Source of the DNA: Porticoccaceae bacterium
GTDB taxonomy: Bacteria; Pseudomonadota; Gammaproteobacteria; Pseudomonadales; Porticoccaceae
NCBI GenBank assembly: GCA_028822155.1
Contig: JAPKEJ010000015.1
Span: forward strand, 1 to 43,316
Length of the DNA stretch: 43,316 nucleotides
Reading direction: 5' to 3'
Shown: positions 1 to 43,316 of the stretch, piece by piece
How the letters are laid out: every line of letters begins with the position of its first letter
Numbering within the stretch: position 1 is the stretch's first letter
Notes under the pieces: generated by a model
The model's input: the letters and a program-made list of their open reading frames with translations, nothing else
What the model was told of the DNA's origin: nothing
The model's database searches: none
Position numbers and translations under genes: made by a program

Positions 1-60
1 GTTGGTGGGCTAATGATTGCCATGTATCTGCCGATTTTCTCCATCGGAAGTGTTGTGTAA
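1..60 (+). CDS. pilC: PilC type IV pilus inner-membrane platform protein, C-terminal end (partial)
   Basis: The first 60 bases read in frame as a hydrophobic tail ending in YLPIFSIGSVV and a TAA stop. The GGLMIAMYLPIF pattern is the characteristic extreme C-terminus of PilC/GspF-family platform proteins, the last transmembrane helix of the type IV pilus assembly platform. The prepilin peptidase gene begins 70 bases downstream on the same strand, which is the usual pilB-pilC-pilD order and supports the call. Only about 19 residues are present, so nothing can be said about the rest of the protein. Confidence 0.8.
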   Translation, partial: VGGLMIAMYLPIFSIGSVV

Positions 61-130
61 AACCGTTGGCGAGATGTTGTTATACTTGCGCGATTAGCAG
101 GCTAGTTCAACTGTAAGAGAATCTTTATTT

Positions 131-1003
131 ATGTCTACATTTCTGTCCGCCGAATTATCTTCCGGAGTACTCGCCGCTGTTGGTTTTTGTTTTGGGTTAC
201 TCATCGGAAGTTTTTTAAATGTCGTCATTTTAAGATTGCCACAACAGCTTTTCCGTCGTTGGAACCTTGAATCACATGACATTTTGGGTATCGAAAAGAG
301 CAACACGGAAGAGCCCGCTGTCACCTTGGCCTGGCCTGCCTCTAGATGCCCAAAGTGCAGTACTGCATTGCGCCCTTGGCACAATATTCCACTGCTAAGC
401 TATTTGTTTTTAAAGGGCCGCTGCGCCACCTGTTCGGCGTCTATTTCTGCTCAGTATCCGTTTGTGGAGCTGCTGACCGCAACCATTTTCGCCCTTATGA
501 TGTATTTTTATGGGGCCACTGCCACAACATTTTATAGTGCTATTTTGGCCTGCTGCTTAATTACTCTTGCCGGCATTGATCTGAGAGAAAGACTTCTTCC
601 TGACCAAATTACCCTGCCCCTGCTATGGCTGGGCCTGTTTGTTAATATGAATGGGACCTTTGCGCCTCTGCCTGACGCCGTTCTAGGGGCTATTGCTGGC
701 TACCTGTCTCTCTGGGGGGTCTATTGGTTGTTTAAACTGATCACCGGTAAGGAGGGCATGGGCTATGGCGACTTTAAGTTACTTGCAGCACTGGGGGCCT
801 GGCTAGGCTGGGAGCTTTTGCCATTAGTGATACTTCTGTCGAGCGCTGTAGGCGCCATTATTGGTGTATTAGTGATTACTATCGGCGGCAAAGATCGTAA
901 CCTTCAAATTCCCTTCGGGCCTTTTCTTGCAGTTGCGGGTTGGATTGCTCTAATCTGGGGTGATAACATCACTACTTGGTATCTGTCTGCGTTTAGTCTC
1001 TAG
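131..1003 (+). CDS. pilD: Type IV prepilin peptidase / N-methyltransferase PilD
   Basis: This inner-membrane A24 aspartic peptidase cleaves type IV prepilin leaders and N-methylates the new N-terminus. It has 290 residues, the usual size for the bifunctional form. The cytoplasmic zinc-binding loop has two CxxC pairs (Cys73/Cys76 and Cys98/Cys101) between hydrophobic segments. The two catalytic aspartates are visible as Asp150 (in GIDLRERLLPD) and Asp214 in the GYGD form of the family GxGD motif. Several hydrophobic helices follow. It lies directly after pilC and before coaE, the common pilBCD-coaE-yacG arrangement in gammaproteobacteria. The ATG has only a weak ribosome site upstream (TAAGAGAATC). 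Confidence 0.96.
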   Translation: MSTFLSAELSSGVLAAVGFCFGLLIGSFLNVVILRLPQQLFRRWNLESHDILGIEKSNTEEPAVTLAWPASRCPKCSTALRPWHNIPLLSYLFLKGRCATCSASISAQYPFVELLTATIFALMMYFYGATATTFYSAILACCLITLAGIDLRERLLPDQITLPLLWLGLFVNMNGTFAPLPDAVLGAIAGYLSLWGVYWLFKLITGKEGMGYGDFKLLAALGAWLGWELLPLVILLSSAVGAIIGVLVITIGGKDRNLQIPFGPFLAVAGWIALIWGDNITTWYLSAFSL

Positions 1004-1045
1004 CAAACGCCGACTGAACATGACTTAGATATTTAGGCGCTGGCT

Positions 1046-1666
1046 TTGAAAAAAAAATCTTATATAGTCGGACTCACCGGCGGCATTGGTTGCGGCAAAA
1101 GCACCGTGGCCGCTGCTTTTAAATCTCTGGGTATTCAGTCCGTGGACGCAGACTATGCGTCTAGGGCCGTTGTTCAACCGGGAATGCCTGCGCTAAAAGA
1201 TATTAGCAGTCGGTTTGGACGAGATATTATTTTAGCCGACGGGCAGCTAGATAGGGCCAAACTACGGGAAGTTATTTTTCAAAATGTGAGTGACAAGACT
1301 TGGTTAGAGACGCTATTACACCCATTAATACTCAACTGGATTGTTGAGCAACTGGGCATGGCGACCAGTCCCTATGTGCTTTTGGAGTCACCGCTACTTT
1401 TTGAGGCCGATCAAGATCAGCTGGTCGATACCGTGTTACTGGTAGACCTACCGGTGCCACTGCAATTGCAACGGGCGGCGCTGAGAGATGATAATGACCC
1501 AGCGCAGATTCAGCGTATTATTGATAGCCAGATGTCTCGGGAAGAAAAATTAACCCGAGCAGAGTGGGTATTTGACAACGCCCTTAGCCAAAAAACAATA
1601 ACTGAGAGAGTTGATGTTTTGCACACAACTTTTTTAGCCTTAGCCAACACATCAAAAGAGAATTAA
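1046..1666 (+). CDS. coaE: Dephospho-CoA kinase
   Basis: CoaE performs the last step of coenzyme A synthesis, phosphorylating the 3'-hydroxyl of dephospho-CoA with ATP in the cytosol. The 206-residue product opens with [20 protein letters not shown], a P-loop with Walker A GGIGCGKS at residues 12-19. It continues with the family's SVDADYASR segment and a PLLFE lid-region motif. Its length matches the E. coli enzyme. The only start fitting the P-loop position is TTG. The ribosome site is poor, so expression may depend on translation of pilD 42 bases upstream. yacG follows 5 bases after the stop. Confidence 0.96.
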
Positions 1667-1671
1667 CTACT

Positions 1672-1866
1672 GTGACTGAAGTGACCATTGTTAAATGCCC
1701 TACCTGTAAAACAGACGTTGCATGGACTAAAGAACAAAAATATCGACCGTTTTGTTCTCACCGCTGTCAGCAAATTGATTTTGGTGACTGGGCGAGTGAA
1801 AGTTACAGTATTCCTGTCGATCCATCGTTTGATGATGGCCAACCTAGTGAGGAAGATTTAGAGTAA
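1672..1866 (+). CDS. yacG: DNA gyrase inhibitor YacG (zinc-binding)
   Basis: YacG is a 64-residue zinc protein that, in E. coli, binds GyrB and blocks gyrase. Four cysteines, Cys9, Cys12, Cys28 and Cys32 (CPTC ... CSHRC), form the single zinc knuckle. They are followed by the conserved [15 protein letters not shown] segment and an acidic tail. It starts with GTG. It follows coaE by 5 bases, its usual partner. The downstream gene mutT is convergent, with 20 bases between the stops, in which I see only a weak, imperfect inverted repeat. Confidence 0.95.
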
Positions 1867-1886
1867 AGTAGACTCACTCAGTGACT

Positions 1887-2291
1887 CTAGTCTTGGTGGC
1901 ACAGCCGTGCCAATATTGGCTGATTGGCCGCTGGAAACTCAAAGTTAGGTAGGTCTTGTAAACTCACCCAACGAACCTCTTGTCCTTCGACGCCCAATGG
2001 TAGACCGTTAAATTCTGTAACAGTCCAAATATCTAGAGACACCTTTTTGTCAGGATAATCATGAGTTATCTGCATCAAAGGCGTTGCTTTTGTCACCACT
2101 ATATCTAGCTCTTCTTTGAGCTCGCGCAGCAGACCCTGGTAAGGTGTTTCATGATCCTCGACTTTACCGCCGGGGAATTCCCACAGACCGCCCTGGTGAA
2201 GATAATCTGGGCGTCGGGAAATAAGAATATGATCAGGAGAACCTTCGTGCTCTCCAAGAATAACTGCTGCAACGACCTGTATACGCGTCAT
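1887..2291 (-). CDS. mutT: MutT-like Nudix hydrolase (8-oxo-dGTP diphosphatase)
   Basis: MutT sanitises the nucleotide pool by hydrolysing 8-oxo-dGTP to the monophosphate. The 134-residue protein is one Nudix domain. The Nudix box runs from Gly42 to Ile64 with Glu48, Arg56, Glu57, Glu60 and Glu61 in register (GX5EX7REUxEE). The usual glycine near its end is Asp63. The preceding WEFPGGK segment is typical of MutT. It lies 15 bases after argJ and is probably the last gene of the secA-argJ-mutT transcript, an order shared with Pseudomonas relatives. In those relatives MutT is often fused to a ThiE-like domain; here that domain is absent. Confidence 0.9.
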   Translation of the reverse strand: MTRIQVVAAVILGEHEGSPDHILISRRPDYLHQGGLWEFPGGKVEDHETPYQGLLRELKEELDIVVTKATPLMQITHDYPDKKVSLDIWTVTEFNGLPLGVEGQEVRWVSLQDLPNFEFPAANQPILARLCHQD

Positions 2292-2306
2292 GCTATTAAT
2301 TGACCC

Positions 2307-3512
2307 TTAGGTTCGATACTCGGCATTAATGCGCACATATTCCTGCGTAAGATCGCTAGTCCAGACGGTTTCATTATGGTCGCCACGGCTTAAGCTAACG
2401 CGTATTTCAATGTCCTCAGACTGCATAGCTTCCTGCCCTGCCTCTTCGCTATATGTTTCAGCGCGACTACCATGCTCGGCGATCAAAACGTCATTTAGAA
2501 AAATTTGCACAAGGTTAACATCCAGGTCAGGTATATCAGATCGGCCAACCGCGGCTAAAATACGACCCCAATTAGGGTCCGAAGCCGACAGCGCCGTCTT
2601 GACCAGAGGAGATTCGGCGATGGTATAAGCAACACTCAAGGCTTCAGCTTTACTTAATGCCTGCTCAACCACTACCGAGACAAATTTACTGGCACCTTCA
2701 CCATCGCGAATAATTGCCTGAGCTAGATCAGTAAAGACTTGGCTAAGTTGATCGACAAAGGTGTCAAAAGAGACTTCGTCAATAGCCACACCATTAGCGC
2801 CTGTGGCAACAAGCACCACCGAATCGTTAGTAGATGTATCACTGTCCACCGTGATTCTATTAAATGATGCTTCAGTAGCGATCGTTAGGGCTCGATGCAA
2901 CAACTCATTATCGACGAAGGCATCGGTGGCCACATAGGCTAGCATGGTCGCCATATTTGGCTTGATCATACCAGAGCCCTTAGATATTCCGGTGATGGTC
3001 ACCAGATCGTCATCTCCATATTGCCGGCTGCTACCTTTGGGACGCGTATCTGTCGTTAAAATACCCTGTGCTGCCTCTTCCCAGCCTTGTTCAGACAAGT
3101 TTTCAACGGCTTGGGGTATTCCTGCGATAAGTTTGTCCATAGGCAGGTACTCACCGATCACGCCGGTAGAGAATGGCAAGACGGCATTGATATCCACACC
3201 CCGTGATGTCGCCAACGCGCTGCAGCTATGGGTAGCATCTAATAAGCCTTGCTCTCCAGTGCCCGCATTGGCATTGCCGGTATTAATCAGCATATAGCGA
3301 GGCGAACATCGCACTAGATGCTCTTTGCATACAATCACTGGCGCGGCACAAAATGCATTTTTGGTGAACAGCGCAGCAACTGAACTGCCTTCGGCTATTT
3401 CCATAATCACCAAGTCGCTGCGGCCTGGGGTCTTTATCCCGGCACTGGTGGTACCTAGTTTGAATCCAGTGACTGGATACATGATCGGAAATAGCGCGTC
3501 GCCAGTAGCCAT
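2307..3512 (-). CDS. argJ: Bifunctional glutamate N-acetyltransferase / ornithine acetyltransferase
   Basis: ArgJ transfers the acetyl group from N-acetylornithine to glutamate, closing the acetylated arginine cycle; some forms also use acetyl-CoA. The 401-residue precursor belongs to the N-terminal nucleophile family and cleaves itself. The KPNMATML motif places the scissile bond at Ala188-Thr189, with Thr189 as nucleophile of the beta chain. The GANGVAIDE, SDPNWGRILAA and C-terminal EYRT segments match the family. It lies 12 bases downstream of secA and is probably cotranscribed. Whether it has the glutamate acetyltransferase activity as well cannot be read from sequence alone. Confidence 0.96.
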   Translation of the reverse strand: MATGDALFPIMYPVTGFKLGTTSAGIKTPGRSDLVIMEIAEGSSVAALFTKNAFCAAPVIVCKEHLVRCSPRYMLINTGNANAGTGEQGLLDATHSCSALATSRGVDINAVLPFSTGVIGEYLPMDKLIAGIPQAVENLSEQGWEEAAQGILTTDTRPKGSSRQYGDDDLVTITGISKGSGMIKPNMATMLAYVATDAFVDNELLHRALTIATEASFNRITVDSDTSTNDSVVLVATGANGVAIDEVSFDTFVDQLSQVFTDLAQAIIRDGEGASKFVSVVVEQALSKAEALSVAYTIAESPLVKTALSASDPNWGRILAAVGRSDIPDLDVNLVQIFLNDVLIAEHGSRAETYSEEAGQEAMQSEDIEIRVSLSRGDHNETVWTSDLTQEYVRINAEYRT

Positions 3513-3524
3513 AGGAAAGCCCTT

Positions 3525-6338
3525 TTATTGCCCTGTTTGAATTTTACCATGACATTGTTTGTACTTTTTACCCGAACCACAATGGCAAGGATCATTGCGC
3601 CCAATTTTGGGCCTATCACGCATAATCGGCTCTCGTGCCTTGGCTGTCTCATTCTCACTCGCTTGTTCTGACAAGGCTGACGACTGAGCATGCCGATACT
3701 CACGGTTCTGCTGTTCTTTGCGTCTTTGCTTCTCAAGACGATCCATGTCGTCCTGCGAAGCCACCTCGATATGACTGAGATATCGAATAGTGTCATATTT
3801 TATACTCTCAAGTAATGTACCGAACAGGTCAAACGACTCTCGCTTGTATTCCTGTTTTGGGTTCTTTTGAGCGTAGGCTCTCAAGCCAATGCCTTGGCGC
3901 AGTTGATCCATACTGGCCAGATGATCTTTCCATAGAGTGTCCAAAACTTGCAACATAATCTGACGTTCAACTTCACGCATCTGCTCACCTACGTGTGCGT
4001 AGCGTGCCACATAGGACTCTTGAAGTTCGTTAACAACCTTGGCACGTAACTCTGTTTCGTCGAGACGACTATCTTCATCGAGCCACTGCTGAATCGGCAA
4101 CTGAATACCAAACTCAGTCGACAGTACTTTTTCTAGGCCTGGGACATCCCACTGCTCTTCTAGGCTCATCGGTGGTATGTAATTACTAATACACTGGTCG
4201 GTCACATCGACACGAACGTTAGTAATAATGTCAGATATATCATCGTCTTCGAGCAGATCGTTACGCTGCTGATAGATAACTTGGCGTTGGTCATTGGCTA
4301 CATCATCAAACTCAAGCAAATGTTTACGAATATCGAAGTTTCGCCCCTCGACTTTGCGCTGCGCTTTGATAATAGCGTTGGTTACCATACGGTGTTCGAT
4401 CGCCTCTCCACGCTCCATACCCATACGACGCATCATGTTTCTTACTGTATCGGATGCAAATAATCGCATTAAAGGATCTTCTAACGATAGGTAAAAGCGT
4501 GATACTCCCGGATCTCCCTGTCGACCCGAACGACCTCGTAATTGATTATCGATACGGCGGGACTCGTGACGTTCGGTCGCAACAATATGCAAACCACCCG
4601 CCTCAATGACCTTGGCATGACGCTCGGTCCAGTCGGCTCTGACAGAGGCTATTTTTTTCTCACTGCCGCCCTTGCTGCCACTGAGTTCTTTTAATTCAGC
4701 ATCAAGGTTACCACCGAGGACAATGTCGGTGCCGCGACCTGCCATATTAGTCGCGATCGTCACTGCGCCTGGGCGGCCGGCATTAACAATAATGCTGGCT
4801 TCTAATTCGTGCTGCTTTGCGTTAAGTACGCTGTGCTTAATCTTGGCTTTTTTGAGCATCCCAGACAAGAGTTCGGATGCCTCTACAGAGGCTGTTCCAA
4901 CTAGTACAGGCGCACCTTTTACAACTATTTCTTTAACGTCCTCAATGACCGCTTCATATTTTTCTTCTTGGCTGAGAAATACAAGATCATTTAGATCATT
5001 TCGCATCACATCTACATTGGTTGGAATGACCATTACCCGTAATCCGTAAATTTGGTCGAATTCGTAGGCCTCGGTGTCTGCAGTACCGGTCATACCCGCT
5101 AATTTTTGATATAGCCGGAAGTAGTTTTGAAATGTCGTTGAGGCAAGGGTTTGACTCTCTTGCTGAATAGTTAAATTTTCTTTAGCTTCGATGGCTTGGT
5201 GCAAACCCTCTGAGAGGCGTCTGCCGGGCATTGTACGCCCCGTGTGCTCATCAATTAAAACCGCTTGGCCGTCCTGAATAATATACTCTACATCTCGGCT
5301 GAATAAGTGCTGGGCACGCAAAGCTGAATTCACATGGTGTAACAACCCAAGATTAGTCGCTTGATAGAGGCTCTGATCTTGTTCTAATAGACCCTGTTTA
5401 ATTAAGATTTCTTCAATCTTCTGGTGACCATCTTCAGTAAGCTCGATACCTCGGGATTTTTCATCAAGGACAAAGTCTCCGATAACTTCGGCATCTGGAT
5501 CAACTGGCGTTGGTTCTGCCATTAAGTCGTCTTCTGCGACCGCGGTGAGCTGCGAGGTCAGCCCGCTCATGGTCTTGTAAAGCTCAGAACTATCTTGAGC
5601 TGCGCCTGATATCACTAAGGGGGTTCGCGCTTCATCGATAAGAATGGAGTCGACCTCGTCGATAATAGCGAACGAAAGACCGCGCTGAGATTTATCGTCT
5701 AGTCTCAAAGCCATATTGTCACGCAAGTAATCAAAGCCGAACTCATTATTGGTGCCGTAGGTGATGTCAGCCGCATAGGACTGTCGACGATCGCTAGGCT
5801 GAAGCTCTCCCTCATCGTCAGACCCGAGATAGAAAGAACTAGCCGTGTCAGCGCCCTGATAGGACTGAATAACACCAAGGGACATACCCAATGCCTGATA
5901 AAGTGGAGCCATCCATTGAGCATCACGACGGGCCAGATAATCATTCACTGTAATGACATGAACACCCTTGCCCGACAGCGCGTTGAGGTAAGCGGCCAAG
6001 GTCGCTACGAGGGTCTTACCCTCGCCTGTACGCATCTCAGCAATTTTACCTTCATGCAGCGTAATACCTCCGATCATTTGGACATCAAAGTGACGCATGC
6101 CCATTACTCGCGTTGCTGTCTCACGAACAACAGCAAAAGCGTCCGGTAAAAGCTCGTCGAGGGTCTCACCATTAGTAAGCCTCTCGCGCAGAACGGCTGT
6201 CTGAGCCCCTAAATCAGAATCATTTAGGGTTTTGAGATGATCTTCTAAAGTATTAATTTTCGAGACGATTTTACGCATTTGACGTAAGTCTCTATCGTTA
6301 CTAGTACCAAATACTTTTTTTAATATCTTACCGAACAT
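3525..6338 (-). CDS. secA: Protein translocase ATPase SecA
   Basis: SecA is the motor of the Sec pathway. It binds preproteins at SecYEG and drives them through the membrane with ATP. The 937-residue protein has the DEAD-type first nucleotide-binding domain (Walker A MRTGEGKT, residues 102-109; later [17 protein letters not shown]), the preprotein-crosslinking region and the second domain with [13 protein letters not shown] and [12 protein letters not shown]. The C-terminal zinc finger ([14 protein letters not shown]) binds SecB and phospholipid. Length is close to E. coli SecA (901). It follows an M23 peptidase gene by 79 bases. No secM-like arrest gene is present upstream, so E. coli-type SecM control is not expected. 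Confidence 0.98.
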
Positions 6339-6417
6339 ACCTTTTATTCCATTAATTAATAGCGTAAAAACACAAAGATTAAGTAATCTTCATAGCATTG
6401 AGGGCTTTATAGCGGGA
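6339..6417. promoter_or_regulatory. AT-rich gap before secA with a short hairpin
   Basis: This 79-base gap between the M23 peptidase gene and secA is AT-rich. It holds a 7-bp inverted repeat with a 2-base loop (AAGATTA AG TAATCTT, 6375-6390). A TATAAA string (complement of 6408-6413) could be a -10 element for a secA promoter, but no convincing -35 was found. The hairpin has no GC core, so a terminator is unlikely. Confidence 0.3.
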
Positions 6418-7359
6418 TTAGCGGTAGGTACGTTGGATATAGGATGCGGGGTCGACAGTACGACCATTCTTGAACACTTCAAAATGAACATGAGGGCCAG
6501 TAGATCTACCCGAACTGCCCATTTGAGCTATAACGTCGCCCTTTTGAACAATGGCACCCAAATTAGCAATATTTTCCTGATTATGGGCATATCGCGTGAT
6601 ATAGCCGTCACTATGATTGATTTCTACCATTTTACCATAACCACTACGATCGCCCGACCAGGTAACAACCCCGGAGGCTACGGCAATGACGTCATCGCCA
6701 TCTCGTCCGGCGAAGTCAACGCCCGCATGCCACTGCTGCTTGCCATGAAATGGATCAATGCGCATACCATATTCAGAGGACATCCAACCTTTCTTTACCG
6801 GCCGCCCGGCAACCATACTTTCACTTTTTAGCTTTTTATCTGACAACATCGACTGCAATATCTGCAGCTGTGATTCTCTGCTGCTAATTGAGTTATCAAG
6901 CTTGGCAAACATCAGTGATACTTTTTCTTCTATCTCTGCTTGGTTAGCGATCTCAGCAAGAGGAGATTGAATTGGACCACCCAGACCGGGCGTAGAAGAA
7001 AAATCAAACTCACCATCGTCAAGGCTAGCTATCTGAGTTAGCTGCTCTCCCAGGGCATCAAGTCGCACCAATCGCGAACGAAGCTTGGCTAATTTAACCG
7101 TCATTCCTGACAAAGAGTTATCTAACTGTTGACGACCTGCATCGACATCTTCCCGCTGCAATACAATCTGGCTCTGCATCTGAGCGATACTGTTGTCGAA
7201 CAATAATTCCCAGCGCCCATCGGCAATTTTAATTCCCAGCATAGTGCCGGCGGTCACAGGAATCCCAAGCAACAGCACCGACAACGCACATTTGGCCCAA
7301 TTATTGAGGCTAAGCGTCCTGACCTTGTCGATTTTTTTACTTATTAGGATAATCTTCAT
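6418..7359 (-). CDS. M23 family (LytM-type) metallopeptidase, membrane anchored
   Basis: This is a probable periplasmic murein hydrolase or hydrolase activator. The 313-residue protein has a cationic N-terminus and one transmembrane helix (about 25-45). A coiled-coil-like region (about 55-180) follows, then a C-terminal LytM domain. Zinc and catalytic residues are intact: His211 and Asp215 in HAGVDFAG, His259, and His290/His292 in GPHVHFEVF. It should therefore be active, unlike degenerate EnvC/NlpD-type activators. It sits between lpxC and secA, where Pseudomonas-type genomes also carry an M23 gene. Coupling to the dcw block suggests a role in envelope growth or septation; the specific substrate bond is unknown. 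Confidence 0.9.
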   Translation of the reverse strand: MKIILISKKIDKVRTLSLNNWAKCALSVLLLGIPVTAGTMLGIKIADGRWELLFDNSIAQMQSQIVLQREDVDAGRQQLDNSLSGMTVKLAKLRSRLVRLDALGEQLTQIASLDDGEFDFSSTPGLGGPIQSPLAEIANQAEIEEKVSLMFAKLDNSISSRESQLQILQSMLSDKKLKSESMVAGRPVKKGWMSSEYGMRIDPFHGKQQWHAGVDFAGRDGDDVIAVASGVVTWSGDRSGYGKMVEINHSDGYITRYAHNQENIANLGAIVQKGDVIAQMGSSGRSTGPHVHFEVFKNGRTVDPASYIQRTYR

Positions 7360-7404
7360 TGAAGAATAATACCTATACCTTTAAATGTTTGAATTAACCC
7401 AGAC

Positions 7405-8310
7405 TCAATTGGGGTGGCTGTATGAAATAGGAACTTCTTCCGGATTATTAACAAAAGTTACTACTTCCCAAGCATCTTTATCGGCCATTAAAGCTCGCAA
7501 CGAAATATTATTTAAGCTGTGCCCCGACTTATGGGCATCATACTCACCAATAAGACTTTTTCCTAGGACATAGAGGTCGCCAATTGCATCGAGAATTTTA
7601 TGCTTTACGAATTCATCTTTGTAACGCAAGCCGCCATTATTTACAATTTCATCTTCGTCTACAAGAATCGCGTTATCTAAACTTCCACCGCGAGCTAACC
7701 CTATTGACTGAAGATACTCAACCTCATGCATAAACCCAAACGTTCGAGCTCTGCTAACTTCCTTAACAAAACTGGTACTTGAAAAATCTATACTGGCACT
7801 TAAGGTTTGCTCTTTTAAAACAGGGTGATCAAAATCGATTGAGAAGTTTATTTTAAAACCATTAAAGGGTTTTAGAGTAGCGACTTTGTCATCTACCTTT
7901 ACCGTAATCGGTTTTTTGATCACAATAAATTGTTTGGGTGCATCTTGCTCAAGAATACCCGCAGATTGGACTAAAAATACAAAGGGGCTAGCACTGCCGT
8001 CCATAATAGGAATCTCTGCAGCGGAGACATCCACCAAAAGGTTATCTATACCCAGCCCTGCTAGGGCAGACATCAAGTGCTCAATGGTCGATACGCGCAC
8101 GTCACCACTAACCAGTGTTGTCGATAGCGCTGTATCACCTACATTTTCAGGGGTTGCAGCTATGCTCACCATTGGATCGAGATCAGTACGCCGAAAAACG
8201 ATACCAGAGTCTGGTTCTGCTGGATGTAAAGTTAAATATACCTTCTCACCGGTGTGAAGACCCACACCGGTTGCGCTGATAGTATTTTTAATTGTGCGTT
8301 GCTTGATCAT
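7405..8310 (-). CDS. lpxC: UDP-3-O-acyl-N-acetylglucosamine deacetylase LpxC
   Basis: LpxC is the committed, zinc-dependent step of lipid A synthesis. I place the start at the ATG ending at 8310 (product [21 protein letters not shown], 301 residues). This matches the family N-terminus and has GGAA six bases upstream. The reading frame stays open to 8364, but that 18-residue extension overlaps a hairpin and resembles no LpxC. Zinc-binding residues are visible in [17 protein letters not shown] (His) and [12 protein letters not shown] (His and Asp). It follows ftsZ by 99 bases, the normal end of a gammaproteobacterial dcw cluster. Protein level in E. coli is set by FtsH proteolysis; nothing here tests that. 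Confidence 0.97.
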
Positions 8311-8347
8311 GTCTGTTCCAAATAGCCGACCGGTAATGGTACCAGAC

Positions 8348-8402
8348 AAGCCCCTTATCACCAAGATTTTTGAAATCTGAGGCGTGGTGCTAAGGGGCCT
8401 TT
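8348..8402 (-). terminator. Large imperfect hairpin after ftsZ (attenuator or partial terminator)
   Basis: Starting about eight bases after the ftsZ stop, two arms (8349-8362 and 8386-8401) pair as an almost complete GGCCCCTTAGCACC / GGTGATAAGGGGCTT stem. An inner short hairpin (AGATTTCAAAAATCT) lies in the loop. No T run follows on the minus strand, so it is not a textbook Rho-independent terminator. It could attenuate readthrough from ftsZ into lpxC or protect the ftsZ mRNA 3' end. Confidence 0.55.
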
Positions 8403-8409
8403 GGGTAGG

Positions 8410-9582
8410 CTAGTCTGCCTGCTTTCTTAGGAAAGCTGGCACATCGAGATAATCCAATTCGGGGTCATCTTGAGCCTGCACTTTACGGGCGGTTGCCCCC
8501 TCTCCTAAGGATGATCCTCGACGCAAACTGGTTGGCTGGTCCAGTCGCCCATAGTCAATATCACCACCCATTTTACGTGGTGGTTGATTGTCAATAACAA
8601 CTCCTCGAGGACCTGTTTTGGCACTAGGTGTGCGCAATCCTGTCGCCACAACGGTAACCCGTAACTGATCCGTTAGCTCTGTATCAAATACACTACCAAC
8701 AATTATCGTCGCGTCTTCGTCAGCAAATTCACGGACCGTATTACCAACGTCCTCAAACTCACCCAAGGTAAGGTCGTAACCACTGGTAATGTTAACCAAA
8801 ATACCTTTAGCACCCTGAAGGTTAATATCCTCCAACAGCGGACATCTAATGGCACTCTCCGCAGCAATAATCGCACGATCGGTGCCACTGGCTTCGCCAG
8901 TACCCATCATTGCCATGCCCATTTCAGACATAACAGTACGCACATCAGCAAAGTCGACGTTGATCAAGCCATCAAGGAGAATCAAGTCGGTAATGCCCTG
9001 AACAGCCCCAAAAAGTACATCATTGGCTTGTTTAAAGGCATTTAGTACCGTCATATCTTTACCCAACACCTGCAACAGCTTTTCATTGGGGACAATAATC
9101 AATGAGTCGACGCGCTCTTTCATCTGAGCGATACCCTCATCAGCGATAGCCATGCGTTTACGACCTTCGAAGCCAAAGGGTCGAGTAACGACACCAACGG
9201 TCAAGATGCCCATTTGCTTGGCAATCTCAGCAATGACCGGCGCTCCGCCAGTACCTGTACCACCCCCCATACCTGCGGTGATAAAGACCATGTCAGCGCC
9301 CTCTAAGACTTGAGCAATACGCTCTTTGTCTTCCATGGCTGCTTGGCGACCCACTTCTGGATTGGCACCTGCGCCTAAACCTTTAGTCAAGGTCCCGCCC
9401 AACTGCAAGACAGTTGCGTTATCTAGGTTAAGCATCGACTGTGCATCGGTATTAGCACAAATGAAATGCACCCCATCGATATTACTATCCATCATATGGC
9501 GGACAGCGTTACAACCACCGCCACCTACGCCAACTACTTTAATCTCTGCATTCTTTGGAATGCTCTCTACTAATTCAAACAT
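8410..9582 (-). CDS. ftsZ: Cell division GTPase FtsZ
   Basis: FtsZ is the tubulin homologue that forms the cytokinetic Z ring. The 390-residue protein has the glycine-rich nucleotide loop near residues 18-25 and the tubulin signature GGGTGTG at 106-112. The T7-loop region is [12 protein letters not shown] short variable linker leads to the C-terminal peptide [12 protein letters not shown], which binds FtsA and ZipA. The ATG has AAGGGGAAC eight bases upstream, a strong ribosome site fitting its high expression. It follows ftsA by 60 bases and is bracketed by two hairpins (9623-9640 and 8348-8402). Confidence 0.99.
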
Positions 9583-9622
9583 AGTGTTCCCCTTATTTGC
9601 GCCTCACAATTATCAAACATTT

Positions 9623-9640
9623 GTCACTAACATTAGTGAC
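9623..9640 (-). repeat. Perfect 8-bp inverted repeat between ftsA and ftsZ
   Basis: GTCACTAA and TTAGTGAC are separated by two bases (CA on the plus strand) and lie immediately after the ftsA stop, upstream of the ftsZ ribosome site. The stem is only moderately GC-rich and no T run follows, so an RNA processing or stability element, or a protein-binding palindrome, is as likely as a terminator. Confidence 0.5.
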
Positions 9641-9642
9641 CC

Positions 9643-10878
9643 TTAAACCCCACCTTGAAACCAACTTTTAAGCTTTTCAAACATAGTTCCACTCTCAGCA
9701 TTACCACTCGCGTTACTGCCTAATTTCCGCTGCTCTTTAACACCAAAATGAAGTAGCCCAACCCCTGTTGAATAAATCGGGTTATTCACTATGTCAGAGA
9801 GCCCTCGTACATTAGTCGGCGCGCCGATTCTGACTGGCATATGGAAAATCTCTTCCGCCAATTCGGTTACACCTTCCATTTTTGATGTGCCGCCAGTAAG
9901 TACTATCCCTGCCGCAATCAATTCTTCAAATCCACTACGCCGTATCTCCGCCTGGACCAACGTAAATAGTTCGTCATATCTTGGTTCAACAACTTCCGCG
10001 AGTAGTTGCCGAGACATATCACGAGATTCGCGATCACCCACACTTGGCACCTTCACCGTCTCTTCGGGACGCGCCAACTTAGCGAGTGCGCAGGCGTATT
10101 TCACTTTAAGATCTTCGGCATGTGCCGTCGGTGTGCGCAATGCCATAGCAATGTCATTAGTCACCTGATCTCCCGCAATTGGAATAACGCCCGTGTGTCT
10201 AATAGATCCTTCAGTGAAAATAGCGATGTCCGACGTTCCGCCACCAATATCAACCAGAGCGACACCGAGTTGCTTCTCATCTTCTGTCAACACCGCGTAG
10301 CTCGAAGCGAGCTGCTCAAGGGCAAGATCATCCACTTCAAGACCGCATCGCCGAATACACTTCTTGATGTTTTGTGCCGCGTTAGCCGCGCAGGTAACCA
10401 AATGAACTTTGGCCTCTAAACGGACACCAGACATACCAACCGGCTCTCGCACTCCCTCTTGGTCATCGATAATAAATTCTTGCGGCAGCACATGAAGTAT
10501 TTCTTGGTCTGCTGGAATAGCCACTGCCCGAGCGGCATCAATAACCCGCTCTAGGTCCAACGGTTGAACTTCGCGATCTCGGATCGCAACAATACCGTGG
10601 GAATTTAGGCTACGGATATGACTGCCTGCTATGCCTGCGTAAACTGAATGAATTGAACACCCCGCCATTAGCTCGGCTTCTTCAACGGCGCGCTGAATAG
10701 AGTTGACGGTTGCCTCAATATTAACCACCACGCCTTTTTTTAGGCCAGATGATGCATGCATTCCTGTCCCAACGATTTCTAATTCGCCTGCAGGTCCTAT
10801 AGCACCAACAATAGCAACCACCTTAGATGTACCAATATCTAATGCGACCACCATATTTTCTTCATTTGAACTACTCAT
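9643..10878 (-). CDS. ftsA: Cell division protein FtsA
   Basis: FtsA is the actin-like ATPase that tethers FtsZ to the membrane and recruits later divisome proteins. The 411-residue product has the phosphate-1 motif ALDIGTSKVVAIVG near the N-terminus, the phosphate-2 region VDIGGGTSDIAIF and an adenosine motif AAGIVLTGGTSKMEG. The C-terminus, FEKLKSWFQGGV, is the amphipathic membrane-targeting helix. It lies 24 bases after ftsQ and 60 before ftsZ, the invariant ftsQAZ order. Confidence 0.98.
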   Translation of the reverse strand: MSSSNEENMVVALDIGTSKVVAIVGAIGPAGELEIVGTGMHASSGLKKGVVVNIEATVNSIQRAVEEAELMAGCSIHSVYAGIAGSHIRSLNSHGIVAIRDREVQPLDLERVIDAARAVAIPADQEILHVLPQEFIIDDQEGVREPVGMSGVRLEAKVHLVTCAANAAQNIKKCIRRCGLEVDDLALEQLASSYAVLTEDEKQLGVALVDIGGGTSDIAIFTEGSIRHTGVIPIAGDQVTNDIAMALRTPTAHAEDLKVKYACALAKLARPEETVKVPSVGDRESRDMSRQLLAEVVEPRYDELFTLVQAEIRRSGFEELIAAGIVLTGGTSKMEGVTELAEEIFHMPVRIGAPTNVRGLSDIVNNPIYSTGVGLLHFGVKEQRKLGSNASGNAESGTMFEKLKSWFQGGV

Positions 10879-10902
10879 AATTTTTCCCTTTTTAGCCTGT
10901 AA

Positions 10903-11709
10903 TCAAGCTGAACTAGAAACGTTTATTGATAAAATTTGGTCATCACTATCGGCCAGTGCACTTTCTTTCCAAGACACTGCTAGTCCATTTGGATAGCGTA
11001 AGTCGATGGTTTCTATACTGTCTGACTGCAAACTTAAGCCCGACTGCCAAACTATGACGAGTCTTCGTATTTTCTCAGCGATCTCATCACGGCCTAATAC
11101 CAATCTAATACCCGGGGCGGTAGATACTTGCCAAGCCCCAACACTGTCTCGCTGCAATTCGGTCAATTTGAGACTGGTTGGTATAAGTAGCTCAGCCAAC
11201 AGTTGATACTGTTGAATCATGTCCTGTGTACTACCAAATTCAGCGCGTAATACAGGTAATTTTTGAAGATTACTGTTATCAGAAATCTCAAGCTGATCCC
11301 CCAAGCGATTGAGAAACCCCTGCTTACCCAAACGAGCAATAGGTACCTCTTCAACCACCTCGACTTTTAAGGTAGAGGGCCATTCACGTCTAATGCTGAC
11401 TTCGTGAACCCACGGGTGGCCCTGCAGTTGCTCGCGCAATTGATTTAAATTCATACTTAAAAATCCCCCATCTATCTGACCATTGACCAAGTTAGCTAAC
11501 TCTTTTTTCTGGAGATGTTTAAACTCTCCTCCCACAACAATTCTGCTTAAAGGCGTATCAATTTGTTTATAGATATGATCGCCGCCAACAATAACCGCCA
11601 CAAAAACAACGACCATGACCAACCGTAGAAATTTTTCATAAACACCACCTGAAAATCTTTGCTTTGACGGATTATTAAAATTGGCCCCTTGGGTCATTTT
11701 TTTACTCAT
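10903..11709 (-). CDS. ftsQ: Cell division protein FtsQ
   Basis: FtsQ is a bitopic divisome scaffold that binds FtsB/FtsL. The 268-residue protein has a basic cytoplasmic tail, one membrane helix (about residues 29-46) and a periplasmic POTRA domain beginning near PLSRIVVGGEFKHLQKKEL. A beta domain with HPWVHEVSIRREWPSTLKVEV follows. The start overlaps the ddl stop as ATGA, indicating translational coupling. Sequence conservation in this family is low, but position and topology make the call secure. Confidence 0.95.
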   Translation of the reverse strand: MSKKMTQGANFNNPSKQRFSGGVYEKFLRLVMVVVFVAVIVGGDHIYKQIDTPLSRIVVGGEFKHLQKKELANLVNGQIDGGFLSMNLNQLREQLQGHPWVHEVSIRREWPSTLKVEVVEEVPIARLGKQGFLNRLGDQLEISDNSNLQKLPVLRAEFGSTQDMIQQYQLLAELLIPTSLKLTELQRDSVGAWQVSTAPGIRLVLGRDEIAEKIRRLVIVWQSGLSLQSDSIETIDLRYPNGLAVSWKESALADSDDQILSINVSSSA

Positions 11710-12650
11710 GCGATCGATTCCTCCAAGATAGAGAGAACCAGCTCGTCGAAACTAAGGCCTGCAGAGTTTGCAGCCATAGGCACCAAACTATGACTGGTCA
11801 TCCCGGGAACCGTATTAACCTCCAGAAGCTGAAAACTTCCCTCGCTATCGACCATCACATCGACGCGCCCCCATCCCTGACAGCCAAGACTGTTGAACGC
11901 GGCGATCGACAGGTCTCGCAATTCATCTTCCCGCGCAACCGACAGGCCACTGGGACAGAAATAAGCGGTCTCATCGGAAAAATACTTAGCTTGATAGTCG
12001 TAAAAGATTTCTTTTGCCTCGATACGAATCGATGGCAAAGCCTGATTACCCAGAATAGCAACCGTATACTCTTTGCCCTCAAGCAAGGGCTCAGCGATAA
12101 CAACCTTATTGAAATCTGCCGCAAGCCGCCACGCTTCTTGAAGTTGCTGAGCATTCTCGACTCGACTCATACCGATACTTGAACCTTCGCACGCAGGCTT
12201 CACCATTACTTTGCCGCCTAACGAATCTAGTACAGTCCCCCAATCAGAGTTCTCTTCCAATACGGCAAAGTCTGTGGTGGGCAAACCGATCCCCTGCCAC
12301 AGTTGTTTGCAGCGGAGCTTGTCCATTGCTAATGCAGACGCTAATACGCCGCTGCCAGTGTAAGGGAGGTCTAGATATTCTAAGGCTCCCTGCAATGTGC
12401 CATCCTCTCCACCAGGTCCGTGCAGCGCGATAAATACTCGGTCCAACTGATAGCTTGGTAACACCTGCAAAATATTCTCTTGAACGTCAATCGCGACCAC
12501 GTCCACATTGAGATTTTGTAACGCGGCCAATACGGCTTCACCAGTCATCAGGGATATGTCGCGCTCGGACGAAAGGCCACCGTATAAGAGCCCGACACGG
12601 CCAAATTTACTAACGTCTAGTGCTGAGGTGATCATAGTTTTATGATTCAT
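11706..12650 (-). CDS. ddl: D-alanine--D-alanine ligase (DdlB type)
   Basis: Ddl joins two D-alanines with ATP to supply the dipeptide that MurF adds to the peptidoglycan precursor. The 314-residue ATP-grasp protein shows [12 protein letters not shown] near the N-terminus, the [12 protein letters not shown] segment, [14 protein letters not shown] and the metal-binding C-terminal [14 protein letters not shown]. The start overlaps the murC stop (ATGA) and the stop overlaps the ftsQ start (ATGA). A second in-frame ATG at residue 6 is a possible start. The dcw location matches ddlB. Confidence 0.97.
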
Positions 12651-14080
12651 AACGGCACCTGTCCTAACTGGCTATTCGCTAGCATAGACACTAATTTACT
12701 AACGCTGCCGGCACCCTGTGTCATCACTAAATCGCCGCCCTGGACTAACTCCGCGAGAAGCGCAGGAACATCTTCAAGCTTAGTGACATAAATAGGGTCT
12801 ATGCGTCCACGCTGTCGAATGCTTCCACACAATGTTTTGCTGGTCGCGCCTGCGATTTCCTCTTCACCGGCGGAATAAACGTCTAAAACCAACAACACAT
12901 CAACCGTAGATAAAACGCCAACAAATTCTTCGTAGAGGTCTCTTGTTCGGGTATAGCGATGAGGCTGGAAAATCATAACCAGACGCTTATCTGGCCATCC
13001 ATCGCGGACAGCTTGTATGGTGGCTTGGACTTCGGTGGGATGATGACCATAATCATCGTAGAACAGGGCCATGCCATCTCTTACTGGGTAGTCACCAATC
13101 TGCTCAAAACGGCGGCCAACACCACCAAATTCGCTTAACGCCTTAATAATCGCTTGGTCAGATAGGCCCTCGTCACTCGCTACAGCGATCGCAGCGGCGG
13201 CATTTAATGCATTATGTCGACCAGGAATACTCAGGCTAATATCTAACGAAGCAAGACCGTCAGGACGATCAATGGTAAAAAAGCATTCGCGCTGATGGCT
13301 TTTGATATCTCGGATGCGATAAGCAGCATCTTCGCTAAAGCCATAGGTTAACGTAGGTCTTCCAACACTAACCAACATATTTCGAATCACATCATCATCA
13401 ATGCAAAGTACAGCCAAACCATAAAATGGTAAGTTGTGTAGGAACTTAATGTAGGTTTCTTTCAGGACCTCAAAGTCAAAACCATAGGTCTCCATGTGAT
13501 CAGCTTCGATGTTAGTGACCACTGAGACCATGGGTTGCAAGTGCAAGAAAGAGGCGTCACTTTCGTCGGCTTCGGCAACAAGATAACGACTGCCACCAAG
13601 TTTAGCGTTCGTGCCAATACTGTTTACCCGCCCTCCAACAATAAACGTAGGGTCACAGTCAGCTTCAGCAAAAATAGCGGTGATTAAACTGGTTGTCGTG
13701 GTCTTCCCATGGGTGCCGGCCACCGCGATACCATGTCTATAGCGCATAAGTTCTGCGAGCATCTCAGCACGCCTTACCACTGGAATACCGTTCGTCATAG
13801 CAGTAGCAATTTCTATATTTTCAAGGGTTACAGCTGACGATTTAACCACTACATCAGCACCATCGACGTTCGATTTTTTATGTCCTTTGAACACTTGCGC
13901 TCCCGCCTTAACAAGGCGCTGGGCACTCGCATTAATAACTAAATCTGATCCAGATATCTCGTAACCCTGATTGAGTAGTACTTCAGCAATGCCGCACATA
14001 CCACTTCCGCCAATACCCACAAAATGAATACGTCCGATGCGACGCATCTCGGGGACTTGGAAGTTTGCTATATTAACCAC
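12647..14080 (-). CDS. murC: UDP-N-acetylmuramate--L-alanine ligase MurC
   Basis: MurC adds L-alanine to UDP-MurNAc, the first peptide step of peptidoglycan precursor synthesis. I choose the GTG at 14080 because GGAGG lies six bases upstream. It overlaps the murG stop by eight bases and gives 477 residues. An ATG further upstream (14107) lacks this support. Features include the Rossmann start [17 protein letters not shown], the P-loop GTHGKTTTT, the metal/lysine region and the [11 protein letters not shown] motif. It is translationally coupled to ddl downstream by ATGA. Confidence 0.97.
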
Positions 14081-15170
14081 GACTAACCTCCATACAGATT
14101 CGCGCAACTTCTTGAGCAGCAGAATTTTTTGCCAACTCCCGAGCGCGCATTGCCATGTTTAAACGCTTTTCAGCGTCCCCACAAATCACAACGAGTTGTT
14201 CTGCTAATTGTTCGGCGTTTAACTGAGATTGTTGAAACATGACGGCCGCACCTTGACTCACTAATAGTTGCCCATTCGCTGTTTGATGGTCATCAATAGC
14301 AAAGGGAAACGGTATTAGTAAGGAACCTAATCCTACCGAAGTAAGTTCTGCAATGGTTAGAGCACCCGCTCTGCATATAACAAAATCAGCCCAGTCATAG
14401 GCTGCCGCCATCGACTCAATAAAATCAACGACCTTAATCTGTTCACTCTGAGGGTTTAAACCCTGAGCATGATAAAGGTCCAATGTGTCTTGCCAATGAA
14501 CCTTGCCTGTCTGATGCAAAATTTCAGGACGGATCTCTTCATTAATCTGTTGGAGTGCCTTCGGTAGAAGGGCGTTAATGGCCAATGCGCCCCTGCTACC
14601 GCCAACAATCAGTACTCGAGTCCTTCCTGTTCGCCCAGTAAATCGCACTTCAGGCGGCGGTAAATTCCCTATGTCAAAACGCACCGGGTTACCGCACCAC
14701 TCGCCTCGCTTCAAGGTATTCGGAAAACCCTGCATTACCTTTGTAGCAAACATTGCACTGACACGGTTGGTTGTACCAGCAATGGAGTTTTGCTCATGAA
14801 TCACGATGGGAATACGTTTTAACCAAGCTGCAATAGCACCGGGCCCCGAGGCAAAGCCTCCCATACCCAATACCACTTGTGGTTTAAATTGAGACAGTAC
14901 ACGTAATGATTGCACTATGGATCTCAACAATAGTAGTGGGGCTTTTAATAAGGCACCAAGGCCACGACCACGAATACCCTCTATATCTAGATAATGCAGA
15001 TCAATCTGGTTCTTTGGCACTAAATCAGCTTCGATACCTCGACGGGTTCCAAGCCACGCCAGCACAACATTTTCTTTGCGCAGTTCATCGACGACGGCAA
15101 GTGCTGGGAAGACATGCCCCCCGGTGCCACCGGCCATTATCATTACTCGGTACTGGCTGTCATCCAGCAT
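14073..15170 (-). CDS. murG: UDP-GlcNAc:lipid I N-acetylglucosaminyltransferase MurG
   Basis: MurG converts lipid I to lipid II on the inner face of the cytoplasmic membrane. The start ATG at 15170 ([24 protein letters not shown]) has GGAGG seven bases upstream and overlaps the ftsW stop by 11 bases. It gives 365 residues, close to E. coli MurG (355). Seen are the N-terminal [12 protein letters not shown] loop, the second GGSRGA loop and the donor-binding [11 protein letters not shown] segment of GT28 enzymes. The frame is open further upstream but without a ribosome site. Confidence 0.97.
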
Positions 15171-16338
15171 AACGAGACCTCCGATTATCCACTTGAGGCT
15201 CTTGTAAATCATGACCAAAACGCAACATCATGCCAATCATGGCGCAACAGACCATCAGACTGCTGCCACCATAGCTAACAAAGGGCAAAGTAAGACCTTT
15301 GGTGGGCAATAACCCGGCATTCACCCCAAGGTTAATAAAGGTCTGTCCACTAATAAGTAGTCCGAACCCAATAAGAACAAAAGCCGCGTACCAGCTTTGC
15401 ACAGCGATTGCTTTGCGACTTAAACTGAATATTCGGCTCACCATTAAGCAGTACAAGCCAACTAGGCATAGCACGCCTATAAAGCCAAACTCTTCTGCAA
15501 AGATGGCAAACACAAAGTCGGTATGAGCCTCTGGCAAGTAGAGCATTTTTTGAACAGACTGACCTAGCCCGACGCCGAACCACTCGCCTCGGCCAAAGGC
15601 TATGAGTGACTGAGTCAACTGATAACCAGAATTAAACTGGTCCGACCAGGGATCAAGATATGCAGTTAATCTAGCCACCCGATAGGGTGCGGAATCTTTA
15701 AGTATCCACAATAAAGCCAAGCCAATAGTAATAATCAAAAAATACTGTCGAAGTTTTGCACCGCCCAAGAATACTAGCACCATAAAAGTACTGCCCAGTA
15801 CGACCACAGACCCAAAATCTGGCTCTTGTATAAGGAGTAACGAGAGCAGTCCGATAACGCCCATTAGTTTGAAGAACCCAGCCCAGCTACCACCTATAGT
15901 CTCTCTGTGCTTATCAAGATAAGTGGCCAAAAAGACCACAGTGGCTACTTTTACTAATTCAGATACCTGCAGAGTGAAACCGCCAAAACTCAACCAGCGT
16001 CGACTGCCATTAAGCTCTCGACCGACACCTGGAATCAGCACCAACACTAAAAGTACAACAGCAATCACCATCCACAACCGCGCATAGGTTGACCAAAATG
16101 AAGGTCGCACAAAGAAGCCAGTCATCATAGCGGCGGCACCAACAACTAGGTACGCCAGATGCCGTTTAACAAAGAAAAGTTCATCACCTAATCGATGATC
16201 AGCGAAACTAAACGATGCCGACCCAATCATTACAAAACCAATAGAGATTAACGCTAGTACAGGAAGCAATAAAGGCATATCAACGTGCCATCGCCTAGCT
16301 CTGGATCGGTTAAAGTTTAGGGGCAAGGTGACTATCAT
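15160..16338 (-). CDS. ftsW: Septal peptidoglycan glycosyltransferase FtsW
   Basis: FtsW is the SEDS-family lipid II polymerase that works with FtsI at the septum. The 392-residue polytopic protein (about ten helices) carries the family segments GVGRELNGSRRWL, QEPDFGSVVV and, near the end, LPFVSYGGSSLM. Its start overlaps the murD stop (ATGA), placing it in the order murD-ftsW-murG. Confidence 0.97.
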   Translation of the reverse strand: MIVTLPLNFNRSRARRWHVDMPLLLPVLALISIGFVMIGSASFSFADHRLGDELFFVKRHLAYLVVGAAAMMTGFFVRPSFWSTYARLWMVIAVVLLVLVLIPGVGRELNGSRRWLSFGGFTLQVSELVKVATVVFLATYLDKHRETIGGSWAGFFKLMGVIGLLSLLLIQEPDFGSVVVLGSTFMVLVFLGGAKLRQYFLIITIGLALLWILKDSAPYRVARLTAYLDPWSDQFNSGYQLTQSLIAFGRGEWFGVGLGQSVQKMLYLPEAHTDFVFAIFAEEFGFIGVLCLVGLYCLMVSRIFSLSRKAIAVQSWYAAFVLIGFGLLISGQTFINLGVNAGLLPTKGLTLPFVSYGGSSLMVCCAMIGMMLRFGHDLQEPQVDNRRSRYAG

Positions 16339-17726
16339 GAGGTCATCTCTTTGCCGTTATGAGCATGTACTTGAGATAACACTGCCTGACTAAAACAGCG
16401 GCCGCGCTGCTCGAAACCGGTAAATGAATCAAAACTTGCGCATGCAGGTGACAGCAGGACGATATCTCCGGGTCGAGCGGCACTTCTAGCGCCTGCCACA
16501 GCCTCATCTAGTGAGTTTGCTCGGTGAACCTGAGTGACCGAGCGCAAGGCTTCCTCTATCAGCTGCGCGTCCTCACCATAAAGAAAACCACATTTCACAA
16601 ATCTCTCTGCGGCATCCTTGAGATCACCAAAATCTTGCCCTTTACCTTGCCCTCCAGCAATTAATAAAAGATTTTTGCCCGCATCAGAACCAAAGCCTTC
16701 AATGGCCGCCAGTGTTGCGCCAACATTGGTTCCCTTCGAATCATTGATATAGCTGACATTGTCAATTGTAGCGATGGTCTCGCACCGATGAGGCAGGCCT
16801 CTAAAGACTTTTAATGTTTCCAACATCGTAGCCGTTGGGAGTCCAACTGCATGGCCAAGCGCTAATGCGGCGAGAACATTACCCGTATTATGTCGGCCTT
16901 TCATGGCCACCTCTTCCAGCGCGAGCAAAACTTGGTTGCCGAAGAACAATGATTCGCTATGATCGTGAAGATCAATTCCAAAATCACCCTGGCCTGGTCT
17001 ATCCAGTCCAAATGTCAGGGTTTGACTCTCTCCCTGTTCTCTTGGGGTCGTCAAACTATCCTGCCTGTTGCTGATAACTGTCTTAGCTCCACGGAAGATA
17101 TGATGCTTTGCAGTAACATACTGCTCGAGGTCTTTATACCGATCCATATGATCTGGAGTAATGTTGAGCAAGCCAACCGTAGCGCCGCGACTATCCGTTA
17201 GTAATTCTAGCTGAAAGCTCGATAGCTCTAAGACATACAGTTGTTGATTATCTGAAAGCAAATCAAGCATTGGCATTCCTAAATTACCGCCAACGCCGAC
17301 ATGTAGGCCGCTATCTTTCGCCATCTGGCCGAGCAGCGTAGTCACGGTACTCTTGCCATTTGATCCGCTGATTGCCACCACGGGCGCTTTTGCCTGGCTT
17401 AAAAATAATTCAAGATCACCAATAAAGGTAACGCCTTGCTGTCGAGCCTGTATAAGCGCCGGTTGATCCAACGCAATCCCCGGGCTGATTACGGCAAGGT
17501 CAATACCGGCAAATAGGGCTTCATTGAATTCGCCTAGTTGCATGGAAACCTGTGGAAAGCTATCTTTCACCTCGTTTAACCTAGGGGGCTGTTCACGACT
17601 ATCCGCAAATATAAAGGGCTTTCCAATTGACGACAGAAACCTGGCCACAGATAGACCCGTGGCACCCATGCCAAGAATAGCTATTTTGCTATTAGTCAGT
17701 TCTAGCTCTGTCACAATTGGTTCCAT
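16335..17726 (-). CDS. murD: UDP-N-acetylmuramoylalanine--D-glutamate ligase MurD
   Basis: MurD adds D-glutamate to UDP-MurNAc-L-Ala. I start it at the ATG at 17726 (MEPIVTELELTNSKIAILGMGATG), two bases after the mraY stop, giving 463 residues. An upstream in-frame ATG at 17786 lies inside mraY and adds an atypical tail. The N-terminal Rossmann-like domain, the P-loop AISGSNGKSTVT, the NITPDHMDRY central motif and LLSPACASFDSF at the C-terminus identify the family. The ribosome site is weak, so translation is probably coupled to mraY. Confidence 0.96.
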   Translation of the reverse strand: MEPIVTELELTNSKIAILGMGATGLSVARFLSSIGKPFIFADSREQPPRLNEVKDSFPQVSMQLGEFNEALFAGIDLAVISPGIALDQPALIQARQQGVTFIGDLELFLSQAKAPVVAISGSNGKSTVTTLLGQMAKDSGLHVGVGGNLGMPMLDLLSDNQQLYVLELSSFQLELLTDSRGATVGLLNITPDHMDRYKDLEQYVTAKHHIFRGAKTVISNRQDSLTTPREQGESQTLTFGLDRPGQGDFGIDLHDHSESLFFGNQVLLALEEVAMKGRHNTGNVLAALALGHAVGLPTATMLETLKVFRGLPHRCETIATIDNVSYINDSKGTNVGATLAAIEGFGSDAGKNLLLIAGGQGKGQDFGDLKDAAERFVKCGFLYGEDAQLIEEALRSVTQVHRANSLDEAVAGARSAARPGDIVLLSPACASFDSFTGFEQRGRCFSQAVLSQVHAHNGKEMTS

Positions 17727-17728
17727 TT

Positions 17729-18811
17729 TTATCTTATCTTCAGTGTGGCTAGGCCAACAAGGACTAGGACCACGGTAATGATCCAAAACCGAACAATGAC
17801 GCGCGGTTCAGGCCAACCTTTTAATTCATAATGGTGATGTAAGGGGGCCATTCGAAAGATGCGTTTACCGGTTAGCTTGAATGAAGCCACCTGTAAAATG
17901 ACCGATACGGTCTCAATAACAAAAACCCCACCCATAATCGCCAACACTATTTCTTGCCGAACAATCACTGCCATTACACCAAGTGCTGCTCCTAAGGCCA
18001 GAGCGCCGATGTCTCCCATAAAGACCATGGCGGGATAAGTGTTAAACCATAAAAAACCAAGCCCCGCTCCACAGAGCGCCGCAGCAACAATAAGTAATTC
18101 CCCCGCTCCACTGATAAAAGGGATGTGTAAATAATTGGCAAACTGATAGTTACCTGTTAAGTAGGCAATAACGCCCAAAGCACCGCCAACCAGAACTGCC
18201 GGCAAAATAGCTAGCCCATCAAGGCCATCTGTGAGATTTACCGCGTTACTGGTGCCAACAATGACTAAGTAGGTAAACAGGATATAAAAAGGACCCATAG
18301 TCAGGGCGATATTCTTGAAAAAGGGTACGATTAATTCTGTTTCAGCGGGAGTCTGGGCACCATAGTAAAGAACTAACGCCGCCCCAAGTCCAAACACAGA
18401 CTGCCAAAAATACTTCCACCTAGCCGGCAATCCTCGAGGGTCTTTTTCAACAACCTTTCGATAATCATCAACCCAACCCACCAAGCCGAAGAAAAAAGTA
18501 GTGCCTAGAACTACCCAGACGTAACGATTTCCCAAGTCAGCCCATAGCAAGGTGCTAACAAAGATCGCTAATAAAATAAGCGCGCCGCCCATAGTTGGAG
18601 TTCCGGCCTTGCTTAAATGAGTCTGTGGGCCGTCACTGCGTATAACCTGACCCATCTGCAGTTGATTCAGTTTCCTAATGACTGCGGGGCCAAAAACCCA
18701 ACTGATTACCAATGAGGTAATCACCGCTAAGATTCCCCTAAGCGTTAGGTACTGAAACACTGTAAAAAGGCTATAGAACTGACTTAGATAATCTGCAAGC
18801 CACACTAACAT
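17729..18811 (-). CDS. mraY: Phospho-N-acetylmuramoyl-pentapeptide transferase MraY
   Basis: MraY transfers phospho-MurNAc-pentapeptide to undecaprenyl phosphate, making lipid I. The 360-residue protein has ten predicted helices. Family motifs are [10 protein letters not shown], the aspartate pair in [31 protein letters not shown] and the histidine-rich loop [17 protein letters not shown]. It overlaps murF by seven bases at its start. Confidence 0.98.
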
Positions 18812-20202
18812 GATTTTTTATCTCCGCTGACTAACCGTTCAACAATCTCGTCCATACGCGCGCTTCGCGACCCCTTCACTAAAATGGTCACCTCTTCCTT
18901 GTCTGATTTAATTACTGCAATCTTTTCTTGCAAGGTATCGATCAATAAATGCTTGTCTTTAAAATGACAGCCACCAAAAGCAATAGCTGCCGATTCACTA
19001 AGGGTGCCCAGGGTATATATCTCATCTAGATTTGCGCGTTTGGCGTACTCGCCGACCTGTTGATGCAAGAGCCTTTCATCTGCGCCAAGTTCACCCATAT
19101 CGCCCATCACCAAACATCGGTAGCCTGACATGTCGGCTAAAACATCAATGGCAGCTTTAAATGAATCAGGATTAGCGTTGTAGGTGTCGTCGATCACTAA
19201 AACGTCATCGTCTGTTACTTTGGACTCAAGACGCCCTGATACCGGCTTTGTCTTAGCTAGCCCCTTAGTTATTTGAGCAACCGAGGCACCGGCAGCTAAT
19301 GCACAGGCAGCAGCAGCTAAGGCATTACTAAGGATATGAATTCCTGGGTGAGGCAACTCCACTGCCTGCTCAGCCGGTGCGGTTCCGGCTATCTCTCCAA
19401 CACAAAGAATGAATCCATAGCACCCATTACCTAATGCTTTAATATCCTTGGCAAAAATATCTGCACTAGAGTCGTCGACTGAAAAGCTTATATATTGTCG
19501 TTCGCCGATCAATTCCAGCCACTGCTTAGCGTAGATTTCATCCAAATTTAATATGGCGATGCCGCTAGGTTTGAGTCCTCCAAATATTTCGCTTTTAGCC
19601 GCGGCAATGGCCTCAATACTGCCAAACCCTGCAATGTGGGCTCTCTGGATGTTATTTATCACCGCCACATCAGGTTGCGCCAAGGAACACAGGTAGGTAA
19701 TTTCTCCCGCTGCGCTAGCCCCCATCTCAATAACGGCGATATCACACTGATCATCCATTTCTAGGAGAGTCAATGGAACGCCAATATGATTGTTCAGGTT
19801 ACCCTTGGTCGCATGAACCATTACGCGCTCTCGCATTATGGCTGCGATCATTTCTTTCACCGAAGTTTTGCCCGAACTGCCAGTGACCGCTATGACTTGA
19901 CCGGCAAAACTGTCTCTTTTTAACCGAGCAAGATCGCCGAGGGCCTGGGTAGTATCCTTTACCACCCACTGGGGAATTTCCAGACTACTATCCAATGCAG
20001 AAACAACCGCACCTGCAATTTTATTAGCGACAGATGGAATAAACGAATGGGCATCAAATCGTTCTCCAGACACCGCAATAAATAAATCTCCCTCATTAGT
20101 CGTGCGACTATCAATCGACACCATTGAAAAAACACAATCTGGGTTAACAAGAGTCCCACCAAATCGAATAGCCGCATCCGTGAGGCGCATATTTGACATC
20201 AT
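18805..20202 (-). CDS. murF: UDP-N-acetylmuramoyl-tripeptide--D-alanyl-D-alanine ligase MurF
   Basis: MurF adds D-Ala-D-Ala, completing the cytoplasmic pentapeptide. The 465-residue protein has the N-terminal uridine-binding domain ([15 protein letters not shown]), the P-loop [14 protein letters not shown], the [11 protein letters not shown] segment and [11 protein letters not shown], all typical of MurF. Two consecutive ATG codons (20202 and 20199) are possible. GGAGGT lies five bases before the first, which overlaps the murE stop. Confidence 0.97.
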
Positions 20203-21809
20203 GATTCACCTCCTAGCTTCTGCAAAGGCGACCGCTGATGAAGAGCTAAACGCGCTTCGGCCTGATCGCTAAAAGCGACCCGCTGCACGCCTAAAATCTG
20301 ATAATTCTCATGGCCTTTACCGGCAATTAAGATCACGTCGCCAGGCTCTGCCCCCAGCACCGCTTTATTAATGGCCGCTCGCCGATCTGACTCAATACAA
20401 CACTGCCCTTTAATACCCTTAACAATATGATCGATGATTTGGTCAGGCGATTCAGTTCGAGGATTATCCGAGGTGACGATCACTCGGTCTGCGTATTTGA
20501 AGGCTACGGCGCCCATCTCTGGCCGCTTACCTGTATCACGATCACCACCACAACCAAATACCACCCACAGACTTCCCTCACAGTGCAAACGTAAGGCCTG
20601 CAAGGCCTTTTCGAGAGCATCTGGTGTATGTGCGTAATCGACTATTACGGCGAAATCAGCACTATCACTGACCAACTCCATACGGCCTGGAACCGATTTC
20701 AACTTAGGCACTAAAGTTAAAATCTGCTGGAAATTGGTATGCCCCAGATCACCTTCATGAAGAGCCACCGCACCAATCACGGCGAGCAAATTAGAAAGAT
20801 TAAATTTGCCTAGCAAGGGCGACTTTATTTTTCCTGAACCCCAGGGAGTTTGAATAACTGCATTCAAACCATCAGGGCAAAGATCTATTGATTGGCAGTG
20901 AATATCTGCGGTTATATTTTCAAGGCTGAAACTGAGACTACGTATACTAGGATCAAGATCTGCGAGGATAGTCTTTCCAAGATCATCATCAATGTTTATC
21001 ACAGCATTTTTCAACCCAGGCATCTTAAAGAGAGATGCCTTTGCCGCTGCATAAGAATCAAGATCGCCGTGGTAATCAAGATGGTCTCGACTAAGATTAG
21101 TGAAAATAGCAGTGTCTATTTTTACCGCTGAAATGCGATTTTGCACCAAACTATGAGATGACACTTCGATTGCTACATCGCTACATCCAGTTTTCTCGAG
21201 CTCATCAAGAAGCCTTTGCATTGTGATAGCATCAGGAGTCGTCAGTGGAGCCTTGTCCATGACCCTATTTTCTGCTGGCTCATCATCGCAAATAGCGTCT
21301 GTATCACTGATAAGACCATGGCCGAGAGTCCCAATATAACCACAAGAATTGGTCGTCACCGATCCAGAATGGTTTTCCTTTAATTGTGATAAAAGATCGG
21401 CATACAACTGGCAACAGGTCGTTTTGCCATTAGTACCGGTTACTCCTGCAATACCTAATCGCTCAGAGGGGTCTCCATAAAAACGACTAGCGATAGCGGA
21501 TACATTTTGAGATAGATTCTCAACACCTATAATAGGAATAGCGGCTTTAATAATTTCGATTGTGCCGCCAAGATTTTGCCTGTCTGTCTCTAAAAGCACT
21601 GCAACTGCACCGCGCTTTATTGCCTCTGGCACGAACTTGGTTCCGTCTAACTCAGATCCTTTAAGGGCAATAAATAAGCCACCAGGCATCAGCGCCCTGC
21701 TGTCCAAAGATATCCCTTTTATGACGGTGGAAGTACACTTTTTAGAGAGACTGAGCCCCTCAACCAATTGAGGCAACCTGAGGGCCGAGCGACTAAACAA
21801 GCTCATCAT
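20199..21809 (-). CDS. murE: UDP-N-acetylmuramoyl-tripeptide synthetase MurE (meso-DAP adding)
   Basis: MurE adds the third stem residue. The DNPR motif at residues 448-451 is the established marker for meso-diaminopimelate specificity, so a DAP-type cell wall is expected. The P-loop is GTNGKTT at 125-131, and EVSSHSLVQNR and NLSRDHLDYHG follow. At 536 residues it is about 40 longer than the E. coli enzyme. Part of the excess is an acidic insertion around residues 168-187, between the CGYIGTLGHG strand and the TTPDAIT segment. The start overlaps the ftsI stop by ATGA. Confidence 0.97.
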   Translation of the reverse strand: MMSLFSRSALRLPQLVEGLSLSKKCTSTVIKGISLDSRALMPGGLFIALKGSELDGTKFVPEAIKRGAVAVLLETDRQNLGGTIEIIKAAIPIIGVENLSQNVSAIASRFYGDPSERLGIAGVTGTNGKTTCCQLYADLLSQLKENHSGSVTTNSCGYIGTLGHGLISDTDAICDDEPAENRVMDKAPLTTPDAITMQRLLDELEKTGCSDVAIEVSSHSLVQNRISAVKIDTAIFTNLSRDHLDYHGDLDSYAAAKASLFKMPGLKNAVINIDDDLGKTILADLDPSIRSLSFSLENITADIHCQSIDLCPDGLNAVIQTPWGSGKIKSPLLGKFNLSNLLAVIGAVALHEGDLGHTNFQQILTLVPKLKSVPGRMELVSDSADFAVIVDYAHTPDALEKALQALRLHCEGSLWVVFGCGGDRDTGKRPEMGAVAFKYADRVIVTSDNPRTESPDQIIDHIVKGIKGQCCIESDRRAAINKAVLGAEPGDVILIAGKGHENYQILGVQRVAFSDQAEARLALHQRSPLQKLGGES

Positions 21810-23548
21810 GAGTCTCCCCGCTTAACCCTTGTCGCTGGAATTACTGCTACCGAACGGTTTGTAGGCATTTGGTCTGGCGTAACCTGCAATAATCTCAGAG
21901 CATTTCCCGTCACATCAGAAAATACTGGCGCAGCGACAAGGCCTCCAAAATAGTCACCATCACGAGGCTCATCAATCACCACCACCGTCACTAACCGAGG
22001 GTTTTCAATAGGAGATAAGCCCGCAAAGGCTGACATGTAACGACTTTGATCGTAGCCGCCTCCTGGCTTAACTTTGTGTAACGTGCCCGTTTTACCACCA
22101 ACGGAGTAACCGTCGATCATTGCTCTTTTGCCGGTACCCTTTAAACCACTCGCAGCTCGCAGCATATGGCGCACTTGTTGAGATATTTCTGAGTCGATAA
22201 CGCGAACGCTTTCAGGTTCAGACTCTAAAGCAACCAAAGATACCTCTCGACGAACTCCATCATTCGCCAACACCGCATAAGCTCGAGCTAACTGTAGAGA
22301 GGACACACTTAGACCATAACCAAAAGCAAAGGTAGCCTGCGTAACGGGATCCCATTTCCGGTAGGCTGGCAGCCTGCCAGTTGTCTCGCCAGGAAATCCA
22401 CTACCTACCGCCTCTCCAAACCCAACTCTTTGGAAAAGCTCTCGCGTTGAATCTGGATCTAAGGCCAATGCCACCTTGGTGGTACCTACTTGGCTTGACC
22501 TGGACAACACATCTGCCAATTTCAAGTCACCATAATTGGACGGGTCCACGAAGGTTTTATAGTCGACCTTTAAATATCCAGGGCTGGTACTGATGACGCT
22601 ATCCGCGGAGAACTTACCACTTTCCAAAGCCGCCAAAATAGTAAAGGGCTTAACTGTGGAACCAGGCTCCATGATATCCGTCATGGCTCGATTGCGAGTC
22701 GAGTCGGATTTTAAATGAGAGCGGTCATTCGGGTTGAATGACGGTTGATTTACCATTGCCAAGACTTCACCGGTAATAACATCAAGCACTACCACCGAGC
22801 CAGACTTAGCGTGATGCTTTTGCACTGCCGCCTTTAATGCACGGTAGGCTGCATACTGGACTCTTAGATCAATACTAAGACGTAAATTCTCCCCTGAGCG
22901 AGCAGGCTTGATCAGTGAGATATCATTGATCACCCGGCCGGCACGATCCTTGACCACCTTCTTGGATCCAGACTCACCCGTTAGCCAAGTATCATAAGCA
23001 AGCTCCATACCCTCTTGCCCGCTATCATTAATATCAGTGAAACCGACCAATTGAGCGGTAACCTCACCGGCAGGATAGAATCGCTTATATTCTCTGCGCC
23101 CTGAGACACCAGGAATACCTAGATCTAAAATAGTCGCGGCCTGCTCGGTCGGTAGCTGGCGCGCTAAATACATAAATGACTTATTGCGATATCGCTTCAA
23201 TCGAGCCCGGAGTTGCACCGATGACGTATTCATTGCCTTAGACAGTCGATCAAGGTCATGATCACGGATCTGTTGAGGATTGGCGATTATTGCTGTGACT
23301 GGCGTACTAATGGCTAGAGGCTCGCCATTTCTATCTGTGATAAGACCGCGATATGCTGGAACAACAACTTGTCGAATGGACCGATTGTCACCCTGAGCTT
23401 GGAGAAAATCGACGCCTCGCTCTTCATTTGGAATAATTTGTAATTGGGCCACCTTAGTCAAAAGTACCAGAGGCAGAGAGACCAGAGAGAGCATTACTAA
23501 ATAGTAACGCCACCGTGGTATGACTGCATGCACCGATTTCTTGGCCAC
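21806..23548 (-). CDS. ftsI: Septal peptidoglycan transpeptidase FtsI (PBP3)
   Basis: FtsI is the class B penicillin-binding protein that crosslinks septal peptidoglycan in complex with FtsW. The 580 residues comprise a cytoplasmic tail, one membrane helix (about 14-32), a pedestal domain and the transpeptidase domain. The catalytic serine is Ser297 in STVK. The third motif is KTGT in VGGKTGTLHK. The second motif reads Ser351-Ser352-Gln353 where most members have SxN; the codon is CAA, clearly glutamine. The gene lies 57 bases after ftsL and is coupled to murE. Confidence 0.97.
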   Translation of the reverse strand: MAKKSVHAVIPRWRYYLVMLSLVSLPLVLLTKVAQLQIIPNEERGVDFLQAQGDNRSIRQVVVPAYRGLITDRNGEPLAISTPVTAIIANPQQIRDHDLDRLSKAMNTSSVQLRARLKRYRNKSFMYLARQLPTEQAATILDLGIPGVSGRREYKRFYPAGEVTAQLVGFTDINDSGQEGMELAYDTWLTGESGSKKVVKDRAGRVINDISLIKPARSGENLRLSIDLRVQYAAYRALKAAVQKHHAKSGSVVVLDVITGEVLAMVNQPSFNPNDRSHLKSDSTRNRAMTDIMEPGSTVKPFTILAALESGKFSADSVISTSPGYLKVDYKTFVDPSNYGDLKLADVLSRSSQVGTTKVALALDPDSTRELFQRVGFGEAVGSGFPGETTGRLPAYRKWDPVTQATFAFGYGLSVSSLQLARAYAVLANDGVRREVSLVALESEPESVRVIDSEISQQVRHMLRAASGLKGTGKRAMIDGYSVGGKTGTLHKVKPGGGYDQSRYMSAFAGLSPIENPRLVTVVVIDEPRDGDYFGGLVAAPVFSDVTGNALRLLQVTPDQMPTNRSVAVIPATRVKRGDS

Positions 23549-23605
23549 TTTTTTACTCTACCCTTCTATTAAAACTAAGACTTAATGTTTATCTAACCGC
23601 ACCTA

Positions 23606-23902
23606 TTAAGGTGCGCGAACAATCACAATCTCTTCAGGCTTAGGACTGCGCATATTAAGTTCAGCAACTGCCGACGTCTCAATGCGCTGCAGCGAGCCCC
23701 AAGCACTTTGCTCGAGTAAATACTTGCCGTAATCCACTTGCATCTGATTCGCATCTCTCTCCATCACCATTAGCTGCCCATACTTTTCACGACACAGGTG
23801 GCTTACATAGGCCACTGACAATCCACTAACAACAACTACTACCCAAAGAACTGCTATCTTTAATGAGTGCGGAAATGCCGACATCGCCGCAACAGCCTTC
23901 AC
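23606..23902 (-). CDS. ftsL: Cell division protein FtsL
   Basis: FtsL is a small bitopic protein that forms the FtsQLB complex and activates FtsWI. The 98-residue frame has a short cytoplasmic tail, one membrane helix (about 13-33) and a periplasmic coiled coil, ending with MRSPKPEEIVIV. The first start is GTG at 23902, overlapping the end of rsmH by a few bases but without a clear ribosome site. An ATG six codons in (23884) has GAAGG about ten bases upstream and may be used instead. Family conservation is low; position between rsmH and ftsI decides the call. Confidence 0.92.
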   Translation of the reverse strand: MKAVAAMSAFPHSLKIAVLWVVVVVSGLSVAYVSHLCREKYGQLMVMERDANQMQVDYGKYLLEQSAWGSLQRIETSAVAELNMRSPKPEEIVIVRAP

Positions 23903-23903
23903 C

Positions 23904-24833
23904 TCAAGCTACTCGCTCAGCAATCCGCATTACCGCACTGCGGGACCTAACATTTTCATCAACCTCAGAACGCTGAGGCTTAATAGCCTTACCTACTTTC
24001 TTTAGCTTTACACCGCGCTCAACATCCCTTATCGGCAGGTTTTTCGGCAATTTAATGCCACGCTCTTGATCACGAATAAATCGCTTAACGCGACGGTCTT
24101 CTAGAGAATGAAAACTAATCACCACCAAGCGACCGCCCACTTTTAGCGCATCGATAATTTGGTCAAGTAGCGATTCTAGGTCTTCGAGTTCTCTGTTAAT
24201 AAAAATTCTGATCGCCTGAAACGCTTTGGTCGCTGGATGTCTGCCTCGCTCCCAAGCAGGATGAGCGGCGGCTAAGATTCCAGCCAGTTGGACAGTGCGG
24301 GTAATTGGTGTCTTCTCTCGTTCGCGAACCACCGCGCTTGCCATCCGGCGAGCAAACCTCTCCTCGCCATAGTCTTTGATCACCTGGGCAATATCTTTCT
24401 CGTCGGCCGAAGCAATCCACTCAGCTGCCGACAAACCTCGAGTTGTATCCATTCTCATATCTAAGGGACCATCTCGCATAAAACTGAATCCTCGCTCGGC
24501 CTCATCTAATTGCGGTGACGAGACGCCAAGGTCAAGTAATACACCCGACAACTCACCCACCTTGCCTTCAGCACTCAAGACAGTGGTTAAATCAGCAAAA
24601 CTGCCATGAACAAACTTTAAACGCCCATCTTCCTGAAATCGCGCCCGCCCTTCAGAAATAGCCCGCGGATCCTTATCAATGGCCCAGACGACGGCATTCT
24701 CAGATAGACAAGAAAGCAATTCAGCTGTATGTCCGCCACGCCCAAATGTGCCGTCAATATAGAAACCGCTAGCATCGATCATCAAAGCCTCAACGGCTTC
24801 TTTTAATAAAACAGTCCTGTGCTCAGCCACCAT
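23904..24833 (-). CDS. rsmH: 16S rRNA (cytosine(1402)-N(4))-methyltransferase RsmH
   Basis: RsmH (MraW) methylates N4 of C1402 in the ribosomal P site using S-adenosylmethionine. The 309-residue protein starts MVAEHRTVLLKEAVEAL. It shows the SAM-binding YIDGTFGRGGHT motif, LLDLGVSSPQLDEAERGFSF, and VISFHSLEDRRVKRF near the C-terminus. It is the second dcw gene, 12 bases after mraZ. Confidence 0.98.
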   Translation of the reverse strand: MVAEHRTVLLKEAVEALMIDASGFYIDGTFGRGGHTAELLSCLSENAVVWAIDKDPRAISEGRARFQEDGRLKFVHGSFADLTTVLSAEGKVGELSGVLLDLGVSSPQLDEAERGFSFMRDGPLDMRMDTTRGLSAAEWIASADEKDIAQVIKDYGEERFARRMASAVVREREKTPITRTVQLAGILAAAHPAWERGRHPATKAFQAIRIFINRELEDLESLLDQIIDALKVGGRLVVISFHSLEDRRVKRFIRDQERGIKLPKNLPIRDVERGVKLKKVGKAIKPQRSEVDENVRSRSAVMRIAERVA

Positions 24834-24845
24834 GGACGGAATTCC

Positions 24846-25313
24846 TTACCAAGATAGATTTCTAAGGGCGTCAGACATATTGTCCCTATCAAGCAACATG
24901 CCTCGATAGTTTTCCTGAGACTTCTCGCGCTCAGCATTCCAATTATCTTCAGACCATATTTCTAGTCGCTGTGTACGACCCACTAAAATGATTTTTTTCT
25001 CAAGCTCTGCATATTCGCGCAGCTCTGACGGGATCAAAATTCGGCCACTTCCATCCAACTGCAAATCTTTGGCCTGACCAACAACAAAACGACTTAGCAT
25101 CTCACCAAGGTCATCTAGCGCCGGCAAAGCTGCGACTTTTTCTTCGAATTTTTTCCACTCAGGTAGGGGTGATAAGGTCAAACAGGTAGATTTCATGTCG
25201 ATGGTGATAACGAGATCTCCAGCGCACATATTTGCGAGCACGCCTCGGTAGCGAGTCGGAATTGCCATCCGACCCTTCGTATCCATATTAATTGGATCAC
25301 TACCTCTAAACAC
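24846..25313 (-). CDS. mraZ: Transcriptional regulator MraZ
   Basis: MraZ is the AbrB-like DNA-binding protein that represses its own dcw promoter in E. coli. The chosen GTG start at 25313 gives MFRGSDPINMDTKGRMAIP, the standard family N-terminus, with GAGGTG about nine bases upstream, for 155 residues. Another GTG four codons upstream (25325) is possible. Two swapped-hairpin repeats are visible: DTKGRMAIPTRYR and DGSGRILIPSELR. Repeats resembling MraZ boxes lie between its promoter and start codon. Confidence 0.96.
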   Translation of the reverse strand: MFRGSDPINMDTKGRMAIPTRYRGVLANMCAGDLVITIDMKSTCLTLSPLPEWKKFEEKVAALPALDDLGEMLSRFVVGQAKDLQLDGSGRILIPSELREYAELEKKIILVGRTQRLEIWSEDNWNAEREKSQENYRGMLLDRDNMSDALRNLSW

Positions 25314-25340
25314 TTTTACCCGCACCTCGCCACAAAATGA

Positions 25341-25370
25341 CTTTTATTACCCACTTTTTACCACTTTTAG
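25341..25370 (-). promoter_or_regulatory. MraZ-box-like direct repeats in the mraZ leader
   Basis: On the minus strand, AAAAGTGGT and AAAAGTGGG occur ten bases apart (arms at 25361-25369 and 25351-25359). A weaker AAAAGTCA follows ten to eleven bases further on, and GGGTAAAAGTG at the start codon itself is a fourth partial copy. Ten-bp-spaced GTGG(G) repeats are the known MraZ binding pattern, so this is the probable autoregulatory site. It lies downstream of the -10 element. Confidence 0.7.
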
Positions 25371-25380
25371 CCATATACGA

Positions 25381-25409
25381 ACATTAGGCATAGCTGGCGG
25401 TGATGTCAA
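25381..25409 (-). promoter_or_regulatory. Sigma-70 promoter of the dcw cluster
   Basis: A perfect -35 box TTGACA (complement of 25404-25409) is followed after exactly 17 bases by TAATGT (25381-25386), a partial -10. It lies about 70 bases upstream of the mraZ start, with the MraZ-like repeats between. This is the best promoter candidate for the long mraZ-lpxC transcript. Confidence 0.65.
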
Positions 25410-25654
25410 GGAGTGTTTAAGGGTAAAAACTTAATAAAATCAGTAGGTTCCGCTAATATTAGACAATTTTAATTTAGCCTTACCTAGGGTGGAAATAATT
25501 AGCGCTATAAAACAGACCAGTAAGACTACAACTTAAAGTAACTTCTAGATGTATTAGTTTTAAGAACAGTTAAGCCTAGTAGATTTATTTTTTTATAACT
25601 AAAAAGAATAAAAATTTGAGTTAAAGCCTGCAAAATCACATATTTACATGTACA
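25410..25654. other. AT-rich intergenic region without a recognised gene
   Basis: This 245-base stretch separates the dcw promoter from the rnpB terminator. It is strongly AT-rich with short T and A tracts. I see no credible reading frame, tRNA or structured RNA. The A/T tracts may act as UP-element-like or curved DNA upstream of the dcw promoter. Confidence 0.4.
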
Positions 25655-25690
25655 ACAAAAAGGCCGGCAAAAAATTACCGGCCTTTTTGT
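25655..25690 (-). terminator. Rho-independent terminator of rnpB
   Basis: A perfect 12-bp stem (CAAAAAGGCCGG / CCGGCCTTTTTG) encloses a ten-base loop, with T tracts on both strands. It lies about 20 bases past the rnpB 3' end. The symmetric A and T flanks let it work in both directions. Confidence 0.92.
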
Positions 25691-25707
25691 TCTTAAACAT
25701 ACTAAAT

Positions 25708-26089
<382 letters not shown>

Positions 26090-26096
26090 GGGGCGA

Positions 26097-26123
26097 AGAA
26101 TAGCACAATCTCAGCCTTTCCAA
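26097..26123 (-). promoter_or_regulatory. Probable rnpB promoter
   Basis: TATTCT (complement of 26097-26102) lies seven bases before the predicted rnpB 5' end. TTGGAA (26118-26123) lies 15 bases further upstream. Both are four-of-six matches to sigma-70 boxes with a slightly short spacer. Placement relative to helix P1 makes this the likely promoter. Confidence 0.55.
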
Positions 26124-26138
26124 GTGATTTAAATCACT
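26123..26138. promoter_or_regulatory. Perfect 16-bp palindrome resembling a CRP/FNR-family site
   Basis: AGTGATTTAAATCACT is a perfect palindrome. It fits the CRP/Vfr form (TGTGA-N6-TCACA) at four of five bases per half and the FNR/Anr form (TTGAT-N4-ATCAA) at four of five per half. It abuts the -35 of rnpB and is centred about 41.5 bases from the predicted RNA 5' end, the classic activator position. No regulator gene is in the window. Confidence 0.45.
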
Positions 26139-26176
26139 ATGGAAGTACTAAAATAATGTAACTTTTTGTACCGAGG

Positions 26177-26437
26177 CTACTTCAGTAAAGGATGGTCAGG
26201 CGGCAGTTGGCGGGATATCCATAATGCCAGTTTATGGCGCATATTAGGGTCGCTAATCTGATCTTTAGCAAGCGGCTGAATTAATTTATCTTCGGTAAGG
26301 ACCCGATAAATAAATTCCACCTTCAACTTAAGGGAGTCTTGACTCTCAATCTCACCATAGGCTCTTTTTTTGGCATAAACAGCCCCTATTTGAAGAGCCT
26401 TTTTGACTAATTCTGCTTCGTTTTGAAGTTTGTTCAT
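26177..26437 (-). CDS. Small DUF5062-like protein of unknown function
   Basis: This 86-residue, probably cytosolic protein begins MNKLQNEAELVKKALQIG and ends in LWISRQLPPDHPLLK. It has no signal, membrane helix or cysteine pattern, is rich in charged residues and looks largely helical. From memory it resembles the small gammaproteobacterial DUF5062 family, whose function I do not know. AGGAT directly precedes the ATG, an unusually close ribosome site. It lies between purL and rnpB, all on the minus strand, 53 bases after purL's start region is passed, and has its own short upstream gap. Confidence 0.65.
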   Translation of the reverse strand: MNKLQNEAELVKKALQIGAVYAKKRAYGEIESQDSLKLKVEFIYRVLTEDKLIQPLAKDQISDPNMRHKLALWISRQLPPDHPLLK

Positions 26438-26490
26438 ATCCTGATATCCCTATACCGGTATCTGGTTGCCAACTATCTTACACTACATAC

Positions 26491-29400
26491 TTAATCGACA
26501 AATGTTCGCGCATTCCTAAAGAGACGCATCCAGCCACTATCTTCGCCCCACTCTGGCGGATGCCAAGAATTAAGCACCGTTCGGAACACTCTTTCAGGGT
26601 GGGGCATTAACAGAGTTACGCGACCATCCCTTGACGTTACCCCTGTAATTCCGTTAGGAGATCCATTAGGATTCGCTGGATATCGAGCAGCCACTTCTAG
26701 GGTGTTTTCTAAAAAACGCATGGCGATTTGATCGCTACCCTGAAGCTTTGTAAGGGCATTGCTTGATGAGAATTCAGCTCGCCCTTCGCCATGAGACACA
26801 GCAATCGGCAATACTGACCCGGCCATATCGCGAAGCAATATCGACGGTGATTTCTCCACCCGCACTAGGGACAAACGTGCTTCAAATTGTTCTGACTGGT
26901 TACGTACAAATCGAGGCCAAAGTTCTGCGCCGGGAACCAAAGATTTCAAATTACTCAACATTTGACAACCATTGCAGACACCCAAGCTAAAGGTATTAGA
27001 ACGTTGGAAAAACCCCTGAAATTGATCCCGTAGCTGACTATTAAATAATACAGTCTTGGCCCAACCTTCACCCGCACCAAGCACATCACCATAGGAGAAA
27101 CCTCCACAAGCAACCATGCCGCTAAATTCATCAAGCGACGCCCGGCCAGCTAATAAATCACTCATATGGACATCTACAGCAGCAAAACCTGCGCGATCGA
27201 ATGCCGCTGCCATTTCCATTTGACTATTAACTCCCTGCTCTCGCACGATAGCAATAGAGGGCTTTACGCCTTTAAGGATATAAGGCGCAGAGATATCATC
27301 GCTTGGATCAAAACTGAGGTTAGCAGAAAGGCCTGGGTCAGGCGCGGAGACTCTAGCAAACTCTTGCTCGGCACATTCCGCGTTGTCCCGCAAGACTGCA
27401 ACCCGGTGTGAAGTCTCACTCCAGGCAGCCTGTAATACCGTGCGCTTATCACTGAAGAAGGTTTTATCTTTGTAGTTAAATTCAATAGTGTCCTTGCTGT
27501 TTAGCCGACCGACCTTATGCACAGGAACCCCAGCGCCAGCGAACTTCTCAATGAACCTATCACTCAATTCAGACTTTACTTGAATGACCGCGCCCAGTTC
27601 TTCACTAAACAAAGCCCCATTAAGGTTAGCGTCTAAATCCAGCATGTCATCATTAATAACAGCTGTGATGCCGACATGACCAGCAAAACTCATTTCGGCC
27701 AAAGTTGTCACCAAACCACCATCAGATCGGTCGTGGTAGGCAAGTATATCGCCCTGCTCTATCGAATCCTGCATAACATTAAAGAAACCTAACAGCGCAT
27801 CAGGATCATCGACATCAGGCACCGAGCTACCAAACTCAGAGTACACCTGTGCCAGTATCGAGCCTCCTAAACGATTAGCCATTTTACCCAAATCTACCAA
27901 TAACAACTGAGTATCACCACAGTCAGTCTTTAATTGGGGTGTTAGCGTTTTTCGTACATCTAATACGGGAGAAAAACCGGTGATAATCAATGACAGTGGC
28001 GAGGTAACAGATTTATCTTCATCACCCACTTGCCACGCGGTGCGCATAGACATTGAATCTTTACCCACGGGGATGGTAAGACCTAATTTGGGGCAGAGGT
28101 CCATGCCAACCGACTCAACAGTCCGGAATAATTTTTCATCCTCTCCTGGGGACCCTGCAGCACACATCCAGTTTGCTGACAGTTTTATATCTTTTATATC
28201 ACCAATACGGGCAGCGCATATGTTGGTCAACGCCTCACCAATGGCCATACGCCCCGAAGCGGGACCGCTAACTAATGCTAGGGGCGTTCGCTCGCCCATA
28301 GCCATAGCTTCTCCGGCATTACTATCATAGGTTAGAGTGGTCACAGCACAGTCGGCAACAGGTACTTGCCAAGGACCAACCATCTGGTCTCTTGCCACCA
28401 TGCCAGTCACTGTTCTATCACCAATGGTGATTAAAAAGCTTTTACTGGCAACTGCTGGATGGCGTAAGACACGAAATATCGCCTCACCAACATCAATTCC
28501 TTCGGCGGTAAAATCATCACCAGCTTGATCCAGTTTCACAGCGCTACGATGCATTTTTGGGGTCTTTCCAAATAGGACAGACATCGGCAGGTCCACAGGT
28601 TTATCACCAAAATGTTGGTCAACTACCGTGATGCTTTTATCTTCTGTTGCCTCGCCAACTACCGCGAACGGACATCTCTCTCGCTCACAAATGGCAACGA
28701 ATCTCGCTAAGTCATCAGGCGTTACTGCCAAAACATAACGCTCCTGAGCTTCGTTACACCATATTTCAACCGGCGACATACCAGGCTCATCATTAGGCAC
28801 GGCTCTCAAGTTAAAGCGCCCGCCAGTGCCGCCATCTTTAACTAATTCTGGCAGCGCATTGGATAAACCACCAGCACCCACATCGTGGATAAAGGCGATA
28901 GGGTTACTATCCCCCAACTGCCAACATGAGTCGATTACTTCTTGGCAACGTCGTTCAATTTCTGGGTTTTGCCTCTGTACTGAGGCAAAGTCTAAATCTG
29001 CTGAGCTACTGCCCGTGGTCATGGACGATGCCGCACCACCACCCAACCCAATTAACATTGCGGGGCCACCTAATACGACTAATTGCGCGCCAGGTTCAAA
29101 CTCTGGTTTATCAACATGATCTTCTCGAATGTTGCCATAACCGCCTGCGATCATGATTGGCTTATGATAACCACGGCGCTCGCCCGCAAAGTCCACCTCA
29201 AAGGTTCTAAAATAGCCACATATGTTCGGACGTCCGAACTCATTATTAAAAGCGGCTCCCCCGATAGGGCCTTCTGTCATAATGTCTAAAGCGGAAACGA
29301 TTCTATCGGGCTTGCCGTAGTCCGTCTCCCAAGGCTGAATGTAATTTGGAATTTGCAAATTGGACACACTAAAGCCAACCAGCCCGACCTTTGGCTTTGA

Positions 29401-30375
29401 ACCCCGTCCCACAGCGCCTTCATCACGAATCTCACCACCAGACCCTGTTCCAGCACCAGAATAAGGAGATATTGCTGTAGGATGATTGTGTGTTTCGACT
29501 TTGAGCAACATGTGAACAGGCTCTTGACTGTAACCATACTGCTTGGTCACTGGATCAGGATAAAAACGTCCACCTTGACCGTTAGCAATCACAGCCGCAT
29601 TGTCAGAATACGCAGATAAAACATTGTCTCCACTAACGGCATTAGTGTTGCGAATCATGTCGAACAACGTGTTCTCCTGATCAACGTCATCGATCGTCCA
29701 ACTCGCATTGAAAATCTTATGCCGGCAATGCTCTGAATTCGCCTGGGCAAACATCATTAATTCTGCATCAGAAGGATTGCGGTCCAAGTCGCGAAAACTT
29801 GCCACCAAGTAATCTACTTCATCATCGGCTAGAGCCAGGCCTAAACTCACATTGGCCAATCGAAGGGTTTCGGCACCACCACCTAAAACGTCAACCACCT
29901 TAACTGGAGCCGGCTGCTCGTGAGAAAATAAAGATTCAGATTGAGAAAAATCAGTCAGGACAGCTTCCACCATGCGATCACTGAGTAATTCTCCCAAAAC
30001 CACTAACTGTTTATCGGAGAAAGGCGCGTCAGCTTGAAGATAATAAGCAATTCCACGCTCTACCCTCAGCACATGTTTTAAGCCGCAGTTATGAACGATG
30101 TCAGTCGCTTTACTAGACCATGGCGATATAGTGCCTGGACGGGGAACAACCAATAACAGCACCCCACCTTTGTCAACATCCTGCTCTTTGGGACCATACT
30201 GAAGCAGGGCCTCCAAAGTACTAGACTCATCCGCGGTCAACGTTTCACTCAGATCGGCAATATGAATATATTCGGCGCTTACCGACGTGACTAAAGGTAC
30301 TACAGCCTGCAGTTTAGACAGTAATTTTTGACGCCGAAACGCAGAGAGAGAAGATGCGCCAGAAAGAATCATCAT
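26491..30375 (-). CDS. purL: Phosphoribosylformylglycinamidine synthase (single-chain PurL)
   Basis: PurL makes FGAM from FGAR, glutamine and ATP in purine synthesis. It is the large single-chain form: an N-terminal PurS-like domain, a linker, two AIRS-type synthetase halves ([32 protein letters not shown] in parts; later [13 protein letters not shown]) and a C-terminal class I glutaminase. The nucleophile lies in [10 protein letters not shown] and the His/Glu pair in PHPERVF. I start it at the ATG at 30375, giving [19 protein letters not shown] and 1294 residues, matching E. coli (1295). The frame is open to a TTG at 30399. It is divergent from mltF. Confidence 0.97.
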
Positions 30376-30414
30376 TAATTTGGATCTCGACATAATCAAG
30401 GTTGGAGAGATCGC

Positions 30415-30444
30415 ATTCTAACGGAAAAACGCAGCTTTTGGCAG
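30415..30444 (-). promoter_or_regulatory. Candidate purL promoter
   Basis: On the minus strand TAGAAT (complement of 30415-30420), a five-of-six -10 match, is preceded by CTGCCA at an 18-base spacing. It would give a leader of about 33 bases to the ATG at 30375. I did not find a convincing PurR palindrome here. Confidence 0.4.
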
Positions 30445-30522
30445 ATTGAATTTGTCAAATAATGTACAATAATGTTCCATCATTTGTTATTCCTATAACA
30501 ACATCATCTAAACCCTTGGGGC

Positions 30523-31992
30523 ATGGACAGAAAATTGATGCGGCAACGATCAAAAAAAGTTAGAAGAATACGTAACCGCGCAGTTTTGGTGGTGCTTGCA
30601 TTAGCCATCATATTTTATTTCTCCAGCAGCCAACAAATAACAGATTTAGAAAGAGTGCAAGAAAAAGGCGAGCTCGTCATGCTCACTGTGCCTGGTTCCA
30701 CTACTTATTTTGAGGACGGAAGAGGCAGAAATGGCTTCGACTATTTAGTCGCTAAAGCCTTTGCCGAGAGTCTTGGTGTTGAGTTGCGAGTTCAATCAAA
30801 ACTAAGCCTGCGAAATTTATTGGCGGCGGTGGGCGGTCCTCAAGGCGACTTTGCAGCTGCAAATTTAGTGCGAACAGAAAAGCGTAGCCAATCACTTAGA
30901 TTCTCTGACCCCTATCTAGAGGTCACTCAACAACTGTTATATCGGCGAGGAACACCAAAACCAAAATCATTGTCAGATATTGACGGTGAACTCGTCGTCA
31001 TTACCAGCTCATCTCATAGCGAACAGCTTAAAAGATTAAGCGTCGACATCCCTGAATTCAGCTGGCGTGAGCAGGACCAGATTGAAATGGGCGACTTGAT
31101 CCGAATGGTCCACGCAGGCGAGATCGACTACACCGTGGTGGACTCGATCGCATACCTAGTTAACCGGCATATTTATCCCAATGCTGGCCTTGCTATGGAT
31201 ATTTCAACACCTCAAATGGTGTCCTGGGCCTTCCCCTCTCATGAGGACGGGTCACTGCTTAATGCTGCTAATGAATTTCTAACCAACTACACATCCTCCG
31301 GTCAAATGGAGCGCTTAAAAGAACAGCTTTTAGCGCAAAGTAACAACTTTTCTGTCGCCGACTCAAAACGCCTTGGGCAATTAGTCGCAAAGCGACTACC
31401 GACCTATGAGCTCCTATTCCGACAAACTGCTGCCAAGAATGATCTTAACTGGCATTTACTCGCCGCAGTGGCCTATCAAGAATCCCACTGGGACCCAAAA
31501 GCAAAATCACCCACTGGTGTTCGAGGGTTGATGATGTTGACCTTGGATACCGCCAAGGAGATGGGAGTTTCTAATCGACTTGACGGCAATCAAAGTATAA
31601 AAGGCGGGGCTGCTTATTTAGCAAAATTGCGCGCTAGACTGCCAGATAGAATCACTGAGCCAGATCGTACATTACTCGCTTTGGGCGCTTATAATGTGGG
31701 TTTTGGGCATCTAGAGGATGCACGCATCTTGACGCAGCGTGGCGGCAAAAATCCCGATTTATGGAAAGATGTAAGGCAATATTTACCACTGCTCAGTAAA
31801 AAGCAATTCTACTCAACCTTAAAACATGGTTATGCACGAGGCGCCGAGCCAGTGCTCTATGTCGATAATATCCAATACTATAGAAATTACTTAGAGCTTT
31901 ATTCTCTGCACTTAAAAGATCTTCCATCAGAAAAAACAACTGATAGTGAAAGTCAGCCCGAATGGGAATCTAATAGCCTACCTAGTCTCTAA
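30523..31992 (+). CDS. mltF: Membrane-bound lytic murein transglycosylase F
   Basis: MltF cleaves the glycan strands of peptidoglycan to 1,6-anhydro products. The 489-residue protein has a basic N-terminus and one hydrophobic signal/anchor (about 18-34). A solute-binding-protein-like regulatory domain (about 45-270) follows, then a C-terminal SLT domain. The catalytic glutamate is Glu320 in VAYQESHWDP, followed by SPTGVRGLMMLT, nearly the E. coli sequence. No lipobox cysteine is seen. A second ATG at codon 6 is possible. It is divergent from purL and convergent with tadA, the same neighbours as in Pseudomonas-type genomes. Confidence 0.95.
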   Translation: MDRKLMRQRSKKVRRIRNRAVLVVLALAIIFYFSSSQQITDLERVQEKGELVMLTVPGSTTYFEDGRGRNGFDYLVAKAFAESLGVELRVQSKLSLRNLLAAVGGPQGDFAAANLVRTEKRSQSLRFSDPYLEVTQQLLYRRGTPKPKSLSDIDGELVVITSSSHSEQLKRLSVDIPEFSWREQDQIEMGDLIRMVHAGEIDYTVVDSIAYLVNRHIYPNAGLAMDISTPQMVSWAFPSHEDGSLLNAANEFLTNYTSSGQMERLKEQLLAQSNNFSVADSKRLGQLVAKRLPTYELLFRQTAAKNDLNWHLLAAVAYQESHWDPKAKSPTGVRGLMMLTLDTAKEMGVSNRLDGNQSIKGGAAYLAKLRARLPDRITEPDRTLLALGAYNVGFGHLEDARILTQRGGKNPDLWKDVRQYLPLLSKKQFYSTLKHGYARGAEPVLYVDNIQYYRNYLELYSLHLKDLPSEKTTDSESQPEWESNSLPSL

Positions 31993-32008
31993 TATTACGG
32001 CCGGTGAA

Positions 32009-32473
32009 TTACTTTCTTTTTTCATGAAAAAAATTTCGCATAATCGCACCGCATTGATCAGCTAGAACACCCCCTTGCCAATCGATAGAATGATTGTAAT
32101 GATCGCCATCCATTAACTGCAATTGACTTTGCAGCGCGCCGGCCCTAGCCTCAACTGCTCCAAAAATAATCCGCTTAATTCGAGCATGGACCATAGCACC
32201 CACACACATGGTACAAGGCTCTATGGTGACATAGAGGTCGCAACCTGTCAGACGATAGTTGTTCATAAAAGAAGCAGCATCGCGCAGAGCCATTATTTCG
32301 GCGTGGGCTGTAGGATCAGCGCAAGAAATAGGCTGGTTATAACCCTCTCCAATAATCTCTCCGTTTTTTACAATCACCGCACCCACTGGCACTTCTCCAG
32401 CCTCGGCAGCCTGCTGAGCTAATTCGAGTGCCCTAGCCATATAAATAATATCTGTGCTCAATCTAGTATCCAT
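32009..32473 (-). CDS. tadA: tRNA-specific adenosine deaminase
   Basis: TadA deaminates the wobble adenosine (A34) of tRNA-Arg(ACG) to inosine. From the ATG at 32473 the protein has 154 residues. The frame continues to a TTG at 32497. The cytidine-deaminase-type zinc site is intact: HAEIMAL (His ligand, Glu proton shuttle) and PCTMCVGAM (two Cys ligands). It is convergent with mltF, 16 bases between the stops. Confidence 0.95.
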   Translation of the reverse strand: MDTRLSTDIIYMARALELAQQAAEAGEVPVGAVIVKNGEIIGEGYNQPISCADPTAHAEIMALRDAASFMNNYRLTGCDLYVTIEPCTMCVGAMVHARIKRIIFGAVEARAGALQSQLQLMDGDHYNHSIDWQGGVLADQCGAIMRNFFHEKRK

Positions 32474-32497
32474 TTGCGGTGTATCGCCTAAAATCAA

Positions 32498-32923
32498 AAT
32501 CTAACCATCACTGAACACTATCATGCCTGTGTCCTCAGGAAAAATCCCTTACCATAATCTACTGCAAGTTTTAGAAGTAAAGCCCAATTGAAAGCACCAA
32601 CTAAGAGACTACAACATCGCCCCTGCTACCTGCATTTACTAGACTCTGTCCAAGGCGTTAACTATCTACCATGAAATCCAAGCCATATTGTCTAGCGTTG
32701 CACTATATAGGCTCGCACAAGAGATCCTTGATGTGGCCTCTAAAACAGAAGTAAATTATCGCTCAATCTCCATATTTCTTATATTTATCGCTTTTTTACT
32801 CTATTTTATCTTGTATTGGCCCAAAAATTTAGCTTTAGCTACCATTTATGTTAATCTGCCGCCTTGCGCTGTAATGTGGTTTTAGGCGCAAATTCAACTA
32901 AATAATTTCTCTAGGGGAGAATT
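32498..32923. other. Intergenic region upstream of the TonB-dependent receptor
   Basis: This 426-base AT-rich gap carries the promoter regions of tadA (leftward) and the receptor (rightward). I see no tRNA or known riboswitch core. A 65-codon frame at 32688-32885 lacks a ribosome site and any recognisable feature. Near the receptor a short inverted repeat (TTGCGC at 32864-32869, GCGCAA at 32886-32891) could form a leader hairpin. GGGGA precedes the receptor start as a good ribosome site. Confidence 0.5.
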
Positions 32924-35431
32924 ATGAAAATAAACAATATTTGGAAAATTAACTCGATTGCAGCAGCAATCATTGCTGGTGGCATTGCGTTACCAACAGT
33001 GGCAACTGCCGCCCAAGCGACGCTAGAAGAGGTCGTTGTAGTAGGTTCTCGCGGAGCACCTCGCTCTGTAGGAGATTCACCGGTACCTGTTGACGTGATC
33101 AACGCTGAAGAACTTGGCAAAGCAGGCAGCAATGACCTTCTTATGCAACTTCAAAGTGCAGTACCTTCATTAAATGTTCACTTACAGCCTATCAGTGATG
33201 CGGCAAGTATGATTCGTCCCGCTAACCTGCGTGGTCTGTCATCTGACAGCACCCTGGTTATGGTTAACGGCAAGCGTCGTCACCGTGCATCAGTTATCGC
33301 CTTCCAAGGCGGTGGTGTTAATGACGGTTCACAGGGTCCAGATATTTCTGTGATTCCAAGTATCGCGCTTAAGAGAGTTGAAATTTTGCGTGATGGTGCT
33401 GCGGCACAGTATGGTTCTGACGCAGTTGCTGGCGTAATCAACTTTGTCTTAGATGATTCATCTGAAGGCGGAAGTTTGACTATTAAGCAGGGTGAGTACA
33501 GCAAAGGTGATGGCGCAACAACAGTTATAGCCGGTAAAATTGGCATGTCACTAACTGATGCTGGCTTTATGAACCTTAGCTTCCAGATGAAAGATAATGA
33601 TGCGACTTCGCGCAGCCTTCAGCGTCCAGATGCTCAGGCTCTTATCGACGCAGGTAACACCTCTGTTACTCTTCCAGCTCAAATCTGGGGTGCTCCTGAG
33701 ATTGATGATGATGTAACTTTCTTCTTTAACTCTGGTTTAGACCTTGGTAATGGCGCAAAAGCCTACGCTTTCGGTAACTACTCTGAGCGCGATATCGATG
33801 GCGGTTTTTACTTCCGTAATCCTGATGGTCGTGGCGGCGTATTCACCAAAGGTGATGGTACTCGTCTGATTGCTGACGTTACAGGCGATATGTCTGGTAA
33901 CTGCCCAACTGCTCTTGCTCCATCTGATTATGCCGGACGAGATGCTGTTATCGCAGATCCAAATTGCTACATTCTCAACCAAGCGGCTCCTGGTGGCTAT
34001 ACGCCTCGCTTTACAGGCAACATCACTGACTCATCTTTCACTATGGGAAGAAGCGGAGAGATTGCTGCAGGACCAATGGCCGGCACTGCGTATGACGTTA
34101 GTGGTTCGGTTGGTCGTAACGAAGCTTCATTTGGTTTAAACAACACCTTTAACCCATCTATGGGTCCTGACTCTCCACGTAACTTTGAAACTGGTAGCTA
34201 CATCCAGTTAGCAAAAACCTTCAATTTAGATATGTCGAAGGAATACGGTTCTATGAGCGTTGGTTACGGTGCTGAATGGCGCGAAACTACTTTCTCTGTA
34301 ATCTCAGGTGAAGAGTCATCTTGGAAAGCTGGTAAGTATGCGACTCAAGGTTTCAACGTAGGTTCTCACGGTTTTGCAGGTTTCTCACCTGACTCAGCTG
34401 GTGCGTTCTCTCGTCGTAACTACGCAATGTATGTTGACGTTTCAAACCAAGTATCTGACAACTTATTAGTTCAGGGTGCGGTTCGTTACGAAGACTACAC
34501 AAGCTTCGGCGACACTACTAACTACAAGCTAGCGTTCAACCTTCAGTTGACTGATAACGTTGCACTGCGTGGATCTCACAGTACTGGTTTCCGAGCTCCA
34601 ACTCAGGGCCAGGCTAACGTAGTTAACACTCAGACTACTCTTGTAGACGGTCAGTTGACTCAAGCTCAAACGCTACCTGGCTTTAAGTTGGGCGCAGGCG
34701 ATCTGCAACCAGAAGAGTCTACAAGTTTTGCAATGGGTATCGTTGCTACACTTGGTGAAGTTGAGTTAACGGCTGACTGGTTCAACATTGAAGTAGAAGA
34801 CCGTATTGCTCTAACAAGTAATGCTGCACCTACTGCTGCTCAGCGAGCTGCTATGGGCGCTGCCGGTGTTCCTAACCCAGAGTTGATTGGTGAAGTAAAC
34901 TACTTTACTAATGACTTTAACACTGAAACTTCAGGATTAGATATCGTAGCAACTTACGGCACTAACCTTTTCGGCGGATCAACTGACTTTAGCGCAGCGT
35001 ATAACTACACTGACACTGAAGTTTCTGATCAGGGTAATGTGACGAGTGATAGCAAGGTGAAGCGTCTAGAAGAAGGACTGCCAAATCATCGTGCAACTTT
35101 CACTATGAATCAGCAATGGGAAGACATCAGTGCATTTGTTCGTACTAACTACTTCGGTGAGTACTATGCAGTACACGCTGACTGGTTTGGTACTGACGCT
35201 GACGCAGCTGTTACAGTTGACGTAGAAGTGACTTACAACCTCACTGAAAACTTCAACGTTTCTCTTGGTGCTCAAAACATCTTTGATCAAAAAGCAGAGC
35301 GTATCGAAGGCTCATCTGGCGCAGTAGGTGAAGGCGTACCAGGTAACGTACTTGGTGCAATCTACTACGAGACTTCGCCAATGGGTATTGAAGGTGCTTT
35401 CTGGTATATGAGTGCAGGATACAACTTCTAA
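32924..35431 (+). CDS. TonB-dependent outer-membrane receptor
   Basis: This 835-residue protein imports an unidentified substrate across the outer membrane using TonB energy. It has a signal peptide (cleavage near AAQA, about residue 32) and a TonB-box-like stretch LEEVVVVGSR. The plug domain (about 45-155) includes RGLSSDSTLVMVNGKRR and VEILRDGAAAQYGSDAVAGVINFVL. A beta-barrel follows, ending in the aromatic C-terminus WYMSAGYNF. Codons are dominated by GGT, CGT, GCT, GTT and ACT, unlike the flanking genes, which points to high expression. It is monocistronic, closed by a strong terminator. I cannot name the ligand; neighbouring metal genes are suggestive only. Confidence 0.93.
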   Translation: MKINNIWKINSIAAAIIAGGIALPTVATAAQATLEEVVVVGSRGAPRSVGDSPVPVDVINAEELGKAGSNDLLMQLQSAVPSLNVHLQPISDAASMIRPANLRGLSSDSTLVMVNGKRRHRASVIAFQGGGVNDGSQGPDISVIPSIALKRVEILRDGAAAQYGSDAVAGVINFVLDDSSEGGSLTIKQGEYSKGDGATTVIAGKIGMSLTDAGFMNLSFQMKDNDATSRSLQRPDAQALIDAGNTSVTLPAQIWGAPEIDDDVTFFFNSGLDLGNGAKAYAFGNYSERDIDGGFYFRNPDGRGGVFTKGDGTRLIADVTGDMSGNCPTALAPSDYAGRDAVIADPNCYILNQAAPGGYTPRFTGNITDSSFTMGRSGEIAAGPMAGTAYDVSGSVGRNEASFGLNNTFNPSMGPDSPRNFETGSYIQLAKTFNLDMSKEYGSMSVGYGAEWRETTFSVISGEESSWKAGKYATQGFNVGSHGFAGFSPDSAGAFSRRNYAMYVDVSNQVSDNLLVQGAVRYEDYTSFGDTTNYKLAFNLQLTDNVALRGSHSTGFRAPTQGQANVVNTQTTLVDGQLTQAQTLPGFKLGAGDLQPEESTSFAMGIVATLGEVELTADWFNIEVEDRIALTSNAAPTAAQRAAMGAAGVPNPELIGEVNYFTNDFNTETSGLDIVATYGTNLFGGSTDFSAAYNYTDTEVSDQGNVTSDSKVKRLEEGLPNHRATFTMNQQWEDISAFVRTNYFGEYYAVHADWFGTDADAAVTVDVEVTYNLTENFNVSLGAQNIFDQKAERIEGSSGAVGEGVPGNVLGAIYYETSPMGIEGAFWYMSAGYNF

Positions 35432-35457
35432 TTGATTCTTAATGAATCGATAGAAGC

Positions 35458-35485
35458 TTAAGCCAGACCTTCGGGTCTGACTTAA
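35458..35485 (+). repeat. Stable TTCG-loop hairpin after the receptor gene
   Basis: TTAAGCCAGACC and GGTCTGACTTAA pair around a TTCG tetraloop with one mismatch. It lies 27 bases past the receptor stop and just before the main terminator. It may stabilise the 3' end of the transcript. Confidence 0.6.
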
Positions 35486-35493
35486 AGTCCACT

Positions 35494-35523
35494 AAAAGGG
35501 ATGCCGTCTGGCATCCCTTTTTC
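35494..35523 (+). terminator. Rho-independent terminator of the TonB-dependent receptor
   Basis: A perfect 12-bp stem (AAAAGGGATGCC / GGCATCCCTTTT) with a GTCT loop is followed by T residues. It separates the receptor transcript from the metal operon. Confidence 0.93.
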
Positions 35524-35598
35524 TTTGTGGTTAGAAACAGCTATTCCCGCTTTGAATCATAAAATTACATTAATCACTTGCAGATTTAATATTTTCGT

Positions 35599-35615
35599 AT
35601 ACCCTGCAGGGGTAT
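35599..35615 (+). promoter_or_regulatory. CsoR-type operator at the start of the metal operon
   Basis: ATACCCTGCAGGGGTAT closely matches, from memory, the TACCC-N4-5-GGGGTA pseudo-palindromes bound by CsoR upstream of copZA in Gram-positive bacteria. The final AT is the start of the first gene's ATG. A TAATAT string at 35587-35592 is a possible -10, which would put the operator over the transcription start. A CsoR-family gene closes the operon, so autoregulation is expected. Confidence 0.75.
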
Positions 35616-36213
35616 GAAGAGCTTAATTTTTGCCATAATAATGCTAGCCGCATTACAAACTCAAGCGCGACCCATCTCATATGTAGGTGGTCATACTCTT
35701 ATGTTCAATACAGGCGAGCAGTCAGATAATATCTATTGGCACTACACGCCTAACATAAACTACTCCATAGGCCTCGATTACCAGCAAGACAAAGTAAGCA
35801 ACGAGTATTTTCCCTCAGCCCGGTTTACCTACCTGGTGAATCGAAAGAACACAGCAACATCTCAACGCAATCTATATATCAAAACAGGATTGGGCTTAAC
35901 CAATAGTGATAATCATTTTTACGCCCTGACTGGTGACTGGGAGACAAGACGACTATTTTCGGGCTTCTCCGCCAAACAGATCTCCGGTGTCGGCTATGAT
36001 CTATTTGAGCACTCAGTAAAGATTGGTGTCGCGCCTTATCTTGGCGATTACGGCGATCTTCATACTTGGCTCATGATTGAGACAAAAAAAGATGATCTCG
36101 ATAACAAGCGAACAACTTACCCAGTATTAAGATTATTTAAAAGCGGCGCACTGATTGAAGTGGCCTATCATAAGTCCACCGATTGGACCGTCCATCTAAT
36201 GTATCGCTTTTAA
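35614..36213 (+). CDS. Small secreted/outer-membrane protein of unknown function in the metal operon
   Basis: I do not recognise this 199-residue family. It has a clear signal peptide (MKSLIFAIIMLAALQTQA, cleavage before RPIS). After it come alternating polar/aromatic stretches such as YWHYTPNINYSIGLDY and a terminal WTVHLMYRF. Such an aromatic C-terminus and strand pattern suggest a small beta-barrel of roughly eight strands. There is no cysteine in the mature part and no metal motif. Its ATG is only one base past GGGG and sits in the operator, so the leader must be very short. It is first in the operon, 26 bases before the heavy-metal protein, so a role in metal passage or sensing at the outer membrane is possible but inferred. 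Confidence 0.75.
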   Translation: MKSLIFAIIMLAALQTQARPISYVGGHTLMFNTGEQSDNIYWHYTPNINYSIGLDYQQDKVSNEYFPSARFTYLVNRKNTATSQRNLYIKTGLGLTNSDNHFYALTGDWETRRLFSGFSAKQISGVGYDLFEHSVKIGVAPYLGDYGDLHTWLMIETKKDDLDNKRTTYPVLRLFKSGALIEVAYHKSTDWTVHLMYRF

Positions 36214-36239
36214 ACCCCATTAAACTAAGAGAGAAAATT

Positions 36240-36650
36240 ATGAAAAAAATACTAATCGCAACAAGCTTTCTTCTGGCGACAACAGTCGCTCAGGCTGGCC
36301 ATCACGAGATGGACGATATGCACTCACATGAAGGGCATCTGCATGAAACGATGATTGATGGCAAAGAGATCGTAGTAGACCCGCAGCGCTTCGATATATT
36401 TGTCACTGGCCTAGATAATAGTCAGATTGCTTTAGTTAGTGTCCAAGGAATGGTCTGTGACTTTTGTGCGCGCGGAATAGAGAAGACTTTTGGCAAAGAC
36501 AAATCAGTGAGCAAAATCGATGTTGATCTAGCCTCTGGCAAAGTACTTTTGGCCTATCCCGCGGGCGTTAAGATTGATCTAGCCGAGATCAAGAAAAAAA
36601 TTCTCAATAACGGTCTTAACGCGACTGATATTCAGATTATGGGGATTTAG
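36240..36650 (+). CDS. Secreted His-rich heavy-metal-associated (HMA/MerP-like) protein
   Basis: This probable periplasmic metal-binding protein has 136 residues. The ATG at 36240 is preceded by AGAGAG and gives a clean signal peptide (MKKILIATSFLLATTVAQA, cleavage before GHHE). The mature N-terminus carries six histidines (21, 22, 28, 30, 33, 35) and methionines in a short stretch. An HMA-like fold follows with the M-x-C-x-x-C site at Met71, Cys73 and Cys76 (GMVCDFCARGIEKTF). The aromatic residue between the cysteines is unusual compared with MerP or CopZ. A MerT-like gene begins two bases after its stop, suggesting it hands metal to that membrane protein or takes it from it. Copper(I), zinc or mercury are all conceivable; the operator favours copper. 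Confidence 0.85.
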   Translation: MKKILIATSFLLATTVAQAGHHEMDDMHSHEGHLHETMIDGKEIVVDPQRFDIFVTGLDNSQIALVSVQGMVCDFCARGIEKTFGKDKSVSKIDVDLASGKVLLAYPAGVKIDLAEIKKKILNNGLNATDIQIMGI

Positions 36651-36651
36651 A

Positions 36652-37017
36652 GTGGAGGACAAGACTAGTAATTATTTCTCGTTATTTGCCTCTACATCCA
36701 CGTTGATTTGCTGTGCGTTACCTGCAGTATTTGTAACCTTAGGTGCCGGAGCAACTTTTGCCAGTTTAGTAAGCGCCGCCCCCTTTTTGGTCACCCTGTC
36801 GCAGTACAAAATATCAATTAGTCTTTTTGCCTTAGTGATGATTGTCGTCGCGGGAATTATCAACTATCGCACCGCTAGACTACCTTGCCCCTTAGACCCT
36901 GAACTTGGCAAGACTTGCATGCAAACTCGCCGACGATCACAAAGGCTCTACTTTATATCAACGGGTATTTTTGTATTTGCCAGCTTTTTCACCTACGTTG
37001 TCCCACTGATAATATAG
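36652..37017 (+). CDS. MerT-like inner-membrane metal transport protein
   Basis: This 121-residue protein has three predicted helices and MerT-like architecture. A vicinal cysteine pair in the first helix (Cys20-Cys21, in LICCALPAVFVTLGAG) is followed by a second helix. A cytoplasmic loop carries two more cysteines (Cys79 and Cys89, spacing nine), and a last helix ends YVVPLII, reminiscent of the MerT end YVMPFFY. The start is GTG with GGGGA seven bases upstream. In mercury operons MerT takes Hg(II) from periplasmic MerP. Here the partner is the upstream HMA protein, but there is no merA or merR, so the metal and direction are uncertain. Confidence 0.75.
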   Translation: MEDKTSNYFSLFASTSTLICCALPAVFVTLGAGATFASLVSAAPFLVTLSQYKISISLFALVMIVVAGIINYRTARLPCPLDPELGKTCMQTRRRSQRLYFISTGIFVFASFFTYVVPLII

Positions 37018-37031
37018 TCCAAGGACCTATT

Positions 37032-37295
37032 ATGAAGTCATCTTGTCACAAGCCACTTATTCCTAATTTGAACCGCATTAGCGGCCAAATTAAAGGCGTC
37101 GCCAGGATGGTCGATGAAGGTCAATATTGTATCGACATACTTGACCAATTAAGGGCCGCGAAGTCAGCCATAACCACGGTGGAGAACAAAATTCTCGAGA
37201 AGCACATTCAAGAATGTGTCACGGTTTCGCTTCAATCTCAAGAGAATATTGATACCAAGATTCAGGAACTAATGCGAGTACTCAAGCGTAAATAA
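37032..37295 (+). CDS. csoR: CsoR/RcnR-family metal-sensing repressor (CsoR-type ligands)
   Basis: This 87-residue all-helical DNA-binding repressor (DUF156 family) probably dissociates from DNA when metal binds. The ATG at 37032 has AAGGA seven bases upstream. Longer frames from 36915 overlap the previous gene and are not supported. The copper(I) ligand triad of CsoR is present in register: Cys33, His58 and Cys62, equivalent to Cys36/His61/Cys65 of the Mycobacterium tuberculosis protein. RcnR and FrmR differ at the last position. An extra Cys5-His6 pair near the N-terminus could be an additional ligand. It ends the operon whose first gene carries a CsoR-like operator. Confidence 0.88.
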   Translation: MKSSCHKPLIPNLNRISGQIKGVARMVDEGQYCIDILDQLRAAKSAITTVENKILEKHIQECVTVSLQSQENIDTKIQELMRVLKRK

Positions 37296-37326
37296 AAGAG
37301 ACACCTCAGTTCCTGTCACTTTGGGT

Positions 37327-38016
37327 TTACCGTATCGACGGAGTAACTTGCGCGCGTGCCTGATGCTCAAAGGCAAAACTCAAAGAGAACACACTGATGA
37401 CACTGGCCATCACTATCAACTTCTGAATTATTGCCTGTCTAACCATCTCTTCAGCACTGTCAAAGGGGTTTCCACCCATCATCTGATAAATCACATAAGC
37501 AACGACACAAACTAAATAAACCCCAGTCACTAAAGCAAAGCGATTATCTACCGAACTACGTAATAACACGATGAGGTAGAGCATAGATGCGGGAACCAGA
37601 AATCTAAACGCGTTCACTGCGAAAAACACATGTAGGTCAAGATACAGATCATAGGGTGTTAGGCCGACTCCGGAAAAAAAAGCCGTACCAAACAAAAACA
37701 ATGCAGAGCCCAGCAAGGCCAAACGATAATTGACTCTATCTTCTTTAAACAAAGCCGGCACATACAAAAATCCGATGCCAACCGCGGCAAAGAAAAACAT
37801 GCCTGCATTAAAAAAGAACGACGAAATAAAGTTCACCTCGCCAGAATGAGATTGGTAGCCCCCTAAATCACTCAAAAAATTGTGGCTAAAAGAATAACCA
37901 ATTTGGTCAGGGTTATGAATATTACCCCCCGGATAACTAAAAATGCCAATACATACCGCGATGACAAAAAAACTTGGGACAAAACGCAAAACCAATACCG
38001 TCCAAAACCTACTCAT
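37327..38016 (-). CDS. DUF998-like integral membrane protein
   Basis: This 229-residue protein has about six predicted membrane helices. The early segment GYSFSHNFLSDLGGYQSHSGEVN and the repeated FFFNAGMFFFA pattern resemble DUF998-type membrane proteins, whose function is unknown. AGG lies four bases before the ATG. It is convergent with csoR (31 bases between) and divergent from the iron transporter, so it is probably a single-gene unit. No signal links it to metal transport. Confidence 0.65.
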   Translation of the reverse strand: MSRFWTVLVLRFVPSFFVIAVCIGIFSYPGGNIHNPDQIGYSFSHNFLSDLGGYQSHSGEVNFISSFFFNAGMFFFAAVGIGFLYVPALFKEDRVNYRLALLGSALFLFGTAFFSGVGLTPYDLYLDLHVFFAVNAFRFLVPASMLYLIVLLRSSVDNRFALVTGVYLVCVVAYVIYQMMGGNPFDSAEEMVRQAIIQKLIVMASVISVFSLSFAFEHQARAQVTPSIR

Positions 38017-38101
38017 ACAACCTACTCCCCACTGAATGATCTAAGGGTACCAGAGGAACCCTCACTAATCAGTAAGGGTTACTTGCTTTTTTTGCGTAAA
38101 T

Positions 38102-38120
38102 GATAATAATAACCGTTCTC
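38102..38120 (+). promoter_or_regulatory. Fur box upstream of the iron ABC transporter
   Basis: GATAATAATAACCGTTCTC matches 15 of 19 positions of the Fur consensus GATAATGATAATCATTATC. A TATAGT -10-like element follows at 38122-38127, so bound Fur would block the promoter. It lies 25 bases before the substrate-binding protein start. Confidence 0.8.
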
Positions 38121-38145
38121 ATATAGTTTTAGACAGGACGTTGTA

Positions 38146-39186
38146 ATGCACAAACCTTTTTTGCCCCTGAATGCCAGCTTTGGCGTAGTATTTATGATTG
38201 CAGCTTTTATGACTGCGCCAACATTATCCTACGGCGATGAGCTGAATATTTATTCCGCACGTCAGGAGTCATTGATCAAACCTTTACTAGATCGTTTTAC
38301 GGCTCTTACAGGCACCAAAGTAAACTTGGTGACAGGCAAGGGGGATGCGCTGCTGACCCGATTAAAAAGCGAAGGATTAAACTCACCTGCAGATGTCTTG
38401 CTAACCTCAGATGCCGGTCGTCTTTATCGGGCTCAACAAGCGGGCGTGCTACAGGCGTTTTCTTCTCAGGAACTTAACGCCGCTATACCAGCTCATCTTA
38501 GAAGCTCTGAGGGCCAATGGTATGGTTTAAGTGTTCGAGCGCGCGTCATCGTCTATGCGCAGGAACGCGTTGAACCAGCGGAACTAAGTACATATGAGGC
38601 CCTTTCAGATCCCTCATGGAAAGGCAGAGTCTGTATTCGCTCATCAAACAATATCTACAACCAATCTTTAGTAGCCAGCATGATCGCGTCGCAGGGTCTT
38701 GAGAAAACTGAAGTCTGGCTGAAAGATTTTGTGACTAATTTTTCCCGCCCTCCTGCTGGTGGGGACCGAGATCAAATTAAAGCTGTTGCTGCAGGGCAGT
38801 GCGATGTAGCGATTGTTAACAGCTACTACCTTGGCGGAATGATTACCTCCGAGGATAATCGGCAGCAAGAGGCCGCCTCAAAAGTGAGTTTATTTTGGCC
38901 CAACCAAAAAGGCCGCGGCACCCACATCAATATATCGGGGGCAGGTATTACTCAATCGGCAAAACACCTAGTATCAGCCAAACGGCTACTGGCTTTTTTA
39001 GCTACCGATGAGAGTCAACAGTGGTACGGAGAGAAAAATAACGAGTTTCCAGTGCGGGCTGCGGTAGATATTAGTGAAACATTAAAGGCCTGGGGCCCTT
39101 TTATTGCTGACCAGCTAAATGTTAGTGAGCTAGGTCGCTACAACGCTGAGGCTATTATGGCTATGGATCGTGCTGGTTGGAAATAA
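38146..39186 (+). CDS. Iron(III) ABC transporter substrate-binding protein (FutA/FbpA type)
   Basis: This is a periplasmic ferric-iron binding protein. The 346 residues start with a signal peptide (cleavage near LSYG, residue 30), then DELNIYSARQESLIKPLLDRF. Tyrosines matching the FutA/IdiA iron site are present: Tyr36 in IYSAR, Tyr171 in NNIYNQ and the paired Tyr227-Tyr228 in NSYYLGGM. AGGA lies about eight bases before the ATG. It is the first gene of a three-gene transporter operon behind a Fur box, so iron-repressed expression is expected. Confidence 0.93.
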   Translation: MHKPFLPLNASFGVVFMIAAFMTAPTLSYGDELNIYSARQESLIKPLLDRFTALTGTKVNLVTGKGDALLTRLKSEGLNSPADVLLTSDAGRLYRAQQAGVLQAFSSQELNAAIPAHLRSSEGQWYGLSVRARVIVYAQERVEPAELSTYEALSDPSWKGRVCIRSSNNIYNQSLVASMIASQGLEKTEVWLKDFVTNFSRPPAGGDRDQIKAVAAGQCDVAIVNSYYLGGMITSEDNRQQEAASKVSLFWPNQKGRGTHINISGAGITQSAKHLVSAKRLLAFLATDESQQWYGEKNNEFPVRAAVDISETLKAWGPFIADQLNVSELGRYNAEAIMAMDRAGWK

Positions 39187-40850
39187 ATTCTGCAATCTCA
39201 GGTTCCAAGGCTGCCAGCCCATATTCAGGGAGAAGTTGGCGGCTAGGCTTGTTAATTGTCACTATGATTATTGCAATACCAGTTTTGGTCATTGTTGCTA
39301 GTCTTAGCCAACCCTTCTCAAGTGCATGGCAACACCTCTTTGATACCGTACTAAGCGACTATATAAGCAACTCTTTGCTGCTCATGGCTGGAGTAGGCTT
39401 TGGTACCCTACTTTTAGGTGTCAGTGCCGCATGGCTGACTGCAATGTGTGACTTTCCGGGACGTAAAATATTGTCTTGGGCCTTTCTATTACCCATGGCA
39501 ATGCCTGCCTATATTATCGCCTACACCTACACCGGCATATTAGATTTTGCCGGGCCCATTCAAAGTATCCTTAGAGGAATATTTGGTTGGAGCTACGGTG
39601 ACTACTACTTCCCCCAAATTCGTTCCCTCGGTGGCGCTATTTGTATGCTCTCCTTGGTGCTTTACCCCTATGTGTACATGCTGGTTCGAATCGCCTTTTT
39701 AGAGCAGTCTACAGCGGTACTAGAAGCCAGCCGTAATCTAGGTAAAAAACCCTGGGAGACACTTTTTTTGGTGGCGCTGCCAATATCTAGACCGGCGATA
39801 GTCGCGGGCGTTAGCCTGGCGTTAATGGAGACCCTGGCAGATTACGGTACCGTCGCCTATTTTGGCGTGAGCGCCTTTACAACGGGCATCTTTCGTACTT
39901 GGTATGGCCTGGGTGAATTAACCACTGCAGCCCAATTATGTGCCTTCCTATTATTGTTTGTTTTTGCCCTTATTATGGCAGAGCGTTGGTCCAGACAGCG
40001 TTTGCGTTTTCACCATAATTCCGCGAACAAAAAATTGGTACGCATGCAACTTAAAGGCTGGCATGCCTATATTGCACTGCTAATCGGTTGCTTGATCGTC
40101 GGAGTAGGTTTTGTTATTCCAGCCACTCAACTCCTAATATGGGCGTCCAGTCGGTGGCAAGAAAATCTTAATGGCGCATTTTTAAGCTTACTCTTCAACA
40201 GTTTCTCTCTTGCCGCGATTGCCGCGATTTGTTGCGTGATAGTAGCGACCTTTTTGGCGTACACCAAACGAGTATTTAACTCGCGTTTAGAGCTTGGTGC
40301 GGTGGGAGTTGCCAGCCTTGGTTACGCAGTACCTGGCACAGTAATCGCAGTAGGCGTGTTAATTCCAGTAGCATGGCTGGATAATAAAATAGATTTTTTT
40401 AGTAGGGCTTGGTTTGATATTCCAACAGGTCTGCTGCTAAGCGGGACCATTGGTATTCTAGTGTTCGCCTATGTCGTGCGCTTTCTCTCGGTCTCTTTAA
40501 ACACGGTAGAATCTGGCTTGAGCGCCATAAAACCAAGCATAGATGAATCAGCTCGCTCCCTTGGGGCCAGACCTGCGCAGGTACTGAAACGGGTACACCT
40601 ACCTATTTTGCGTAGTAGTTTGCTGACTGCGACGCTACTGGTATTTGTCGACGTCTTGAAGGAACTGCCAACTACGCTTATCCTTAGACCGTTCAATTTT
40701 AACACGCTAGCGGTTCGCACCTATGAGTTAGCATCTGATGAACGACTTGTTGACGCAGCCCTGCCCGCGTTAGCTATTGTGGTCATAGGTCTTTTACCTG
40801 TGCTATTAATTACCAAAAGTATTCTTAATGAACGAGCCCGTCATGAATGA
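39177..40850 (+). CDS. Iron(III) ABC transporter permease (FbpB type, fused double domain)
   Basis: This inner-membrane channel subunit has 557 residues and about twelve helices in two homologous halves. Each half bears an EAA-like loop: EASRNLGKKPWETLFLVALPISRP in the first and DESARSLGARPAQVLKRVHLPILR in the second, which contact the ATPase. This fused architecture is typical of FbpB/FutB iron permeases. The best start is TTG at 39177, overlapping the upstream gene by ten bases with only a weak GGAT ribosome site, so coupling to the binding-protein gene is likely. Confidence 0.93.
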   Translation: MEINSAISGSKAASPYSGRSWRLGLLIVTMIIAIPVLVIVASLSQPFSSAWQHLFDTVLSDYISNSLLLMAGVGFGTLLLGVSAAWLTAMCDFPGRKILSWAFLLPMAMPAYIIAYTYTGILDFAGPIQSILRGIFGWSYGDYYFPQIRSLGGAICMLSLVLYPYVYMLVRIAFLEQSTAVLEASRNLGKKPWETLFLVALPISRPAIVAGVSLALMETLADYGTVAYFGVSAFTTGIFRTWYGLGELTTAAQLCAFLLLFVFALIMAERWSRQRLRFHHNSANKKLVRMQLKGWHAYIALLIGCLIVGVGFVIPATQLLIWASSRWQENLNGAFLSLLFNSFSLAAIAAICCVIVATFLAYTKRVFNSRLELGAVGVASLGYAVPGTVIAVGVLIPVAWLDNKIDFFSRAWFDIPTGLLLSGTIGILVFAYVVRFLSVSLNTVESGLSAIKPSIDESARSLGARPAQVLKRVHLPILRSSLLTATLLVFVDVLKELPTTLILRPFNFNTLAVRTYELASDERLVDAALPALAIVVIGLLPVLLITKSILNERARHE

Positions 40851-41886
40851 TCAACTTGTCATCGATAAAGTTACCGTTACCTACGACAATGTCGCCGCAA
40901 TATTAAAGGCGTCATTCTCCCTTGCTGAGGGTGAAATAGGTTGTTTGTTGGGGCCCTCTGGATGCGGGAAGACCACACTCCTCAGAGCTATTGCAGGCTT
41001 TGAGCCGGTAATTGAGGGCAGCGTAAGTCTTCATGGGAAGTCTATTAGTACAGCCAAATATACTCAGGCCCCAGAAGACAGAGCTGTGGGAATGGTATTC
41101 CAAGACTTTGCCCTTTTCCCACACCTTAATGTCAGTAAAAATATTGGCTTTGGGTTAAGTAAAATGCCCGCTAAACAAAGAGATGACCGCATTAACAAAA
41201 TGCTAGCACTGGTTAGTTTGGGTGATTCTGCCGAGAAATTTCCGCACGAACTATCAGGTGGCCAACAACAGCGTGTTGCGCTAGCAAGAGCTCTAGCCCC
41301 CAACCCACAAATTCTTTTATTAGATGAACCCTTTTCAAACCTCGACGCTGAATTGCGGACTCAACTTGCCACTGAAGTGCGAACCCTGCTTAAAGAAAAT
41401 AAAGTAACGGCACTAATGGTTACCCATGATCAGGACGAGGCCTTTGCCATGGCAGATAAAATCGCCTTATTAAATGGAGGGAAAATCGTTCAGGTCGATG
41501 CGCCCTACCAGCTTTACCACAAGCCTTCGAGCTTGTTTGCTGCTGACTTTATTGGCAAAGGATCAGTTATCAATGTTGGTATTGATGCCGCAGGGCTACT
41601 AGGTAATAATTTGGGCAGCCTATCGATCCAGACATTGCCAAAAGACCTTGGCAATACGGTTAAATTGCTGGTCCGCCCAGATGATGTCACCTACGATAAA
41701 ACCTCTGACACCAAATTACCTATTATTTCGAAAGCCTTTCTAGGGCCCAATTATCTATATGAATTGGCGTTAACAGATGGCCAGTGTGTCCCATGCCTAA
41801 CCCAAAGCCATATTGACATCCCTATTGGCGAAACGTTGCCAGTGCGTTTTGACCTTCGCCATGTAGTCATTTTCAACGGAGAGTGA
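40828..41886 (+). CDS. Iron(III) ABC transporter ATP-binding protein (FbpC type)
   Basis: This cytosolic ATPase energises the iron transporter. The 352 residues show Walker A GPSGCGKTT (42-50), a Q-loop, the signature LSGGQQQR, Walker B ILLLDEPF and the switch histidine in MVTHDQDEA. A C-terminal TOBE-like domain follows, as in FbpC/PotA-type subunits. It overlaps the permease gene by 23 bases. A second ATG at codon 6 (40843) would overlap by eight. Confidence 0.94.
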   Translation: MNEPVMNDQLVIDKVTVTYDNVAAILKASFSLAEGEIGCLLGPSGCGKTTLLRAIAGFEPVIEGSVSLHGKSISTAKYTQAPEDRAVGMVFQDFALFPHLNVSKNIGFGLSKMPAKQRDDRINKMLALVSLGDSAEKFPHELSGGQQQRVALARALAPNPQILLLDEPFSNLDAELRTQLATEVRTLLKENKVTALMVTHDQDEAFAMADKIALLNGGKIVQVDAPYQLYHKPSSLFAADFIGKGSVINVGIDAAGLLGNNLGSLSIQTLPKDLGNTVKLLVRPDDVTYDKTSDTKLPIISKAFLGPNYLYELALTDGQCVPCLTQSHIDIPIGETLPVRFDLRHVVIFNGE

Positions 41887-41922
41887 GGGTTACCCTGATG
41901 CTCTTGTTCGTCGGTGCGGCCA

Positions 41923-43068
41923 TCACCTAAAACGTAGATTATTGGACGACAGTTCAGGGATTGATTTAACACCCATGAGACGCATGTCGCGCTCAATTTC
42001 AATGCGCATCAAATCTAGTGCTCGCTCGACTCCCGGTTGTCCCGCTGCAGCAAGGGCATACAAATAGAAGCGCCCACCTCCAACCGCCTTAGCCCCTAAA
42101 GACAGCGCTTTAAGGACATGACTGCCCCTTTGAATGCCACTATCCATAACGATATCAATTTGATCCCCAACCGCATTAACAATTTCAGCAAGCTGATCAA
42201 ACGGTGATCGGCTGCCATCTAGCTGTCGGCCGCCATGATTTGAAATCACAATACCGGTGCAGCCTATGTCCACTGCGCGCTTTGCATCCTCAACACTCAT
42301 TATACCTTTCAGGCAAAATTGGCCGTCCCATAGCTTTACCATTTCAGCAACGTCATCCCAATTCATAGAAGGGTCGAGCATTTCATTAAGATATTGGCCA
42401 ACTGATATTGCGCCACCAGTCATATCAACAAAGTCTTCAATTTGCGGTAATGAAAACTTAGCATGAGTAAGATAGTTAATCGCCCACCGAGGCTTTATGA
42501 CGAATTGGTATGCCCCCGCTAAGGTAAGTTTCAGCGGCATCGAGAACCCTGTGCGCAGATCTCTCTCTCGATTACCCGCAGTAATGGTGTCAACTGTCAG
42601 CATCATCACATCAACACCTGAGGCTTTGGCAGTCTCCAGCATAGCCTTGTTCAGACCCCGGTCTTTGTGGAAATAAAACTGATAAAATTGCGGCGTAGAA
42701 TGCTTCGCTCTCAATTCTTTTAAGCTCACCGTGCCCATAGAAGAGACGCCAAACATGGTGCCAAATTTATTGGCTGCAGCCGCTACTGCATGCTCCCCCT
42801 CGTGGTGGAATAACCGTTGCAAGGCAGTCGGTGAGCAATAGATGGGCATCTCAAGTTTTTGACCCATCACCGTGACTGACATATCGACAGTTTCAACACC
42901 GCGTAATACGTTAGGTACCAAGTCACAGTCATCAAAACTTGCGCTATTTCTACCGTGGGTTATTTCATCGTCAGCCGCGCCATCAATATAATCAAAAATA
43001 GGCCCTGGCAAACGCTTGCGCGCAAGCGATCGAAAATCATGAAAGTTATGACACTGCTTTAAACCCAT
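41923..43068 (-). CDS. lldD: FMN-dependent L-lactate dehydrogenase-like 2-hydroxyacid dehydrogenase
   Basis: This flavoenzyme oxidises an L-2-hydroxyacid, most likely lactate to pyruvate, passing electrons to the respiratory chain. The 381 residues form one FMN TIM barrel. Visible are FDYIDGAADDE near the N-terminus, the phosphate/flavin lysine region CLKGI (Lys254) and the catalytic His278 and Arg281 in SNHGGRQLDGS. Also visible is MDSGIQRGSHVLKALSLGA for FMN phosphate binding. Glycolate or mandelate oxidising relatives share these features, so substrate is not certain. It is convergent with the iron operon and has no lactate permease or regulator beside it in the window. Confidence 0.85.
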   Translation of the reverse strand: MGLKQCHNFHDFRSLARKRLPGPIFDYIDGAADDEITHGRNSASFDDCDLVPNVLRGVETVDMSVTVMGQKLEMPIYCSPTALQRLFHHEGEHAVAAAANKFGTMFGVSSMGTVSLKELRAKHSTPQFYQFYFHKDRGLNKAMLETAKASGVDVMMLTVDTITAGNRERDLRTGFSMPLKLTLAGAYQFVIKPRWAINYLTHAKFSLPQIEDFVDMTGGAISVGQYLNEMLDPSMNWDDVAEMVKLWDGQFCLKGIMSVEDAKRAVDIGCTGIVISNHGGRQLDGSRSPFDQLAEIVNAVGDQIDIVMDSGIQRGSHVLKALSLGAKAVGGGRFYLYALAAAGQPGVERALDLMRIEIERDMRLMGVKSIPELSSNNLRFR

Positions 43069-43278
43069 AATGACACTCTTCGTGGTAAGGGATCGTCAGA
43101 CTCGTATTCTGTGGGCGGGCAGCTAACAATTGAGTATTACGACAGCCTTACTCTACTATAGATGACCGAGTAGGAATATAGATGCGGGAGCTGGTTCTTC
43201 GATTAAACCGTGCTGAATTATTCTATCTTGGTGACCCCTAGAGAGGCCCCTGAACAACAAACGCTAAAGGTCTAAATA
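43069..43278. other. Upstream region of the hydroxyacid dehydrogenase gene
   Basis: These 210 bases contain no credible gene. They should hold the promoter of the leftward dehydrogenase gene; a weak AGAG lies about nine bases before its ATG. I could not assign convincing -35/-10 boxes or an operator. Confidence 0.4.
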
Positions 43279-43306
43279 ATAAAGCCGCCTGTAACGGCGG
43301 CTTTAT
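43279..43306. terminator. Bidirectional Rho-independent terminator at the window edge
   Basis: ATAAAGCCGCC and GGCGGCTTTAT form a perfect 11-bp stem with a six-base loop. Short A/T flanks are present on both sides. It probably ends a gene beyond the right edge that reads leftward. Confidence 0.75.
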
Positions 43307-43316
43307 CAAAATCAAT

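Follow-up and report, generated by a model that had tools for sequence, protein, structure and literature searches.

We propose that a compact four-gene operon in the genome of a Porticoccaceae bacterium is a CsoR-repressed copper(I)-stress operon whose products build a relay across the cell envelope that works without a P-type ATPase and in the direction of export. We give this reading about an even chance (roughly 0.5); the metal, the direction and transport itself are what we infer from the sequence. The operon lies in a window of 43,316 nucleotides, the whole stretch of DNA analyzed, from contig JAPKEJ010000015.1 of a 2.44 Mb assembly (108 contigs, about 89% complete). Its features, as read from the ORF list of the window and from the analyses described below, are the following.

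35494..35521, + strand: terminator-like hairpin with a 12-pair stem between a TonB receptor gene and the operon; a boundary, not a member
35600..35614, + strand: CsoR-type operator palindrome, TAC-N9-GTA (rule as given in the available part of PMC3902906), whose final base is the A of the gene 1 ATG
35614-37295, + strand: operon of four genes
35614..36213, + strand: gene 1, predicted outer-membrane beta-barrel, 199 aa (model, alignment)
36240..36650, + strand: gene 2, predicted secreted His-rich HMA protein with GMVCDFC, 136 aa (profile match)
36652..37017, + strand: gene 3, MerT-like membrane protein, GTG start, 121 aa, with C20, C21, C79 and C89 (sub-cut-off profile match, alignment)
37032..37295, + strand: gene 4, CsoR repressor, 87 aa (profile match)

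The four ORFs lie on one strand with intergenic gaps of 26, 1 and 14 nt, confirming the tightly packed genes described at this place by the first-pass annotation, and none of them encodes a P-type ATPase, MerR or mercuric reductase, as had also been claimed. The hairpin is the one terminator-like site observed in the region against a mean of 1.5 in shuffles, a count not above chance. The TonB receptor gene beyond it (32924-35431), for which NCBIfam gives siderophore, heme and B12 receptors, each below cut-off, was rejected as a member of the operon, since among the compared loci the window has it in common with L006-L008 only and the hairpin sets it apart. Nor was a candidate for a fifth gene common across lineages found; genes for DUF4396 (L018), PepSY_TM (L010) and PAP2 (3' of CsoR in L013-L015, the family having been scanned in L014) are local. 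Elsewhere in the window, the RNase P RNA, class A, lies at 25707-26090 on the minus strand (RF00010, 325 bits); an ORF on the opposite strand (25739-26161) is probably not a gene.

Relatives were sought by a pattern-based contig scan with the MerT-like protein, which reaches close relatives only and gave 17 loci. Sixteen of them hold the four genes with their order unchanged, including one in which gene 1 is cut by the contig end (L009) and one in which some 680 nt with a DUF4396 gene (2408-2878) separate the MerT-like gene from that of CsoR (L018); the remaining locus, L022, holds the MerT-like and HMA genes only. The first-pass annotation had staked the operon on its co-occurrence in related genomes, and by this count the neighborhood is conserved. 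Record titles of the 17 loci, from gamma- and alphaproteobacteria, include Porticoccaceae and HTCC2207, which are the nearest named and would fit a SAR92-like gammaproteobacterium as host of the window, along with SAR86, the PS1 clade, IMCC14465, Thiotrichaceae, Rhodobiaceae and Phyllobacteriaceae. The window has flanking genes in common with L006-L008, and other small sets of loci have theirs, but none is common across lineages; recurrence with different flanks argues that the gene set is more than chance. The divergences of the four proteins correlate across 17 genomes (r 0.77-0.89, Mantel 0.001), which relatedness alone could yield. TonB receptors adjoining three of the loci (L019 2-1894, L020 926-2914 and L021 732-2705, all on the minus strand) are directed away from the operon and have as best match a ZnuD-type receptor, far below cut-off; L021 also encodes a small His/Cys-rich protein (2738-3040) with no family match.

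A larger set of 55 loci, duplicates included, was read with four profiles and drew on the best-scoring loci (the best 10 of 15 in the family of G301 and the best 20 of 31 in the organism's own family). The order barrel-HMA-MerT-CsoR was found in 48 of these; among the other seven, L005 (G041) has CsoR first, L072 and L096 have no CsoR in the stretch, and L081, L087, L089 and L101 are shorter, with fewer genes. Of 369 genomes drawn across the class, 48 gave a match to the MerT-like profile. Thirty of these were read at one locus each, giving 7 with the full operon, 1 (L072, G245) with genes 1-3 and no CsoR, and 22 with the MerT-like and HMA genes but no gene 1; the full operon is thus present in at least 7 genomes of the draw, 18 matching genomes lying outside the reading.

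The product of gene 4 belongs to the CsoR family (PF02583, 90.0 bits; cut-off 22.8), its nearest solved relatives, 4ADZ (E 3.8e-25) and 4M1P (1.2e-22), both being copper CsoRs. All 18 sequences aligned keep Y32, C33, H58, C62 and E79, of which C33, H58 and C62 make up the Cys-His-Cys metal site of the family. The earlier call of a CsoR-type repressor carrying this triad is thereby upheld, as is that of a secreted His-rich CxxC protein for gene 2, which belongs to the HMA family (PF00403, 29.6 bits; cut-off 24.8), keeps C73 and C76 in every one of 18 sequences and, in the window, carries six His ahead of GMVCDFC. The corresponding arm holds 2-8 His in 17 of 18 HMA proteins and 1 His in the remaining one. 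Signal peptides of the operon's proteins were judged by eye, not by a tool. Gene 2 falls outside the MerP family (TIGR02052, 15.1 bits against a cut-off of 92.55).

Gene 3 had been described as a MerT-like three-helix protein. MerT has three helices, a Cys pair in helix 1 and two Cys in the second loop; among the gene 3 proteins, all 19 members share C20, C21, C79 and C89. The MerT profile does not claim the protein (PF02411, 19.3 bits against a cut-off of 32.9; E ≤ 0.01 in 11 of 19 members, best 6.8e-6), and the three helices come from a structure model of poor confidence (pLDDT 65). Since loop 2, with boundaries drawn by hand, holds 5-7 Lys/Arg in every member, it was placed in the cytoplasm. 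A search of the PDB gave no convincing relative. Mobile spread of the operon was considered and rejected: gene 1 has no match among plasmid sequences, and the MerT-like protein matched 6 plasmid records at 32-36% identity and no phage. One of these records, a Vibrio plasmid (L112 4763-6407), has its match to the MerT-like protein in a gene annotated as "heavy metal-associated", directly after a GDCCVxC (seleno)protein gene.

Gene 1 had been called an unrecognized signal-peptide protein, with which our searches agree: no family exceeds cut-off in Pfam or NCBIfam for the window's protein, 17 members gave only stray weak Pfam matches, the PDB yielded no relative by sequence, and the N-terminus resembles a signal peptide. 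A single-query search recovered it in only 2 of 145 genomes of an order-wide draw. The structure model has 12 strands (mean pLDDT 85.5) and the C-terminal residue is Phe; the protein looks like an outer-membrane barrel. Met30, His194 and Met196 are invariant in the alignment and His43 and His150 are present in 16 of 17, and strand alternation counted from F199 would turn His194, Met196 and Arg198 toward the barrel interior. Kinship with the PF13557 barrels was rejected by profile-profile comparison (hhalign probability 0.5, E 0.13).

These proteins might serve to buffer copper in the periplasm, the His arm of the HMA protein trapping the metal while the MerT-like protein and the barrel aid reduction, loading or permeability, with no net transport. 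The His arm itself fits such a role, as does the DsbD-type gene found close to some of the wider MerT-HMA loci (PF02683 in the one scanned, L060). We nonetheless judge buffering unlikely, for two membrane proteins are conserved alongside the HMA protein in 16 of 17 loci, the cytoplasmic Cys pair of the MerT-like protein is invariant and the sensor is cytosolic.

The regulatory region points to control by the operon's own repressor type. The palindrome TACCCTGCAGGGGTA at 35600-35614 is the sole TACCC-N5-GGGTA in the window, with 0 found in 100 shuffles, and the exact sequence TACCCTNNNGGGGTA has a single occurrence in the 2.44 Mb assembly (~89% complete). According to the available part of PMC3902906, type-2 CsoR operators follow TAC-X9-GTA with G/C tracts, a rule that the palindrome satisfies; it also resembles the Bradyrhizobium CsoR box TATACCC-N5-GGGTATA given in the available part of PMC5057107. 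Removal of 2 sources without the anchor motif (L009, L072) and 8 duplicates from the 55 gene-1 sources left 45 distinct upstream regions, 43 of which have the palindrome. The exceptions are L102, where it is masked, and L005, where the CsoR gene comes first and is preceded by a related palindrome. The start codon lies inside the palindrome in 42 of the 43, at offset 8 (30 ATG and, in L010, 1 GTG) or offset 14 (11 ATG), and just outside it in L096.

A TTGACA-like hexamer (≥5/6) ends 28-31 nt 5' of the start codon in 26 of these 42, 18 of them perfect, where chance would give 0.018 per sequence on uniform bases and with kinship of the sequences ignored; with such spacing, transcription would be expected to begin at the start codon. 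In the window itself the −35 is poor, matching at 3 of 6 positions, and a simple promoter scan reported no site at the window operator. The arrangement suggests that the gene 1 message is leaderless, arising from an operator that covers the start codon. A leaderless csoR mRNA has already been shown in Bradyrhizobium (PMC5057107), and 5'-RACE has shown one for nreAXY of Mesorhizobium under a repressor of the CsoR/RcnR family (PMC12724321), as far as the available parts of these papers go, so this design would be a variation on a known theme. In one genome (G402) a TonB receptor gene (L109 3607-5844) lies immediately 5' of gene 1 on the same strand, and gene 1 keeps its own operator (L069).

The direction of the proposed relay was approached through the pumps of the carrier genomes. 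P-type ATPases (PF00122) were found in 2 of 18 carriers (G146, G153) as opposed to 14 of 14 controls, a contrast that, like those below, ignores phylogeny and assembly gaps. The G146 ATPase adjoins FixG-type and oxidase subunit I genes and is probably an assembly factor of the CcoI/FixI type; that of G153 has the CPC motif, and its neighbors include genes for an HME-type RND protein and a phage integrase. This grouping (L107 6306-15747; G153 is IMCC14465 by locus L014) looks like an acquired metal island. In 16 of 18 carriers PF00403 has a single match, and in the window's genome that match is gene 2.

A similar contrast holds in the organism's own family (n = 112), where gene 1 is present in 31 genomes, a Cu-ATPase above cut-off (TIGR01511) in 46, and both only in G577 and G582: 2 of 31 carriers versus 44 of 81 non-carriers (p 1.2e-6). 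The difference is seen in the other genera of the family (0 of 14 versus 37 of 48, p 1.5e-7), that within the own genus not being significant (2 of 17 versus 7 of 33, p 0.34), and 37 of the 81 non-carriers are also without a Cu-ATPase above cut-off. The G577 stretch is identical to that of G146, some genomes standing under two handles (G146 = G577; G160 = G413, with identical match places), and the G582 ATPase adjoins genes that resemble oxidase assembly genes by sequence; this sorting was applied to these two carriers only. A post hoc cut at 500 bits leaves 0 of 31 carriers and 24 of 81 non-carriers. In the class draw the Cu-ATPase exceeds cut-off in 0 of 7 full-operon genomes and 288 of 362 others (288 of 369 overall). 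The family of G301, with gene 1 in 14 of 25 genomes, has no Cu-ATPase above cut-off in any of the 25, so that 11 of 11 non-carriers are without it too, and G245 possesses both the barrel-HMA-MerT trio, with no CsoR beside it, and a Cu-ATPase.

Removal of cytosolic copper is favored because a repressor of the Cu(I)-derepressed type is joined to genomes of which 16 of 18 have no P-type ATPase match, and on the sequence evidence export is more likely than import. The first-pass annotation had spoken of an uptake pair, and MerT is known as an importer. According to a review, MerT and MerP import mercury in mer operons, and by kinship the barrel, HMA and MerT-like proteins might bring in copper under regulation as MerP and MerT do mercury. 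Such a repressor, however, would start import at a time of plentiful copper in the cytosol, the 16 carriers would have no P-type ATPase to move the copper on, and one relative of the trio sits in a copper-defense cluster (G245, below); we regard regulated import as unlikely. RND matches occur in all 24 carriers examined, exceeding cut-off for the HME type in 2 (G153, G154) as against 3 of 14 controls. An HME-type RND pump was rejected as a hidden partner on the count above cut-off, yet the weaker matches in all 24 make copper export by RND pumps possible.

That copper is the metal is supported by independent evidence. In G245 (L072/L106), genes for an outer-membrane efflux protein (PF02321), a multicopper oxidase (PF07732), CusF (PF11604), a gene 1 relative, an HMA protein and a MerT-like protein follow one another on one strand, the last five overlapping by 1-4 nt and no CsoR gene lying beside them. 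This oxidase-CusF cluster ties the barrel-HMA-MerT trio to copper and, with the operator and the CsoR triad, supports the copper-type envelope relay under CsoR suggested at first pass. An operon answering another metal (Zn, Cd, Ni, Hg or Ag) or other thiol stress is the least probable of the readings weighed here: MerT kinship does recall mercury, and in Bradyrhizobium a CsoR whose box is similar responds to Zn and Cd as well (PMC5057107, available part), but the Cys-His-Cys triad and the CusF and multicopper oxidase of G245 speak for copper. Mercury resistance as the main reading was rejected, there being no MerR in the operon and no MerA above cut-off in 24 carriers (related reductases give weaker matches in each of the 24; 1 of 14 controls exceeds the cut-off). 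The trio may be part of a wider theme. Among 24 further gammaproteobacterial loci (L051-L074), 21 have, close to the MerT-HMA pair, an ORF that belongs to one other cluster. Of the 6 such ORFs scanned, 4 match PF13557, a family of barrels, and those of L052 and L064 match nothing.

Among known systems, the copZA and csoR-cueA efflux operons share with this one the CsoR triad, a type-2 operator and an HMA protein, and Bradyrhizobium csoR (PMC5057107, available part) shares the leaderless mRNA. The present operon falls outside the CsoR-CopA efflux operons: it has no P-type ATPase, where they encode a transporter it has a MerT-like protein and a barrel, its HMA protein is a secreted one, and its operator covers the first gene's start codon. 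With mer MerT/MerP it has in common a small membrane protein with two Cys pairs beside a signal-peptide HMA protein, differing in profile scores below the PF02411 and TIGR02052 cut-offs, the missing MerR and MerA, and the added barrel and CsoR. The nickel operon nreAXY (PMC12724321, available part) likewise places its promoter at the start codon under a CsoR/RcnR-family repressor, but its operator lies between −35 and −10, whereas here it reaches the start codon, and its cargo genes are others. The G245 cluster (L106) has counterparts of genes 1, 2 and 3, likewise ordered, and differs by having no CsoR beside them and by adding the oxidase, CusF and efflux protein. A literature search of titles and abstract openings gave, among the matches listed, no arrangement of CsoR, MerT-like, HMA and barrel genes; novelty is provisional, since most subscription journals lie outside its coverage. 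Metal transport in SAR11 and Roseobacter is treated in the available part of PMC4771312.

The data presented above have led us to propose a model for the CsoR-controlled export relay. Without copper, CsoR would sit on the operator over the promoter region and the gene 1 start codon, keeping the operon off. Rising cytosolic Cu(I) would occupy the Cys-His-Cys site and free the promoter, giving a probably leaderless message. Cys79 and Cys89 of the MerT-like protein, on the cytoplasmic side, would then take Cu(I) and, by way of Cys20-Cys21 in helix 1, hand it on to the HMA protein in the periplasm, from which the barrel would release copper across the outer membrane. The conserved cysteines of the MerT-like loop and helix 1, the CxxC of the HMA protein and the His and Met residues of gene 1 would thus mark a path from the cytosol to the outside, and the relay would stand in for the CopA-type pump missing from most carriers tested. 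The weakest point is the energy source, none being evident; as a guess, copper might pass from ligand to ligand in order of rising binding strength.

A broader claim, that three small proteins form a whole-envelope Cu(I) exporter that uses neither ATP nor an RND pump and is the main copper defense where marine bacteria have lost P-type ATPases, is offered tentatively, with the odds somewhat against it. If a conserved copper-type operon does serve genomes without such pumps, it would explain how these marine bacteria handle copper, assign a role to a barrel family not described so far and show MerT-like proteins to be active outside mercury transport.
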